DNA of 53,242 bases from a virus. Of this stretch, positions 1 through 53,242 are shown piece after piece. The stretch lies in IMG/VR virus record IMGVR_UViG_3300032073_005389, positions 1 through 53,242 of that record; one strand, 5' to 3'. A model generated the notes under the pieces. That model was given only the letters and a program-made list of their open reading frames with translations. It was not told the origin of the DNA and did not search any database. The translations under genes were made by a program, and so were the position numbers. Each line of letters starts with the position of its first letter. Within the stretch, counting starts at the first letter, position 1.

Positions 1-189
1 AAAACCATCAGCGAATAATGCTTCTGAATTTATATCGGAAATAATGTCTCTGCAAGTATTGAGGCAAGGCTCGTTATCCACAACTTTTTTCTTTGGTTCA
101 ATTGGATTGAAGATTTCTTCGTTGATTGTCATTTCTTTTCTATCTAACGTCTTAACTGATTTCGTTCCTAATTCGATTGGGAAGCTCAT
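1..189 (-). CDS. Hypothetical protein, 3' end outside window
   Basis: An open frame starts at an ATG whose first base is 189 and runs off the left edge with 63 codons visible. The protein begins MSFPIELGTKS and contains NEPCLNTCRD around residues 39-48, with two cysteines. A second in-frame ATG lies at 132. I recognise no family and no domain is visible. It follows the 72-aa gene at 222-440 by about 30 nt on the same strand, so both probably belong to one transcript. The coding call rests on the uninterrupted frame and the tight packing. Confidence 0.55.
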   Translation of the reverse strand, partial: MSFPIELGTKSVKTLDRKEMTINEEIFNPIEPKKKVVDNEPCLNTCRDIISDINSEALFADGF

Positions 190-221
190 ATATGAGGAAA
201 CAAGACTCGATTGCATTAAGG

Positions 222-440
222 TTACGCTATATCGTTAAACTTTGCTACAACCTCTCCTTGGCCTTTTGCCAACCTTTGTATTTCATCGAGACTTTCCTTG
301 ACATTCTGATGACTCCATCGAGTAAGTATAGTCGCATTTTGATTCTCTTGACCGTATGGTTCGATTGAGACTACCGTATCTAGGTTAAATAGAATCTCTT
401 GGTTCTGTCCCGCCGTATGTAATTTAATAAAGTGTGCCAT
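222..440 (-). CDS. Small hypothetical protein (72 aa)
   Basis: The protein starts MAHFIKLHTAGQNQEILFNL and continues with a strand-rich segment that names a default or set value (DTVVSIEPYG). This layout loosely resembles small FlbD-like or phage beta-rich proteins of 60-80 residues. That is an impression from the pattern and not an assignment. It lies downstream of the rIIB terminator and is preceded by an A/T-only stretch with no convincing -35 element, so its promoter is unclear. Confidence 0.6.
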   Translation of the reverse strand: MAHFIKLHTAGQNQEILFNLDTVVSIEPYGQENQNATILTRWSHQNVKESLDEIQRLAKGQGEVVAKFNDIA

Positions 441-458
441 TTAAAAATTTAAAAAAAG

Positions 459-492
459 TTTTTTAAAAAAGCGGGGAGGCAAAAGCCTCCCC
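459..492 (-). terminator. Rho-independent terminator after rIIB-like gene
   Basis: On the minus strand an 8-bp perfect stem (GGGGAGGC/GCCTCCCC, bases 473-492) with a TTTT loop is followed by a T-rich run. It sits 20 nt after the stop of the rIIB-like gene and separates it from the 72-aa gene. Confidence 0.9.
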
Positions 493-512
493 ACTTTAGT
501 TATGATTACTAC

Positions 513-1418
513 TTACCTACTTTTTACAAACCGACCTAGTTTGTCCCGCTTCGGGACTCTCTTTGCCGTCTTGGGAACACTCATCCCCAAAGTCTTTTTA
601 GCCTCATTATACCCTGCTTCATAACCAGCATCATAATCGCTATCAGTATAGTCGCATTGATTCTCGTAATCGGAATCATCTACATCATAATCACCGTAGT
701 CATCGCAAAGTGGTTCTTCTAATTTACGCTCAAATAAAGAGACAACCTTGTATTTACAAGTGCGTAACTTCTGGCAGTTGCAGTCGGTAGGAACCGAAAC
801 AACATCAGCGGGATCAATCTCGACAATCATCAAGTTACCACTACTACCGAAATCACGGGCATACTCAAGACTACCAGCATGAAAACCGTCAGAGCATCCA
901 ATGTTAGCATCGTCACAAACAGAATTGCGAGTCATCTCCAACGTGTTTCCAACATTGTTGTCGAACTTACCACTATGCCAATCGGTGAAATCTTCTCTAA
1001 CACTCTTGTATGCCAAGAAGTTACCGTCAGGAGTCAATGGCATTGACTTATGCTCAAGGAAAGCGTAAAGTTCCTGAGTAGCTCGGCGTGATGGATTACT
1101 CATCAACTTATCAAGAAATTTAACAAGTGGTTCGTATGGTAAACCTTGACGCATGAAATTAAGTATTCGACCAACAACGTGACCATGTACTTCTTCAGTC
1201 TTGTATCTTACAACACCTTCTTTGACAGAGATGTTGCCGTCAACGTAGTCCTCTACTGCTTTGCTGGTATCAAAAAGTTGTTCCAACTTATCAGCATCTT
1301 GATTTCTGAGAGCTTCGTTTGCTTGATGGAAAGCAGGGTTTGTCTTATCCATCGTGTATGCCTTTCCATTTACTACAACGGTCAGGGAGTTGTCGGTTAG
1401 TATGTACGGTATCGTCAT
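513..1418 (-). CDS. rIIB: rIIB-like protein
   Basis: This 301-aa protein matches the phage rIIB pattern: an N-terminal segment of about 90 residues, then a core around residues 100-215 with FLEHKSMPLTPDGNFLAYK, followed by ARDFGSSGNLMIVEIDPADV. The C-terminal 70 residues are rich in Asp and Tyr (CDDYGDYDVDDSDYE) and end in a basic tail. In T4, rIIA and rIIB act together at the membrane in lysis control and exclusion escape. The neighbour on the same strand is rIIA-like, as in T4. It has its own consensus promoter only 11 nt upstream of the ATG and a strong terminator behind it. The assignment is by family pattern; function here is inferred. Confidence 0.85.
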   Translation of the reverse strand: MTIPYILTDNSLTVVVNGKAYTMDKTNPAFHQANEALRNQDADKLEQLFDTSKAVEDYVDGNISVKEGVVRYKTEEVHGHVVGRILNFMRQGLPYEPLVKFLDKLMSNPSRRATQELYAFLEHKSMPLTPDGNFLAYKSVREDFTDWHSGKFDNNVGNTLEMTRNSVCDDANIGCSDGFHAGSLEYARDFGSSGNLMIVEIDPADVVSVPTDCNCQKLRTCKYKVVSLFERKLEEPLCDDYGDYDVDDSDYENQCDYTDSDYDAGYEAGYNEAKKTLGMSVPKTAKRVPKRDKLGRFVKSR

Positions 1419-1429
1419 AATGTTCTTTA

Positions 1430-1458
1430 ATCTTATATTAAACTTACTTGCTTGTCAA
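1430..1458 (-). promoter_or_regulatory. Sigma-70 promoter for rIIB-like gene
   Basis: Minus strand: TTGACA (1453-1458), 17 nt, TAAGAT (1430-1435). It overlaps the last codons of the rIIA-like gene. Only 11 nt separate the -10 box from the ATG at 1418, so the predicted 5' leader is about 4-5 nt. Confidence 0.75.
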
Positions 1459-3747
1459 GTTCCAAGTTGAATCAATTACGTTCACATAATTGATAGTGTC
1501 GTGAACCCAATCAGTATTCTCCTTGTTTCTCCAATCACAGAATAAATTATCGTCAATATTCTTGAGCATTGGGTATTTCTCATTACATTTAACTGCAAGG
1601 ACTTCCCATTCTTTGAAAAGCTCATCCTTGATATCTTTGCAATCAAGTCCTGCTTTATCTATCCAGTTCTGAAGACTGTCACGAATTGACTGTAATTTAC
1701 TATGATCGTCCTTATGATTCTTTTTCTCGTAGAACTCAATCAAAGCGTGGAGTTCTGACTGTTTGTTTAAGCCAAATGTTTTCCAATGATTCTTTTCAAT
1801 CGCTTGAACAAGTTTGCCAAAATGTTGATTGACTTCATTGTGTTGCATACGGTTTCTGTTTCCATACCGATTTGAATGATAGTCAGTCAATGAACTAATA
1901 AAGGTAGCCTCAATCAGCTTTCGATGCAACTCTGCACCAAATTTATCCTTGACTTGAGCAACCATCCAATCACCAAGTTCAGTCCATTTGTGTGTTTGTC
2001 TCTGAACATCAAACGCTTTGTTAGGTTTAAAGGCGTAAACCTTTGGTACGGAAATGTTAAGTTGCTCGCAAGCCTTTATGATATCCTTTGCGTAAACAAC
2101 AGGATGACATTCCCCGCAACCACTTCCCTGCACCATGAACCTATCAATCTTGATATACACTCCCTCCTTAACTGAGGTGAGGTCAACCGATGACTCATCA
2201 AAGAACTCACTCTTTAACGTAGCCCAATTACTACCCTTGCTCGCCTTGTCTATATCGTAAACAAACTCCTTTGTAGTGTGCTTGCTGGATTTGGCTACCG
2301 TAGTCCCATTACTACTGCTCTCATAAATATCTGATAACTTTACTTTGGGTAAAGAGTTCAGCTTTGGAAACTTCTTTGTCCCTGCTTTAGCATAGAAGTC
2401 CTTCTCTGCTTGTTTATTTTTAAACGATAATAAAAACGCTCGCTTGTAAAGCGTCTGACTTTCTGGTCTTGAATCATACTCCTTAACTAAAGGATGAATA
2501 CGATTCGATACGCCATTTGTATCCTCGATAAAATTACGATCATCAATAATGAGGATATTATCGTCGCTACATAATATGTTATGAGCTTCTTCTTGTTTAA
2601 CACGTTTTGCTTTCGACCATCTATCTGGTTTTGCGAAAGTCCTAACAATGGCATCTGATTTGTTAGCGAACGAAAAATGGTTATCTTGCACCTTCTTTCC
2701 ATTCCAATAAAGAGTTTGGTTGTCAAGTATATTCCTTAATCGAGAACCTAATCCTCCATGACTAAACAGTTTGCCGTAAATCATCTTTGCCTCCCAAAGA
2801 TTCTTACAGTCCTTCATCTCGTCACTAACTAATTTAGGAATTTCCTTAATTATACTTTTTAGCTTACTAATGATAACTTCTTTAGTCTCATCAGTATATT
2901 GCAATGCCTCTCGGCTTGCTGAAATATCCAAGTCTCCTATGTTGAAGTATAGACATAGTGATACATCGCCAAGGAGTGAACGCTCATTAGAGTTATACGA
3001 TAGGTCTAACGCACTTGAGCTTAATGGGTACGCTATGTTGCCCATAACCGCAACTGAATCACCACTATCTCGGATAGTCCAATCGTCTGAGTGCATTAAA
3101 GACTTGGCATCCTCTTTGTAGAAATTGCCTTCATCTACGCCTTCCACTTGAGGCTTCACCTTAAAGTGAGTGAAAAGAGATAACGCTTTTTCCTTAAAGG
3201 CTGAAAAGTCTCCTTCTTTTGCTGGTATAACAATCTCAATGCCATCTTTCTCCTTTGATTTCTCGGATGTTAACTTTGAGATTTGACCAATCTGAGTGTC
3301 ATCAATAAATGCGTTATAGGAAGTTTTGCTTCCCTTAACGAATGAGTTGATAACGAAATTATCCCCATAAGCAAAAGCACTTTTGCTGCCTAGACCTAAT
3401 TGTCCGATTTGCTCATTTGTCCCTCGCTTGGTGCTTTCACCGTACATAGCATAAATCTGACCGATTTGTTTTTCTGTCAAACCTCTGCCATAATCTCGTA
3501 CCTTGAAGTATGGGGAAAGTTGATTAGGTAATGTAACCTTAATTGGCTCATTAAGTTTGCCTACTTCTGTATGAGCGTCAATCGCATTAGTAGAATACTC
3601 GCGGATAACTGCTAATACTTTATCAGAGTATAGCTGATTGCGTAGGACATTGAAAATGTGAGCAAGTCCCTCTTTCTTGATGCCAAAAGAGTAAGATTTA
3701 AAATCTTCGGATTGCTTGACCGTTTTTTTGTTAGGCTTGGTAATCAT
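1444..3747 (-). CDS. rIIA: rIIA-like protein, GHKL ATPase fold
   Basis: This 767-aa protein carries a GHKL (Hsp90/gyrase/histidine kinase type) ATP-binding module at its N-terminus. The N-box is at residues 50-59 (E50 to N54, AIDAH), the G1 box at 85-90 (DYGRGL) and the G2 box at 115-125 (GQLGLGSKSAF). The large C-terminal part has no recognisable motif. Length and adjacency to an rIIB-like gene agree with T4 rIIA (725 aa), a membrane-associated protein acting in lysis control. The start is the ATG at 3747, 11 nt after a good -10 box. A GGGAG lies just upstream of the ATG but would be mostly outside the predicted transcript. Confidence 0.85.
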   Translation of the reverse strand: MITKPNKKTVKQSEDFKSYSFGIKKEGLAHIFNVLRNQLYSDKVLAVIREYSTNAIDAHTEVGKLNEPIKVTLPNQLSPYFKVRDYGRGLTEKQIGQIYAMYGESTKRGTNEQIGQLGLGSKSAFAYGDNFVINSFVKGSKTSYNAFIDDTQIGQISKLTSEKSKEKDGIEIVIPAKEGDFSAFKEKALSLFTHFKVKPQVEGVDEGNFYKEDAKSLMHSDDWTIRDSGDSVAVMGNIAYPLSSSALDLSYNSNERSLLGDVSLCLYFNIGDLDISASREALQYTDETKEVIISKLKSIIKEIPKLVSDEMKDCKNLWEAKMIYGKLFSHGGLGSRLRNILDNQTLYWNGKKVQDNHFSFANKSDAIVRTFAKPDRWSKAKRVKQEEAHNILCSDDNILIIDDRNFIEDTNGVSNRIHPLVKEYDSRPESQTLYKRAFLLSFKNKQAEKDFYAKAGTKKFPKLNSLPKVKLSDIYESSSNGTTVAKSSKHTTKEFVYDIDKASKGSNWATLKSEFFDESSVDLTSVKEGVYIKIDRFMVQGSGCGECHPVVYAKDIIKACEQLNISVPKVYAFKPNKAFDVQRQTHKWTELGDWMVAQVKDKFGAELHRKLIEATFISSLTDYHSNRYGNRNRMQHNEVNQHFGKLVQAIEKNHWKTFGLNKQSELHALIEFYEKKNHKDDHSKLQSIRDSLQNWIDKAGLDCKDIKDELFKEWEVLAVKCNEKYPMLKNIDDNLFCDWRNKENTDWVHDTINYVNVIDSTWNLTSK

Positions 3748-3758
3748 AAGCTCCCATA

Positions 3759-3787
3759 AGCATATACCACGCTTAATGAGTTGTCAA
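3759..3787 (-). promoter_or_regulatory. Sigma-70 promoter for rIIA-like gene
   Basis: Minus strand: TTGACA (3782-3787), 17 nt, TATGCT (3759-3764). The ATG begins 11 nt after the -10 box. Confidence 0.8.
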
Positions 3788-3794
3788 GCATTTT

Positions 3795-3968
3795 TTAAGA
3801 AAGTTTTACAAAGTAGCCTTCTTTATTCTTTTTTGTTATCTTTTTAGCGTATGCTTCCGCTTCTTTTAATCCCTCATCTGAGAAAGGGAAAGCACCAAAT
3901 AGATGATTATTCTTCTCTGACAAAACAAGATAAACTTTGCTTTGTTTAGTCTTTGCCTTTATCGCCAT
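3795..3968 (-). CDS. Small hypothetical protein (57 aa)
   Basis: The frame starts at an ATG at 3968, inside the last codons of the preceding gene (23-nt overlap), and reads MAIKAKTKQSKVYLVLSEKN through FGAFPFSDEGLKEAEAYAKK. It is a short alpha/beta pattern ending in a lysine-rich helix, typical of tiny phage proteins with a KVYLV strand. No function can be given. The frame is open from overlap to stop, ends just before the rIIA promoter, and fills a gap that otherwise would hold nothing. Confidence 0.6.
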   Translation of the reverse strand: MAIKAKTKQSKVYLVLSEKNNHLFGAFPFSDEGLKEAEAYAKKITKKNKEGYFVKLS

Positions 3969-4281
3969 CTATTTTTTTAAAAGATTTAAAAAGTTTCTGA
4001 GCTAAAAGTTTATTCGTTTTTTCTTCTAGTCTTTCAACTTCTTGTTCTTCACCTTCTAATCTCTTTAGGACAAACTGCATCTTATCTGTTAGTTGACTGA
4101 ATGATGACTCTAGTTGTTCTTCTGAATATAGGTCTTGATTAGAGTCAAGATCATTCATTTTGTTTATAATAGAATCCATTCTTTCTTCCCAAAAATCAAT
4201 AGAGTTACGAATTATATCGTGCTGCTCTTGTAAATAGAAGCGAATATCTTCACTCAATAATGTTTTGATTTTTTTATTCAT
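3946..4281 (-). CDS. Hypothetical coiled-coil protein (111 aa)
   Basis: The protein is highly charged and helical: residues 20-100 are dominated by Glu, Lys, Leu and Gln with heptad-like spacing (SFSQLTDKMQFVLKRLEGEE), which predicts a coiled coil. There is no signal peptide, membrane segment or catalytic motif. It overlaps the upstream 63-aa gene by 8 nt and the downstream 57-aa gene by 23 nt, so the three are probably translationally coupled. The function is unknown. Confidence 0.65.
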   Translation of the reverse strand: MNKKIKTLLSEDIRFYLQEQHDIIRNSIDFWEERMDSIINKMNDLDSNQDLYSEEQLESSFSQLTDKMQFVLKRLEGEEQEVERLEEKTNKLLAQKLFKSFKKIDGDKGKD

Positions 4282-4465
4282 TTAAAAGTTTTTTTAAAAC
4301 CTTGAGATGGAAAAGCACAAAGGAATCTCCTACTGCTTTTTCACCTTGAGCTTTACTAATCCAATAATCTTTTAGGTAAGCATCATCTTGAGCCGCTGCT
4401 TCAATTATCTGATCTAATAAATTATTTGCTATTTCCAAATTCTTATTTGTATTAATATCGTTCAT
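4274..4465 (-). CDS. Small hypothetical protein (63 aa)
   Basis: An acidic helical protein, MNDINTNKNLEIANNLLDQI at the start and FHLKVLKKLLNE at the end. It is the first gene of a three-gene cluster running down to 3795. The sequence TAGTGTAATT lies four bases before its ATG, a motif shared with three other gene starts in the window. No family recognised. Confidence 0.6.
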   Translation of the reverse strand: MNDINTNKNLEIANNLLDQIIEAAAQDDAYLKDYWISKAQGEKAVGDSFVLFHLKVLKKLLNE

Positions 4466-4469
4466 AATA

Positions 4470-4479
4470 AATTACACTA
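4470..4479 (-). promoter_or_regulatory. Recurrent start-proximal motif TAGTGTAATT
   Basis: The ten-base sequence reads towards the gene starting at 4465, with four bases to the ATG. The same ten bases occur at 19212-19221, 31914-31923 and 43055-43064, always just upstream of a minus-strand gene that lacks a TTGAC promoter. It is a candidate promoter element of a separate class. Confidence 0.4.
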
Positions 4480-4512
4480 CTGGTTAATTATTTGGCCTTT
4501 TCTTATTCCTTT

Positions 4513-4701
4513 TTATTTTGAATATTTGGCTTTTTTTCTTTCACAATTATATGTTTCGTATGCCTTTATAATTTCTCTACCTTCTTCTTTAGTTATACCA
4601 TACTTACCCCAATGTTCCTCATGCCAATCATTTTCTGTATCACCAAAGCAATTAAGAACTTTCATTAGAAGTTTCTTCCAGTCTGTGTCATTATTTGGCA
4701 T
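4513..4701 (-). CDS. Small hypothetical protein (62 aa)
   Basis: A Trp-, Glu- and Lys-rich soluble protein (TDWKKLLMKVLNCFGDTEND near the N-terminus, GKYGITKEEGREIIKAYETY later). It is separated by 3 nt from the kinase gene upstream and is probably the last gene of that transcript. No family recognised. Confidence 0.55.
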   Translation of the reverse strand: MPNNDTDWKKLLMKVLNCFGDTENDWHEEHWGKYGITKEEGREIIKAYETYNCERKKAKYSK

Positions 4702-4704
4702 TTT

Positions 4705-5475
4705 TTACTTAGTAATTACAGTAACCCCTCTTTGTTGTACTATCTCAGAGGCTTTTTGGTTAGAATATTTTATAGATTCGTCTATATTATTTGTCTCAAG
4801 CTGTTTAACAACTAAGGCAGCAAGAAAAGAATCTCCCGCTCCAGACAAGTCAAACACGGGTACTTTATTGGCAGTATAGTAGTGAAAGCCATTCTCTTTC
4901 ATCATCATACAACCTCGGTCGCCTAGTGTTACGATTAGTTTATTAACCCATCCTTTAGGATTAATATCGTTTTTAATAGCTTCAAACTCTGGATTATTTA
5001 TTTTTATATAAGCTGCATCTTTACACCAATTACCTATGCACTTTTTAGTGTCTAAAAATGTATTAGTATTATTTGTGCAAAAACGAGTAATATCTTCTTC
5101 AGAGAGAAACCCTTTACCATAATCGCTTATGACCACCGCATCAAACTCTGCTATCTCCTCATTCGTAATTAAATTACCCCCGTATTCTTGAAAAGTATCA
5201 ACATTATCTTCACCTTCATCTACCCGTAGGAAGGTATAATTAAGTTTCTCATCCACATATCTAGTTTTTGTTATTGAATTTATTTGAGTAATTGAGTCTA
5301 CCTTACAACCTAATGACTCTAGGTTGCATATAGTATTACCAGCCATACCGTTATTAACTACTTTTTTATTAGCTTTAAAAACTGGTGCAGGAACATCTGG
5401 GCAAAGCCTAGACGCGGAGCCATAAATAAATATATCGTCGCAAATCTCTCCTACTACTAATACTTTATTTTTCAT
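4705..5475 (-). CDS. PfkB/ribokinase-family sugar kinase, HldE kinase-domain-like
   Basis: This 256-aa kinase has the ribokinase-fold signatures: an N-terminal VLVVGEICDDIFIYG segment (residues 5-19), a glycine-rich NNGMAGNT (41-48), and the C-terminal signature DLSGAGDSFLAALV with GAGD at 212-215, where D215 would be the catalytic base. The order and spacing fit the kinase half of HldE/RfaE, which phosphorylates D-glycero-D-manno-heptose 7-phosphate at C1. It is about 60 residues shorter than that domain usually is. It overlaps by 11 nt a nucleotidyltransferase like the other half of HldE, which supports a nucleotide-sugar role. Another PfkB substrate is possible. Confidence 0.8.
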   Translation of the reverse strand: MKNKVLVVGEICDDIFIYGSASRLCPDVPAPVFKANKKVVNNGMAGNTICNLESLGCKVDSITQINSITKTRYVDEKLNYTFLRVDEGEDNVDTFQEYGGNLITNEEIAEFDAVVISDYGKGFLSEEDITRFCTNNTNTFLDTKKCIGNWCKDAAYIKINNPEFEAIKNDINPKGWVNKLIVTLGDRGCMMMKENGFHYYTANKVPVFDLSGAGDSFLAALVVKQLETNNIDESIKYSNQKASEIVQQRGVTVITK

Positions 5476-6004
5476 TTTTAAGAGATAATATATGTTCTTT
5501 TACAACTCTTTGGACTCTTGTGTCTTCTGGCATATCCTCTGGTTTAAATACTGTGATTTTCTTCTTAACAGGGACTTCTTCTTTCTCTTGGGTTAGCCAG
5601 CTACTGCTTTGTATTTTGTCTCCTAGACCATAAACTGATTTTATGCCAAGTTCCTCACACAAATTATGCTCTGGTGTGTTTGCTCCGCTAGTTTTATCGC
5701 CTCCATTACAGAATAAAATTTCATCATATTTGTCTTTGTATGTTTCGTATATTTGCTTTATAGTAGCTTGGACTGTTTCATCTGTATCTATACTTTTTAC
5801 AGCTAGTTTAATTGGCTTTAAGGCTTGAATAATTATTACTCTTTCTTCAAAAGGCATAAAGGGTTTACCTTTTTTATTTGTCAAAAAGTCATCAGTATTT
5901 ACAATAGCAAATACATCATCTGATATAGATTTTGCTCTTTCAAATAATTCTAAATGACCTACATGGACTGGGTCGAATCCGCCGCTAACTATTGCTAATT
6001 TCAT
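5465..6004 (-). CDS. Cytidylyltransferase-like nucleotidyltransferase, HldE C-domain-like
   Basis: The 179-aa protein opens with the class signature GGFDPVHVGH, the HxGH nucleotide-binding motif being H14-H17. A PFEERV segment (51-56) and a late IQSSSWL (131-137) correspond to the other conserved element of this superfamily, usually ISSTx. Members join a nucleotide to a sugar or alcohol phosphate, releasing PPi. Beside an HldE-like kinase the likely product is ADP-heptose or a related donor. Residues from about 140 to the end are a basic extension without a known motif. The choice between ADP and CDP cannot be made from sequence alone. Confidence 0.82.
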   Translation of the reverse strand: MKLAIVSGGFDPVHVGHLELFERAKSISDDVFAIVNTDDFLTNKKGKPFMPFEERVIIIQALKPIKLAVKSIDTDETVQATIKQIYETYKDKYDEILFCNGGDKTSGANTPEHNLCEELGIKSVYGLGDKIQSSSWLTQEKEEVPVKKKITVFKPEDMPEDTRVQRVVKEHILSLKNEK

Positions 6005-6006
6005 TT

Positions 6007-6258
6007 TTACTCTTTCTCTCTAAACATATGTTGGTTATAAGTATAGTTTTTGTGTTTCTCTTGTTTTCTACCTTGCTTGTCTGTATAAAATTCTTTTTTA
6101 GGAGGAGGTTCTCCTTCAAGGTCTTTCCAATTAAACTCTTTTTCAAGGGCTTCAAGGTTGTTCATTCCTACCCAAAACAATCCGCGACCATCTTTATCGT
6201 TAGAAAGCGTCAGCATACCCTTATCGCCCATTTTAAATAATAATTCTTTATATGTCAT
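6007..6258 (-). CDS. Hypothetical protein (83 aa)
   Basis: A soluble charged protein, MTYKELLFKMGDKGMLTLSN at the start and a Lys/His/Tyr-rich C-terminus (KQGRKQEKHKNYTYNQ). It lies 2 nt before the nucleotidyltransferase gene and starts directly at the end of a membrane-protein gene, so it is part of the same operon. No family recognised. Confidence 0.6.
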   Translation of the reverse strand: MTYKELLFKMGDKGMLTLSNDKDGRGLFWVGMNNLEALEKEFNWKDLEGEPPPKKEFYTDKQGRKQEKHKNYTYNQHMFREKE

Positions 6259-6459
6259 TTACCACTTATGTATTATATTGCCTACTATAAAAAAACAAGT
6301 AACTAAATTTACCAAAATAATAAAAGTCCTCAAAAAAAGACTTACCTGAGCCTGTCTCAAGGATAGTATAGGTATATCTGGTTCATCCTCATCTGTTTTA
6401 CCTATTCGATGATCTACTGTTCTGCACCAAATTAACCATAGATTTTTTAAAAATTTCAT
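6259..6459 (-). CDS. Small membrane protein (66 aa)
   Basis: The protein has a soluble N-terminal part with an acidic stretch (TDEDEPDIP) and one hydrophobic segment near the C-terminus (FLRTFIILVNLVTCFFIVG), predicting a single membrane helix. Its ATG overlaps the stop of the 31-aa peptide upstream (ATGA), which suggests coupled translation. The function is unknown. Confidence 0.55.
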   Translation of the reverse strand: MKFLKNLWLIWCRTVDHRIGKTDEDEPDIPILSLRQAQVSLFLRTFIILVNLVTCFFIVGNIIHKW

Positions 6460-6551
6460 ACTAAATATTTAGAAGCAAGCCAACAATTAAAAACGACTAG
6501 GAACAAAATAAGAACCCAAAAAGCCGTAATTTCTTTTTTATTTAATCTCAT
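6456..6551 (-). CDS. Tiny single-pass membrane peptide (31 aa)
   Basis: An open frame of 31 codons begins at an ATG at 6551 (MRLNKKEITAFWVLILFLVV) and ends with a TGA that overlaps the next ATG. After a short basic start it is almost entirely hydrophobic, a typical one-helix peptide. It sits 4 nt after the SHMT stop. Support comes from the ATGA junction and from filling the gap; size alone makes it uncertain. Confidence 0.45.
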   Translation of the reverse strand: MRLNKKEITAFWVLILFLVVFNCWLASKYLV

Positions 6552-6555
6552 GTAT

Positions 6556-7698
6556 TTAATTTTTTAATATATTTGATATTTTATCTGCCAACTGAATAAA
6601 CCATTGTTTGCTATGTCCTCTTGTAGTCTCTGCTGCCGTACCTATTCTTATACCACTTGTTTCTACAAAAGACCTTGGGTCATTGGGTACGCCATTCTTA
6701 TTTACTGTAATACTGTTTGATTCTAATAAATCTGCCGCTTCTCTGCCACTATATTTATTGTTAGATAAGTTAATTAATATTAAATGACTGTCAGTACCAT
6801 CTGTTTGAATTTTGATTTCATTATTTACGAAAACTCTACTCATTTCTTTAGCGTTCTCTATGACATTCTTACAGTATTCTTTAAAGTCTGGAGTTGAAGC
6901 CTCTGCGAAGGCTTGAGCCTTAGCTGCAATTATATTCATCAATGGCCCTCCTTGACTTCCGGGAAATACTGCTGAATTTATTTTTCTTGTATACTCTTGT
7001 TTATTCCAAAGTATAATCCCTCCTCTTGGCCCTCTTAGTGTTTTGTGAGTAGTGCTTGTTGTGAAATCTGCATACTCTACTGGGCTAGGGTAAGCACCTC
7101 CAGCAATTAGCCCTGAGTAATGAGCCATGTCAACTAAAAGATACGCTCCTGCTTCATCTGCTATCTGCCTAAAAATTTTCCAATCAATTATTCTAGGGTA
7201 AGCACTAGCTCCAGCTACAATCATCTTCGGTTTACAAGATAAAGCTGTATCTCTTATCTCGTCGTAATCTAAAAAGCCATCTTCATCTACTTTATAAGAA
7301 TGCGATTCAAAAAATTTACCAGACACATTAACTGAAGCACCATGTGTTAAGTGACCCCCACTAGCTAGATCCATGCCGAGTATCTTATCGTGAGGCTTTA
7401 AGAAAGCTAGGTAAATCGCAGTATTAGCATTAGCACCAGAATGAGGTTGGACATTCGCATAATTACATTTATATATATCTTTTAATTGATCTATAGCTAA
7501 CTGCTCTACTTCGTCCATATTGTCGCATCCATTGTAATACCTTTTAGATGGATAACCTTCAGCATACTTATTAGTAAATATACTACCACATAAATCCATA
7601 ACTGACTGACTAGCAAAGTTCTCACTAGCTATTAATTCTATAGTAGTGTCTTGTCTAAATTTTTCTTTATCAAGAATATCTTTTATATGATCTATCAT
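6556..7698 (-). CDS. glyA: Serine hydroxymethyltransferase
   Basis: This PLP enzyme converts serine and tetrahydrofolate to glycine and 5,10-methylene-tetrahydrofolate. Visible family motifs are ELIASENFAS (21-30), EGYPSKRYYNGC (47-58), VQPHSGANAN (83-92) and the PLP-lysine segment TTSTTHKTLRGPRGG with K219. It has 380 residues against about 417 in typical bacterial GlyA, with shortening spread along the chain and at the C-terminus. The product is the one-carbon donor for the phage ThyX, so it probably supports dTMP synthesis during infection. No Shine-Dalgarno sequence is visible before the ATG. Confidence 0.97.
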   Translation of the reverse strand: MIDHIKDILDKEKFRQDTTIELIASENFASQSVMDLCGSIFTNKYAEGYPSKRYYNGCDNMDEVEQLAIDQLKDIYKCNYANVQPHSGANANTAIYLAFLKPHDKILGMDLASGGHLTHGASVNVSGKFFESHSYKVDEDGFLDYDEIRDTALSCKPKMIVAGASAYPRIIDWKIFRQIADEAGAYLLVDMAHYSGLIAGGAYPSPVEYADFTTSTTHKTLRGPRGGIILWNKQEYTRKINSAVFPGSQGGPLMNIIAAKAQAFAEASTPDFKEYCKNVIENAKEMSRVFVNNEIKIQTDGTDSHLILINLSNNKYSGREAADLLESNSITVNKNGVPNDPRSFVETSGIRIGTAAETTRGHSKQWFIQLADKISNILKN

Positions 7699-7712
7699 TT
7701 TTGAGTATTTAA

Positions 7713-7892
7713 TTAAAATATAAGACTTCCTGCATCAGATTGTCGTCTTTGTGATTTTTTAGGTTTATCATCTAAGTGTTGAGCTATCGTCTCGGCTATG
7801 TGTTTTCTGGCTGCGGGGCTTTCAAAGTTTAATTGTTTGTGTTGTCTTTGTATCTTATTTAATATATTATTTATTTCTTTTTCTAAACTCAT
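7713..7892 (-). CDS. Small hypothetical protein (59 aa)
   Basis: A frame from the ATG at 7892 reads MSLEKEINNILNKIQRQHKQ and ends QSDAGSLIF. It is hydrophilic and helical. Its ATG overlaps the TGA of the nuclease gene upstream (ATGA), and it stops 14 nt before SHMT. The junction and the full use of the gap support it as a real gene. The function is unknown. Confidence 0.6.
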   Translation of the reverse strand: MSLEKEINNILNKIQRQHKQLNFESPAARKHIAETIAQHLDDKPKKSQRRQSDAGSLIF

Positions 7893-8323
7893 TTTTTCTT
7901 CCCTTTAAAATATTCTATTGCGTGACCTTCGTCTACTAAAATTTGATTATAACTCCTATCGTCAGTAGCTTTTATTAACTCCATAGGTAGACCGAATGAT
8001 CTTTCTGATTTAGAAGCATCTATAGATATGAACCTGTTATGAATAGGGAAAAGCTGGCCAAGTAAACGACCAAACTTTCCTTTTTTATCAATATAAGTTT
8101 TCACTCTAAATTGATTATTACCTTCTTTGATAAGCTCTTCGAGTCTAGCTTTAGCTGCAAAACCTTTTATCTTTTCCTCTTTATCTCTAGTGCGACACTC
8201 TGGGGCATCAATGCCTTGTAGTCGAATACGTTCTTTTTTGAATATGCTAAAACCACAATCAATAACTGCGTCTACTGTATCTCCATCTACCACCCTATCC
8301 AACTTTGCTCTATACTCATACAT
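7889..8323 (-). CDS. Staphylococcal-nuclease-like (SNase/thermonuclease) endonuclease
   Basis: The 144-aa protein shows the SNase fold signature: VVDGDTV at 11-17, IRLQGIDAPE at 33-42 and KGKFGRLLG at 81-89. The residues matching the catalytic set of S. aureus nuclease (D21, R35, D40, E43, R87) are D15, R34, D39, E42 and R86, all present. These enzymes are Ca2+-dependent and cut DNA and RNA. No signal peptide is seen, so it probably acts in the cytoplasm, for example in breaking down host DNA. It lies 5 nt after PurM. Confidence 0.9.
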   Translation of the reverse strand: MYEYRAKLDRVVDGDTVDAVIDCGFSIFKKERIRLQGIDAPECRTRDKEEKIKGFAAKARLEELIKEGNNQFRVKTYIDKKGKFGRLLGQLFPIHNRFISIDASKSERSFGLPMELIKATDDRSYNQILVDEGHAIEYFKGKKK

Positions 8324-8328
8324 AATAA

Positions 8329-9300
8329 CTATTTTATTTGACCGACTTGAATTATATGAGGGTAAGCCTTTCCGTCTAAAGCAACCTCAGAAGCTATTTT
8401 GTCTTTTTCCTCTGGGCTAACTACCATACACATACCTACCCCATTATTAAATACAGACTTCATTTCTTCATCTGATATTCCCCCCCATTCTTGAATTGAA
8501 TCAAATACAGAAGGGCGAGGAATATTATCTCTCCATTCGACATCTAAGCCTTCTGGCAAAACTCTATTTAGATTACTAAATCCTCCTCCAGTTATATGGG
8601 CTATACCTTTTATTTTAAATTTATTTAAAAGATGTCTTAGTCTGTATACATATATTTCAGTAGGTTTTAGCAAGTCATTTATAGTATCTTGTAATATGTC
8701 TAGTTCTTTAAGTGGGTTTCCAGATAGGCAGTACTTCCTCCTTGTTTGTAGAACTTTCCTTATTAAAGTATACCCATTGCTGTGAAAACCGTTACTTGGA
8801 AAAGCTATTACAGAATCTCCACTCTTAATAGTCTTACCATCAATGAGATCTTTCTTCTTAACTATACCTACGCAAAAACCAGCAACATCAAAAGTCTCAC
8901 TAGATACTAAAGCTGGTAATTCTGCTGTCTCACCACCTATTAGTGGTATTCCATAATCATTACAACCTTTCTTGATTGACTGAACTACTTCTAAAAACTG
9001 AGTCTCATTTATTCTACCAGAAGCAAAGTAATCTAAAAAGAACAATGGCTTGGCTCCTGTGCATATAATATCATTAACACACATCGCAACACAATCAATG
9101 CCGACACCTTTTAGGTTTTTGTATTCTTGAGCTAAAATAATCTTAGTCCCTACGCCATCGGTAGAAGCAACTAAATAATTTTCATCACACAAATCGTACA
9201 GCCCGGCAAAGCCTCCTATATTATCAACTAAATTAGAAATACTATCAGTAAGTCTGTCTGCTTTAATTATATCTACCCCTGCTTCTTTATATTTATTCAT
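8329..9300 (-). CDS. purM: Phosphoribosylformylglycinamidine cyclo-ligase (AIR synthetase)
   Basis: PurM closes FGAM to AIR using ATP, step five of purine synthesis. The sequence carries family hallmarks: YKEAGVDIIKAD at the N-terminus, LVASTDGVGTKI (46-57), GIDCVAMCVND and LIGGETAELPAL in the ATP-binding half, and AHITGGGF in the C-terminal half. It has 323 residues versus about 345 in bacteria. PurM also occurs in marine cyanophages as an auxiliary metabolic gene. PurT and PurS, the enzymes or subunits for the two preceding steps, are also in this window. The start overlaps the upstream 61-aa gene by 8 nt. Confidence 0.97.
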   Translation of the reverse strand: MNKYKEAGVDIIKADRLTDSISNLVDNIGGFAGLYDLCDENYLVASTDGVGTKIILAQEYKNLKGVGIDCVAMCVNDIICTGAKPLFFLDYFASGRINETQFLEVVQSIKKGCNDYGIPLIGGETAELPALVSSETFDVAGFCVGIVKKKDLIDGKTIKSGDSVIAFPSNGFHSNGYTLIRKVLQTRRKYCLSGNPLKELDILQDTINDLLKPTEIYVYRLRHLLNKFKIKGIAHITGGGFSNLNRVLPEGLDVEWRDNIPRPSVFDSIQEWGGISDEEMKSVFNNGVGMCMVVSPEEKDKIASEVALDGKAYPHIIQVGQIK

Positions 9301-9478
9301 CTTCTGCTAGTTCCTCCTCTACTACTCTTGCTACTTCTTTAGCTAACTCAGATGAGATTCTTTCGTGATCTTCTTGTATTGCTTGTTTCTTCCATAAAGG
9401 TAATTCTTCGTAGAGTTCATCATAAACGGCTTTATATCTTTTAGCCATTTCCTTATGTTTCTTAAGTATTCTAGGCAT
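9293..9478 (-). CDS. Small hypothetical protein (61 aa)
   Basis: An acidic/basic helical protein (MPRILKKHKEMAKRYKAVYD, ending VVEEELAEDE). It is the first gene after a perfect sigma-70 promoter whose -10 box ends 8 nt before the ATG, so it heads the PurM-SNase-SHMT-kinase operon. No function recognised. A 60-aa frame overlapping it at 9343-9525 is not compatible with that promoter. Confidence 0.65.
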   Translation of the reverse strand: MPRILKKHKEMAKRYKAVYDELYEELPLWKKQAIQEDHERISSELAKEVARVVEEELAEDE

Positions 9479-9486
9479 GAATTGTT

Positions 9487-9515
9487 ATTATATACAGAAC
9501 ATAACAAAAAGTCAA
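9487..9515 (-). promoter_or_regulatory. Sigma-70 promoter heading the purM-glyA operon
   Basis: Minus strand: TTGACT (9510-9515), 17 nt, TATAAT (9487-9492). The ATG at 9478 begins 8 nt after the -10 box, so the transcript would be nearly leaderless. Confidence 0.9.
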
Positions 9516-9518
9516 GTT

Positions 9519-9755
9519 TTACCACTTTATTTCATCAAAATTATCCCTAAATTCTTCGTAGTCAGATATCCTATTTGCGTCTCCTTTTCCAGCGGGTTTC
9601 CTTTGTCTTCCTTGCGAATCTGTTAGGTGCTTTCCTTCTTTAACGTGTTTATAGACTTCGTTTGAGTAAGTCTCGCTATGTTTGTGCTTAGTTGAGACTT
9701 TCTTCCCTTCTTTTATGTAGTACCCTTTATGTTTGTGGGTTTTCTTCTCGCTCAT
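9519..9755 (-). CDS. Small basic hypothetical protein (78 aa)
   Basis: A Lys/His-rich protein starting MSEKKTHKHKGYYIKEGKKV, turning acidic at the C-terminus (YEEFRDNFDEIKW). The repeated KHKG/KHKH and GKK pattern suggests nucleic-acid or metal binding but shows no classical finger. It ends just before the next promoter. No family recognised. Confidence 0.6.
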   Translation of the reverse strand: MSEKKTHKHKGYYIKEGKKVSTKHKHSETYSNEVYKHVKEGKHLTDSQGRQRKPAGKGDANRISDYEEFRDNFDEIKW

Positions 9756-9792
9756 ATTAAGTTATTAATATATTTTTTTAAAAATAAAGAAA

Positions 9793-10239
9793 TTAATAAG
9801 TACAATTATAAGCAAACCCTGTTCCTTCTAAGTCTTTATTATAGTCTGCTGTAAGCTCCTCACCTTTTTTTATTTCTCTCGTTGTTTTAAAAAAAGTTTC
9901 TAATTCTGGGTCAATTAAGAGATTTGGTTCTCTTGAACCATTCAAAAATTGACTGATATGAAAAACTTCAAGCTCTTTAGGGTGAATAAATAAACCTCGT
10001 TTATTTAAAAGATTATAGTCAAGTAATGCTTCTCTTGCGTCTTCATCAAGCCTGTTTAATTCAGAAATTGAAAGTCTTAATGTTTCTCCTACGTTATGAT
10101 GATTGGGGAAAGAAAAAGGACAGACCCCTAAAGGTATGTCCTTAATGGCGAATACGCCTACTCCGTGAATGCTTGAAGGCTGAACTCTACAATAGATCCT
10201 ATCTTTAAGTCTATCGAAGTTATTATTGTTGTTTTTCAA
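9793..10239 (-). CDS. SET-domain protein (putative lysine methyltransferase)
   Basis: The 148-aa protein is little more than a SET domain. Visible motifs are IHGVGVFA (24-31), the SAM-site-like LNGSREPN (99-106, counterpart of NHSCxPN) and the C-terminal GEELTADYN (126-134) with Y133 as candidate catalytic tyrosine. SET enzymes transfer methyl groups from SAM to lysines. No pre- or post-SET cysteine clusters are present, which fits small bacterial and viral SET proteins. Its target could be a host ribosomal, chromosomal or polymerase protein, or a virion protein; nothing here decides. The start overlaps the end of the secreted protein gene upstream by 17 nt. Confidence 0.85.
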   Translation of the reverse strand: MKNNNNNFDRLKDRIYCRVQPSSIHGVGVFAIKDIPLGVCPFSFPNHHNVGETLRLSISELNRLDEDAREALLDYNLLNKRGLFIHPKELEVFHISQFLNGSREPNLLIDPELETFFKTTREIKKGEELTADYNKDLEGTGFAYNCTY

Positions 10240-10753
10240 GCTTCGCTGGGATAATTTTAGTTATCGGCTTACCAATGAACTTAACTACCTTTAAGGTGGT
10301 CGTTAGAACATTCTTTGCCAATCCTATAGTTGCTACAATTGTACCCTCGCTGCCTTCAATCGCTGATCCTGCCGCTAGGCCAATTGGTACTATTACTGCT
10401 TCTGGATGAGTTTTTGCTGCTTTAGCGGTATCTTTAATTTTAAAAATTGATACAACTTCTTGTAGCTTAACTTTTTCTCCAGACTTCGAGGCTTCCTTAA
10501 GTTTAACCCAATCAACTTTAATAATCGATTCTGTTACTTCTTTTGAGCCTTGCATATAATGTCGTACATAGTTTCTCTTAAACCAAGTTTTTGGCTTGGC
10601 TAATTTAAACTTTGGTTCATTGGGGTTTACCCAACTACCATCTTCGTAAATAATAGTACGACCCAAGAACTCAAGCTCTTTACTTTCTTCTGCGTGAACA
10701 GACAGAGCAATCGCACTCAAGGCTACTAGACTTAAATATTTTTTGATAAACAT
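10223..10753 (-). CDS. Secreted hypothetical protein (176 aa)
   Basis: A clear signal peptide covers residues 1-21 (basic MFIKKY, hydrophobic core, VHA cleavage site). The mature part has a strand-rich segment (LEFLGRTIIYEDGSWVNPNE) of the kind found in envelope-exported proteins, then a Lys-rich middle. A Gly/Ala-rich hydrophobic stretch around residues 120-165 (VIVPIGLAAGSAIEGSEG) may insert into a membrane. The likely place of action is the periplasm or envelope. No family recognised. Confidence 0.65.
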   Translation of the reverse strand: MFIKKYLSLVALSAIALSVHAEESKELEFLGRTIIYEDGSWVNPNEPKFKLAKPKTWFKRNYVRHYMQGSKEVTESIIKVDWVKLKEASKSGEKVKLQEVVSIFKIKDTAKAAKTHPEAVIVPIGLAAGSAIEGSEGTIVATIGLAKNVLTTTLKVVKFIGKPITKIIPAKLEKQQ

Positions 10754-10809
10754 ATTTAATTGTTGCTTTTAACTTTATTATTTCTATCTGAGTTAATATG
10801 CTCAATAGA

Positions 10810-11079
10810 CTAGAGGCCCAATGCTCCCACTATAATGCTAGTGACAGTTAGAATAGTCCAAGCAACCATAACCTTGGTGTCAGCGTTACCATTCATCCAA
10901 CCCCAAACAAATGCGATAAGGCTTCCTATACCGCAAATAAAAGTTAGAATAATAGATGTTACGCCAAGGCCAGCCTTACCTTGTTTAAACATTGATACCC
11001 AAACTATCACAAGGCATACCAATGAAGGTAAAGCTAAAACTAGCTGAAGAGCGGAGACTTGACTAATTTGATTTTCCAT
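10810..11079 (-). CDS. Small membrane protein, three helices (89 aa)
   Basis: Three hydrophobic segments are visible (about residues 10-31, 37-62 and 70-89), with a glycine-rich GLGVTSIILTFICGIGSLIA between basic and polar loops. There is no signal peptide beyond the first helix and no catalytic residue. It overlaps the DUF4282-like gene by 17 nt and is presumably a second component of the same membrane unit. The function is unknown. Confidence 0.6.
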   Translation of the reverse strand: MENQISQVSALQLVLALPSLVCLVIVWVSMFKQGKAGLGVTSIILTFICGIGSLIAFVWGWMNGNADTKVMVAWTILTVTSIIVGALGL

Positions 11080-11302
11080 CTCGAATTTCAGTTAGAGTCT
11101 TATTGATCTCAAAGATAACCAAGAGAATCTCTGCGTAAATGCGAACCACGATTGGTCCTAATATAGCTGTGCCAATTCCTGTCAACGGATCTACCGTCAT
11201 ACTAAGAAGGCCAGTCACTAGGGCCACCACCATTCCAATGTAACTCAGAATCTTTACGACTGCCGGAGTTATCATATACTCGTAATTAATGAACTGCTTC
11301 AT
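11063..11302 (-). CDS. DUF4282-like membrane protein (79 aa)
   Basis: The protein has two hydrophobic segments (about residues 10-35 and 40-65) and ends with the pattern VRIYAEILLVIFEINKTLTE, which resembles the C-terminal signature of the DUF4282 family (…ElllvlfrindnLrei). The biochemical role of that family is not known to me. It heads a transcript from a good sigma-70 promoter with the -10 box 8 nt before the ATG. Confidence 0.65.
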   Translation of the reverse strand: MKQFINYEYMITPAVVKILSYIGMVVALVTGLLSMTVDPLTGIGTAILGPIVVRIYAEILLVIFEINKTLTEIRDGKSN

Positions 11303-11310
11303 ATTTTTTT

Positions 11311-11339
11311 ATTCTAATATAAGCTTGAGAATAAGTCAA
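11311..11339 (-). promoter_or_regulatory. Sigma-70 promoter for small membrane/SET operon
   Basis: Minus strand: TTGACT (11334-11339), 17 nt, TAGAAT (11311-11316), then 8 nt to the ATG at 11302. Confidence 0.85.
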
Positions 11340-11390
11340 GCTAAAAATAGACTTTCTATCTTGATTTCTTTTATAATCATTGTTTTAAAG

Positions 11391-11466
11391 TGGTACCCCG
11401 ACTAGGACTTGAACCTAGAATCTACAACTTAGAAGGTTGTTGCCTTATCCATTCGGCCATCGGGGC
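11391..11466 (-). tRNA. tRNA-Arg (anticodon TCT)
   Basis: The 76-nt minus-strand gene folds as a cloverleaf: acceptor GCCCCGA with TCGGGGT (first pair G-U), a 16-nt D arm, anticodon stem ACAAC/GTTGT with loop CTTCTAA (anticodon TCT), T arm CTAGG-TTCAAGT-CCTAG and an encoded CCA. It reads AGA, a codon very frequent in this AT-rich genome. It lies 11 nt after the second tRNA, downstream of purT, and is probably processed from the same transcript. Confidence 0.95.
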
Positions 11467-11477
11467 AAAATAAATTC

Positions 11478-11550
11478 TGGGCCTTGCAGGATTCGAACCT
11501 GCGGCTAATCGATTATGAGTCGACTGCTCTAACCGCTGAGCTAAAGGCCC
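11478..11550 (-). tRNA. tRNA with anticodon CAT, probably tRNA-Ile2 (lysidine type)
   Basis: A perfect 7-bp acceptor stem (GGGCCTT/AAGGCCC), anticodon stem GTCGA/TCGAT with loop CTCATAA and T arm GCAGG-TTCGAAT-CCTGC; CCA is not encoded. The anticodon is CAT, so it could be elongator Met or Ile2. The 16-nt D arm GCTCAGCGGTTAGAGC and the GACTCATAATCG core match bacterial Ile2 more closely than elongator Met. Modified by host TilS it would read AUA, which is abundant here. Confidence 0.92.
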
Positions 11551-11556
11551 GGATGA

Positions 11557-12750
11557 TCAAGAAAAGAAGTGTGTATTTATTGTGTTCGCAACTCTTCCAG
11601 CTTTATTTCTAGCTTCTTGAATACTGTCTGCGCGAGCTACTACAACTCCCATTCTACGTTTGCCGTTTATGTTAGGCTTTCCGAATAGCTTTAATTGAGT
11701 GTCGGTGTAGTCCAAGGCTTTATCTAGGTTTGAAAATAATATATTATTTCCAGAACCTTCTACCTTAATTACATGAGAGGCGCTATATCCATGCTGAGTA
11801 ATATTTGGTATAGGTAAGCTTAGGACGGCTCTAACGTGCAAAGCAAACTCGGATAAGTCTTGAGAGATAAGGGTAACTAATCCTGTATCATGCGGACGAG
11901 GAGAGACTTCGGAGAACCAAACTTCGTCGTATTTTACAAACAACTCCACCCCAAACACTCCATAGCCGCCTAAAGCATCTGTGATTGATTTAGCTATCGT
12001 TTCCGCGCTTTCAAGAGCTTGAGTTGTCATTGGGTGCGGTTGCCAAGACTCAATATAATCTCCATCAACTTGTCTATGCCCAATCGGTTCACAAAAACTT
12101 GTACCGTCTTTATGCCTAACTGTAAGCAAAGTTATTTCATAGTCAAAATCAACCACTTCTTCTACAATGACTTTTCCTGCTCCAGCACGACCTCTAGACT
12201 GTGCGTGTTCCCACGCAGACTCAATGTCTTCGGCACTTTTGATTGTGCTTTGGCCTTTGCCGCTAGATGACATAATTGGCTTCACTATACATGGTATGCC
12301 TATTTCATTTATTACAGCATCTATGAATTGCTCTTTGTTGCTCGCAAATTTATATTTAGAAGTATTTAATCCGAGAGTTTCTGCGGCTAATGTTCTTATT
12401 CCTTCTCTGTTCATGGTGAGCTTAACTGCCGAGGCATCTGGAATTACTTTTATTCCATTCGCTGCCGCTTCTATGAACACATCTGTAGCTATAGCCTCGA
12501 CCTCTGGAATTATATAATGAGGCATAACTTTTTTGATTGTGTCTCTTAAAGCATCTTCGTTAAGCATATCTACTACATAAGAATTATCTGCAACTTGCAT
12601 CGCAGGAGCATTCTCGTAAGAATCAATTGCTGTTACTTCAACTCCAAGCCTCTGTAGTTCTATAGCAACTTCTTTACCTAACTCTCCGCTACCGCAAAGC
12701 ATAACTTTTGTAGCGCTTTGAGAAAAGGGAGTGCCTATTTCTGTACTCAT
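11557..12750 (-). CDS. purT: Formate-dependent phosphoribosylglycinamide formyltransferase
   Basis: PurT makes FGAR from GAR, formate and ATP, step three of purine synthesis. The 397-aa protein has normal family length and an ATP-grasp architecture. [20 protein letters not shown] is at 17-36, [15 protein letters not shown] at about 109-123, the ATP-grasp lid [13 protein letters not shown] follows, then [15 protein letters not shown] and the C-terminal signature [20 protein letters not shown]. It is close to E. coli PurT over its whole length. PurT needs no folate, so the phage does not compete for one-carbon folate needed by ThyX. The two tRNAs follow 6 nt after its stop. Confidence 0.98.
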
Positions 12751-12986
12751 GTTATAACTGATGGTGTCTCAGGAGGCCACACTCCAGTAAAGTCAATAGA
12801 CCCTAGCTCTTTAAAGCCTGTCCTTTCTTTCTTTAAGAAAAGAAGCTTTCCAGTGCATCTAAAAGGGTAACTAAATACCCAATCTATATCTTTAACTTCA
12901 GACTCAGCTATTTTACCTTCTTCGGTTACTAGCTTGATGTGAGTTGCTCCTCTAGGAATTGGACTTGGTTGTCTTTTAAGTGACAT
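12747..12986 (-). CDS. Hypothetical protein (79 aa)
   Basis: A small beta-rich soluble protein ([20 protein letters not shown], later [20 protein letters not shown] and a C-terminal GVWPPETP). Its stop overlaps the purT ATG (ATGA), so translation of the two is likely coupled. No family recognised. Confidence 0.6.
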
Positions 12987-12995
12987 TATTTTTAA

Positions 12996-13217
12996 TTACT
13001 TTTTTAAAAATTTATCTACTGAAAATTTAAATGAGAAAAAAGCAATAAATGGCCAAGCTGCAAATACGAGAAAGTTAAACCAACCTGCGGTTTCGAGACC
13101 GCTAACGTCAGTTGAACCTCCTATGGCCATAAAAATACCCACTACTACTCCTAAACCAAACAGCCCTGCAAAATTGAGAGCTACCATCGCTGCAAACCCT
13201 TTAATATAATCTATCAT
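12996..13217 (-). CDS. Small membrane protein, two helices (73 aa)
   Basis: I place the start at the ATG at 13217 (MIDYIKGFAAMV), directly after the cupin stop at 13219, rather than at a longer in-frame start inside the cupin gene. Two hydrophobic segments (about 8-31 and 45-63) flank a short polar loop (GGSTDVSGLETAG). It ends in a basic tail. The function is unknown. Confidence 0.6.
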   Translation of the reverse strand: MIDYIKGFAAMVALNFAGLFGLGVVVGIFMAIGGSTDVSGLETAGWFNFLVFAAWPFIAFFSFKFSVDKFLKK

Positions 13218-13218
13218 T

Positions 13219-13605
13219 TTATGTAATTGAAAGTTGTTCTGGAAGTTTACGATAAACTCTATAGCTATCGCTATCTTCATGGAAAGTACTAATTTCTACA
13301 AATTTAACATCTCCGCCTTTAGGCACTAACCTGTGAGGAATTAATCTGTCTAAGACAAAGGTTTCTCCTTCGTTTAAGGTTTTGGTATATATATCTGTAG
13401 TTATAGTGTCTATGACCTCAATATCAAGTGAACCCTCTAAGATATAAAAAGTCTCATGTTTCTTTTGATGAAAGTGCATTGAAGTAGAGTGACCAAACTT
13501 AATAAATAGAATTTTACCGCAGTAATTTTCTTTTTCATTATTGGCCATCCATATTTCATAACCCCAATTTTTATTTACCTTTTTTGGTTTTCCTAATACA
13601 CTCAT
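13219..13605 (-). CDS. Cupin-domain protein, mannose-6-phosphate isomerase-like
   Basis: The 128-aa protein is a single cupin barrel. The metal-site pattern MHFHQKKHETFYILEGSLDI holds two His (HFH), a further His and a Glu, and the second motif ends with LIPHRLVP. An N-terminal KNWGYEIW precedes it, as in the cupin half of ManC-type mannose-6-phosphate isomerases and sugar epimerases. It probably works on sugar phosphates or nucleotide sugars made by the phage. I use ATG 13605; a GTG directly before it is also possible. Its promoter lies inside the zinc-ribbon gene upstream. Confidence 0.78.
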   Translation of the reverse strand: MSVLGKPKKVNKNWGYEIWMANNEKENYCGKILFIKFGHSTSMHFHQKKHETFYILEGSLDIEVIDTITTDIYTKTLNEGETFVLDRLIPHRLVPKGGDVKFVEISTFHEDSDSYRVYRKLPEQLSIT

Positions 13606-13693
13606 CACAATATAACATTATCTTACCTTTAACTTGCTTCCAAGTCAAGTTAATTTCATCAAAAACTTTCTTGCATAGACGACATGGACTCAT
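13571..13693 (-). CDS. Mini zinc-ribbon protein (40 aa)
   Basis: An ATG at 13693 opens a 40-codon frame beginning MSPCRLCKKVFDEINLTWKQ and ending with YCDECIRK. The two CxxC pairs (C4/C7 and C29/C32) separated by 21 residues form a classic zinc-ribbon layout, unlikely by chance in so short a frame. Its ATG overlaps the TGA of the gene upstream (ATGA). The 3' end overlaps the cupin gene by 35 nt in another frame, and the cupin promoter lies within it. The role is unknown; small phage zinc ribbons often bind polymerase or nucleic acid. Confidence 0.65.
   Translation of the reverse strand: MSPCRLCKKVFDEINLTWKQVKGKIMLYCDECIRKTKKGK
13620..13648 (-). promoter_or_regulatory. Sigma-70 promoter for cupin gene
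   Basis: Minus strand: TTGACT (13643-13648), 17 nt, TAAGAT (13620-13625). It lies inside the mini zinc-ribbon frame; 14 nt separate the -10 box from the cupin ATG. Confidence 0.7.
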
Positions 13694-13902
13694 AAGTCTG
13701 CCTCGCCTATTTCTATAAAATATAAAAGTCTGAGAACCTTATCCATCCCTTCTTCTGTTTCTGATAAGTCTATCGGCATTTGCATATCTAAGTCTTTGTT
13801 TGGCGTTAAGAGCCAATCAGCTACTTTATCGTCAGGCATAACCTCGCAGCACTCATTAACAAGGTTAACAAATTGAATTAAATTATTTTTTTTAATTCTC
13901 AC
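13690..13902 (-). CDS. Small acidic hypothetical protein (70 aa)
   Basis: An acidic helical protein (MRIKKNNLIQFVNLVNECCE at the start; DLSETEEGMDKVLRLLYFIE later). It overlaps the PulC-like gene upstream by 4 nt and the zinc-ribbon gene downstream by 4 nt, so it sits in a tightly coupled row. No family recognised. Confidence 0.6.
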   Translation of the reverse strand: MRIKKNNLIQFVNLVNECCEVMPDDKVADWLLTPNKDLDMQMPIDLSETEEGMDKVLRLLYFIEIGEADL

Positions 13903-14588
13903 TTCTCTTTTTTTCGTTCATCATACTGCCTACGTCTTTCATTAGTGTCAATTTTTCTATTTAAACTATTTTGGCCGCTTTGAAGTCCTTCTAACCTTTT
14001 AAGAATATATTCTCTCTTTTCTTTATCGTCTATTCTATCTATATATTCTAATCCTTTTTGGATGATTTTAGGGTCAATTTTAGGCCTTCTAGATGGGACT
14101 TTAATCACACTTGGTTGCGGTAGAGTTGGTAATGTCTTAATAGATTTAGAGCTTTCTCTCTTGGTCTTTTCTTTTTTATCTTTTTTTATAACTGTTGGTT
14201 TAGAGAGTGCTGGTAATGTAACTATAGATGGCAGTTTATGAGTCTCGAAAGATAAAACCTCAACTAATCCGTTATTATTTACTTCTACAACCCCTTTATT
14301 TACGCTTATTAAAGTAATACCAGAGTCTGTCCTTCTTCTTTTATTTAAAGTTAAAAATCTTTTTGGTATATCGTTAGAAAAAAGATATACATTTGTTTCG
14401 CCTTTATATTTCATTATTCCGGTTAGGTTTAATTTAACTGGTGGTTGTTTTAAAATCTCTCTAGCTGGGGGCAATCTTGGTACGTCCTCTAATAAAGTGA
14501 ATGCGTTTCTCTTAGTGATTGCATCGTACGGATTATCTTCCGCAAAGACAGAAGTAAATAGCAGTAATTGTATTAGTATTTTTTTCAT
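13899..14588 (-). CDS. Secreted PulC/GspC-like periplasmic protein
   Basis: A signal peptide (residues 1-16, ending VFA) is followed by NPYDAITKRNAF, then a strand-rich region VKLNLTGIMKYKGETNVYLF and later GVVEVNNNGLVEVLSFE. That order (RNxF, LxLxGI, stored value, G-x-VEV) resembles the periplasmic homology region of type II secretion PulC/GspC proteins. The C-terminal half is a basic proline- and lysine-rich linker with a KPTVIKK/QPSVIKV repeat, ending in a charged helix. No transmembrane anchor beyond the signal is visible. It may act in the host envelope; the similarity is by pattern only. Confidence 0.6.
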   Translation of the reverse strand: MKKILIQLLLFTSVFAEDNPYDAITKRNAFTLLEDVPRLPPAREILKQPPVKLNLTGIMKYKGETNVYLFSNDIPKRFLTLNKRRRTDSGITLISVNKGVVEVNNNGLVEVLSFETHKLPSIVTLPALSKPTVIKKDKKEKTKRESSKSIKTLPTLPQPSVIKVPSRRPKIDPKIIQKGLEYIDRIDDKEKREYILKRLEGLQSGQNSLNRKIDTNERRRQYDERKKEK

Positions 14589-14612
14589 TTTATTTTTTGT
14601 TATGTGAAGCCT

Positions 14613-14861
14613 TTATCCATCTCTCTCTAGTTTATTAATATATTTATTTAAATCACAGCACTCTTTAAGTAGGTGCATAGAGGTTGTCCTCCAGAACTTA
14701 CCTACCTCTCTTAGTGCTTCGTTTTGGTCCCTGAGTTCCTCTAGGGTTACCTCTATTTCGGTTACATGTTTTAGGGTCTTATCTATTAAGGGACAAGTGT
14801 TGTCTGGTATCTCAGGGCAATCCTCCCGTATTTCCTTGTAGCCTTTTGAGGGGAAGTCCAT
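14613..14861 (-). CDS. Hypothetical protein (82 aa)
   Basis: A soluble protein with five cysteines (EDCPEIPDNTCP near the N-terminus, KECCDLNKY near the C-terminus) and a charged helix between them (EIEVTLEELRDQNEALREVG) that could form a coiled coil. The Cys spacing is not a standard zinc ribbon. It lies 24 nt from each neighbour. No family recognised. Confidence 0.6.
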   Translation of the reverse strand: MDFPSKGYKEIREDCPEIPDNTCPLIDKTLKHVTEIEVTLEELRDQNEALREVGKFWRTTSMHLLKECCDLNKYINKLERDG

Positions 14862-14885
14862 TAAGAGTGACTGGGGTTATCCGTT

Positions 14886-15428
14886 TTAGGAATGCTTCCA
14901 AAAACTTAGCTTTTCTTTTTCTTTCTCTCTTTTTTCTGCTGGCATTGAGATATAATTTATATAAGTCTTTTGCTCTGACCAACTCAATAGTTTTCTTAAG
15001 AGTCTGGTGAGATTAGAAAAGAACTTATATCTAAAAGTTCTTTGAAATAGCTTCCTTTTAGTATCAGCTACCTCCCAGTCTTTCTTTCGTTCTTCTTCTT
15101 CTTTAATAGTCTCTTCTATTTCAAATTTTATTAATTCTTTTTTATCAACGATCCCATTAACAAAAGTAAATTCAAATTCACTCCACCATACGTTTTTATC
15201 TTTATCACGAAAAGATGTATAGAAATTAATTTTTCCGCTGCGGGTGTCTCTAATCCAGTCTTTATTCTCTTTTACAAAGAGCTTTTGCTTGTAGAGTTTA
15301 TATTGACTCAAGAAATTTTCAAGAGATTTGGTTTGATAATTGTTATCTTTAATCAGCTTCTCCTGCTCTTTTGTTAACAAGCCTTTTAAATAAGACTTTG
15401 GTATAATTATATCATCATACATTCCCAT
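14886..15428 (-). CDS. Hypothetical protein with MGMYDDI start (180 aa)
   Basis: The N-terminus MGMYDDIIIPKSYLKGLL matches a pattern seen at the start of many uncharacterised phage and bacterial proteins. The middle has a beta-rich segment (RSGKINFYTSFRDKDKNVWW) and the C-terminal third is strongly basic and helical. There is no membrane segment or catalytic motif. It overlaps the pyrophosphatase gene upstream by 14 nt. The function is unknown. Confidence 0.6.
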   Translation of the reverse strand: MGMYDDIIIPKSYLKGLLTKEQEKLIKDNNYQTKSLENFLSQYKLYKQKLFVKENKDWIRDTRSGKINFYTSFRDKDKNVWWSEFEFTFVNGIVDKKELIKFEIEETIKEEEERKKDWEVADTKRKLFQRTFRYKFFSNLTRLLRKLLSWSEQKTYINYISMPAEKREKEKEKLSFWKHS

Positions 15429-15951
15429 AAGGCATTCTCTCCTTCCATCTATCGTGTGCGTGTTTTACAACTGACATAGCTTTCTTTCCATTTTTCCATT
15501 CTCCTACTTTAGTAGAGGAACTTCGATCTATTTTATAGATTCTAAAAAACTGTTTAAATATCTTTAAATGACTATCTTCTATACCGCTCAACGTGCCGTA
15601 CTTGTCCAGAGGTGACCAATGCGGGGCCACAATTAGCTTGTAATCAATTTCTTCGTCATCTACAAAGTCAAGTACTCCGAGAGGTCTACACTTCACTAGA
15701 CTGCCCCTATCAATGGGATCGTGATTAAATATCAATACATCAAGAGGGTCGTTATCTAACGCATAGGTCTGAGTCACAAATCCATAATTTATCGGATACT
15801 GTAATGACGAAACAAGACACCTCTCTAATTCAAAAATATTATACTTTTCATTGTATTCATACTTTGTATTAGTTCCTTTTGGTATTTCTACAACACAGGA
15901 TATGTGTCGAAAATCGTCAGTTGTTATTGGTATATCGTTAACTAAATTCAC
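15415..15951 (-). CDS. ppa: Inorganic pyrophosphatase, family I
   Basis: This 178-aa protein has the soluble family-I pyrophosphatase hallmarks: VEIPKGTNTKYEY (21-33), a QYPINYGFVTQTY segment, and the metal-binding signature DNDPLDVLIF with D66, D68 and D71. The enzyme hydrolyses PPi to phosphate with Mg2+. A phage copy would pull forward DNA synthesis and nucleotide-sugar synthesis, both of which release PPi and both of which this phage supplements. The length is normal for the bacterial enzyme. It overlaps the HMA-like gene upstream by 4 nt. Confidence 0.95.
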   Translation of the reverse strand: MNLVNDIPITTDDFRHISCVVEIPKGTNTKYEYNEKYNIFELERCLVSSLQYPINYGFVTQTYALDNDPLDVLIFNHDPIDRGSLVKCRPLGVLDFVDDEEIDYKLIVAPHWSPLDKYGTLSGIEDSHLKIFKQFFRIYKIDRSSSTKVGEWKNGKKAMSVVKHAHDRWKERMPYGNV

Positions 15952-16292
15952 GGCTTATTATATCTATTAGGTTTCTTATCCTTCAACCACTTTATAGATT
16001 TTAGTTCATAGCCAGCGTCTTTAACAATTTTTTTCATCTGTGATGGATGAATTTCTATACTAATAAATTCTATTTGACATATTTGTTTTTTAGTGTCAAA
16101 TTTTATTAGTTTAGTTAATTTAGTTTTTTTAAGTCCGTTTCTGATACCGATCCCACAAGAAGAACATACAAGTCCCTGTATGCTTAGTTCTACGTCTGGA
16201 TCGAAATTAGCTTGGTCTATTGAGAGAGTGTTGGTAAAACCCCACCCAGCGAGAAAACAAATAATAATAGTTGTAATAATTCTTTTATTCAT
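15948..16292 (-). CDS. Secreted heavy-metal-associated-domain-like protein (114 aa)
   Basis: The best start is the ATG at 16292 (MNKRIITTIIICFLAGWG), which gives a signal or anchor sequence. The following domain contains IQGLVCSSCGIGIRNGLKK with C43 and C46. This matches the GMxCxxC loop of HMA/MerP-type domains, with a later amphipathic segment (HPSQMKKIVKDAGYELKSIK) like their second half. Such domains bind Cu, Zn or Hg. An exported metal-binding protein in a phage is unusual; its role is unknown. The start overlaps the purS stop by 8 nt. Confidence 0.7.
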   Translation of the reverse strand: MNKRIITTIIICFLAGWGFTNTLSIDQANFDPDVELSIQGLVCSSCGIGIRNGLKKTKLTKLIKFDTKKQICQIEFISIEIHPSQMKKIVKDAGYELKSIKWLKDKKPNRYNKP

Positions 16293-16545
16293 AAAATACC
16301 TCGTAGTCTTCAATAATCTCATTATATAAGAGCTTGTCTATAGCCTCTTGTATATTCTTTTTTACGTCCTCTTCTGGCCCTTCGTCTAACTCTACTTCTA
16401 TATAACGACCAATGCTAACTTTTTTTAAATACTTAATACCTAAGCTTCTTTCAAGGTTGCTCTTTACCACAACTCCTTGTGGGTCAAGTGTATTAGCTTT
16501 CGGTCGAGTCATGACTCGAGCTTTCTTTAATGTTTTGGATTCCAT
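16285..16545 (-). CDS. purS: Phosphoribosylformylglycinamidine synthase subunit PurS
   Basis: The 86-aa protein shows the PurS pattern: ARVMTRPKANTLDPQGVVVK near the N-terminus, VSIGRYIEVEL in the middle, and a terminal helix-strand ending IIEDYEVFYE. PurS is the small subunit that joins PurL and PurQ to convert FGAR to FGAM (step four). No PurL or PurQ gene is in the window, so the protein would have to work with host subunits. That implies a host with the three-part enzyme rather than the single long PurL of E. coli. It overlaps thyX by 19 nt. Confidence 0.9.
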   Translation of the reverse strand: MESKTLKKARVMTRPKANTLDPQGVVVKSNLERSLGIKYLKKVSIGRYIEVELDEGPEEDVKKNIQEAIDKLLYNEIIEDYEVFYE

Positions 16546-17231
16546 CTGCCGTCTTTATGCTCAACTGACCACAACGCTTCCGAAACATTAGGAAAATTCT
16601 GCTTGAATATATTCTTACACTCTTCTGCTATGTCTCTGTGTTCTTTTTGAGTATTTTGTTCTGTACGTAGATCAATATAATGAACCCAGCTTCTAATACT
16701 ACCTTTCATGTACATAGTAGTCTCTGTTGTGAGTGGTAGAACCATTCTGGCAGATTCTTTGGCTACTCCAGCTCTAATCAACTCATTGTAAAGAGCCACG
16801 CCTTTTGCGGTATGCTCTCTTACTTTTCCTAGTAAATGGCCATCACTAAATGTTTCGCTGCTGCTCTGTCTATTTTTCTCAGCTTGGACTCTAAGCTCTA
16901 ATTCTTCTAAAGCCTGAGCCTCTGAATATCTTTGGCTAAACTCTTGAAAGCTAAAGCTTCTATGTCTGAGTATTTGTGCTGCAATTGCTCTGCTAGTTTT
17001 GATTTCGACGGTCATATCAACCATCTCAAACGGAGACCAATGTTTATGTTTAATTAAAAACTTTAATAGTCTCGGGGCTGTTTGTGTATTATTTTGATTT
17101 TCTGGGTTGCTTACTCTAGCACAATAAGCTATTAAATCTTCTGGATTAGTTTTCGATTGCAGTACTGCTTCTCGTAAATCAGAATTATCTTCAATGTATG
17201 GTTGAGTAATAGATATTAATTTTACTTGCAT
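16527..17231 (-). CDS. thyX: Flavin-dependent thymidylate synthase
   Basis: ThyX makes dTMP from dUMP using methylene-THF and reduced FAD. The 234-aa protein has the ThyX signature at 89-102 (RHRSFSFQEFSQRY), the preceding HWSPFEMVDMTVEIK strand, and a C-terminal RSWVHYIDLRT with ESARMVLPLTTETTMY before it. All are in the family order. It depends on methylene-THF from the phage SHMT and on dUMP from the phage dCMP deaminase and dUTPase. The start touches the stop of the 64-aa gene upstream. Confidence 0.97.
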   Translation of the reverse strand: MQVKLISITQPYIEDNSDLREAVLQSKTNPEDLIAYCARVSNPENQNNTQTAPRLLKFLIKHKHWSPFEMVDMTVEIKTSRAIAAQILRHRSFSFQEFSQRYSEAQALEELELRVQAEKNRQSSSETFSDGHLLGKVREHTAKGVALYNELIRAGVAKESARMVLPLTTETTMYMKGSIRSWVHYIDLRTEQNTQKEHRDIAEECKNIFKQNFPNVSEALWSVEHKDGRWNPKH

Positions 17232-17425
17232 TATTTTCCAGATTTAAATATTTTTTTTAGCTCTTGCAGTTCTCTTTCAAAATCATGGGCCATCTCTACC
17301 TTAGTGGCATCATCGTCATCCATCATTTCGTGATTACGCCAAATTTTTTTATATTTATTTATAAGCTTATTGATATAAGACATAGTCTTTTTGGGTTTAT
17401 TTCTTTCAAACTCTGAGATATTCAT
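17231..17425 (-). CDS. Small charged hypothetical protein (64 aa)
   Basis: A helical charged protein with an aspartate run (MMDDDDATKVEMAHDFEREL) between basic segments. It overlaps the HAD phosphatase gene by 20 nt and touches thyX. Continuous coupling on both sides supports it as a real gene. No family recognised. Confidence 0.6.
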   Translation of the reverse strand: MNISEFERNKPKKTMSYINKLINKYKKIWRNHEMMDDDDATKVEMAHDFERELQELKKIFKSGK

Positions 17426-17879
17426 TAAGATGCTCTTTCTTTAGTCCTTCATTTCTTACTAGATTGATAGCAAAAGCAGTTTTGATCTCATGCTCATTCT
17501 TTAATACTCCTTTTGGTTTAATATCATTAACTAGAATTCTAGCACCAGAAGGAATGTCGAAAATAATTTGATCATACTTTATACCGACATATTCTAATAC
17601 TTTAATTGTATGTTCTTTATGTCTTCTAGCTCTAGCGGTTGTTAGAACTACTTTATCGCATTTAGGTATATTTTTTAAAAACTGCTTGCTAGACATTAAG
17701 GCTTCTTCTTGTCGATGTGAAATCTTACCATGCTTGCCTATGATTTGGTCTAGTCTCTCGTTTGAGGTGTTTTTAAGCAACGTGCCATCTAAGTCAAAAA
17801 ACCATGTTTTACCTATCTTACTATGGATTTGCTTATTTTCTTCTATTCTGTCGTTTTCAGTAAATGTGTTTTCTATCAT
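17406..17879 (-). CDS. HAD-superfamily phosphatase
   Basis: The 157-aa protein has HAD motif I WFFDLDGTLL with nucleophile D29 and acid/base D31, motif II VVLTTARAR, and a motif IV-like LVNDIKPKGV. No cap domain is visible, so it belongs to the small capless group that includes polynucleotide 3'-phosphatases, histidinol-phosphate and heptose-bisphosphate phosphatases. A heptose phosphatase would complete the HldE-like pair elsewhere in the window, but the DLDGT motif and length do not fit GmhB closely. The substrate is open. Confidence 0.75.
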   Translation of the reverse strand: MIENTFTENDRIEENKQIHSKIGKTWFFDLDGTLLKNTSNERLDQIIGKHGKISHRQEEALMSSKQFLKNIPKCDKVVLTTARARRHKEHTIKVLEYVGIKYDQIIFDIPSGARILVNDIKPKGVLKNEHEIKTAFAINLVRNEGLKKEHLNEYLRV

Positions 17880-17902
17880 TTTTTCACTTAAATTTTTGCT
17901 AA

Positions 17903-18130
17903 TTACTTAATGCGCCTTCTCAAGAGAAGCGGGTCGATGTTGTCGTTCGAATCGTAAGCAAATGGCTCCCATCCTTTAGGGATGTTTTTAGTGTTGGAGG
18001 TTTTAAACTCCCACTGCTGATTCGGATCCCAAGAAGTGATTAGTGGGCTTGATGAAGCTCCTGTGCTGAGTACAATAGTAGTGGTTAAAAGTACGCCAAT
18101 AGCAAATGATTTAAAATCTAGTATTTTCAT
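17903..18130 (-). CDS. Secreted small protein (75 aa)
   Basis: An N-terminal hydrophobic segment (KSFAIGVLLTTTIVLSTGAS) acts as signal peptide or anchor. The mature part contains QQWEFKTSNTKNIPKGWEPF, a short Trp-flanked strand pattern like that of the small bacterial DUF4177-type domains (QWEYKV...GWEpf). It has a strong promoter directly upstream. The function is unknown. Confidence 0.65.
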   Translation of the reverse strand: MKILDFKSFAIGVLLTTTIVLSTGASSSPLITSWDPNQQWEFKTSNTKNIPKGWEPFAYDSNDNIDPLLLRRRIK

Positions 18131-18149
18131 TAATTTAACTTATGTGTCT

Positions 18150-18178
18150 ATTATATCGTATACTTACACTTAGGTCAA
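18150..18178 (-). promoter_or_regulatory. Sigma-70 promoter for small secreted protein and thyX/purS operon
   Basis: Minus strand: TTGACC (18173-18178), 17 nt, TATAAT (18150-18155). The ATG at 18130 lies 19 nt after the -10 box, one of the longer leaders here. It follows directly on the terminator of the upstream gene. Confidence 0.9.
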
Positions 18179-18180
18179 GC

Positions 18181-18210
18181 AAAAAAGAAAGAGGGAGCCT
18201 AAGCTCCCTC
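18181..18210 (-). terminator. Rho-independent terminator
   Basis: On the minus strand an 8-bp perfect stem (GAGGGAGC/GCTCCCTC, 18191-18210) with a TTAG loop is followed by TTTCTTTTTT. It ends the transcript of the EF-hand protein gene. Confidence 0.95.
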
Positions 18211-18233
18211 CTAGTTAGTTGACTCTTATTGAA

Positions 18234-18686
18234 TCACTTACGAGACCTACTCTTCTTCCCCTTGCCTCTTTTCTTATTCTCTCCTCTTTTCTTTCTCGCC
18301 TCCATGGCTTTTTTCATAGCCGCCTTCTCATTGTCGCAAAGTTTACCATCTTTGTTTTTGTCGAATCTCTTTAATAGAGATACTTTAGATGTCTTGGATC
18401 TTTTAGGAGCTACCTTTTTTCTAAGCTCTGCATACTTTGCTTTTGCTTGAGTTGTAGTAAGCTTTCCAGCTTTAACTGCTTCTCTGATTTTTTTAGCAGC
18501 TTCAGCGTACTTCTTCCTAGCTTCAGCCGACACTTTATTCCTCTCTGGCTTCTTATCTTTACTTGCTTTAGCTTTGGTAGCTTTAGCTTTGGCAACCTTA
18601 TTTGTTTTTGAATGGTGATCAGCTTGTGTAGCGTTAACGCCTAACATTAAAACTGCCGTCATGATTAATATAATATATCTATTCAT
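18234..18686 (-). CDS. Secreted, very basic protein with one EF-hand loop
   Basis: A signal peptide (residues 1-22, ending ATQA) is followed by a Lys/Ala/Arg-rich chain with helical repeats. Residues 109-120 (DKNKDGKLCDNE) form a full EF-hand loop with Asp/Asn/Asp at loop positions 1, 3, 5 and Glu at 12, so Ca2+ binding is likely. The C-terminus is extremely basic (KKRGENKKRGKGKKSRSRK). EF-hand proteins with such low-complexity flanks are common in planctomycetes and verrucomicrobia. It could bind envelope polyanions or packed DNA. The function is unknown. Confidence 0.75.
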   Translation of the reverse strand: MNRYIILIMTAVLMLGVNATQADHHSKTNKVAKAKATKAKASKDKKPERNKVSAEARKKYAEAAKKIREAVKAGKLTTTQAKAKYAELRKKVAPKRSKTSKVSLLKRFDKNKDGKLCDNEKAAMKKAMEARKKRGENKKRGKGKKSRSRK

Positions 18687-18692
18687 AAATTT

Positions 18693-19208
18693 TTATTCTC
18701 CAGTATTATTACCATCAATTACTTCGTCTCTTTTGTTTTTAAACTCATCACGAATTTCTTTAATACGAGTCCTGACCTCTTCTCTATTACCTTTCATGCC
18801 TTCAAACCATTCTTTCCTAAGATCTTTAAGCTGGTCTCTGAGTCCGTCTTTATCGTCGTTCGAAGCATCTTTCATTTGCTTGTTTAAATCCTTTATTTTG
18901 GAATGATGTTCTTTGGCGGCAGAGGTAAAAGCTTCTCTAAGTTCTTTAACTTTTTCGTCATCTCTAACAAGTTTGCCGAACGCTTTACCTTTGTGATTTA
19001 GTTTGTTACCTTTCTTTTTTGAATCTTTATGATTCTTTTTACGTTTTTCAAAGGCGGCTTTAAGACGTTCTTTGATTTTTTCCTTATCAATCTTTTTTTC
19101 TGGTTTAGGGCGTTCCGGTTTCTCTTTATCTGGACGAGCTTCCGCTGTAGTAAGCGAAGCCACGAACAGAGCAATCAATCCAATTTTAAGAATATTTTTC
19201 ATGTTCAT
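18693..19208 (-). CDS. Secreted, charged helical protein (about 171 aa)
   Basis: The start is placed at ATG 19208 (MNMKNILKIGLIALFVASL; a second ATG lies at 19202), which gives a good signal peptide ending TAEA. The rest is a Lys/Glu/Asp-rich, probably coiled-coil chain (FEKRKKNHKDSKKKGNKLNH; LRDQLKDLRKEWFEGMKGNR). It resembles its neighbour at 18234 in composition, and the two are 6 nt apart. The motif TAGTGTAATT lies 3 nt before its ATG. It may be an envelope or virion protein; nothing decides. Confidence 0.7.
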   Translation of the reverse strand: MNMKNILKIGLIALFVASLTTAEARPDKEKPERPKPEKKIDKEKIKERLKAAFEKRKKNHKDSKKKGNKLNHKGKAFGKLVRDDEKVKELREAFTSAAKEHHSKIKDLNKQMKDASNDDKDGLRDQLKDLRKEWFEGMKGNREEVRTRIKEIRDEFKNKRDEVIDGNNTGE

Positions 19209-19211
19209 ATT

Positions 19212-19221
19212 AATTACACTA
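19212..19221 (-). promoter_or_regulatory. Recurrent start-proximal motif TAGTGTAATT
   Basis: Second of four identical ten-base copies, three bases upstream of the ATG at 19208. Confidence 0.4.
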
Positions 19222-19234
19222 TTATTCAACATTT

Positions 19235-19306
19235 TCACCAAAACCAAACAGTATAGTCCTCTCCTTCGAAGTCCTCTGGTAATATATCGTAATGTTTTCT
19301 TTTCAT
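19235..19306 (-). CDS. Possible 23-aa peptide after nrdB
   Basis: An open frame from ATG 19306 reads MKRKHYDILPEDFEGEDYTV and ends WFW. It starts one nucleotide after the nrdB stop and fills the gap to the next gene. The acidic, aromatic composition looks protein-like, but the size is near the noise level and no ribosome-binding site is visible. Confidence 0.3.
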   Translation of the reverse strand: MKRKHYDILPEDFEGEDYTVWFW

Positions 19307-19307
19307 A

Positions 19308-20327
19308 TTAAAAGTCATCCTCTAGCGATCCCGCTTGTTGGTATTCTCTAACCCGTCTCTCGAAAAAGTTACCCATTGCTTGTACGTCAACGACTTCCCC
19401 GAGCCACGGGAACGGGTTTTTGTCCGACGGAAACCTATATTCAAGCCCAATTCCTTCAAGTCTCCTATTACCGATATAATGCATGTAATCAACAAACATA
19501 TCAGCATTAAGACCAAGGATACCTCTAGGTAGTACATCATTAGCATAAGCGATTTCAAGCTCTACGGCTTTTTTAATATGACTAGTTATTTCTTCTTGAA
19601 AATTCTTAGTCCAAATTTTTGGGTTCTGTTCTATAATTTGATTAATAGCATAAGTGCCAAACTGAATATGAGAGCTTTCGTCTCTCAAGGTATACTTTAT
19701 TTGATCTGCGATACCCTGCATTTTATTTTGTCTTCCAAGAGCCAAAAGCATTGCAAACCCACTAAAGAAAAATATACCCTCGCAAACAATCCAGTAACTA
19801 ATAAAGTTTCTTAGAATCTCTTTCTTTCCTTCTTGCGTGTTTGGGTTAAAGTCCGCTCTACTTAGGTCGGTAGTGATTTCCATTAAGAAATCATCTTTAG
19901 CTTTGATTGATGGTATATTGATATACGCTTGATATACTTCGTCTATTTTAAGATCCAAAGAATCGCAAACGTAAACAATAGTAAGGTTATGAAGGCTCTC
20001 CTCAAACGCTTGTCGTAAAATATACTGCCTACACTCAGCATCAGTAATATAACGAAAGCCGCTAATAAGAAGGTTGTTACCAACAAGAGATTCGCTACCA
20101 GCAAAAAAGCCAAGCGAACGTTTGACCAAAAGCTTTTCATCATCTGTTATTTCTCCGTTTTTCCATTGTTTTATATCCTCTGCCATTGATATTTCTGTCG
20201 GCATCCAATTATTAGCGCAGCCTTTTAGAAATAAATCCCATGCGGTTTTATGTTTATGTGGAAGTATGCAGTTTACACCAGCAATATCTTTCCCTAATAC
20301 TTCTCCAGTTTTACTTTCCTTTTTCAT
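19308..20327 (-). CDS. nrdB: Ribonucleotide reductase small subunit, class I, lacking the radical tyrosine
   Basis: The 339-aa protein carries the diiron-carboxylate pattern: E79 in FFAGSESLV where E. coli has D84, then QAFEESLHN with E110 and H113. Further ligands follow in the usual spacing (WIVCEGIFF; LRDESSHIQFG). In E. coli the radical Y122 is four residues after this histidine. Here that position is I117 (H113-N-L-T-I). Absence of Tyr together with Glu for the first Asp is the pattern of Chlamydia-type class Ic enzymes, which use a Mn/Fe cofactor. It partners NrdA just upstream; a glycosyltransferase gene lies between them. Confidence 0.95.
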   Translation of the reverse strand: MKKESKTGEVLGKDIAGVNCILPHKHKTAWDLFLKGCANNWMPTEISMAEDIKQWKNGEITDDEKLLVKRSLGFFAGSESLVGNNLLISGFRYITDAECRQYILRQAFEESLHNLTIVYVCDSLDLKIDEVYQAYINIPSIKAKDDFLMEITTDLSRADFNPNTQEGKKEILRNFISYWIVCEGIFFFSGFAMLLALGRQNKMQGIADQIKYTLRDESSHIQFGTYAINQIIEQNPKIWTKNFQEEITSHIKKAVELEIAYANDVLPRGILGLNADMFVDYMHYIGNRRLEGIGLEYRFPSDKNPFPWLGEVVDVQAMGNFFERRVREYQQAGSLEDDF

Positions 20328-21088
20328 TTATAAAAAATTTCTCTCTGTTTGTTGAAGTCTCCTTCAAACTCTATGTTTCCTCTGTGTTTTAATTTAATAT
20401 CTGTTAGTGCGTATATTTTTCCTCCGCACTCCTGCCAAGTTTTACAAAACCCGTAATCTTCACTTTCATACTTTTTATTTTTTGGATTAACCCAACATCT
20501 AAAAAAATCATAAAAATCATCTCCGTAGCTCATGTATCCGTCAATATCATTGTTATATTTTAAATCGGGCTTGGTCTTTGCTATAGTGTTAAATACACTT
20601 GTTTTAATTAACATAAACCCAGTTGCTGCGTAGTTGACCTCTATTAAGTTTTCATTACTTTTAAAAACTTTATTATCAAACTCAGAAGAGAAATCTCCTA
20701 CTAATTCTCTCCAGAAAGCTGGCATCTGGCTGTACTTTTTTGAAAGAAATTGAATCTTTTGATTATTTATATATTTCTTTGGGTACAAACCAACTGCAAC
20801 ATCCTTATCTGCATCTATTAATTTAATTACATCATTAGCGTCAAAAATAACATCTGTATCTATAAACATTAAATAGTCATCTTTGTTTGATAGTGCGGCG
20901 GCTGCACTTGCATTTCTAGCTCTACTAATTAAGCTTTCAAACCAAATAGAGGGGCAGCTAACACTTATACCAAGCGCGGCTAACTTATTAACAAGATTAA
21001 TCATACCCATCATGTAGTTGCTATGAACCATTCCTCCATAAGCTATAACTGGCAGACTTATTTTCTTACCTTTATAACTTACTGACAT
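20324..21088 (-). CDS. Glycosyltransferase-like protein, GT-A fold
   Basis: The 254-aa protein has a nucleotide-sugar pattern: ISRARNASAAAALSNKDDYL followed by LMFIDTDVIF, where DTD is the metal-binding DxD, and a later EDYGFCKTWQECGGKIYALT typical of the acceptor half. Related proteins occur in many large phages and algal viruses. The start is the ATG at 21088 inside the end of nrdA; an in-frame TTG lies at 21097. Its place between nrdA and nrdB is odd and suggests insertion into an RNR operon. Possible targets are DNA bases, virion proteins or host glycans. Confidence 0.75.
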   Translation of the reverse strand: MSVSYKGKKISLPVIAYGGMVHSNYMMGMINLVNKLAALGISVSCPSIWFESLISRARNASAAAALSNKDDYLMFIDTDVIFDANDVIKLIDADKDVAVGLYPKKYINNQKIQFLSKKYSQMPAFWRELVGDFSSEFDNKVFKSNENLIEVNYAATGFMLIKTSVFNTIAKTKPDLKYNNDIDGYMSYGDDFYDFFRCWVNPKNKKYESEDYGFCKTWQECGGKIYALTDIKLKHRGNIEFEGDFNKQREIFYK

Positions 21089-23514
21089 GCTTCGCAAGCC
21101 TCCGGATTAGCGATTGAACAAGCTATTTGCTCTTCTTCTGTATATTCTTTCTTAGTTGACTTTTCAACTTTAGAAGCTCCTCTATTTCTTAAATAGTATG
21201 TAGTTTTTAATCCAGCTTCCCATGCAGCCATATAAATATCATTTAAATATTTTAAACTTGTTTCTTTATTGTAAAGATTAAATGAGACTCCTTGGTCAAT
21301 CCATTTCTGCCTTGCTGCATTACATTCAATAAGCTTGAACATATCTCTATCAAAAGCTGTTTTATACTTTTCAATATATTTTTCTGGTATATCTAAAAGA
21401 GTAACGTCTCCGTCTACGTCTTTTACTGCCTCTGCTAATTGAGGACTCCAAAGACCTTCTTTCTTCATGTCATTTACGAACTGCTCATTTGTTACGTAAA
21501 AATTACCACTCTTACATTCGTAAACAAACATTACCGAGAAGTTCGGTTCGATGCTCTGCTCCACACCGTTAATATAACCAATAGTGGCAGTAGGAGCAAT
21601 TGCCATAGTGTTACTATTTCTGATTCCATATTTTGTAATGTGTTCTCTTAAGCCTTCCCAATCTATATCTTCGCTTCCGACCTCTGTGGTTTTTTTACCT
21701 CGAAGCTTCATTAAATCATTATAAGTATCGATTGGTAATATATTCTTATCCCACAAAGAGCCAGAGTAAGTTTTGTAGCTTCCTTTTTCTTTAGCTAACT
21801 CACTCGATGCTAGAATAGCATTATAAGAAAAGAACTCTGTAAGCTCGTCAACAAACTTTACTGCTTCATCTGAATCGTACTGCACATCAAGAATCTGTAA
21901 TACGTCATGAGTAGCCATCATACCTAGACCAATAGGACGATGTTGCATATTCGAATTCCTAGCTTCTTCGGTAGGGTAGAAGTTTAAATCGATGACATTA
22001 TCAAGTATTCTGATAGCTGTCTTTACAGTAGAGGCCAAAAGCTCCCTGTCGATCCTTGGCTGCTTTGCTTCGCTAGGGATTCTAAGATGATTCTTAAGAT
22101 TGACAGAGCCAAGATTGCATACAGCAGTTTCGCCAATCTCCGTTTTAGTTCCGTTCTCATAACTAGATGGCTTTGTATGAAGAAGGATCTCCGTACAAAG
22201 GTTGGAACTATGTACTACACCTAAATGTTGGTTGCTGTAACGGATATTTGATGGATCTTTAAAGGTAATCCAAGGGTGAGAAGTCTCGAATAAAACCTTT
22301 AACATCTTTTTCCATAGATCTTTAGCGTTAATGGTGCGATAATTTGATAATTCTCCTTTATCTGCCTTTTCGCACATTTCATTGTAAACCTTCTCAAATT
22401 CCTGACCAAAAGTTTCATGTAAATCTTTACAATCAGATGGGCAAAACATATACCATTGTTCATTATTCTTGACCTTCTGCATGAACAAATCTGGAACCCA
22501 AGAAGCAGTATTCATATCGTGACAACGCAAACGGTCGTCACCTGTGTTGCGGCGCAGATTGAGAAAATCTTCAAAATCAAGATGCCAAGGTTCTAGATAT
22601 GCACATCCAGCCCCGGGCCTCTTTCCGCCTTGATTTACCGCGACAAGTGTGTCGTTGAGGATTTTGAGCCATGGCACAAGACCTCCAGAAATCCCGTTTG
22701 TGCCTTTGATATAAGCCCCAGAAGCACGAAAATTAGTAACGTCAAAGCCAAGACCTCCAGCGTACTTACTCTTTCTGGCTTCTTGCCAGACCCCTTCGAA
22801 TATTCCGTCAATGCTGTCATCGAATGTATTTAAATAACATGAACTTAATTGTGAGTGAGTTGTTCCACTGTTAAACAATGTAGGAGTGGATGGAGTATAC
22901 AACATATTACTAAATAAATTATAAAACTCAATTGCTCTCTCTTCTTTATTTTCTTCATTAATTGCTAACCCCATTGCTACTCTCATCCAGAAAGCTTGGG
23001 GAGTTTCCATTATCTTATTATTTACACGAATAAAGTATCTATCTATTAAAATTTGCAGACCTAAATATTTGAATAAAGAATCTCGTTCTGGCTGCATAGC
23101 TACTGAAAGCTTCTTTAAATCAAAATCCAGTAATTTTGCAGATAGAATGTCTTCTTTAACTAATTTTTTTATATTTAATACAAATGCTTTTTTATATTGT
23201 AAGTCAAAAGTATCGCTGTCTACGCTCTCCCTAAATACTTCCTTATATAGAGCGTTGGCAGCTAGCGCGGCAGCGACTTTGCTATAATTTGGTTCTTTTT
23301 CTATTTTTGCTCTAGCAGAAAGAATTAAAGCTTCATCTATCTCTTTGGTTGTTATCTTATCAAATAATTGTAATTGAGCATCTAAAATTACCTCGCTCGC
23401 TGAAACATTATTTCCGTCAATTCCTTCACAAGCCCTGTAAACGCACTTGTTTATTTTCTCTACATCAAAGTTCTCTAATTTTCCGTTTCTTTTCTTTACT
23501 TTAAGATTCTGCAT
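21079..23514 (-). CDS. nrdA: Ribonucleotide reductase large subunit, class I
   Basis: The 811-aa protein starts with an ATP-cone regulatory domain (VKKRNGKLENFDVEKINKCV and on to about residue 95). It has the catalytic cysteines in context: LSSCYLNTFDDS (counterpart of E. coli C225), SNLCTEILLHTK (C439/E441) and AVCNLGSVNL (C462). The C-terminal redox pair is ACEACQ. It reduces NDPs to dNDPs with NrdB. The ATP cone indicates overall activity control by ATP/dATP. The gene has its own promoter and a 46-nt leader with an inverted repeat, unlike most genes here. Confidence 0.97.
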   Translation of the reverse strand: MQNLKVKKRNGKLENFDVEKINKCVYRACEGIDGNNVSASEVILDAQLQLFDKITTKEIDEALILSARAKIEKEPNYSKVAAALAANALYKEVFRESVDSDTFDLQYKKAFVLNIKKLVKEDILSAKLLDFDLKKLSVAMQPERDSLFKYLGLQILIDRYFIRVNNKIMETPQAFWMRVAMGLAINEENKEERAIEFYNLFSNMLYTPSTPTLFNSGTTHSQLSSCYLNTFDDSIDGIFEGVWQEARKSKYAGGLGFDVTNFRASGAYIKGTNGISGGLVPWLKILNDTLVAVNQGGKRPGAGCAYLEPWHLDFEDFLNLRRNTGDDRLRCHDMNTASWVPDLFMQKVKNNEQWYMFCPSDCKDLHETFGQEFEKVYNEMCEKADKGELSNYRTINAKDLWKKMLKVLFETSHPWITFKDPSNIRYSNQHLGVVHSSNLCTEILLHTKPSSYENGTKTEIGETAVCNLGSVNLKNHLRIPSEAKQPRIDRELLASTVKTAIRILDNVIDLNFYPTEEARNSNMQHRPIGLGMMATHDVLQILDVQYDSDEAVKFVDELTEFFSYNAILASSELAKEKGSYKTYSGSLWDKNILPIDTYNDLMKLRGKKTTEVGSEDIDWEGLREHITKYGIRNSNTMAIAPTATIGYINGVEQSIEPNFSVMFVYECKSGNFYVTNEQFVNDMKKEGLWSPQLAEAVKDVDGDVTLLDIPEKYIEKYKTAFDRDMFKLIECNAARQKWIDQGVSFNLYNKETSLKYLNDIYMAAWEAGLKTTYYLRNRGASKVEKSTKKEYTEEEQIACSIANPEACEACQ

Positions 23515-23533
23515 ATGTGTGGTATAATAATTA

Positions 23534-23552
23534 CAGTTAATTTGGTTAACTG
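23534..23552. repeat. Inverted repeat in nrdA leader (possible operator)
   Basis: CAGTTAA and TTAACTG flank TTTGG: a perfect 7-bp inverted repeat between the nrdA -10 box and its start codon. It could be a repressor site or weak RNA hairpin. It does not match the NrdR-box consensus as I know it. Confidence 0.45.
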
Positions 23553-23566
23553 ACCCAGAAAATACT

Positions 23567-23595
23567 ATTCTAACCTAAACTTTTTTTTAGGTCAA
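23567..23595 (-). promoter_or_regulatory. Sigma-70 promoter for nrdA operon
   Basis: Minus strand: TTGACC (23590-23595), 17 nt with an A8 run, TAGAAT (23567-23572). The leader to the ATG at 23514 is about 46 nt. Confidence 0.85.
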
Positions 23596-26159
23596 GCAAT
23601 ATCCTTTAATTCTGACAATTTTGTGAATATTTTTTGACTTTGGATACCAATATCATCAATAAAAACACAATCGTCTCGCTTAGAACCCCTAATTATGACA
23701 ACATCGTCCTTAATTGGAGCCCTACCGTTTACAAGCTTACTCTCGTCTATCTTCTGATTAAACTGTAGACAAGTAACGTTGCCTGTCTCATCAGAGCAAA
23801 GCAAACGCATATATTCAGAACCTTTCTTAGATTTACCTTTGAAATAGTCGGCAATACTAGATATAAACACGACTCTCTCTCCGACTCTTCTGCTGTTTAC
23901 GTTATAAATACTCATTAAATTAGGTACTTGTTTAGAGTAAACCTCTTTAAGCGAATTAGCATGAGAATAACCTAATAACTTTTTCTCATAATACCAATTA
24001 GCTAAACTTTCAGATTTGCTATTCTGCATATAGATATCTTTATAAGGTTGGTATTTTTTCTTAATAGTCCCAAATCTTGATTCTTTAATATGCACTTTTC
24101 CGTTTTCGTCTTTCCTCTCTGTTAAGTCTTTTATAACTTTAACTAGATCAAAATCAAATTTTTCTCCAAGAGAATAGGCTATTCTTTTTTCTCTTTGGGT
24201 TAATAGGTTCCAAAGCTGAGCCTCTAAGACAATCTTACTTCTAGATTGAGAGAATCCTTCAAATGCTCCTGCTTGTATTAGAGCTGAGAGAACTCCTATT
24301 CCTACCTTAGCTTCACTTGCAGCTTGGAATACCTCAAACTTATTAGCAAAGTCAGATCTAAAGTTATTCAACTTCTCTATAGTCTTATCAGATATACCTT
24401 TGATAGACGTAAGTCCGTACCTAATATTCTCACCTTCAATAGAAAAATCCATTTTAGATTTAGTTATGTGAGGTGGGAGCAGTTTGATATCAAACAATCT
24501 AAGCTCAACTTGAATCTTGTTGATTTCTGCAAGAGGATCTGGTTCATGCTTTGTCATTTTAAGCAATGAAAGAAAGAACTCTTTAGGGTACTTAAATTTT
24601 AAGTAAGTCGTTATTGCAGCAAGAGCAGCGTAGCAAATAGAATGAGATTTATTGAAAGAGTAATTAGCTGAATCCTCTAACACTTTCCATAGAACATCTC
24701 CTACATCAGTTTTAAGTTTATTCTCTTTAACTTTTTCTGAGATCTTCTTCTTCCATTCTCTTACCTCTTTAACTTTCTTCTTGCCTACGATTCGTCTTAG
24801 AATCTCCGCTTCATCAAGAGTGAAACCAATTTTGTGAGCCATCTGCATCAACTGTTCTTGGTACAAAGCAACCCCACCAGACTTTTTGAGTATATCGTCA
24901 AATAAAGGATGAATAGGTTCATATACATCGTTATTTGAATAACTAGCATACTGATCTACAAAACCCAAAGCTCCCGGTCTACCTAGGGCTAAAACAGCAC
25001 TAAGCTCCTCTAAGCTCTTAGGCTTAACTTTCTGACAAACACGGTAGTTAGTGTCTGCTTCAATCTGAAAAAGGCCGTGAGGGGTTTCTAAGTCTTGAAG
25101 GCTCCTATATATAAAAGGATCGTCAAGATTAATATCAGTGATTTTAAGATTAACTTGCTTGCATACGTCATCAACTACTGAGACACTACGCAGACCAAGT
25201 ATATCAAGTTTAACATTAAATAAAGACACCCAGTTCATGTCATAAGACGATACTAAAGCTTTATCTGATGTTAATTCTACTGGACAACTATCCTGTAGTT
25301 CGTCATACGAGAGTAAGATACCAGAAGCGTGAACACTCTTATTTTTAATTAAGTTTCTTAACTTAAGTGAGATATCATAAGCTTCTTTGTTTTCTGAATC
25401 ATCTGCCCAGTCTCTAAACTCTGGCACTTCGTCATATGTTTCTTCAAGATCCTTTACTTGACCAAAGATTTTAGGTATGTATCCGGAAACAGTATTCATT
25501 TCTGTTTCACTTTTACTAGCTATAATCTTGCCGCATTCTTTTATTAAAAGCTTTCCACTTAGAGTATTAAGAGTCAGTATCTTAGCTGTCTTCCCTTTAA
25601 ATTTATTATCTATATACTCTAGAACTTCTTGTCTCTTGTAATAGCATACGTCATTATCAATATCAACCATTAGGTTTCCATCAAGATAAGTTACTCCATC
25701 TACAACTTGTTTTTTAGCTCTGATCTTCGAGATAAATCTTTCAAAGAATAAATCGTATTTTATTGGATCTAAGTTAGTGACTCCTAGAAGGAATAATACG
25801 AGACTACCAGCAGCGGAGCCACGACCTAGCCCAATCGGGATATCACTTTTCTTACAAAAATCAATAACGTCCCAAGTGAGAAGCATATAATCCACAAACC
25901 CTAGCTCTATCATTGTATTGAGCTCATGCTTAGCTCTGTCAGCGTATTCTTTGGCTTTAGAGGGGTCTATGTCCTTAGCTTCAACTTTGGTCTTGTAGCC
26001 TTCGTTGCAGAGCTTTTTTAGGATCGAGGCGTTGTCTTCGTCTTTATCTGCTCCTAGTCTATCTCTTAATGATTGACTCGCCTCAAAAGATGGAAGTCTT
26101 ACTCCGTGAAGAGGTAAATCAATTTTTTTAAATTTTTTAATAAAAGTCTCTGTTTTCAT
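23592..26159 (-). CDS. DNA polymerase III alpha-type (DnaE) polymerase core, lacking PHP domain
   Basis: This 855-aa protein is the palm, fingers and C-terminal part of a family C polymerase. GRGSAAGS (112-119) binds the triphosphate. The palm acids are D166 and D168 (VDIDND) and D319 (KLDILGLRS), matching E. coli D401, D403 and D555. ALIQAGAFEGF marks the helix-hairpin-helix and VVFISSIADYFKGKSKKGSE the OB fold. It starts at LHGVRLPSF, the point in DnaE where the PHP region ends, so the PHP part is missing. That part is encoded separately at 27380-28147, with an HNH nuclease and an exonuclease gene between. The C-terminal tau-binding part seems short. Confidence 0.95.
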   Translation of the reverse strand: MKTETFIKKFKKIDLPLHGVRLPSFEASQSLRDRLGADKDEDNASILKKLCNEGYKTKVEAKDIDPSKAKEYADRAKHELNTMIELGFVDYMLLTWDVIDFCKKSDIPIGLGRGSAAGSLVLFLLGVTNLDPIKYDLFFERFISKIRAKKQVVDGVTYLDGNLMVDIDNDVCYYKRQEVLEYIDNKFKGKTAKILTLNTLSGKLLIKECGKIIASKSETEMNTVSGYIPKIFGQVKDLEETYDEVPEFRDWADDSENKEAYDISLKLRNLIKNKSVHASGILLSYDELQDSCPVELTSDKALVSSYDMNWVSLFNVKLDILGLRSVSVVDDVCKQVNLKITDINLDDPFIYRSLQDLETPHGLFQIEADTNYRVCQKVKPKSLEELSAVLALGRPGALGFVDQYASYSNNDVYEPIHPLFDDILKKSGGVALYQEQLMQMAHKIGFTLDEAEILRRIVGKKKVKEVREWKKKISEKVKENKLKTDVGDVLWKVLEDSANYSFNKSHSICYAALAAITTYLKFKYPKEFFLSLLKMTKHEPDPLAEINKIQVELRLFDIKLLPPHITKSKMDFSIEGENIRYGLTSIKGISDKTIEKLNNFRSDFANKFEVFQAASEAKVGIGVLSALIQAGAFEGFSQSRSKIVLEAQLWNLLTQREKRIAYSLGEKFDFDLVKVIKDLTERKDENGKVHIKESRFGTIKKKYQPYKDIYMQNSKSESLANWYYEKKLLGYSHANSLKEVYSKQVPNLMSIYNVNSRRVGERVVFISSIADYFKGKSKKGSEYMRLLCSDETGNVTCLQFNQKIDESKLVNGRAPIKDDVVIIRGSKRDDCVFIDDIGIQSQKIFTKLSELKDIA

Positions 26160-26794
26160 AGTTCTAATGCGTACTTTAATTTATTCCATACTTTAAGGTT
26201 TAATTCTAAATCTACTATTGCATTATGTAGCTTATCATAATCGTGTTCAATATTAAACTCTTTTCCTAAGAGTGTTAAGCTGCTTCTGATTCCTTTTCTC
26301 CTTGTGTTAACAATTCTATATTGATACTCAGTAAAGTCTTCTTCTGGTTTATATGGTATCTCCATCTTCACTCCTCTTGCTATGCAGTTAGTGTCTATTA
26401 ACTTAGGAACAAGAGGTTTATAATCTTCCCCAAACATTTTATACATCTCTTTAATTAAATATATGTCAAAACCTATAATGTTATGTCCAACAATATAATC
26501 AGCACCATCTAACCATTTTTTTATAGTGGGAAAAACTTCTTTAGGTTCTCTTCCGTTTTTTTGGACAAACTTGTCATCATATCTAGTTATCCTTTTTGCG
26601 TCTTCACTAATTTTAAAAGGGGTATCCCATTTTATATAAAAATCCTTCTCGTCTTTCTTATATGTACCATCTGTACTAATCATCGATATCTGCCAAGCTA
26701 CGTTATGGCAAAAGTTAAGGCAGAGGTTATATGTCTCGCAGTCAATAAAGACTACCTTTTTATCTTTTCTAAATCTGAGTAAATGTTCGTCCAT
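26156..26794 (-). CDS. DEDDh 3'-5' exonuclease (DnaQ/epsilon-like)
   Basis: The 212-aa protein shows the proofreading exonuclease set: FIDCET with D18 and E20, GHNIIGFD with D110, and the DEDDh motif LHNAIVDLEL with H190 and D195. It presumably proofreads for the phage polymerase core, whose gene it overlaps by 4 nt. In PolC-type enzymes an exonuclease domain of this class sits ahead of the polymerase core within one chain. Here the order PHP, exonuclease, core is similar but spread over separate genes. The ATG lies 4 nt after the HNH gene stop. Confidence 0.93.
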   Translation of the reverse strand: MDEHLLRFRKDKKVVFIDCETYNLCLNFCHNVAWQISMISTDGTYKKDEKDFYIKWDTPFKISEDAKRITRYDDKFVQKNGREPKEVFPTIKKWLDGADYIVGHNIIGFDIYLIKEMYKMFGEDYKPLVPKLIDTNCIARGVKMEIPYKPEEDFTEYQYRIVNTRRKGIRSSLTLLGKEFNIEHDYDKLHNAIVDLELNLKVWNKLKYALEL

Positions 26795-26798
26795 GTTA

Positions 26799-27380
26799 TT
26801 AAATACTTTTAAAATTTGTTCTGAAAAATAAATGTGTTAAATCTAACTTACTTTCTTTTTTTCTTTGTGGGTTCTTCCTGTTGTTTGATTCGTTTGACCA
26901 TCTTAGATTTACTGGCCTCCAATCTAAATACTGCCAACCAGCGCTTATGTCAAGGGGGTTCCAATTAAAAGCTTCATAGATTTTGTATATGATATCTTCG
27001 TTGTTTTCGTTAATATGATCTACTATAATTTGTGATCCGGGCTTTGAGTTTTTATGAAAGCAAAGGCTTACTAATTTATGGATAGCTATTGTAACACCAC
27101 CGGGACTAACGGCAGGATATTGATTTCTATTTGGGCCTATAGATAAGACCTCGTTTTTTTTGACATTTTTAACATACGGCATACAAGATAGCTTTGGGTG
27201 ACCTTTTGGATAAATAAAAAAAGTATCAATATCTATTTTATTTAACTTCTTTATCAATCTGTTTCCTTCTTTAGAGTTTATGTCTCCACCTTTATATTTT
27301 ATACTTATTTTAGATATATCAAAACCTCCTTCTTGGGCTTCGACTTTATCGTAGTTTGAAAAAAGCTCTAGCTGCTCCAT
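26799..27380 (-). CDS. HNH endonuclease, probably homing type
   Basis: I start at ATG 27380 (MEQLELFSNYDK), which overlaps the stop of the PHP gene as TAATG; a TTG 27 nt upstream is in frame. The 193-aa protein contains an HNH module near the C-terminus: AIHKLVSLCF (99-108), VDHINEN (120-126), then DWRPVNLRWSNESNNRKN (153-170), the usual pattern of phage homing endonucleases. The N-terminal 80 residues may bind DNA. Its position between two halves of a polymerase gene fits a mobile element that entered the polymerase locus. No intron or intein boundaries are visible. Confidence 0.9.
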   Translation of the reverse strand: MEQLELFSNYDKVEAQEGGFDISKISIKYKGGDINSKEGNRLIKKLNKIDIDTFFIYPKGHPKLSCMPYVKNVKKNEVLSIGPNRNQYPAVSPGGVTIAIHKLVSLCFHKNSKPGSQIIVDHINENNEDIIYKIYEAFNWNPLDISAGWQYLDWRPVNLRWSNESNNRKNPQRKKESKLDLTHLFFRTNFKSI

Positions 27381-28147
27381 TACGCTTTGGCTTGAGACTC
27401 CTTCCAACTTTCAAAACTAAATTCATTAGAGCATAAATGATCAAACCTAGGATTTTCTAATGTGGTTCTGTTATTGATACATTTAAATGTTAGATAAGCT
27501 TTGAAGTCTTCTTTCTTTTCATAGTAAACCGACTTGACATCAAGGGTATTAAATTTATTATCTTTGCAGTAGTTTAAAACTTTTTTTCTTATTAAGAAAT
27601 CGAAAGGGATATCGTTATCTTCTAAGAAGAATACAGGTTTAGTGAAAGAAAAATCCGGAAAGCACAAAGAAAAAGTCAGAGTGTTATTAAAAAGAAATGA
27701 ATCATAAAAAGGTACGCAAAGCTGTAAGTCTTTATCAGACCAAAAAGATTTTATTTTATTTAGATCTGTTCTTGGCTGGTAGTAGAATCCCTTAGATGCT
27801 GCATCGCTAGATATCTTAATCAGTCTCTTGTATCCTTGCTCATTTCTTGCTAAGATAACATATTTAGATTCTTTAGACACGGACTCTTTATCCTTCACAG
27901 ATGAATCCTCACATACGCTCACTCTTAAACCAAAGACTAATTTTATGTTGTTGTTCTCGCAATTCTGAAAAGCCTCAAGGAAACCGTTCATACTGTCCTC
28001 GATTAGAAACACAGAGTCCATCTTGTTTCTCTTAGCTATCTCTATTATAGAGGATGGCTTTTTTGCGTTTGGCTCCTCGTTGTCTTCTAAGGTAAGTATT
28101 GACTTACCTATGCTATAGTGGGATTTAAATAAAGGTACAGACTGCAT
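27380..28147 (-). CDS. N-terminal PHP-domain part of DnaE-type polymerase, split off
   Basis: The 255-aa protein (start ATG 28147, MQSVPLFKSHYSIGKS) follows the DnaE N-terminal plan. It has an LHxHSxYS-like segment degenerated to FKSHYSIG, then IIEIAKRNKMDSVFLIED, NGFLEAFQNCENNNIKLVFG and a C-terminal YLTFKCINNRTTLENP. The metal-binding His residues of the PHP domain are mostly replaced, so phosphoesterase activity is unlikely. It ends where the linker to the palm begins. A strong promoter lies 12 nt upstream. Together with the core at 23592-26159 it would restore a DnaE of about 1110 residues. Confidence 0.82.
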   Translation of the reverse strand: MQSVPLFKSHYSIGKSILTLEDNEEPNAKKPSSIIEIAKRNKMDSVFLIEDSMNGFLEAFQNCENNNIKLVFGLRVSVCEDSSVKDKESVSKESKYVILARNEQGYKRLIKISSDAASKGFYYQPRTDLNKIKSFWSDKDLQLCVPFYDSFLFNNTLTFSLCFPDFSFTKPVFFLEDNDIPFDFLIRKKVLNYCKDNKFNTLDVKSVYYEKKEDFKAYLTFKCINNRTTLENPRFDHLCSNEFSFESWKESQAKA

Positions 28148-28159
28148 CTTCCTTTTTTT

Positions 28160-28188
28160 AGGATAACGCAAACTTTAAATAATGTCAA
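28160..28188 (-). promoter_or_regulatory. Sigma-70 promoter for split polymerase operon
   Basis: Minus strand: TTGACA (28183-28188), 17 nt, TATCCT (28160-28165), 12 nt to the ATG at 28147. A longer TTG start at 28171 would lie upstream of the transcription start, which argues for the ATG. Confidence 0.8.
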
Positions 28189-28189
28189 G

Positions 28190-29170
28190 TTAAAAATCTG
28201 AGAAGTCAAAAGCTTTAGATGAAGAAACAGATTTAGGGACATTAGACCAAGCTGGGCATCCTTCGTAGTCCTTCTTTGTTATCTCGTATTTTCCGTTCTT
28301 GTCGTCCAGATCTTCTTTAGAGAAGGCGCTTCTAATTATTTTGCCAGTTTCTTTATCTTCTAAGGCATAGAACTGAAAAGGCTTCCTAACTGGACAAATC
28401 CACTTTCCGGGTTTTTCACTACCACAAAGCCACCTATATTTTCTTCCTTCTTTAGCTAGATTTTCTTTAGCTTTGTTTTCGTCAAATACAGCTATTTGTT
28501 CAGCAAGGGACTCAAGGAATAATTCAAACCCTTCTAGTTCTTCTTTTGTTAGTTTTGGAGCTTCTTGCTCTGGAGAGTCAGGAAAACGGAGGAATAAGAA
28601 TTTAACACTAGGAATAACTCCATCTTTCTTAAGAGTAGCTAAAGAATACATTAAAGCTTGGTAATTAGCATTTATTTCTTCTTTATTGAATTTAGATTTG
28701 CTGCTCTTGTAGTCCCAGATATCTATTTTATTTTTATAAAAAGCTTTTTTATCAATGAAGCCGTTAATAACAAAGTTTGACCCTTCTATTTCAAAATGCT
28801 CTTCTGGTTTTAATTCTTTTGAGCCTTTGCAATAAAAGTTATAATTTAGCCCTACATAAATCATTTGGTAAATTAAAGAAAGGTTTTCTTCGTCATCTAC
28901 CCCTAATAGTTTTGCATGGCTGAGTACGTGCCTATGTACTGCCTTGCATTTGAATATTGATTCTGGACTCTTTTTAAGTCTATTAAAATACTTAGCTTTA
29001 TGCCTAGGGTTAAGTAGTAGCTCAAAAACTAAATGTACGATGGTGCCTCTGTAGGCACCGTCGTTGCCGGTATCCGGCGTTTTTAAATTGTATTTAGAAT
29101 AAAAAAGCCAACTACATGTATCTAAAGTCTTGATTTTACTGGCACTAAGCCGTACTTTGGGTTTGTTCAT
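28190..29170 (-). CDS. PD-(D/E)XK nuclease, RecB/Cas4-like, candidate Fe-S protein
   Basis: The 326-aa protein has the RecB-nuclease layout: SASKIKTLDTCSWLFYSKY (9-27), GTIVHLVFE (42-50), ING.ID with D140, DYKSSK with D153 and K155, and the Q-x3-Y motif Q171/Y175. Four cysteines, C19 near the N-terminus and C249, C259 and C305 near the C-terminus, are placed like the [4Fe-4S] ligands of AddB and Cas4. It probably degrades or processes DNA ends in replication and recombination. Its start overlaps the primase gene by 26 nt. Function follows the family; the cluster is inferred from cysteine positions. Confidence 0.87.
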   Translation of the reverse strand: MNKPKVRLSASKIKTLDTCSWLFYSKYNLKTPDTGNDGAYRGTIVHLVFELLLNPRHKAKYFNRLKKSPESIFKCKAVHRHVLSHAKLLGVDDEENLSLIYQMIYVGLNYNFYCKGSKELKPEEHFEIEGSNFVINGFIDKKAFYKNKIDIWDYKSSKSKFNKEEINANYQALMYSLATLKKDGVIPSVKFLFLRFPDSPEQEAPKLTKEELEGFELFLESLAEQIAVFDENKAKENLAKEGRKYRWLCGSEKPGKWICPVRKPFQFYALEDKETGKIIRSAFSKEDLDDKNGKYEITKKDYEGCPAWSNVPKSVSSSKAFDFSDF

Positions 29171-30119
29171 GAAAAAAGTTCCTTAAAAGGGTAGGTTCCT
29201 GCTGGTGCATTTCGTTAAAATCGTTATATCCTTTTGGTAGTTTTATTGTTATTTGATCGTAATCAAAAAAGTCTAACATTTTTTTTCTAGCTATGTAGGC
29301 TGCTTTGTTACCTGCTCCACTATTAGCGGAGTCATCATTAAAAGATATAAAAATTTTATCTGGATCAAGTCTAGTTAATACACTAAGCATGTCTGGTGAT
29401 ATAATTACACCAAAAGAGACTATTACATTTTTGATATTATTCTCCCATAAAGAAAGCATGTCTCCTATACTTTCTACAATTATAACAGATTTTTGTTTCC
29501 TTATTATTTGTAGATTGTTGAGAAGGGGATATCTCCATTTAGATTTGTTTCCTACGTGCTTCCATTTAGGCCTAAAGAATTTTGAATCTTCGTTATTGGT
29601 TGGGTTTAAGTCTCTACCGGAAAAACCAACTATCTTTTCTTGTTTGTTAAATATGGGAAAAACATATCTATTTGCCATTGTTGACTTCTTGCCATTTTCT
29701 GTTATTCCTCCCTTAAAGTGACAAAGAGTATCGTTGCTTATCCCTCTGCTATTCCAGTAAGAATGGTCTGGTATTAATTTACTTAATAATTCATTTTTAA
29801 AAATTTTAGTTTGTTTAAGTTGAGGAGCTCTAGATTCAAGATTTGACTCATTTGGGCTTACGCCTTTGTCTACAAGCCACTTTGTCGCTTCTCCGTGAGA
29901 TTTCAGCCTAAGAGTTATCCTTATTAAATCCTCAAAAGAACCACCTATATCTTCTCTGAAGTCTTTCCATCTACCATTAGACTTATCTATGCTTAATACA
30001 GTATGACTACTAGAGTCTCTATATAAAGGTTTAGTTCTGTAATATTTACCTTGGTCGCTTAAAGAATAACCAATGTCAGTAAGTATATCTCTTATTTGAT
30101 CTGGGTCAAAAGATGTCAT
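29145..30119 (-). CDS. DNA primase, TOPRIM type
   Basis: The 324-aa protein has an N-terminal part that follows the DnaG zinc-domain pattern (KYYRTKPLYRDSSSHTVLSI, GRWKDFREDIGGSFEDLI) but with no zinc cysteines. The middle contains GRDLNP. A TOPRIM domain follows: VIIVESIGDML with E216, then FISFNDDSANSGAGNKAA with D262/D263. It would make RNA primers for the phage fork. It lacks the C-terminal helicase-binding domain of bacterial DnaG, being about half its length. The helicase gene overlaps it by 4 nt directly upstream. Confidence 0.9.
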   Translation of the reverse strand: MTSFDPDQIRDILTDIGYSLSDQGKYYRTKPLYRDSSSHTVLSIDKSNGRWKDFREDIGGSFEDLIRITLRLKSHGEATKWLVDKGVSPNESNLESRAPQLKQTKIFKNELLSKLIPDHSYWNSRGISNDTLCHFKGGITENGKKSTMANRYVFPIFNKQEKIVGFSGRDLNPTNNEDSKFFRPKWKHVGNKSKWRYPLLNNLQIIRKQKSVIIVESIGDMLSLWENNIKNVIVSFGVIISPDMLSVLTRLDPDKIFISFNDDSANSGAGNKAAYIARKKMLDFFDYDQITIKLPKGYNDFNEMHQQEPTLLRNFFHEQTQSTA

Positions 30120-31579
30120 AATAAGTTATCTCTCTCGCTTTCTGAATCATTAAGAGTGGCTTGCATGGCTCTGTTTTCAGATATAGTCTGTAAGGTTCCG
30201 TGTTCAGAAACGCTAAAGTTTTCAATGTTATAATTTATAAAGTTAGGAACATATTTGTATCTATTTCCTTCTGCTACTCTGACTAAGTCTGTATGCCCTT
30301 GGGCTTCTCTACCTTGGAACCTTGTGGCTAGAGGTATTAATTTATGAGTGCCAAACTCCCTACCTTCTTCAGATATCTCTTCTGGACTTTTTCTTCTAAA
30401 GATGGCGACAAAAGAGGCAAACCATTGCAACCTATCAGATTGAGCAATAGCACTACTATCATCCACACCACTCTCGGCAGATCTATTTAACTGACAAGCG
30501 GTAAGTAGTGGTATGTCTAACTCAAGAGTTAGCTCTTTTAAGGTATTTACTTTTTCGCCTATGAGCTCGTATTCTTTTTTATTGTTATCTTTCTCTCCGG
30601 TAAGTTTGATGTAATCATAGACTACAACGCAGTTATTCCCTCTTCCTACATGCGTGTAATACCATCTCCTAACTATAGAGCAAATTTCTTGAATAGGTTT
30701 TCCCGCTACAGTCATGTGCATGACGTTACGTTTAGCTTGATAAAATCTATCTTTATTTTCTTCAAACTTTTTAACCATGTCTTCGTTCTTTCTCCATTGA
30801 CCAGTCTCTAAATACCAGACAGGTATTCCGGTAACTGCTGAAGCTATTCTGAATTGAACATCTACAGTTGACATTTCTGTATCAAGAATCAAAGCTGGGC
30901 ATTCGTTTATAACAGACATCTCCGTAGCTAGGTGAGATAAAATAGTAGACTTTCCGTGTTTAGGTCTACTCACCCAAGCATATATATTACCTTTTCTTAT
31001 GCCACCGAACATAGTGTTGAAATTATCATAAGGGGTTTTTAAACCCATTTCATCTTGAGGATCTAAGCCCCTTTCGTTTATGAGATCTTCTATACCGTCA
31101 AATAAAGCTTCTGGTTCATTAAGTTTAGAATACTCTTGTATTTTATTATTATATATTTGATCTGCTTCTGTTACTATAGAGTCAGCGTCTTTATGACCAT
31201 TAGTTTTTACAAAGTCTTTTAATTTAGTAGCTGTTTCGTCTATTTCTCTTCTTATCCTTATTTTGCATAGCTCTTTGCATGCTTCTATTAAAGCTTCTTT
31301 TGTTATTTGAGTGAAATATATATCCTCAATATAATTAAAAATATCTACTTCGCTTTTGAAGGATACTCCTAAGTTCTTAATTTGATGAGCTAAAAGCGTT
31401 TTATCTAACTTTTTACCAGAAGATAGAATATCTTTTATTGTAGAGTATATAACATAATGCTCTTTTGAGACGAAATCTGATGTAGTGACGAATTTATCTA
31501 CGTCAAAGAATACATCTGGGTACTTAAGTAAGCCGCCTAGAACGTGTCTTTCTATTTTGAGGGAGGATATATTGGGCAT
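30116..31579 (-). CDS. Replicative DNA helicase, DnaB-like
   Basis: The 487-aa protein has a DnaB N-terminal domain (LKIERHVLGGLLKYPDVFFD) and a RecA-fold motor. Walker A is AWVSRPKHGKST (201-212), the DnaB-type KTPYDNFNTMFGGIRKGNIY precedes it, and VVVYDYIKL and LLTACQLNR follow as Walker B and sensor segments. It unwinds DNA at the fork with the primase encoded next. The C-terminal 25 residues are acidic. The start is the ATG at 31579, 9 nt after a candidate -10 box. Confidence 0.95.
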   Translation of the reverse strand: MPNISSLKIERHVLGGLLKYPDVFFDVDKFVTTSDFVSKEHYVIYSTIKDILSSGKKLDKTLLAHQIKNLGVSFKSEVDIFNYIEDIYFTQITKEALIEACKELCKIRIRREIDETATKLKDFVKTNGHKDADSIVTEADQIYNNKIQEYSKLNEPEALFDGIEDLINERGLDPQDEMGLKTPYDNFNTMFGGIRKGNIYAWVSRPKHGKSTILSHLATEMSVINECPALILDTEMSTVDVQFRIASAVTGIPVWYLETGQWRKNEDMVKKFEENKDRFYQAKRNVMHMTVAGKPIQEICSIVRRWYYTHVGRGNNCVVVYDYIKLTGEKDNNKKEYELIGEKVNTLKELTLELDIPLLTACQLNRSAESGVDDSSAIAQSDRLQWFASFVAIFRRKSPEEISEEGREFGTHKLIPLATRFQGREAQGHTDLVRVAEGNRYKYVPNFINYNIENFSVSEHGTLQTISENRAMQATLNDSESERDNLL

Positions 31580-31588
31580 CCTAAACCA

Positions 31589-31617
31589 AGCTTAACATAA
31601 ACATGAGTAAATATCAA
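31589..31617 (-). promoter_or_regulatory. Possible sigma-70 promoter for dnaB-like gene
   Basis: Minus strand: TTGATA (31612-31617), 17 nt, TAAGCT (31589-31594), 9 nt to the ATG. Spacing is ideal but both boxes are less perfect than elsewhere. Confidence 0.5.
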
Positions 31618-31907
31618 GAAGAAAAATCCGAATCTTCATCAGAATCAAGATCATCAAACCATCCTTCGCTATCGTCTTGGCTTTCTGGATTCATAGTATC
31701 CTTCATTTGCTCTAAGTTAGCGGCTTCCATTCCTTCAATCCAGTATTCTGCTGTTTTTTGTAAAGCTAATAAGTGCATTTCAGTGTCAAACTTAACATAA
31801 GACCTAGCTGTGCCTACCTCGTCAAAGGCAAAAAGAAGAAAACCTCCACTAGAACATTCGTTTAATTGAGATAAAATAGAGTTAGGTATGACGAAGTTCT
31901 TTTTCAT
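31614..31907 (-). CDS. Hypothetical protein with acidic tail (97 aa)
   Basis: The N-terminal 65 residues are an alpha/beta pattern (SGGFLLFAFDEVGTARSYVK) and the last 25 are strongly acidic (SQDDSEGWFDDLDSDEDSDF). Acidic C-terminal tails are typical of ssDNA-binding and fork accessory proteins, and it lies beside the helicase gene, but no OB motif is visible. The motif TAGTGTAATT lies 6 nt before its ATG. The function is unknown. Confidence 0.6.
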   Translation of the reverse strand: MKKNFVIPNSILSQLNECSSGGFLLFAFDEVGTARSYVKFDTEMHLLALQKTAEYWIEGMEAANLEQMKDTMNPESQDDSEGWFDDLDSDEDSDFSS

Positions 31908-31913
31908 ACTATG

Positions 31914-31923
31914 AATTACACTA
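31914..31923 (-). promoter_or_regulatory. Recurrent start-proximal motif TAGTGTAATT
   Basis: Third of four identical copies, six bases upstream of the ATG at 31907; it overlaps the stop codon of the upstream endonuclease gene. Confidence 0.4.
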
Positions 31924-32337
31924 TAAATCCACTTTAAATTTATTTTTAAAAAACTCTTCAGATAGAAGGTTTACTTCATCGTGGTTAATTTCTATTAAGT
32001 TATACTTGTTTTGCTCTAACCACTCTAATTTTTTAAAGTCTCTATTGATAGACTTTAGGTAATTTACCCTAGAATTTGCGTGAAAAAACTTGTTAAAGTT
32101 GCCGTGTTGAGCTCCATTAACCTCAACTGCGATCTTTTTTGTGGCATTAAGTATGTCTACCTTCATTCTACTGCCGTAAACAGGAAATTCTTCGTAGACA
32201 ATGCAAGATTTCCAGTATCTTTTTAAGAATTGTTTTACATCAAATTGAAGCTTTGACCTGCTTTTCCCGTCCCATTTTATTAAATATTTATTAACGCCTT
32301 TGTTTTCTAAGCGTCCATATATATTATAAAGCCTCAC
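31921..32337 (-). CDS. PD-(D/E)XK-type endonuclease, Vsr/DUF559-like
   Basis: The 138-aa protein contains VYEEFPVYGSRMKVDILN followed by KKIAVEVNGAQHG, which gives the nuclease acids E50, D61 and E72 and a late Q77-H78. The C-terminal half, RDFKKLEWLEQNKYNLIEIN, is the helix-strand found in Vsr- and DUF559-type nucleases. It may be a freestanding homing or repair endonuclease. It is overlapped by 4 nt by the upstream 88-aa gene. The assignment is by fold pattern. Confidence 0.75.
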   Translation of the reverse strand: MRLYNIYGRLENKGVNKYLIKWDGKSRSKLQFDVKQFLKRYWKSCIVYEEFPVYGSRMKVDILNATKKIAVEVNGAQHGNFNKFFHANSRVNYLKSINRDFKKLEWLEQNKYNLIEINHDEVNLLSEEFFKNKFKVDL

Positions 32338-32600
32338 GACATAACTTGGTTGACCTGAGACTCTAGTTTTTTGACATAAGAAATAAGATTTGAGTCAGAA
32401 GCGTGATTCCTTTTGAATCTTTTAAAGTCTCTTTTAATCTCTTGTTTTAGGCCGCGCACGACCATATCCCTGCTGTTTACGATACCTTGCTTGACGCTAC
32501 GGGTTCTCTTCAGCTTCTCCTTCTCTGCCTTTCTTTGCGCGTGTTTTGTTTTCATCTTCTCTTCTCGTTTGAATGCTTTTATAAGCTCTTCATAATCCAT
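32334..32600 (-). CDS. Basic hypothetical protein (88 aa)
   Basis: The start is ATG 32600 (MDYEELIKAFKREEKMKTKH), directly after the terminator-like hairpin of the upstream RNA. A longer frame to 32663 has no ATG start and runs through that hairpin, so I reject it. The protein is very Lys/Arg-rich and helical (KEKLKRTRSVKQGIVNSRDM), suggesting nucleic-acid binding. Its expression would need read-through of the hairpin or processing. Confidence 0.6.
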   Translation of the reverse strand: MDYEELIKAFKREEKMKTKHAQRKAEKEKLKRTRSVKQGIVNSRDMVVRGLKQEIKRDFKRFKRNHASDSNLISYVKKLESQVNQVMS

Positions 32601-32604
32601 ATAT

Positions 32605-32642
32605 AAAAAAAATGGTGGTTGGATTATTTGTTTACCAACACC
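32605..32642 (-). terminator. Terminator-like hairpin ending the structured RNA
   Basis: On the minus strand GGTGTTGG (32635-32642) pairs with CCAACCACC (32614-32622, one bulged C) across a 12-nt A-rich loop, followed by eight T. The next ATG is only 4 nt further on, so it may also act as an attenuator. Confidence 0.8.
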
Positions 32643-32812
32643 TTTTCGGCTCCCTAGAAACAAAGTTTCATATCAACCTACTTCGGACTCACCCACGTTT
32701 TCCCTCTGCCACTTGGCCGTTGGTACTTCCGCAGATGCTACGTTACCCCCTTGGGAGGAATTGTTCCGTCACACCGCCTCACTCCGTCGAGAGAGGAAAT
32801 TCTTACTAACGT
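32605..32812 (-). ncRNA. Putative structured non-coding RNA, about 208 nt
   Basis: A stretch without any good minus-strand frame lies between a consensus promoter and an intrinsic terminator and is much richer in G and C than its surroundings. Possible helices in the minus-strand RNA are ACGTTA with TAACGT (an outer helix), GAATTTCC with GGAACAATTC, CCTCC-CAA-GGGGG, and a perfect GAAAC-TTT-GTTTC hairpin. It matches none of the RNA families I can recall (tmRNA, RNase P, 6S, SRP, group I intron, hammerhead). It could be a stand-alone small RNA or a leader controlling the 88-aa gene. Confidence 0.6.
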
Positions 32813-32818
32813 TTTATT

Positions 32819-32847
32819 ATATTAACATAAGCCTAACTCTATGTCAA
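32819..32847 (-). promoter_or_regulatory. Sigma-70 promoter of the structured RNA
   Basis: Minus strand: TTGACA (32842-32847), 17 nt, TAATAT (32819-32824). It overlaps the stop codon of the recombinase gene. Predicted start of transcription is near 32812. Confidence 0.8.
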
Positions 32848-33977
32848 GCTAAAGTTTCCTTGAATTTATTATAAAAGTAATTAGTCGCTTCTGAGTTTTC
32901 TTCTAAGTAATTAAATAAACCATTCTTTCCTTGAAACTTCTCTGGTATATTTATCTTATTTGCTTCTAACTCTTTTACTACTTCTTCTGATACTTTAATC
33001 CAAGCTCCTGACTTTGTTACAAACTCATACTGAATTAAAAGATCAACAATTTCTAACTCTTTCCAAATACTAGTACCTCCTACTCTACCTCTTTTGATTG
33101 GGTAAGGAATCACAACATTAGTTTTTTCATTTGGAGATTTCTTAACTGTAACTTTAGACCATTGACCTAAAATTTTATTTGTAACTCTATCTGGTGCTTT
33201 TTTATCGTCTTCTAAAATATAATCCTTTTTATAGCGCGGTTCAAACTCTAAAATCCAATTAGCAAAGTGAAGCAGGGCATTGCCCCCTGTTGCTGAAGTT
33301 TGACGCACTGGAGCTTTAGAATAAGGGTCTAACTGTATGTCTGCTCTAACCTGACTAATAAAAATAGCCATATGGCCTCTCTTGGTTAGTGCGGTAGCTA
33401 CTTTCTTCATAAAGACAGAACTAATAGTAGCACCACCAGCAACCTTTGTTGCGTCGTCTAGAGCTTTTTCGCTGTCTCCTTTAGTTTGAAGACCGTCAAC
33501 AGAGTCGAGTATAAAAAGATACTTTTTTCCTTCTTCGTTAAATTGAATAAGCATCTTCATCATATCGAAGACAGATTCGTAGATGTTACTTTCGTAGATA
33601 AAACAAGTCCCGTCCTTCCAGCTCTCTGGCTCCCTTGTATCAACAAAAGGGACACCACACCTTTCCCTCATTTCTGGACTTAGTCTACCTTCGCATTTGA
33701 AATATACAGCTCTAGAATTGGGCATCTTCAAGAAATGCTTGGTGACTTCCAAAGCTTCTGATGTTTTACCTCCTTCATTTATTCCACAAAAACGATGAAG
33801 TCCCGGGCCTAGTCCTCCACCTGTCTCGATATCTAAAGTAAGAGACCCTGTAGAGACTTTGTATTCGACAGTTTCCTCGTAGTTGTAGTGGTCTTCTTTG
33901 TGTGTTTTTAGGAACGAAGATAATTGTTCCGCTGAAGTTACTATACCTTCTTTATTTACTTTCTTCTTTACTGCCAT
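32844..33977 (-). CDS. RecA/UvsX-like recombinase
   Basis: The 377-aa protein has the RecA-fold ATPase core: STGSLTLDIETGGGLGPG (42-59), Walker A GINEGGKT (65-72), Walker B YLFILDSVDGLQ, and an MAIFISQVRADIQ segment with RQTSATGGNALLHFANWILE resembling the DNA-binding L2 loop region. UvsX-type enzymes catalyse strand exchange for recombination-dependent replication and repair. The length is near that of T4 UvsX (391). A promoter lies inside the upstream gene, so it may also be transcribed separately. Confidence 0.92.
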   Translation of the reverse strand: MAVKKKVNKEGIVTSAEQLSSFLKTHKEDHYNYEETVEYKVSTGSLTLDIETGGGLGPGLHRFCGINEGGKTSEALEVTKHFLKMPNSRAVYFKCEGRLSPEMRERCGVPFVDTREPESWKDGTCFIYESNIYESVFDMMKMLIQFNEEGKKYLFILDSVDGLQTKGDSEKALDDATKVAGGATISSVFMKKVATALTKRGHMAIFISQVRADIQLDPYSKAPVRQTSATGGNALLHFANWILEFEPRYKKDYILEDDKKAPDRVTNKILGQWSKVTVKKSPNEKTNVVIPYPIKRGRVGGTSIWKELEIVDLLIQYEFVTKSGAWIKVSEEVVKELEANKINIPEKFQGKNGLFNYLEENSEATNYFYNKFKETLA

Positions 33978-34314
33978 CTCTTAAAAATTCTAATAATGTT
34001 TTGGGTTTTCTTTTGTTTATTTTAGGGTCTTCCCCTATCTTCTCTTTATCTAGTATAGCATGTTCTTTTCTGAAGTCAAGCTTAGAAAGCTCTTTTTGTT
34101 TATTTAAATAATTTTTAAACTTTTTTGTACGAAACTGAGCTAAGCTCTCTATCTTAATACCGTCGAAAGAAAGATCTTTGAATATTTGTTCTCCATGATC
34201 TTTTATTAAAGATTTAGCAATTACTATTTCTTTTGGCCAGTTTACTTTTTCTGGCTCTTGACAAAACTTCCAGACAAGATACTGATAAATATTATTGATT
34301 TTCTTCTTCTTCAT
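33952..34314 (-). CDS. Basic hypothetical protein (120 aa)
   Basis: A Lys-rich soluble protein (MKKKKINNIYQYLVWKFCQE; LAQFRTKKFKNYLNKQKELS). It overlaps the recombinase gene by 26 nt and the PMM-like gene by 23 nt. A recombinase promoter lies within its coding region. No motif is recognised; its position makes a recombination accessory possible. Confidence 0.6.
   Translation of the reverse strand: MKKKKINNIYQYLVWKFCQEPEKVNWPKEIVIAKSLIKDHGEQIFKDLSFDGIKIESLAQFRTKKFKNYLNKQKELSKLDFRKEHAILDKEKIGEDPKINKRKPKTLLEFLRDGSKEESK
34052..34079 (-). promoter_or_regulatory. Sigma-70 promoter for recombinase gene (intragenic)
   Basis: Minus strand: TTGACT (34074-34079), 16 nt, TATACT (34052-34057). The leader to the recombinase ATG at 33977 would be about 68 nt. 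Confidence 0.65.
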
Positions 34315-35011
34315 TAAGTATCTTTTTAGTTTCTTCCCAATTTTCTACTTGCCAAAATATATCAGCTTTTTGAGCTAAGGAATAGTCGTTTCCTCCTTTA
34401 TCACATTTATCACCGAAAAATATAATAGTGTCTTCTTTTAAGTGTTCGACTACTTGACCTTTGTTGTTTCCTAACGGTTGTATGTCTAAGGAGATCTGAC
34501 CTCCTATCAGAGCTTCTATTTTGTATTTATTTTTAAATTTTTTATTAAATTGATTAGCTAAGACTTCTCTTTCTTTATTGTCTGTATCCCATTTAGAATA
34601 ATACTGCCTTAGTTGGTTGTCGGCTCCGCGACCAACAATGCTAAAGTTAAGAGTGCCAAATCTGTATTCGAAATGAGGAGGTTTTCTATATTGGAAAGTC
34701 GAAGAGTTGACCTTAGAAGACAGCCAGTCTTCTATTTCATGTGGAAGCTCAAGTTCTTTTCGGTAAATATATTTTTCTCCATCCCAGTACTCATTACCCA
34801 TAGATGAAAAAACTCCTTTACATTTATTAAGTATGAAAACAGGGACTTGCTCTTTTATTTTTGGTAAATCGCTACCAGAAACTAAGTAAACGTTTTTATT
34901 ATCCATCCAAGAAGAAAAAAAGTCCGAAAACTCAGGACTCATTTCTTGTCGGGGGTCTGTTAGAGTACCGTCTACGTCAAATAAAAAACAAGGCTTTAAA
35001 CCATTATGCAT
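34292..35011 (-). CDS. Phosphomannomutase, eukaryotic-type (PMM2-like, HAD fold)
   Basis: The 239-aa protein follows the eukaryotic PMM pattern closely. It has CFLFDVDGTLTDPR with nucleophile D12 and acid/base D14, LVSGSDLPKIKEQ, the substrate loop FRYG-like HFEYRFGTLNFSIVGRGA, GGQISLDIQPLGNNKGQ, and the metal-site segment IFFGDKCDKGGNDYSLA. It interconverts mannose 6- and 1-phosphate, feeding GDP-mannose synthesis. Bacteria normally use an unrelated ManB enzyme, so this gene type is unusual. It overlaps the GDP-mannose dehydratase gene by 8 nt, which fits the pathway; no guanylyltransferase gene is in the window. Confidence 0.9.
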   Translation of the reverse strand: MHNGLKPCFLFDVDGTLTDPRQEMSPEFSDFFSSWMDNKNVYLVSGSDLPKIKEQVPVFILNKCKGVFSSMGNEYWDGEKYIYRKELELPHEIEDWLSSKVNSSTFQYRKPPHFEYRFGTLNFSIVGRGADNQLRQYYSKWDTDNKEREVLANQFNKKFKNKYKIEALIGGQISLDIQPLGNNKGQVVEHLKEDTIIFFGDKCDKGGNDYSLAQKADIFWQVENWEETKKILNEEEENQ

Positions 35012-36038
35012 AACTATCTAAGTCGCATTGTACCATGTCCTCTATCATTTTGTCAAATGAAATTTCACGATTCCATCCGAGTTCTTTTTCAGCTAGAGAT
35101 GGATCACCATGAAGCAAATCAACTTCTGCTGGCCTAAACCATTCTTCGCTAATCTCCGCTAAGATAGTATTTTCTTGAAACAGTCTAAATTTTGCGTCCA
35201 AGCCTTCTCCGCTCCAAAGACCCGGTATACCTGCCGCTCCAAAAGCTTTAGTAACAAAGTCTTTAACAGAGTTGGTCTCTCCACTAGCCAAAACATAATC
35301 TTTAGGTTCATTTTGATTAAGCATGAGCCAAACGCCTCTCATAAAATCTCTACTATCGCTCCAATCACGTTTAGATTCTATATTGCCTAATTTAAGAGTT
35401 TCAAACTTTTCTTTATTTTTAGTTTTATGTTGTATTTCTGCTACTTTTTTAGTTATCTTCCTAGTGACAAATTCTGCTCCCCTTCTTGGGCCTTCGTGGT
35501 TGAATAATATCGAGTGAACAGCATAAAGATCATAAGACTCTCTGTAAACTTTAACTAGGTGCCTAGCTGCTGCCTTAGAGGCTCCATAAGGGCTCCTAGG
35601 TTTGACTGGGTGCTTTATATCCTGAGGACTATAATCAACATCACCAAACTCTTCAGACGAACCAGCGCTATAAAATCTACAGTCAGGTTTGTGTTTCCTA
35701 ATGGCCTCTAAGCATCTTATTACTCCAGACGCGTTAATATCGAAAACACTCAAAGGAGTATCCCAACTAACTCCTACGAAAGAATTAGCTCCAAAATTAA
35801 TAAAGTAGTCTGGTTGTATTTTAATAACCAAGTCATCAATACTAGCGGAATCAGTAAGATCTCCATCGACTAAAGAAAACCTGTCATGAGCAATAAAGGA
35901 TTTTATGTTTGATAAATTAGGAGTCCCAGATCGACGTTGCATTCCGTAAACTTTATTATCTGTATTATTTAGTAGATACTCAGCCATATTTGAGCCATCT
36001 TGTCCAAGGATACCTGTGATTAGAACTCTCTTACTCAT
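35004..36038 (-). CDS. gmd: GDP-mannose 4,6-dehydratase
   Basis: The 344-aa protein is an extended short-chain dehydrogenase. The NAD(P)-binding motif TGILGQDGS is at 8-16, the family segment RRSGTPNLSNI at 36-46, catalytic SSEEFG at 127-132 and Y151-x3-K155 in SPYGASKAA. NHEGPRRGAEFVTRKI is a GMD hallmark. It converts GDP-mannose to GDP-4-keto-6-deoxymannose, precursor of fucose, rhamnose or perosamine donors. A promoter lies 9 nt before the ATG. With PMM it forms a deoxyhexose branch. Confidence 0.97.
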   Translation of the reverse strand: MSKRVLITGILGQDGSNMAEYLLNNTDNKVYGMQRRSGTPNLSNIKSFIAHDRFSLVDGDLTDSASIDDLVIKIQPDYFINFGANSFVGVSWDTPLSVFDINASGVIRCLEAIRKHKPDCRFYSAGSSEEFGDVDYSPQDIKHPVKPRSPYGASKAAARHLVKVYRESYDLYAVHSILFNHEGPRRGAEFVTRKITKKVAEIQHKTKNKEKFETLKLGNIESKRDWSDSRDFMRGVWLMLNQNEPKDYVLASGETNSVKDFVTKAFGAAGIPGLWSGEGLDAKFRLFQENTILAEISEEWFRPAEVDLLHGDPSLAEKELGWNREISFDKMIEDMVQCDLDSYA

Positions 36039-36047
36039 ATTTTTTAT

Positions 36048-36076
36048 ATTATATTAAGAACTGGAGCATAAGTCAA
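36048..36076 (-). promoter_or_regulatory. Sigma-70 promoter for gmd-pmm genes
   Basis: Minus strand: TTGACT (36071-36076), 17 nt, TATAAT (36048-36053), 9 nt to the ATG at 36038, giving a nearly leaderless message. Confidence 0.92.
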
Positions 36077-36084
36077 GCATTTTA

Positions 36085-36639
36085 TTAATGCCAGTCAGAA
36101 AAATTTATAGACCTATTATTTATTTCTTTCATTATAGATTCTTTATTTTCTCCAGTTTTTTCATCATGAAATTCTACTACAAGTTGATTGACATAGCTTA
36201 GAGAATCATCTTCTATCATCTTATTCAAAACTTTATATTCAGCCCCTTCTATGTCCATCTTTATAATTATGTTGTCTTCTTTTTTAAAATTATTTAAAAT
36301 AAACTCAGAAAAATCAAAAGCTTCAACGTTGACTTTTTCTTCCTCTTTATGTACAGTCATGTTCCATTTAGACTTTTCTTTATTTAGCGTGCTTGCTCCT
36401 GTAAAAGCATTATCTTTTCCGTATTTATCTACTTTCACAACATAAAAGGGTAAAATGCAATTACTTACCCAGACAGCTTTTTCTTCTAACTTGCAGAAAG
36501 AATGTCTATCTTTATGAGCTTGGAATAAGTATGGATTAGCCTCGAATGCAAAGTATTCATATTTATCTCCTTTTTGATTGTATGTGTCTTCAGTAACGTC
36601 TCCTACGTTGTATCCACAGTCTATGAATATATTCCTCAT
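36085..36639 (-). CDS. FkbM-family methyltransferase
   Basis: The 184-aa protein has the SAM-binding start FIDCGYNVGDVT (5-16), then YFAFEANPYLF (29-39) and the FkbM hallmark IIIKMDIEGAEYKVLNKMI. FkbM-type enzymes methylate hydroxyl groups of sugars and natural products. In this glycan cluster a sugar O-methyltransferase is likely. Its start touches the stop of the oxygenase gene. Confidence 0.88.
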   Translation of the reverse strand: MRNIFIDCGYNVGDVTEDTYNQKGDKYEYFAFEANPYLFQAHKDRHSFCKLEEKAVWVSNCILPFYVVKVDKYGKDNAFTGASTLNKEKSKWNMTVHKEEEKVNVEAFDFSEFILNNFKKEDNIIIKMDIEGAEYKVLNKMIEDDSLSYVNQLVVEFHDEKTGENKESIMKEINNRSINFSDWH

Positions 36640-37469
36640 TAGTCTAGTTCGTACTGTTTACAGTTTAAAGTCTTTCCGTTTAGCTTAAAAGACTTAGTGT
36701 TTTCATTGATGTAAGAGTTTTGTTTATTTAATTTAGGCCTTATGAAAAAAAACAATACATCTCTAGGTTTAGAGTTTAAGGAGGGGCAACTAGCCCTATG
36801 GAATATATTAGGAGTATGAACGACGTATGTCCCAGCAGGACCAACTACATTGTTGACTTTCCATCCTTTCTGTTTTACATTTTCTTCTACAACTTCAGTA
36901 GGTATTCTGGAGCCAGCATAAATCTGAGGAGAGTGGTAATTAGGAGCTATCCTAAATGATTCTAAAACGGGGGCATCTCCTTTTTCGTCTGTCAGGTATT
37001 TAAGACAACCACTATCTTCAGTGACCTCATTTAAATAAACGAAAAACTTCAAAAACTCTCTAGGACAATCATCGTAATGCCATTTCCAAGAAGATTCGAG
37101 CTTGTCTGTGTCCCATTCAGTTTTCATGTCAAATTTACTAGGGGTATTTCTGTAAGGATGTAAAAATTCTATTGACGCTCTACAGCCAAATAAATGTTCC
37201 TCTAGTATTGGCATAAAATAATCAGATAGTATCTCTATTTCTTTTATATCTTTCCACTCGTTTATTCTTATGGCGTGGCTATCATTGTAGCAGCCTATAT
37301 TATTATGTATTTTGTGACAGAATTTTTTATGTATTTCTGATATTAAATTTAAATCTAAATCTCCTAATATAGAATCATCAATAGTTAAATCGTAGAGTGA
37401 GTTATATTTTCTTTTTATTTTGGTATTGAAAGGCTCTCTACATAAAGCATAGTGTTCTTTGTATGTCAT
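36639..37469 (-). CDS. 2-oxoglutarate/Fe(II) oxygenase, phytanoyl-CoA dioxygenase-like
   Basis: The 276-aa protein has the facial-triad layout: H131 and D133 in SSWKWHYDDCP, H224 in NIFHRASCPS, and R235 (KPRDV) for the 2-oxoglutarate. FVYLNEVTEDSGCLKYL and GPAGTYVVHTPNIFHRA follow the PhyH family order. Substrates may be sugars, lipids or nucleobases. In this cluster a modified glycan is the natural guess, but hydroxylation of a base or protein cannot be excluded. Confidence 0.8.
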   Translation of the reverse strand: MTYKEHYALCREPFNTKIKRKYNSLYDLTIDDSILGDLDLNLISEIHKKFCHKIHNNIGCYNDSHAIRINEWKDIKEIEILSDYFMPILEEHLFGCRASIEFLHPYRNTPSKFDMKTEWDTDKLESSWKWHYDDCPREFLKFFVYLNEVTEDSGCLKYLTDEKGDAPVLESFRIAPNYHSPQIYAGSRIPTEVVEENVKQKGWKVNNVVGPAGTYVVHTPNIFHRASCPSLNSKPRDVLFFFIRPKLNKQNSYINENTKSFKLNGKTLNCKQYELD

Positions 37470-37471
37470 AA

Positions 37472-38263
37472 TTAAAATCCGTGATACTCTTGTCCGTAAC
37501 CGTGATTAAAAAAAGAACTATTTGGAAAACATGAAGAAACGTAAGTCCAAAAAAGCTTATATTGATATCTATAAGAGTCTTCGTTATAGAAAGAAGGCAT
37601 GTTAGTTTTTCCTTTCTCGAATGCATGTTCCCCTTTCCTTATGTAAGAAGTTCCATCTAAACCCACAAAATGTACTTCCTTAACACCTAAAACGCAAGCG
37701 AAAATTATCATCCTAACGCAAGCTCCTAGTTTACTGTAAAAATCAGTATGCATTAAGAAATACTTTTCGTAGTCATCGAAAGAATAACCTTTCCATCTAT
37801 CATGTATCTCAAAACCTATCATTGGTTCGAATTCATCCCTGTAGTCTAGGAACTCTTTTGATTTAATATCTGGCTCTCCCATTATCATAGCCATGTCTAT
37901 TTTTGTGTTTTTTAATGTAGGGTTTAAATAAAAATGATTACATGACCATAGATAATCAAAGTTTAAAGAATTGAAATCTAAATTGTTTGTTGAAGGGCCT
38001 CCTCCTATTATTAAAATTTTAGAATCTTTATATTTACTAAAATGAGAACGTTTAGAAAAGACTATACACTCGCTTAGGGCTGGATCATCAATAACATGAT
38101 CTGGAAAATGACCGGCTTCATTTTTAACAAAGCCAATAAAAGATCCTTTTCTTCTGTGACTCTCAAATGGGCTCATTCTTAGTAGACCTTCTTCTATGCA
38201 ATCTTTATGCCGTAAAAGTTTTGGAGTGTATTCCTCTTCTAAATTTTTCTCAAACTTGCTCAT
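37472..38263 (-). CDS. Putative glycosyltransferase, GT42/DUF115-like
   Basis: The 263-aa protein has SKILIIGGGPSTNNLDFNSL followed by YLWSCNHFYLNPTLKNTKID and later LGVKEVHFVGLDG. The GGGPS turn and the CNHFY segment are the pattern of GT42 sialyltransferases (CST-I type) and the related DUF115 proteins. It lies next to NeuB- and NeuA-like genes, which supports transfer of a nonulosonic acid. The gene at 40775 has the same pattern, so the pair may act in sequence. Assignment is by motif only. Confidence 0.6.
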   Translation of the reverse strand: MSKFEKNLEEEYTPKLLRHKDCIEEGLLRMSPFESHRRKGSFIGFVKNEAGHFPDHVIDDPALSECIVFSKRSHFSKYKDSKILIIGGGPSTNNLDFNSLNFDYLWSCNHFYLNPTLKNTKIDMAMIMGEPDIKSKEFLDYRDEFEPMIGFEIHDRWKGYSFDDYEKYFLMHTDFYSKLGACVRMIIFACVLGVKEVHFVGLDGTSYIRKGEHAFEKGKTNMPSFYNEDSYRYQYKLFWTYVSSCFPNSSFFNHGYGQEYHGF

Positions 38264-40092
38264 TATGTTGCTGTATCCCAGTTATCTTTTTGTTTGCTCA
38301 AAGCGTCAAGAGCTTTTAAAAAACCTGCTCCATCGTGAAAGTGACCTTGCCATACTTCTATAACTTTAAGTTTATTTGAATCTAGAAACATAGAAAAATC
38401 TCCAATGTTACCAGAACCAATATCTAAACCTTCTCCATCTACTCCTTCTGCATCAGCAAGATGGAAATGTCCAATTCGAGACTTTAGTTGGTTGTACCAA
38501 TCTAGCCAGCTTTCTTTAGAATACTCAGCGGAAAGCGATAGGTGACAAAGGTCTAAGGTTATATCTATATCGTGTTTATTTATATAATCAATATCACTCT
38601 GAGAATTAAATAAATCCAACTTTACAGAGCCTCCGAAGTACCAAGCATAAACAGGCAACCATTGTGGATATATTGACTTTGGGAGATAATTAAATAGTTC
38701 CTCTAATATATCTTCTCTTTTCCTTCCGCATTTTTGAGAGAAACTTCCTATTATAGGTACGTTCTTTCCTATTTTATCACTTATTTTTTTAGCAAATTCT
38801 TCTGTCCTTTTTATTAACTCTCTACTGTCATTTCTAGTATCTTTATTTGTGGATATTGGGTCTACTATCCTGTTTCCTTCTAGGTAATCTGGCAGATGTA
38901 TTGATATATAATCATCTTTATCAACTTTAGATGATGAGTCTATTAGTTTATCAGAAAACACTTCTGTATAAGATAGATGAAATTCATACACTCCTGTATT
39001 TATGAGTTGTCTGTATTTGTCTATATCGTGAATCCTAACAGGGATGCCTACTAAGTTATCTCTTGCAAAAGAAGAGAGTTTGTCTTTATTGTAACTTGTT
39101 ATTTTAGTAAAGTGCCTATTTGATAAAGCCTCACCTTTATTTAAATTTATAAATAACGGTTTGTTAGAAAAGTCTTCTAGATATTCTCCAACTGACATAC
39201 CTACACGCGGAGCCTTGATCTCAAAGTCAGACAAGCTATGAGATATAGAATCAATACAATGCTTTTTTGCATACATTCCTGTACCTAGGTTCTGCATATT
39301 AAGTATCTCTCCTTGGTTTGGTAGCCTATTTTTGTCGCCCATTATATCGTTCATATTACGAGCGTATCTATCTAGTAATTTGAAATCTGATAGCTCAGAA
39401 CTAGAGGAGTCGTCTAGCCCTTTTCCTTTTGAATTATTAGTGAGATGTCTCTCTATCCATTTTGCTCCAATAGCCATAGCCATTAAACAGACCTCTATAT
39501 CTTCATCGTGACTAGAGTAGCCAACTTGGGTAAAGCCTAACTCTTTTAATTTTTTTATAAAAAGTAAATTTTGAGCTCCGAGCTTTGTTGGGTAATTTGG
39601 GACACAGTGAAAAATAACTAAATCTTTATTAATAAATTTAGTTAAAGTATCTTCTATTTTTGTTACTGAGTGACCTCCTGTGCTAACCATCACTTGTTTT
39701 TTAGTGTTTAATAGTTCTTTTATTAGGTTGTAGTTAGTACACTCTGCAGAAGGAACTTTAAAGAAGTCAAAGCTATTAGAGGCTGATCCAAAAACTTTAT
39801 AATCTTCAACTCTAAAAAAACTAATACCAGCCTTCATACCTAATGACCTAGCTAAATCAGCAAGTAGTGTTAAGTCTTTTGGATTTAAATCTGTTCTGTT
39901 TATTTCTGCTGAAAGTATTTCGTCTCCTATTTCATTAGAAGACTGATAAAATGTTGAAGTATCCCTAAACTGAAACTTTACACCCCAACAGTTAGCGGAG
40001 GCTGCTTGTCTAACTAGAGATTTAGCTTCTTCTAGGTCGCCGTTATGATTGCAACCTATCTCAGCTATTATAAATGGCCTATTTTTGTTCAC
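38263..40092 (-). CDS. NeuB-like nonulosonic acid synthase fused to a TIM-barrel sugar isomerase-like domain
   Basis: Residues 1 to about 250 form a NeuB barrel: FIIAEIGCNHNGDLEEAKSL (7-26), GVKFQFRD, FKVPSAECTNYNLI, MVSTGGHS, and GYSSHDEDIEVCLMAMAIGA. They condense PEP with a hexosamine-derived aldose. A SAF/antifreeze-like domain follows (about 255-340). Residues from about 345 to 609 look like a second barrel of the xylose isomerase/AP endonuclease 2 type (ITLDLCHLSLS, IGHFHLADAEG, IEVWQGHFHDG). The fusion could couple making the sugar precursor to condensation. It overlaps the cytidylyltransferase gene by 4 nt. Confidence 0.85.
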   Translation of the reverse strand: MNKNRPFIIAEIGCNHNGDLEEAKSLVRQAASANCWGVKFQFRDTSTFYQSSNEIGDEILSAEINRTDLNPKDLTLLADLARSLGMKAGISFFRVEDYKVFGSASNSFDFFKVPSAECTNYNLIKELLNTKKQVMVSTGGHSVTKIEDTLTKFINKDLVIFHCVPNYPTKLGAQNLLFIKKLKELGFTQVGYSSHDEDIEVCLMAMAIGAKWIERHLTNNSKGKGLDDSSSSELSDFKLLDRYARNMNDIMGDKNRLPNQGEILNMQNLGTGMYAKKHCIDSISHSLSDFEIKAPRVGMSVGEYLEDFSNKPLFINLNKGEALSNRHFTKITSYNKDKLSSFARDNLVGIPVRIHDIDKYRQLINTGVYEFHLSYTEVFSDKLIDSSSKVDKDDYISIHLPDYLEGNRIVDPISTNKDTRNDSRELIKRTEEFAKKISDKIGKNVPIIGSFSQKCGRKREDILEELFNYLPKSIYPQWLPVYAWYFGGSVKLDLFNSQSDIDYINKHDIDITLDLCHLSLSAEYSKESWLDWYNQLKSRIGHFHLADAEGVDGEGLDIGSGNIGDFSMFLDSNKLKVIEVWQGHFHDGAGFLKALDALSKQKDNWDTAT

Positions 40093-40778
40093 CTTAATCC
40101 TGAGCTATACAGAGACTCGCACATATCAAACTGCCACTGGTAATCTATATCTAAGCATTCTCTCTCTTGCATTGGAAAAAGTTCTATATCTCCAGATTTG
40201 TTAAAATCTCCCATCCAAACACCTTCTCCTATCTTGTCCATTCTACCTGCATAAAGGCAATGAGCTGCCTCGTAAGTCTCTTCTACAAATTTACTATTCA
40301 TAACAGCATGTCCTTCTGGCCAAGGAGTGACTAAGTCAAACTGTTTATTCCAAAAGTAATTTTTCTTTTCCATAACGCCAAACATACCATCAGCTTCAGA
40401 GTTTATATAAGCTTTAGTGAAATTTTCTATAGTTTCTGTTTGTAGGAAAGGAGCGCAAGCATTTATAAGAACACAATATTTGTAAGGTAGTTTATTCCAC
40501 CATTCATACATTAAGCTCATAGGTGTCCCTTCTGAGTTAGCTGATTCTTCAGACCTATTAAAAATATTAACTTCTTTTTGTATACATATAGACTTTAGTT
40601 CATCTTCGTATACAGATACAAAAAATTGAGAATTAGGTATAAAGGAAGAGGAGCTTATTTTGTCTAAACATATATGCATTAAAGTCGTACCAGAAAAGTC
40701 TTTTATCATTTTTTGGGGAACTCTTTGGGAGCCTAGTCTTGCTTGAATTAAAAAAAGTACATCTTCTATTTTTTTCAT
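40089..40778 (-). CDS. CMP-nonulosonate synthetase-like cytidylyltransferase (NeuA-like)
   Basis: The start is ATG 40778, overlapping the upstream TGA. The 229-aa protein opens with FLIQARLGSQRVPQKMI, the RxGSxRxPxK signature of the CMP-sugar synthetases (NeuA, KdsB). A central YCVLINACAPFLQTETIENF corresponds to the LQPTSPL region of that family. It would activate the product of the NeuB-like enzyme as CMP-sugar. It is close in length to bacterial NeuA. Sugar specificity (sialic, legionaminic, pseudaminic) is open. Confidence 0.8.
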   Translation of the reverse strand: MKKIEDVLFLIQARLGSQRVPQKMIKDFSGTTLMHICLDKISSSSFIPNSQFFVSVYEDELKSICIQKEVNIFNRSEESANSEGTPMSLMYEWWNKLPYKYCVLINACAPFLQTETIENFTKAYINSEADGMFGVMEKKNYFWNKQFDLVTPWPEGHAVMNSKFVEETYEAAHCLYAGRMDKIGEGVWMGDFNKSGDIELFPMQERECLDIDYQWQFDMCESLYSSGLR

Positions 40779-41440
40779 GATAGTATGTTTAATTTTATAT
40801 CTTTGGATTCTATCCATTCTTTTATACTTGGGACGGCTGCTGCATTAGATTCCATATCCCAAGATATTTCACAGCCTCTATTATACATGTTTTCTTTTTC
40901 TTTCTCGTTATAAAAATGACTACCATGGCCATTTAAATCCCAACCTATTGTATTTATAGACTTAACTCCAGCATGTATAGCTGTGTAGAAAACTGTTTCT
41001 ATCATGATTCCGGGACCTGTACATCTTTCTGTACATGTTTTGCTTATGAGAAAGTCGTCGTAGTTTCTTTTTACCACGAGAGTGTTTTCCTTCCCGCCTA
41101 TTTCTTCAAGAAGGGGGATTCTGAAAAATATATCACATCTTTGATCTTTATTCCATCTTGTTCCTTCTTCATAATTGCTACTTGCTATTACAGCCTCCGG
41201 TTTATGATTTATATACCTATAGGGTATATTCATATAATCCAATGGTAAATTTGAGCAATTCCAGAAATGAAAGTCAGTTTCTTCTTCGAACCTGTCGTAG
41301 GCCTGTTTAACAGAAAAGACTAAGTTATTTCTTAGTTTTTCTCTAGTCTCTTCATTGTCGTATTTATTGAGAGAAGGTCCACATGCTAATATATAGCAAT
41401 CTTGACCTGACTTCGAATTTTCTAAATCTTTAAGATCCAC
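40775..41440 (-). CDS. Putative glycosyltransferase, GT42/DUF115-like
   Basis: The 221-aa protein starts with GTG at 41440 and has CYILACGPSLNKYDNEETRE (15-34), the same GxGPS turn as the gene at 37472, then FHFWNCSNLPLDY and HAGVKSINTIGWDLNG. The last segment is the conserved VxxxGxD motif of this group. It probably handles the CMP-sugar made by its neighbours. The promoter upstream has perfect boxes, with 10 nt from the -10 to the GTG. Confidence 0.6.
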   Translation of the reverse strand: MDLKDLENSKSGQDCYILACGPSLNKYDNEETREKLRNNLVFSVKQAYDRFEEETDFHFWNCSNLPLDYMNIPYRYINHKPEAVIASSNYEEGTRWNKDQRCDIFFRIPLLEEIGGKENTLVVKRNYDDFLISKTCTERCTGPGIMIETVFYTAIHAGVKSINTIGWDLNGHGSHFYNEKEKENMYNRGCEISWDMESNAAAVPSIKEWIESKDIKLNILS

Positions 41441-41450
41441 CGTGTTTATA

Positions 41451-41479
41451 ATTATAACAACAACCTAGAAGTTTGTCAA
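41451..41479 (-). promoter_or_regulatory. Sigma-70 promoter for nonulosonate operon
   Basis: Minus strand: TTGACA (41474-41479), 17 nt, TATAAT (41451-41456): a perfect consensus. The GTG start at 41440 follows after 10 nt. It heads six genes down to 36085. Confidence 0.95.
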
Positions 41480-41484
41480 GAAGT

Positions 41485-41518
41485 AATAAAAAGCCCCGCC
41501 CTTGAGGGACGAGGCTTT
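41485..41518 (-). terminator. Rho-independent terminator of the 494-aa protein gene
   Basis: Minus strand: a 12-13 bp GC-rich stem (AAAGCC…GGCTTT, one bulged T, 41490-41518) followed by TTTTTATT. It separates the large gene from the nonulosonate promoter. Confidence 0.95.
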
Positions 41519-41539
41519 CTGAACAAATAATAACAAATA

Positions 41540-43024
41540 TTAAGATTGCTTTTCTTTTTCTGATTTGGCTGCGTCATCTCCTGAGCTTAGCTGCCAATAC
41601 TTCATAGGTGAAAACTTAGCTAGGTAAGCGCAGACAAGTTGACTTGCTGTAATTGGCTTTAAGAAAAAGTTTATAGGTATACCAGCTTTTCCTTCTGATG
41701 CCTTAACTACGTAGTCATCGAAAGCTGTCATAAGAGAGTTAGTGTCAATGACTTTATTCTTTTCTATATCTCCTTGTTTCAAGCTACTGACTACAGTCTT
41801 CAGATAATCGGAATTTAAATCTTTGAAGCTAGCTCCGTCTCTTGCTTTCTTGGCTCCAGCGGCCATTCCAGCATTTACGCTGTTGTCTGAAGCTGACTGA
41901 ACAGAAGCAAGCTGATCCATAACATCTTGAGCAGATGGTTGTAAGGTTTTAATTGAAGAGGCTACTTCATTAGATTTAAGGGTAGGTATGATTCCCATAG
42001 TAATAACATCAGCGTGAGCTTGAACATTGCTAGTGCTTAACATATTTTTGACGTTATTAGAGAACTCTGCATCTACTCCGAAGCGCCCTTCCATATGAGC
42101 GAAGAATCCGCCTTCTTCGAATTGAGTCTCTAAAGCGCTAGTAGAAGAACGAGAACTTTGGCTGGAGGTTGTTTCATCCATTTTAAGTATATGAGCCATA
42201 CCAACAAAACTAGAACCATAAGTCGCGCCACTAATCAGTTTCATACCCACTGTTTGATCTTTAATTCTTTTGGCCATCGAATCCTCATCGGTAGTGTTTA
42301 TGCTTTTGCCTTGTCCGGGATTATAAACATTCCAAGCTCTAATGCCTTTTTCTGGATCAAGAATAAAAGGAGCGAAAATATCTGCGGCTTTATGAGTGCA
42401 GGTTGCTGTAATAATTAGTGTTCCCTCTATACTGTGATTGGAAGTCTGACTTAATACAGAATCATGTACGCTGCTAGCAGCTTGAGCTCCCCAACTTGGT
42501 CCGAAAATAGTAGAAACTTTAGCTGAAGCGTGTGCGGCTAGACTACTGGCGTGAGCGTCTGACCCGTCTTGTTCGTTCTCGTTTCTAATATATTGAGCAT
42601 CTACGATCATAGAGTCGGAGCTTATATCCATCTTTTTGATCGATGACTTGTTCCAATCTATTGGTGATTCTACTTCAGCATTAACTGAGTCGCTACCTTT
42701 TACTTTCTTTTTTGCTGCTTGGACTTTAGGTCCTTGCGCGAGAACAGTTGTAGCGTAAACTCCTGCTTGTTTAGCTAAATCTGATTTTACTTTATTTATT
42801 TGGGTCGTAAACTTAGAAAGATCTTTTGAGTCTACTTGCATGTTGATCAGCTCTTGCAAAGTAATAGCGAGGCTTCTCTCTGTCGCAATTAGCGAGTTAA
42901 GGTCGTCTTGAGCTAAGTCGATAGGTCTCTTTGCTTCCGCTACTGCTTCTAGAGCAGCTATCTTTCCGGGGTCTGCAACGTTGCCTAATACTAATGATGG
43001 GTCAAATGGAATTGATGTTGGCAT
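41540..43024 (-). CDS. Large protein of unknown function (494 aa), possible virion component
   Basis: The protein begins MPTSIPFDPSLVLGNVADPG and has an Ala/Ser-rich, helical and beta-mixed chain without enzyme motif, signal peptide or membrane segment. A conserved-looking core is SIEGTLIITATCTHKAADIF. The end is highly charged (DDAAKSEKEKQS). It has its own terminator, and the recurrent TAGTGTAATT motif lies upstream. I have an impression of similar proteins of unknown function in bacteria, but no name. A structural or other abundant late protein is a reasonable guess and no more. Confidence 0.7.
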   Translation of the reverse strand: MPTSIPFDPSLVLGNVADPGKIAALEAVAEAKRPIDLAQDDLNSLIATERSLAITLQELINMQVDSKDLSKFTTQINKVKSDLAKQAGVYATTVLAQGPKVQAAKKKVKGSDSVNAEVESPIDWNKSSIKKMDISSDSMIVDAQYIRNENEQDGSDAHASSLAAHASAKVSTIFGPSWGAQAASSVHDSVLSQTSNHSIEGTLIITATCTHKAADIFAPFILDPEKGIRAWNVYNPGQGKSINTTDEDSMAKRIKDQTVGMKLISGATYGSSFVGMAHILKMDETTSSQSSRSSTSALETQFEEGGFFAHMEGRFGVDAEFSNNVKNMLSTSNVQAHADVITMGIIPTLKSNEVASSIKTLQPSAQDVMDQLASVQSASDNSVNAGMAAGAKKARDGASFKDLNSDYLKTVVSSLKQGDIEKNKVIDTNSLMTAFDDYVVKASEGKAGIPINFFLKPITASQLVCAYLAKFSPMKYWQLSSGDDAAKSEKEKQS

Positions 43025-43054
43025 AATATTTTATTTTTTATTAAATTTATATAT

Positions 43055-43064
43055 AATTACACTA
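43055..43064 (-). promoter_or_regulatory. Recurrent motif TAGTGTAATT upstream of 494-aa gene
   Basis: Fourth identical copy, 30 nt upstream of the ATG at 43024 and followed by an A/T-only stretch (TATATAAATTTAA). No TTGAC promoter is present in this 64-nt gap. Confidence 0.45.
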
Positions 43065-43088
43065 ATTTGATAGAGATTTGTATAATTA

Positions 43089-43880
43089 TCATAGCATGTG
43101 TAACTTTTGCTTAGCATGAGCGATAAGCCATCTGTCTTTTTTATCTAAATGTGATCTAAGATGATCGTCAATCTGTTTAAGCATTTCGGGCTTTTCACCC
43201 ATATGAGTGTCTCTTACTTTTTGTATACCCTGTACGACTTTAAGTAGTGTTGAGCTAGCTCCGGTAGCTGGCATAGCAAATGGAGCAACGACTCCTACAA
43301 TTTTAACACCTATAAATAAAACAACTAAGAAGATAACAACGCCAACGATCCAATATACTTTGCTCATTAAGCTAGAATACTTGGTTGCTTGAAGTGCGTT
43401 TTCTTGGTTTATTGCTTTTAGCCTTGTCTGAGCATCTTGTAATTGACCAGATAAAATCCTGTTTTGATTTTGTATAGCTATGAGTTCTTTATCCATTGTA
43501 GCCAAAATCTTTTGTCCGTTCTCAACTTGTTTAGGATCTGTAGAGAGAAGACCTGTCACCATTTGGTCTGATTTCATAGCGTTCTCCATAGAAGGTGGCC
43601 CTAGTGCAGTTACCCCTCTTGTTGTCATTTGTTTAGCCACTTTAGATTCTGGTGATGGATCTGGATCTTTTTGTAGTGCTTGGTCAGCAGCGTAAACAAA
43701 CGTTCTTCCGCTTTCTACTTGCTGATTATCATTATTTTTCTTTTCTTGCTGTATGTTCTCTACTACTTTTTCTTGTTTGTTAAACTTTCCTAGTGGAGTG
43801 GCGCATCCAGCCATAACAACCAAAGATAAAGCCATAATATAGAAAACATCCTTAAAATAGTTATTCTTTTCTTCTTTCAT
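43089..43880 (-). CDS. Lipoprotein-like membrane protein (263 aa)
   Basis: An N-terminal hydrophobic stretch ends in a lipobox, VVMAGC with C26, so lipid modification and export are likely. The middle is a Gln/Lys-rich coiled coil (IQNQNRILSGQLQDAQTRLK). It is followed by a second hydrophobic helix near residues 174-200 (YWIVGVVIFLVVLFIGVKIV) and a basic C-terminal helix bundle. A lipoprotein with an additional membrane helix and coiled coil could span the envelope, as spanins do, but no lysis gene is seen nearby. The function is unknown. Confidence 0.65.
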   Translation of the reverse strand: MKEEKNNYFKDVFYIMALSLVVMAGCATPLGKFNKQEKVVENIQQEKKNNDNQQVESGRTFVYAADQALQKDPDPSPESKVAKQMTTRGVTALGPPSMENAMKSDQMVTGLLSTDPKQVENGQKILATMDKELIAIQNQNRILSGQLQDAQTRLKAINQENALQATKYSSLMSKVYWIVGVVIFLVVLFIGVKIVGVVAPFAMPATGASSTLLKVVQGIQKVRDTHMGEKPEMLKQIDDHLRSHLDKKDRWLIAHAKQKLHML

Positions 43881-44416
43881 AGATACTTATCCTTTATAAT
43901 CTCTAAAACCTCTTTACAGTTATTGATATTTATTTCTTTTTTACAATTTTTTAAACTATCTTTTATATGATTATCGTATGTTTTAATAGTTTGTTCGAAG
44001 CTTTCTTCTATTTCGTTTTTCTCGCAATAGCTCTTTAATGCTCCAGAAAACAAAACTGTTACAATTAAACAAACAGCAGCCGATTTCTCGTCCTTCTCTT
44101 CATTCTTCTTTCTAGATATGTCTAAATTAGGTTTAAGATCTTTTTGAGACAGGCAGAAAAAATAATTATGTAGAGAATCTGATAGAAAAAGACAATCTTC
44201 ATCTGATAGGCCTTTTTTGTAGCCCTCTTTAAAAACCATTAATTGAGATGAAATTTTAGAATCTATCTTTTTTAAAATTTTTTTATTAAGTCTCTTTTTG
44301 GAAGCTTGCCTAACTAGTTCAAGTCTATCGCTTTCTTCCTCTGTTAATTTTTTAATTATAGTTTCTTCGGACTTTAGTAGTTTTGCTATATAAGAAACTG
44401 TAGAGTTATTAAGCAT
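43877..44416 (-). CDS. Hypothetical helical protein (179 aa)
   Basis: A charged helical protein (KKLTEEESDRLELVRQASKK) with a short hydrophobic stretch near residue 115 (AAVCLIVTVLFSGALKSYCE) and several cysteines in the C-terminal half. It overlaps the lipoprotein gene by 4 nt. No family recognised. Confidence 0.6.
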   Translation of the reverse strand: MLNNSTVSYIAKLLKSEETIIKKLTEEESDRLELVRQASKKRLNKKILKKIDSKISSQLMVFKEGYKKGLSDEDCLFLSDSLHNYFFCLSQKDLKPNLDISRKKNEEKDEKSAAVCLIVTVLFSGALKSYCEKNEIEESFEQTIKTYDNHIKDSLKNCKKEININNCKEVLEIIKDKYL

Positions 44417-44417
44417 A

Positions 44418-44759
44418 TCATTGTTTTTCTCTATACTTCATACCTCTTCTTTTTTTAGAGTATTTCTTCTCAGCTTTTTCTCTAATAGGGTCAGTGCCTC
44501 CCATGGCGTTTTTTCTTTTTTCGCTAAGCTCTTTAGAGTAATCCCATATATCACCCATCGTTCCTTTCATATCTTTAGTCTTTTGTCTAAACTGTTCTGC
44601 AGAAAAAGGATCTGATGCCGCATCGATAGACATATTTGGTACAGTAAAAACCCTATCAAACTCTACTCCGTCTTCGGAATAAGTATGCTCTTCTTTTATC
44701 GACTGAAGAACTCTAACAACTTCTCCTGTCTCTGGGTTTTCATAAAAATACTCAGGCAT
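44418..44759 (-). CDS. FmdB-like phage protein without zinc cysteines (113 aa)
   Basis: The start MPEYFYENPETGEVVRVLQS follows the FmdB-type opening (MPxYxYxC…GxxFExxQS), but all ribbon cysteines are absent. The rest, DPFSAEQFRQKTKDMKGTMG and the basic tail, recalls an uncharacterised protein often found in large marine phages. I take it as a real phage family member of unknown role. It lies 1-2 nt from both neighbours. Confidence 0.65.
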   Translation of the reverse strand: MPEYFYENPETGEVVRVLQSIKEEHTYSEDGVEFDRVFTVPNMSIDAASDPFSAEQFRQKTKDMKGTMGDIWDYSKELSEKRKNAMGGTDPIREKAEKKYSKKRRGMKYREKQ

Positions 44760-44761
44760 AT

Positions 44762-45850
44762 CTATAGTTCGTAAATTAAATCTAATATTTTATCTGTAGT
44801 CTTAGCGTAGGTAAAATCTTTTTGTAGTTTTAATCCTTCTTGATTAACTTTATTTGATTCTACTCTTTTTATTGCTTTTTCACAACTTTCAATAAACGAT
44901 TCTTCATTAAAGTCAAATATTTGACCTTGGTTATAATCTGATCCTTTATGAAAAAACACTCCATCATTAGAATCAATTTTGGAATCTGGCTCAAGTAAAA
45001 CGCTGTTTGCCTCGTTAGCCCACTCCTTATAACCTGTAGCGTTCATAATGACTGCATGTTTACCGATAGCTACAGAATGAAACTCAGGCAAACCCCATCC
45101 TTCGCCACCAGAACATCCAAGAATTATGTCAGCAGAATTTAAATAATCGTTGTATACATTGTTTTTAGACATATAATCAAGAAACTGTATATTGAAATAT
45201 TTTTTACCACCTAAGATTCTATTAATTAGAGCTGGCATTTCTTTTTTAAGAAAATGATTATGAATAGAGCATTGTAAATGATACCTTTTATCTCCACCAA
45301 ATCTTTTAGCCCAAGAGCTAATTATCTTTTGATGCCTTTTTCTTTTCTCTAATTTACCGCAAAGGTTAAATACTATTCTTCCGTCATCGTAATAATTCTT
45401 ATCGAGTTTTGAAAAATGCATTGAGTCAAAACCTAAAGGTATGACGGTTGTGTGGCAAACATCTTCTTTATTAAAGATTTCCTTAGAATGCTCACATGTA
45501 AATGCTAGCCTGTCTATGTTGTTAGCTATGTTAATCTCTGCTTTAGTTGGAGAGTCTAATTCATAAAAAGACAACATCACATTCCTTCTGGAAGGATTGT
45601 TTAGAGCTGTAGCGTTTAAGTGCCACAGTTGAAATACTGGGTTTTCTTTATTATGGTTGGATGCAGTTTTCCTTATGCAGTCCTTTAACCATTTTAAAAA
45701 ATTCTTATCAAGAGAATAAGATGATACATCCTCGTTAATAGGAAATAAGCAAGGCTCAAGCCCCTTTTTGTATAGCTCATTTAAGATACAAATAGAGACT
45801 TGGCCAAAGCTTAGACCATTAATAGGAAGATTTAGAGCAAACTCACTCAC
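44762..45850 (-). CDS. Glycosyltransferase, GT4-like (GT-B fold)
   Basis: The 362-aa protein has an N-terminal half starting LNLPINGLSFGQVSICILNE and a C-terminal donor-binding half. GRIVFNLCGKLEKRKRHQKI is the typical strand-loop before the nucleotide site, and GCSGGEGWGLPEFHSVAIGK corresponds to the E-x7-E motif of family GT4. The VIMNATGYKEWANEANSVLL segment follows as expected. It transfers a sugar from a nucleotide donor to glycan, lipid or protein. It overlaps the gene at 45847 by 4 nt. Confidence 0.88.
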   Translation of the reverse strand: MSEFALNLPINGLSFGQVSICILNELYKKGLEPCLFPINEDVSSYSLDKNFLKWLKDCIRKTASNHNKENPVFQLWHLNATALNNPSRRNVMLSFYELDSPTKAEINIANNIDRLAFTCEHSKEIFNKEDVCHTTVIPLGFDSMHFSKLDKNYYDDGRIVFNLCGKLEKRKRHQKIISSWAKRFGGDKRYHLQCSIHNHFLKKEMPALINRILGGKKYFNIQFLDYMSKNNVYNDYLNSADIILGCSGGEGWGLPEFHSVAIGKHAVIMNATGYKEWANEANSVLLEPDSKIDSNDGVFFHKGSDYNQGQIFDFNEESFIESCEKAIKRVESNKVNQEGLKLQKDFTYAKTTDKILDLIYEL

Positions 45851-46143
45851 AGCAGAGCTTCGCTAGTCTCCTCCTGTTTTTCTGTAGTATTATTTGCTGT
45901 TTCTGTTTCTGGTGTTGAACCAGCAGGCCTAGAAAGATAAATCCTGAAGTCAGGAGAATTCTCAGACTTCTTATCTTTATTGTGAAAGGCCACTACATTA
46001 ATCTTTTTCTCCTCACCAAAATCTGTTTGAACTTTGATGTGCCCTGAGAAGTATTTCCTGCCAGAACCTTGGGCTTCCTTTGTCCACAAGGCTCCTAGCT
46101 CTCTCTTCTCCCATTCGTTATTAGACTTACTTGTATCAGCCAT
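45847..46143 (-). CDS. Hypothetical protein, DUF736-like pattern (98 aa)
   Basis: The pattern WEKRELGALWTKEAQGSGRK, then YFSGHIKV, KINVVAFHNKDKK and SPDFRIYLSRPA resembles small phage and plasmid proteins of the DUF736 type (IGxxW, yLsG, dyri). Residues 75-98 are an acidic, Thr/Glu-rich tail. A good promoter lies 9 nt before the ATG. The function is unknown. Confidence 0.65.
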   Translation of the reverse strand: MADTSKSNNEWEKRELGALWTKEAQGSGRKYFSGHIKVQTDFGEEKKINVVAFHNKDKKSENSPDFRIYLSRPAGSTPETETANNTTEKQEETSEALL

Positions 46144-46152
46144 ACTTCAACC

Positions 46153-46181
46153 AGTATAAAACAAACCTAAACAGTTGTCAA
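46153..46181 (-). promoter_or_regulatory. Sigma-70 promoter for DUF736-like/GT4 operon
   Basis: Minus strand: TTGACA (46176-46181), 17 nt, TATACT (46153-46158), 9 nt to the ATG. It overlaps the end of the sigma-factor gene. Confidence 0.9.
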
Positions 46182-46745
46182 GTTTTTTATTTTGATTTTT
46201 AATATATCTGCTCCTCTTCTATGTAAGTTTATAGCCGTCTGAGAGCTGAATCCCATTTTTTTCCCTATCTCAGACCAAGTCATCTTTTTTCCAGAGAAAT
46301 ATCTAAGAGAGTAAACTTTAGCAACTCTTTCATCTTGTATTGAGCCTAAAGCCTTATTTAATTCTTGTCTTAAACTTATTTTTTCTATAGGGTTAGATAC
46401 GAATAAATTATCATCAGTAAAAATTTTATTCTTATATCTCTCCTTCAATGCACAAGTTTTTCTAGATTTATTCATTAAATGTAAGCATTTATATTTAGTT
46501 ATATTGCTTAACCAAGTGCAAAAGCTAACACCTTTATCTATATTAAAACTCTTTATTGACTCATAAATTATCATATCTTTATCATCTAGTATATCAGCAG
46601 GGTCGGCCCCTGACTGTTTCATTGATGAAATGAACCTAGAGTACATAGATAGAAAAACAGGAGAGTACCTGTCTATTAATTCAGATAATGAAGATTCACA
46701 CTCTTCATCTTGGACTTTTTTTATTTGGGTATTATAATTTTTCAT
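46167..46745 (-). CDS. Phage sigma-70-family factor
   Basis: The 192-aa protein has a region 2-like part: IDRYSPVFLSMYSRFI, then DDKDMIIYESIKSFNIDKGV and SFCTWLSNITKYKCLHLMNK, the core-binding and -10 recognition helices. A region 4 helix-turn-helix follows: MTWSEIGKKMGFSSQTAINL. Region 3 is absent or very short, as in small alternative sigma factors and phage late factors. It would redirect host polymerase to phage promoters. The non-TTGAC genes with the TAGTGTAATT motif are candidate targets. The leader upstream has competing hairpins. Confidence 0.88.
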   Translation of the reverse strand: MKNYNTQIKKVQDEECESSLSELIDRYSPVFLSMYSRFISSMKQSGADPADILDDKDMIIYESIKSFNIDKGVSFCTWLSNITKYKCLHLMNKSRKTCALKERYKNKIFTDDNLFVSNPIEKISLRQELNKALGSIQDERVAKVYSLRYFSGKKMTWSEIGKKMGFSSQTAINLHRRGADILKIKIKNLTTV

Positions 46746-46748
46746 AAT

Positions 46749-46898
46749 TTAAAAATAAATAAAAAGGAGGATTCCGCAAGCGGAATCGGCGTATTTTTTT
46801 AGCGCTCCGCTTGCATAAGAAAGAAAGTTATTTTGATGTGGGCACACTTCACCCAACTTACAATAAAAACAATTACAAAAGAACGCTTCAGCTTCCAT
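46749..46898 (-). CDS. Cysteine-rich small protein or leader peptide (49 aa)
   Basis: A frame from ATG 46898 reads MEAEAFFCNCFYCKLGEVCP and ends 3 nt before the sigma-factor ATG. C8, C10, C13 and C19 with H21 could bind zinc. Codons 38-43 lie on the terminator-like hairpin, so its translation could control that hairpin. It is either a true mini-protein or a regulatory leader peptide. A chance frame cannot be excluded. Confidence 0.4.
   Translation of the reverse strand: MEAEAFFCNCFYCKLGEVCPHQNNFLSYASGALKKYADSACGILLFIYF
46761..46814 (-). promoter_or_regulatory. Mutually exclusive hairpins before sigma factor (possible attenuator)
   Basis: On the minus strand GATTCCG-CTTG-CGGAATC (46770-46787) is followed by CCTCCTTTTT, a terminator-like element. 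Upstream GCAAGCGGA (46806-46814) can instead pair all nine bases with TCCGCTTGC (46776-46784), which would break the first hairpin. The sigma ATG lies 25 nt further. Confidence 0.55.
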
Positions 46899-47148
46899 AT
46901 TAGTTCTATTCGCAGGGGGTTATTCCCTTTTCGACCCTATCTCTCAAGAGTCTAGCTAATGACTTTCGTAATCTATTTTTTTAGTATAATTATTTAACAG
47001 TAGAACTTTCTTAGATGTATACTTCTCTCAAACGCCGCCTGCACCCGCTTGTAACGCTCTATTATTCATAGTATTGAGAAGCCCCTTCGGGGTTGTTGGT
47101 CTCTTAAGAGTTTACCAGACTTGCTTCCGCTTAAACTGTCATCATACT
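46899..47148 (-). ncRNA. Long structured leader or non-coding RNA upstream of sigma factor
   Basis: This 250-nt stretch has no good frame and follows a perfect-spacing promoter. Visible pairings in the minus-strand RNA are CTTCTCAA with TTGAGAGAAG enclosing about 45 nt, CCCC-GAA-GGGG, CTAT/ATAG, and two similar palindromes CTCTTAAGAG and CTCTTGAGAG. G and C are locally enriched around the stems. I recognise no known RNA family. Confidence 0.5.
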
Positions 47149-47154
47149 TTTGGA

Positions 47155-47183
47155 AGTATAGAATAAGCTTGACTTTTTGTCAA
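47155..47183 (-). promoter_or_regulatory. Sigma-70 promoter towards the sigma-factor leader
   Basis: Minus strand: TTGACA (47178-47183), 17 nt, TATACT (47155-47160). Its -35 box is half of the palindrome CTTGAC-TTTTT-GTCAAG (47168-47184). Confidence 0.9.
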
Positions 47184-47197
47184 GTCTTTTTTAAAAT
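47169..47197 (+). promoter_or_regulatory. Sigma-70 promoter for plus-strand nucleotide operon
   Basis: Plus strand: TTGACT (47169-47174), 17 nt, TAAAAT (47192-47197), and the ATG at 47204 only 6 nt later. The two divergent promoters share one palindrome and would exclude each other. Confidence 0.8.
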
Positions 47198-47203
47198 TAA
47201 AAA

Positions 47204-47608
47204 ATGAGCAGGTTAACTTGGTTTGAATACGGAATGGAACTAGCTAAGACAGCATCTCTAAGAAGCGAAGACCCATATGTACAAGTTGGATGTTGTATAC
47301 TTAGGCCAGATAACAGCATAGCTTCTTTAGGATATAATGGTGCTCCTCCGGGCGTAAATATTGATTGGTCAGATAGAGATAATAGAAGAAAGAGAGTTAT
47401 TCACGCAGAGACAAACGCTTTAAGATTTATAAAACCGGGAGAAGCGAATAGAATGTTTGTGACTTTAATGCCTTGTTCAGATTGTCTTAAAAATGCATCC
47501 TCATATGGAATTGATCAAATATTCTACGGTAAGACTTATGATTTTGATACATCAGCAAAAGACTTAGCAAAAGAATTTAGAATAACATTACAACAGATAA
47601 ATAAATGA
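47204..47608 (+). CDS. dCMP deaminase (deoxycytidylate deaminase family)
   Basis: The 134-aa zinc enzyme has the motif HAET with H67 and catalytic E69, and PCSDC with C91 and C94 completing the zinc site. The N-terminal DPYVQVGCCILRPDN and GYNGAPPGV are typical of the ComEB/dCMP deaminase group. It converts dCMP to dUMP, the ThyX substrate. The start lies where transcription should begin, so the mRNA is probably leaderless. It overlaps dut by 4 nt. Confidence 0.95.
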   Translation: MSRLTWFEYGMELAKTASLRSEDPYVQVGCCILRPDNSIASLGYNGAPPGVNIDWSDRDNRRKRVIHAETNALRFIKPGEANRMFVTLMPCSDCLKNASSYGIDQIFYGKTYDFDTSAKDLAKEFRITLQQINK

Positions 47609-48030
47609 AAAAAGTATATATAAAAAAAACAAATACTCTAGCAACAACCCCAACTAGAGCTAATGATTCAGACGCAGGATATGACCTATATTCAAACGAA
47701 TCGGGATTTATTAAAGGACGAGGGCGAGGAATAGTAAGAACAGGAATCTCGATAGCTATACCTCCCGGTTACTATGGTAGAATTGCTCCTAGGTCAGGTT
47801 TAGCAGTAAAGTTTGGTATAGACGTACTAGCTGGAGTAGTAGACTCGGGTTACAGAGGAGAAATAGGAGTCGTTCTTCAAAACCTTTCTGATAATACTTT
47901 TAACTATAAAGAAGGAGAAAGAGTAGCTCAATTAATACTAGAACAGTGTAATACTATAGAGTGGGTTAAGGTTGATGAATTAGATAACTCACAAAGATCA
48001 GATGGAGGCTTTGGTAGTACAGGTAGTTAA
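47605..48030 (+). CDS. dut: dUTP diphosphatase (dUTPase), trimeric type
   Basis: All five dUTPase motifs are present in the 141-aa protein: SDAGYDL (22-28), PRSGLA (62-67), GVVDSGYRGEI (77-87), KEGERVAQLIL (102-112) and the C-terminal RSDGGFGSTG (131-140). It converts dUTP to dUMP and PPi, protecting DNA from uracil and feeding ThyX. It overlaps the deaminase gene by 4 nt and the next gene by 29 nt. Confidence 0.97.
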   Translation: MKKVYIKKTNTLATTPTRANDSDAGYDLYSNESGFIKGRGRGIVRTGISIAIPPGYYGRIAPRSGLAVKFGIDVLAGVVDSGYRGEIGVVLQNLSDNTFNYKEGERVAQLILEQCNTIEWVKVDELDNSQRSDGGFGSTGS

Positions 48031-48376
48031 GACATTGGCAGCTTCTTTAGCTACTTTTGGGATACTTATAGTATGGTTTAATACTGACTCTTTTGTGCAG
48101 TACATTAGATTATTTAGGTTATCTAGATTCACTTATATTAAGGAATACGAACAAGAACTTTTCGAAAACCCAGATTTAAGTTATTTAGATTTTGCTTATT
48201 TCAAAGAGCCTTCTTTTTTTAATAAATTAATTAGTTGTCCTTATTGTTTTTCTTTCTGGATCTCTTCTGTGACTAGCTTAATAGCAACTGGTGATCCTTT
48301 ATTGGGTTTTGTTGTATATCCAATATCTCTAATTACATACCTTATTTTTATTAAAATTTTTTTAAAAGATGCCTAA
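48002..48376 (+). CDS. Membrane protein with CPYC motif, DUF1360-like
   Basis: The 124-aa protein has an N-terminal hydrophobic helix (5-26), a soluble middle, then LISCPYCFSFWISSVTSLIA and a last hydrophobic segment near 100-120. The CPxC-x-x-FW pattern at a membrane border is that of DUF1360-type small membrane proteins. A redox or structural role for the cysteines is open. It overlaps dut by 29 nt. Confidence 0.65.
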   Translation: MEALVVQVVKTLAASLATFGILIVWFNTDSFVQYIRLFRLSRFTYIKEYEQELFENPDLSYLDFAYFKEPSFFNKLISCPYCFSFWISSVTSLIATGDPLLGFVVYPISLITYLIFIKIFLKDA

Positions 48377-48671
48377 AGGACTTCTAGTTTTAAGTGGCTG
48401 CGGTAAATTTTGTTCTTTACTTTTGTCTAAGCCTATGATAATATTAAAAATACCGGCGCTAAAGCGTTTAATTGATCAGTGTTCCATCTCTTTGACTGGT
48501 TGTAACTGCAGTAGGAAAGATAGAAATAGACTAGCTCAGAAAGGTGCATTTGAAATACTTTCTAGTCTAGATAAGGAAGATAAAGATCATTTAAAAAACC
48601 TTTACGACGAAAAAGAATACAAAGGTATAAACATAGAATTCGAAAGTATAAATAAAAACATAGTAATATGA
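48369..48671 (+). CDS. Hypothetical cysteine-rich protein (100 aa)
   Basis: The N-terminal half has five cysteines (SGCGKFC; QCSISLTGCNCSRKDRN), which could bind a metal, and the C-terminal half is charged and helical (DKEDKDHLKNLYDEKEYKGI). It overlaps its neighbours by 8 and 4 nt. No family recognised. Confidence 0.6.
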   Translation: MPKGLLVLSGCGKFCSLLLSKPMIILKIPALKRLIDQCSISLTGCNCSRKDRNRLAQKGAFEILSSLDKEDKDHLKNLYDEKEYKGINIEFESINKNIVI

Positions 48672-48874
48672 TTAGATCAGACGAAGAAAAAAAGAAAATG
48701 GCGGACATTAATAAGAAAATGGTGGATAAGGTCGTTAAGGTCGTAGACACTATAAATGATTCTTATTGGGTGGGTAAGGTTATGGGAGTAATTGATCACG
48801 AAACATTTTCTATAAGAAGAAATAAAAACAGTGAGCCTAAAGACATCAACATGTTCAACGTTAGGTCCATGTAA
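48668..48874 (+). CDS. Small hypothetical protein (68 aa)
   Basis: A basic N-terminal helix (EEKKKMADINKKMVDKVVKV) is followed by a beta-rich segment WVGKVMGVIDHETFSIRRN, like a small barrel. It overlaps its neighbours by 4 and 1 nt. No family recognised. Confidence 0.55.
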   Translation: MIRSDEEKKKMADINKKMVDKVVKVVDTINDSYWVGKVMGVIDHETFSIRRNKNSEPKDINMFNVRSM

Positions 48875-49440
48875 TGAACGTATCTGAACTAAACATGTTC
48901 GACAGAATATACTTTGAAGCAGACTTGCCTTTAGATAAATTACCTAAAGAGTTACAAGATCAAGATATTTCAGAGCTAGAATTTCAAACTTCTGACCTAG
49001 GAAATAGTATGGAAACTTGGTCTGTTTCTTCAGCAGGAGAATTGTTTCACCACGAAGTAGAGCAAGAAATTATTAAAGATTCTCAAGAAAGTTTTTCTGT
49101 TAAGGAAAACCATAAAGGGATAAAGAAAGCAGAAGATACTATCTCTATCCATTTCTACAGAATCTTTGAATGTGAAGAGAAAGACTACTGGGTATCTTTC
49201 GATGCTCTTTTCCATAAAGGCAAATTAGTGTTAGTAGACTTAAGTGAGTTAAACGAAGTAGACAAAGAAGAGAGACAGAAAGCTAAGGCTCAAGCCGATG
49301 AGCTTGTAAGAGACATGCAATCTAAAATGAATAAGAAGACTATTGCAGTTTTATATCCTGTCAAATTTGCTATAGGAATATCTCTTATTGCTTTAAATTG
49401 GTTAGGTAGAAACTTGTCTAAAATTAATTCAAAGATATGA
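48874..49440 (+). CDS. Hypothetical protein with C-terminal membrane helix (188 aa)
   Basis: A mostly acidic soluble domain is followed by a charged helix (EERQKAKAQADELVRDMQSK) and a hydrophobic segment near the C-terminus (IAVLYPVKFAIGISLIALNW), suggesting a tail anchor in the inner membrane. It overlaps the kinase gene by 4 nt. The function is unknown. Confidence 0.6.
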   Translation: MNVSELNMFDRIYFEADLPLDKLPKELQDQDISELEFQTSDLGNSMETWSVSSAGELFHHEVEQEIIKDSQESFSVKENHKGIKKAEDTISIHFYRIFECEEKDYWVSFDALFHKGKLVLVDLSELNEVDKEERQKAKAQADELVRDMQSKMNKKTIAVLYPVKFAIGISLIALNWLGRNLSKINSKI

Positions 49441-50027
49441 TTGGTATTAGCGGAATAGCCACCTCAGGTAAAGACCTTTTCTGCAGATTACTTCTTAAGG
49501 AAATGAAAGGTTATAGGATTGCTTTAGCCGACCAATTAAAAGAAGAGATTAGGCCTTATATTACAAAAAAGTACGGAGTAGACGTTGTAAACTGTTCTAC
49601 TGAATCTAAAAACAAAGTAAGAGACTTTTTAGTATTTTACGGAGGTTTGAAAAGGTTCCAAACAAAAGGTCAATATTGGACAGATATAGCTCAAAAAAAA
49701 GCGGACTCCTGCAAGAGCACTCCAATAATAACCGATATTAGATATGACGATTACGAAAACGACGAAGTAGACTGGGTTAAAAATAAAAACAAAGGTGTTT
49801 TGGTTCATATAAGAAAGTACTGGGAAATTGAAAACCTATTTGAAATGAAAAGGCACTACTTCGATCCTCCTAATGAGGACGAAAAAAGAAACGACCCCAA
49901 ACTAATGTCTAAAGCAGACTATCTAATAGAATGGCCTCACATAGAGAACAAAAAAACAAAAGAAATAGAAGATATTTTAAAACCTTTCGTCAAAGAATTT
50001 GCCGAATGGTACAAACATAGGAGCTAA
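49437..50027 (+). CDS. Deoxynucleoside monophosphate kinase-like P-loop protein
   Basis: The 196-aa protein starts MIGISGIATSGKDLF with a P-loop of the GxxxxGKD type (6-13), as in T4 gp1-like dNMP kinases. PIITDIRYDDYENDEVDW fits the region following the substrate helix, where these enzymes keep an arginine. It would phosphorylate dTMP, dGMP or modified dCMP to diphosphates, the last step linking ThyX to dNTP supply. Length fits the family. Confidence 0.82.
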   Translation: MIGISGIATSGKDLFCRLLLKEMKGYRIALADQLKEEIRPYITKKYGVDVVNCSTESKNKVRDFLVFYGGLKRFQTKGQYWTDIAQKKADSCKSTPIITDIRYDDYENDEVDWVKNKNKGVLVHIRKYWEIENLFEMKRHYFDPPNEDEKRNDPKLMSKADYLIEWPHIENKKTKEIEDILKPFVKEFAEWYKHRS

Positions 50028-50029
50028 AC

Positions 50030-50287
50030 ATGTTTTACGAAGCATTAATAAAAAAATACGAAGCGGAGATCTCTGAGTCGCTAGCGACTCTTCAGGTCTA
50101 TTTAAACAAAAGTGTTGGTATTGGAGAGCATTCCGATCTAATAACAGAACTAGATAAATATATCTCTAAATTGTCAGCAGCAGAAGATAATCTAGAGACA
50201 CTCAAGAGACATAAAGACACACTATCTGTGACTACAGGTGTGACAGAAAGTGCCGAAAGTCTAAAAGGTTATACATTAACAGCCTAA
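50030..50287 (+). CDS. Hypothetical helical protein (85 aa)
   Basis: Two amphipathic helices with Glu/Lys/Leu heptads (YEALIKKYEAEISESLATLQ; ISKLSAAEDNLETLKRHKDT) predict a coiled coil. This gene has one of the few clear Shine-Dalgarno sequences in the window, AGGAG 7 nt before its ATG. It is the last gene before the sigma-54 element. The function is unknown. Confidence 0.6.
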   Translation: MFYEALIKKYEAEISESLATLQVYLNKSVGIGEHSDLITELDKYISKLSAAEDNLETLKRHKDTLSVTTGVTESAESLKGYTLTA

Positions 50288-50314
50288 AAAGCTAATAAAT
50301 AATAAAATTTAAAC

Positions 50315-50331
50315 TTGGCACGTAAATTGCA
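50315..50331 (+). promoter_or_regulatory. Sigma-54 promoter for hsp20
   Basis: TTGGCACG-TAAA-TTGCA matches the sigma-54 consensus (YTGGCACG-N4-TTGCW) in full, with GG at 50317-50318 and GC at 50329-50330. Transcription would start near 50341-50342, directly at the hsp20 ATG (50343). No TTGAC-type promoter is visible in the gap. Confidence 0.75.
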
Positions 50332-50342
50332 TATATAAAACT

Positions 50343-50768
50343 ATGAGTAATACATTATCATTCAACAACATGGGCCTAAGTAACATATCAGATATGTTCA
50401 GATGGGCAGACGAAACACTTAACCACGCTTATGACGATGAGTGGCTTAGCGCTTGGAGAACAGGCGGACCTAGTAGAGTAACAGGAAAAACTAACTCTAT
50501 TTTTTCAGAATCGGAAGATTCATATTCACTTTATGTACCTTTAACTGGGCTCGGTAAAGAAGATGTAAATGTCTCCGTGTTAGATGGAGTCGTTAAATTA
50601 ACAGCTAAAGGGTCAGTCGCAGGACAGGAACTAGACATTTCTAAGACTCTCCCTCTTCCGACAAAAGCCGACCCAGAAACTTTGGAAGCTAAAATGGATA
50701 AAGGATTGCTGAGTATCTCAGTTCAAAAAAGGCAAAAGGATAAACAGAAAGTAATAACTGTATCGTAA
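50343..50768 (+). CDS. Small heat shock protein, Hsp20 family
   Basis: The 141-aa protein has an alpha-crystallin domain from about residue 55: DSYSLYVPLTGLGKEDVNVS, then LDGVVKLTAKGSV, and the GLLSI motif at its end (MDKGLLSISVQKRQK). It prevents aggregation without ATP. Hsp20 genes are common in large marine myophages and may help virion assembly. It has its own sigma-54-like promoter and a terminator behind it, so it is a single-gene unit. Confidence 0.95.
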   Translation: MSNTLSFNNMGLSNISDMFRWADETLNHAYDDEWLSAWRTGGPSRVTGKTNSIFSESEDSYSLYVPLTGLGKEDVNVSVLDGVVKLTAKGSVAGQELDISKTLPLPTKADPETLEAKMDKGLLSISVQKRQKDKQKVITVS

Positions 50769-50800
50769 GAGACAAGTAGCATCCTTAGAGCTTCTACATA

Positions 50801-50830
50801 AAATCACCATTGAAAGATGGTGATTTTTTT
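50801..50830 (+). terminator. Rho-independent terminator of hsp20
   Basis: A 10-bp stem AAATCACCAT/ATGGTGATTT with loop TGAAAG is followed by a T7 run. The A-rich 5' side could let it work in both directions. Confidence 0.92.
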
Positions 50831-50832
50831 TA

Positions 50833-50861
50833 TTGACATGGGGTTAAGTTTTGTATATAAT
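50833..50861 (+). promoter_or_regulatory. Sigma-70 promoter for ssDNA-binding-like gene
   Basis: Plus strand: TTGACA (50833-50838), 17 nt, TATAAT (50856-50861), a perfect consensus; the ATG at 50870 follows after 8 nt. Confidence 0.95.
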
Positions 50862-50869
50862 ATTGGGAT

Positions 50870-51412
50870 ATGATACAGTTCTATAAAGCAAATCCAAAGG
50901 TGACAGGAACAGCTTGTTCGTTTTCAGTAAACCCTAAAGATAAATCTGTCTACGCTAGTTTAATTAAGCAAAAAAGCTGGGATGACAAAAGCAAGACGGG
51001 TCGATTCGATGCCGACAGCAAATGTATCACTAAACTAAGCACTATGGAGCTTGGAGCATTAATTCATGCTATAGAAAGCAAAACTGATTGGTCAGCTTAT
51101 CACGGAACACAAACAAGAGCGACTAAGATGAATTTTTCCCCATATTCACAAGGAGGAAATGAAGGGTTTAATTTTAGAGTAACCGCCGATTCCAAAGAAG
51201 ACTCTGAGAATAAGTCCACTTACTCAATGGGTTTTAGATACGGAGAAGCAGAAGTTTTAAAACAGTATTTTAGTTTTGCTATGCAATCTATCTTTCAGCA
51301 GTCCCATGAAGATATGCTAGCATCAATGTCCGGAAATAAGAAGACCCCTTATTCAAATAAACCTCAGTCACAGAAAAAGGAAGAATCCGTAGACGAAGAT
51401 GTCGTCTGGTAA
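50870..51412 (+). CDS. Putative ssDNA-binding protein (180 aa)
   Basis: The opening MIQFYKANPKVTGTACSFSV, the central SAYHGTQTRATKMNFSPYSQ and the FRYGEAEVLKQYFSFAM helix match a phage protein type that I associate with ssDNA binding. The C-terminus is a flexible Lys/Gln linker ending in an acidic tip (EESVDEDVVW), a hallmark of SSB-type proteins that recruit partners. It has a perfect promoter, as expected for an early, abundant protein. The name is an inference from pattern and tail. Confidence 0.55.
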   Translation: MIQFYKANPKVTGTACSFSVNPKDKSVYASLIKQKSWDDKSKTGRFDADSKCITKLSTMELGALIHAIESKTDWSAYHGTQTRATKMNFSPYSQGGNEGFNFRVTADSKEDSENKSTYSMGFRYGEAEVLKQYFSFAMQSIFQQSHEDMLASMSGNKKTPYSNKPQSQKKEESVDEDVVW

Positions 51413-53242
51413 AAAGAAAAAACTACTATTCCATAGTGACTCAGCCTTAGCTAAAACTGGCTTTGGAAGAAACTCTAAGGAAATCTTATCGTACTTGTAC
51501 AAAACAGGCAAGTACGAAATTTTTCATTATTGCTGCGGCGTAGCCAAAGGCGACTCAGCTCTATCTAAAACCCCATGGGATAGCATAGGGGCTATGCCTA
51601 ATGACAGACAAGAGCTTGTAAAACTTAACCAAGACCCACAACAAGGTAGAGACGTAAACTATGGTGGATATTTAATAAATGAAGCCGTAAAGCAAGTTAA
51701 GCCAGACGTATATATAGGAGCTCAAGATATATGGGGAGTAGAAACTTCCACAAAAAAAGACTGGTTCGATAAAATCACTTCTGCTATTTGGACAACTTTA
51801 GACTCCTTACCTCTCTATCCAAGCGCTATAGATATAGCTAAAAGAATAAATAACTTTTGGGTTTGGAGTTCTTTCGCTGAAAAAGAGTTTGACAGGCTTG
51901 GTATTAAAGGGGTAAAGACTATCCACGGAGCTATAAACCCCGATAACTTCTGTAGACTTCCAGATGAAGCAAGATCTACATTAAGAAAAAGATTTAATAT
52001 AGAAGAAGATGCTTTTATTATTGGTTTTGTATTTAGAAATCAATTAAGAAAATCTGTTCCTAATCTTATTGAAGGTTATGCTAAATGGAAAGAATCATAT
52101 AAACCAGATAAAAAAACTTATTTATTACTTCATACTCATTGGGCAGAAGGATGGAACATTCACAAACTTACTGATGAATACAAGATACCTAAAGAAGAAA
52201 TAATTACTACTCATATTTGTAATAAATGTAAAAACTATTTTATTAAACCTTTTAAAAAACAAGGTGATACTTGTGATGTCTGTGGTTCAGAGAAAAGCCA
52301 AACTACTTGCTCTGTGTCCCTAGGTATAGAAGAGAAAGAGCTAAACGAAGTTTATAATTTAATGGATGTTTATTGCCACCCATTTACCAGTGGTGGTCAG
52401 GAGATACCAATCCAAGAAGCAAAGTTCACAGAACTAATTACTCTTGTAACCGACTATAGTTGCGGAGAAGAAAGCTGCGAAGAAGGGTCTGGATCTTTAC
52501 CTTTAGCTTGGTCAGAGTATAGAGAACACGGCACTCAATTCAGAAAAGCTTCTACATGCCCAATAAATATATCCGAGCGTATTCAGCAAGTATATAAAAT
52601 GCCAAAAGAAGAAAGGCAAAAAAAAGGTAAGCTAGCAAGAAAGTGGGCTATTGATAATTTTTCCATTCAAACTACAGGTAAAATATTAGAAGATTTTATA
52701 GACAAAGCTCCTTATGCAGATTTTGATTTCGACAGCCTAACTTGGAAGGCGAGAGATCCAGAAGCTATTGTACCAGAAATAGTAAGCGACTCAGAATGGC
52801 TGGTATACATGTACAAGCATATACTTAAAATGGACATATCAGACCAAAATGATGGCCATAAGTACTGGATGAATCAAATAGAAAATAAAGTACCTAGAAA
52901 AAATATAGAGAACTTCTTCAGAAATAAAGCTAAAGAAGAAAACAAAGAGAATATTCCTTTTACCATAGAAGACTACTTAGATAAGTCTGACGAAGGAAAA
53001 CGTATTCTAGTAGTAATGCCAGCAAGTATAGGAGACGTATTTCTATCTACTTCTGTTCTAAAAAGCTTAAGCGAAACCTACAAAGATCACAATATATATT
53101 TTGCAACACAACCATCTTATTTTGAAATTTTAGACGGTAATGAGTATATACATAAGGTCATACCTTACGACTCAAAGATGGATGACTTACTATGGCTTGA
53201 AGGTAAAGGAGAGCATAAAGGATTTTTTGAAGTAGCCTATTT
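51399..53242 (+). CDS. Two-domain glycosyltransferase, 3' end outside window
   Basis: A frame from ATG 51399 (MSSGKKKKLLFHSDSALAKT) is open for 614 codons to the window end. It overlaps the preceding gene by 14 nt. The first 430 residues form a GT4-like GT-B enzyme (FIIGFVFRNQLRKSVPNLIE; a later GGQEIPIQEAK for the E-x7-E region) with an inserted CNKC/CDVC zinc ribbon. A second domain begins near residue 528, RILVVMPASIGDVFLSTSVL, the start signature of GT9 heptosyltransferases. ADP-heptose-like donors from the phage HldE-like pair are its natural substrate. Confidence 0.85.
   Translation, partial: MSSGKKKKLLFHSDSALAKTGFGRNSKEILSYLYKTGKYEIFHYCCGVAKGDSALSKTPWDSIGAMPNDRQELVKLNQDPQQGRDVNYGGYLINEAVKQVKPDVYIGAQDIWGVETSTKKDWFDKITSAIWTTLDSLPLYPSAIDIAKRINNFWVWSSFAEKEFDRLGIKGVKTIHGAINPDNFCRLPDEARSTLRKRFNIEEDAFIIGFVFRNQLRKSVPNLIEGYAKWKESYKPDKKTYLLLHTHWAEGWNIHKLTDEYKIPKEEIITTHICNKCKNYFIKPFKKQGDTCDVCGSEKSQTTCSVSLGIEEKELNEVYNLMDVYCHPFTSGGQEIPIQEAKFTELITLVTDYSCGEESCEEGSGSLPLAWSEYREHGTQFRKASTCPINISERIQQVYKMPKEERQKKGKLARKWAIDNFSIQTTGKILEDFIDKAPYADFDFDSLTWKARDPEAIVPEIVSDSEWLVYMYKHILKMDISDQNDGHKYWMNQIENKVPRKNIENFFRNKAKEENKENIPFTIEDYLDKSDEGKRILVVMPASIGDVFLSTSVLKSLSETYKDHNIYFATQPSYFEILDGNEYIHKVIPYDSKMDDLLWLEGKGEHKGFFEVAY

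What the first reader, a model, noticed from the sequence alone, without database searches (positions are those of the whole stretch)
23592..28188. DnaE-type replicase split into PHP and core genes with an HNH nuclease and exonuclease in between
The polymerase N-terminal part (degenerate PHP) and the palm/core lie in separate genes, broken at the linker between the domains. The gap holds an HNH homing-type nuclease and the DEDDh proofreading exonuclease. The palm aspartates are intact, so the enzyme should work as two chains. The order PHP-exonuclease-core also echoes PolC. Family C polymerases are uncommon in phages and this arrangement seems new.
Basis: partly seen in the sequence, partly recalled or inferred. 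Interest (0 to 1): 0.8.

Follow-up and report, generated by a model that had tools for sequence, protein, structure and literature searches.

The report
Three-gene split phage DNA replicase
A large group of uncultivated water phages carries its bacterial-type DNA copying enzyme as three neighbouring genes (a dead scaffold domain, a proofreading nuclease and the polymerase) instead of one polymerase plus one nuclease; the extra HNH gene in this phage is a later passenger and not the cause of the split.

Summary
On the minus strand lie a degenerate PHP gene, an HNH-type ORF, a DEDDh exonuclease and a PHP-less DnaE-type polymerase core with its palm aspartates intact. Related sequences change the meaning. 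In about 195 non-identical loci from IMG/VR and two metagenome-assembled genomes (MAGs), PHP, exonuclease and core are always separate genes in that order and never fused. The split cores form one clade (support 100; 46 dereplicated rows) on a long stem. The HNH occurs only in the window and one closely similar contig. It sits cleanly between the PHP stop and the exonuclease; a close relative has PHP and exonuclease touching at that point. So the HNH did not cause the split; that junction is a general cargo site. The family is DnaE1-like and not PolC-like, and no intein or catalogued intron was found. The PHP active site is lost throughout, while exonuclease and polymerase active sites are kept. 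Best reading: a three-subunit Pol III alpha in which a dead PHP chain scaffolds exonuclease and core, as the fused PHP does in E. coli. The inter-chain interface was not tested. A two-gene PHP/core split already exists, of independent origin, in isolated Microbacterium phages. New variant of a known kind.

The parts
27380..28171 (-). PHP subunit gene (ORF 263 aa; probable start ATG at 28147, 255 aa). Homologous to PolIII alpha PHP domain (Taq alpha residues 49-258); metal-site residues lost
26799..27380 (-). HNH-type nuclease ORF (193 aa from ATG; ORF extends to TTG 27407). Clean insertion between PHP stop and exonuclease; found only here and in IMGVR 3300024344_003209
27378..27382 (-). TAATG: PHP stop overlaps HNH start by 1 nt; in L008 the same TAATGG joins PHP directly to the exonuclease start
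26156..26794 (-). DEDDh 3'-5' exonuclease (212 aa), DnaQ-like catalytic domain without the long epsilon tail
26156..26159 (-). ATGA overlap of exonuclease stop and core start (translational coupling inferred)
23592..26159 (-). Polymerase core (855 aa): palm, thumb, fingers, HHH, OB; no PHP, no tau-binding C-terminal domain
28190..29170 (-). PD-(D/E)XK (Cas4/RecB-like) nuclease, conserved neighbour of the replicase cassette
29145..31579 (-). DnaG-type primase (29145-30119) and DnaB-type helicase (30116-31579), conserved upstream neighbours

Best explanation
The locus encodes a DnaE1-type (family C) replicase permanently divided into three polypeptides made from one tightly packed gene block: a catalytically dead PHP subunit, a DEDDh proofreading exonuclease and a PHP-less polymerase core. 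SHOWN: the gene structure, domain identities, loss of the PHP metal site, retention of exonuclease and polymerase catalytic residues, clade-wide conservation of the order PHP-exonuclease-core, and a single origin of the split cores in the trees. INFERRED: the PHP chain docks non-covalently on the palm/thumb where the fused PHP domain sits in bacterial alpha subunits and holds the exonuclease there, as the dead PHP of E. coli alpha holds epsilon; the 4-nt exonuclease/core overlap keeps their synthesis matched; the sliding clamp is the host's. The HNH gene is a separate, recent, probably selfish insertion into the PHP-exonuclease junction, which serves as a cargo site across the clade.
For: Domains. 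Order and separation: 226 loci (195 non-identical PHP/exonuclease junctions) with exonuclease between, none fused; the 9 fused cases are all cellular genomes or other phages. Split cores monophyletic at SH-aLRT 100 with 46 rows, and 100/100 in a careful tree. Deep members (45-52% core identity to the window, L163, L164, L174, L175) share the order, with PHP/exonuclease and exonuclease/core overlapping in L174. HNH-less close relatives L005 and L008 have PHP and exonuclease adjacent or touching. Purifying selection: dN/dS 0.013 exonuclease, 0.021 core, 0.138 HNH (window vs L002). No beta clamp found in 19 viral contigs of up to 178 kb. Precedent for a dead PHP as structural element and for PHP decay alongside a separate exonuclease: PMC3666897.
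Against: No direct evidence of contact between the chains. The single-chain core model was poor (pLDDT 65, pTM 0.46). The exonuclease lacks the long C-terminal tail by which E. coli epsilon grips the PHP, so its docking must differ. The core shows no consensus clamp-binding motif. Sequence-only evidence: no expression or biochemistry is known to me for this clade.
Confidence: 0.78

Rival explanations
1. The HNH gene split an originally continuous polymerase gene here (fractured-gene or homing-endonuclease scenario, as in polymerases interrupted by homing endonucleases).
For: An HNH lies between the parts in the window. Bacillus phage KLEB27-3 has an HNH between two halves of a DnaE gene, though at another site, inside the polymerase core.
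Against: HNH found only in the window and one closely similar contig; about 193 other junctions are split without it, including deep relatives. Without the HNH the exonuclease gene still separates PHP from core.
Confidence: 0.03
2. The chains are rejoined by protein or RNA splicing (split intein or intron) into a normal alpha subunit.
For: Split inteins are known in cyanobacterial DnaE and in a phage PolB (PMC3919608; PMC6892783).
Against: PHP ends within a few residues of its homology and the core starts about 15 residues before its own, leaving no room for intein halves; no Rfam intron in 23000-29500 even at E<=1; a complete, conserved exonuclease gene lies between.
Confidence: 0.02
3. The core works alone and the PHP protein has been freed for another task (for example a DNA-binding or host-takeover role).
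For: The PHP metal-site positions are rebuilt with new conserved residues (e.g. K16, S17, H18, D59, S214), which could be a new function; PHP diverges somewhat faster than core (46-78% vs 61-83% identity).
Against: PHP never occurs without exonuclease and core where the contig allows a check; the PHP domain is present in all C-family polymerases and its damage lowers stability and activity of E. coli Pol III (PMC3666897).
Confidence: 0.12
4. An offshoot of PolC, in which the exonuclease sits within the PHP, that later broke into three genes.
For: Gene order PHP-exonuclease-core superficially resembles PolC.
Against: Core and PHP match DnaE1 models far better than PolC (core 484 bits to PRK05673, no PolC model at E<=0.01; PHP 67 vs 20 bits); the exonuclease matches epsilon-type models, not PolC; in PolC the exonuclease interrupts the PHP, here it follows it.
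Confidence: 0.03

Closest known systems
DnaE1-type DNA polymerase III alpha plus separate DnaQ/epsilon (E. coli Pol III core)
   Same: Same palm, fingers, HHH and OB order and catalytic aspartates; inactive PHP; proofreading by a DEDDh exonuclease on its own gene
   Different: PHP on its own polypeptide; no tau-binding C-terminal domain; exonuclease lacks the long alpha-binding tail; all three genes adjacent
Krampusvirus (Microbacterium phages Krampus, JDawG) genes 56/57 and 55/56
   Same: PHP (model 1-280) and core (model 307-874) in two adjacent genes 10 nt apart
   Different: No exonuclease between; PHP also matches active-type PHP families; independent origin (one clade with ours rejected, AU p 6e-45)
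Pbunavirus SN and Pantoea phage Kyle polymerases
   Same: DEDDh/epsilon-type exonuclease gene directly upstream of a family C polymerase, overlapping it in SN
   Different: Single long polymerase gene (1,036 aa in SN), long enough to include the PHP
Bacillus phage KLEB27-3, Rossellomorea phage phiT1, Mycobacterium phage MrMiyagi, Lactococcus phage AM3
   Same: Family C phage polymerase in two genes; HNH in between in KLEB27-3
   Different: In KLEB27-3, phiT1 and MrMiyagi the break is inside the polymerase core, not at PHP/palm; AM3's site was not mapped
PolC
   Same: PHP, DEDDh exonuclease and family C core in one replicase
   Different: PolC is one chain with the exonuclease inserted into the PHP; sequence models favour DnaE1 strongly

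Membership tests
C-family DNA polymerase, DnaE1-like | DNA_pol3_alpha, finger and HHH domains with palm aspartates | tested here: met
C-family DNA polymerase, DnaE1-like | PHP domain within the same polypeptide as the palm | tested here: not met
   separate genes in about 195 loci, never fused
C-family DNA polymerase, DnaE1-like | Consensus beta-clamp-binding motif | tested here: inconclusive
   one strict motif type absent from nearly all 175 cores; degenerate motifs cannot be excluded
C-family DNA polymerase, DnaE1-like | C-terminal tau-binding domain | tested here: not met
   window core matches PRK05673 only to 1044/1146 and ends after the OB domain
PolC | Exonuclease inserted within the PHP; PolC model best | tested here: not met
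   PHP complete before the exonuclease; DnaE models far better
DnaQ/epsilon proofreading exonuclease | DEDDh catalytic residues | tested here: met
   D18, E20, D110, H190, D195 invariant
DnaQ/epsilon proofreading exonuclease | Long C-terminal alpha-binding tail | tested here: not met
   protein ends 17 residues after the last catalytic Asp
Active PHP proofreading nuclease | Nine metal-site residues HHDHEH[C/H]DH (PMC12926913) | tested here: not met
   HxH, D, H, E, H and DxH positions all replaced; the C/H position not reliably aligned
Intein-split DnaE | Intein halves at the break | tested here: not met
   no extra sequence at PHP end or core start
HNH homing endonuclease | HNH domain | tested here: met
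   PHROG HNH families E 1.4e-5 to 8e-4 only
HNH homing endonuclease | Presence/absence polymorphism at an otherwise intact site | tested here: met
   window and L002 vs L005 and L008
HNH homing endonuclease | Cleaves HNH-free alleles and homes | not testable with these tools
   needs a cleavage or co-infection assay

The most novel reading that the evidence does not exclude
A clade-wide new subunit architecture for family C replicases: the PHP domain, otherwise an integral part of C-family polymerases, works in trans as a dedicated non-catalytic subunit that assembles the exonuclease and the polymerase core, so the replicase is an obligate three-chain enzyme in a large group of aquatic phages.
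Probability: 0.6. Interest if true: 0.6.

Novelty: new variant of a known kind. Interest (0 to 1): 0.5.

Why it matters
What a dead PHP domain does in Pol III alpha has been hard to study because it cannot be disturbed without harming the whole protein. Here evolution has put it on its own chain, so core, PHP and exonuclease can be mixed at will; that makes the scaffold hypothesis (PMC3666897) directly testable. It also means annotation pipelines may miss or misname part of the replicase in hundreds of aquatic phages. The novelty is moderate: Krampusvirus shows an independent PHP/core fission, and a dead PHP plus a separate exonuclease is standard in proteobacteria.

Tried and rejected
HNH as cause of the split: rejected. 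Split intein or intron: rejected. PolC origin: rejected on sequence models. Own sliding clamp: none found with PF02767 in 19 viral contigs; a T4-type clamp search (PF02916) rang nowhere, controls included, so it is uninformative; PF03420 was a wrong family choice of mine. Clamp-binding role of the MEQLELF start of the HNH: a lead only, since QLxLF also occurs in the RNR and two other window ORFs. AlphaFold of the core was too poor to use; its Foldseek hits to Pol III rest on TM about 0.2. The PHP model is moderate (pLDDT 67), but its 17 significant Foldseek hits are all family C polymerases. PHP dS was saturated, so no dN/dS for it. HNH relatives in INPHARED: none. Literature searches found no description of this clade's split, but only open-licence PMC papers were searchable and the main survey of phage replicases (Kazlauskas and Venclovas 2011) was not held.

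Full report
WHAT IS THERE. The window is an IMG/VR phage fragment of 53,242 bp, 35% G+C, no end repeats found, with rIIA/rIIB, UvsX-like recombinase, ThyX and ribonucleotide reductase genes. On the minus strand runs a replication block: DnaB-type helicase, DnaG-type primase, PD-(D/E)XK nuclease, PHP, HNH, exonuclease, polymerase core, RNR. The likely PHP start is the ATG at 28147, since L002 has a stop codon upstream of it, and the likely HNH start is the ATG at 27380.

DOMAINS. NCBIfam TIGR00594 covers PHP (17-245) and core (272-1020) with no overlap. Against solved structures the PHP profile matches Taq Pol III alpha 49-253 and the core profile 381-949. The window core ends after the OB domain, without the tau-binding end. 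In an alignment with fused relatives, the split PHPs lose the HxH, D, H, E, H and DxH ligand positions and instead share conserved residues such as K16, S17, D59 and S214. None of 195 keeps the canonical first motif. The exonuclease keeps DEDDh throughout, and the core keeps its palm motifs.

THE SPLIT IS OLD AND GENERAL. Relatives were collected with the core, the PHP alignment, the deep-core alignment and the HNH and from genome contigs. Of about 255 loci screened with three profile HMMs, 226 had PHP and core in separate frames with the exonuclease between; none of this clade was fused; the 9 fused loci were cellular genomes or other phages. These reduce to 195 non-identical PHP/exonuclease junctions, with 107 gaps of 60 nt or less. 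Loci where PHP or core was missing were mostly truncated by contig ends or were fused outgroups whose PHP scored too low. In a tree of 46 dereplicated split cores and 14 unsplit ones, the split group needs one change and has support 100 on a stem of about 3 changes per site. A second, careful tree gives 100/100. So the split is a founding trait of a deep clade with two large subclades. Caveat: sampling followed similarity to this clade, so a fused sister lineage may have been missed.

THE HNH IS A LATE PASSENGER. It occurs only in the window and in IMGVR_UViG_3300024344_003209 (L002). In L008 the PHP end reads TAATGG, where TAA ends PHP and ATG starts the exonuclease; in the window the same TAATGG ends PHP and starts the HNH, which is followed 4 nt later by the exonuclease. 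The HNH therefore uses the start context formerly used by the exonuclease (inference). It evolves under weaker constraint than its neighbours (dN/dS 0.138 vs 0.013 and 0.021). Other lineages carry at this junction LAGLIDADG, another HNH, IMPDH-like, SET-domain, cupin and several unassigned genes. Clustering of homing endonuclease genes beside essential phage genes such as DNA polymerase and RNR is documented (PMC10448857).

HOW IT PROBABLY WORKS. In E. coli, the PHP of alpha is inactive, is a major structural element of the enzyme, and is proposed to position the separate exonuclease; damage to it lowers stability and activity (PMC3666897). The present clade has the same parts list on three chains. 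The simplest model is non-covalent assembly into a Pol III-like core, with the exonuclease/core pair linked by an ATGA overlap and with the host's sliding clamp. The exonuclease must dock differently from epsilon because the long tail is missing; its C-terminus instead ends in a short conserved pattern ([WYF]x[ILVM][END][ILVM] in 170 of 190), a possible docking peptide. None of the contacts is shown.

COMPARISON WITH THE KNOWN. Family C polymerases occur in 1,302 of 50,697 INPHARED phage records. No isolate in that set has a close relative (all below 60% identity). Two-gene family C polymerases exist among isolates: Krampusvirus is split at PHP/core without an exonuclease between, and a common clade with ours is rejected. 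KLEB27-3, phiT1 and MrMiyagi are split inside the core. Pbunavirus SN and Kyle have exonuclease then a full-length polymerase. What is new here is the three-gene form with a dead PHP in trans as a constant trait of a large uncultivated clade.

LIMITS. No multimer prediction was available; the core model was poor; the host is unknown (the two genome-contig hits, one in a Halobacteriovorax MAG, may be phage contigs binned by chance); contigs are incomplete, so the absence of a clamp gene is provisional; the literature search covered open-licence papers only.

Noticed in passing
L109:7710-8060 and 111 other loci, between exonuclease and core: A conserved small protein of about 65-115 aa (consensus MASLDDIYDMIQKL...EYLLITIQKGKK.GKADVFYSLKD) sits between exonuclease and core in one subclade; absent in the window's close kin. 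Unknown function, possibly a further replicase component.
   Followed up: partly
PHP-exonuclease junction, e.g. L104:5561-6763, L100:4135-5049, L197:1263-2312, L199:4786-5349: Cargo site with more than 20 unrelated gene families, including LAGLIDADG and HNH nucleases, IMPDH-like, SET-domain and cupin proteins and several unassigned families.
   Followed up: partly
window 26156-26200 and homologues: The exonuclease C-terminus ends in [WYF]x[ILVM][END][ILVM] in 170 of 190 relatives, a possible docking peptide.
   Followed up: partly
window 27360-27380: HNH protein probably starts MEQLELF, resembling a beta-clamp-binding pentapeptide, conserved in L002; the motif also occurs in other window ORFs.
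   Followed up: partly
L262 and L272 (Microbacterium phages JDawG, Krampus): Isolated phages with PHP and polymerase core as two adjacent genes, both annotated DnaE-like; an experimentally tractable parallel case.
   Followed up: yes
L260 (CAKLQF020000001.1): Record named Acinetobacter phage MD-2021a looks like a bacterial chromosome contig (379 kb; ansB, dnaE, cysE), probably mislabelled.
   Followed up: no
window 31921-32337: Small nuclease-like gene (weak DUF559 and homing-endonuclease PHROG matches) conserved upstream of the helicase across the clade.
   Followed up: no
window 11391-11550: Two adjacent tRNA genes, Arg(tct) and Met(cat).
   Followed up: no
L009:7021-7467 and 7412-9619: Core gene of this relative is broken by a frameshift near residue 144, possibly a sequencing error.
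   Followed up: no
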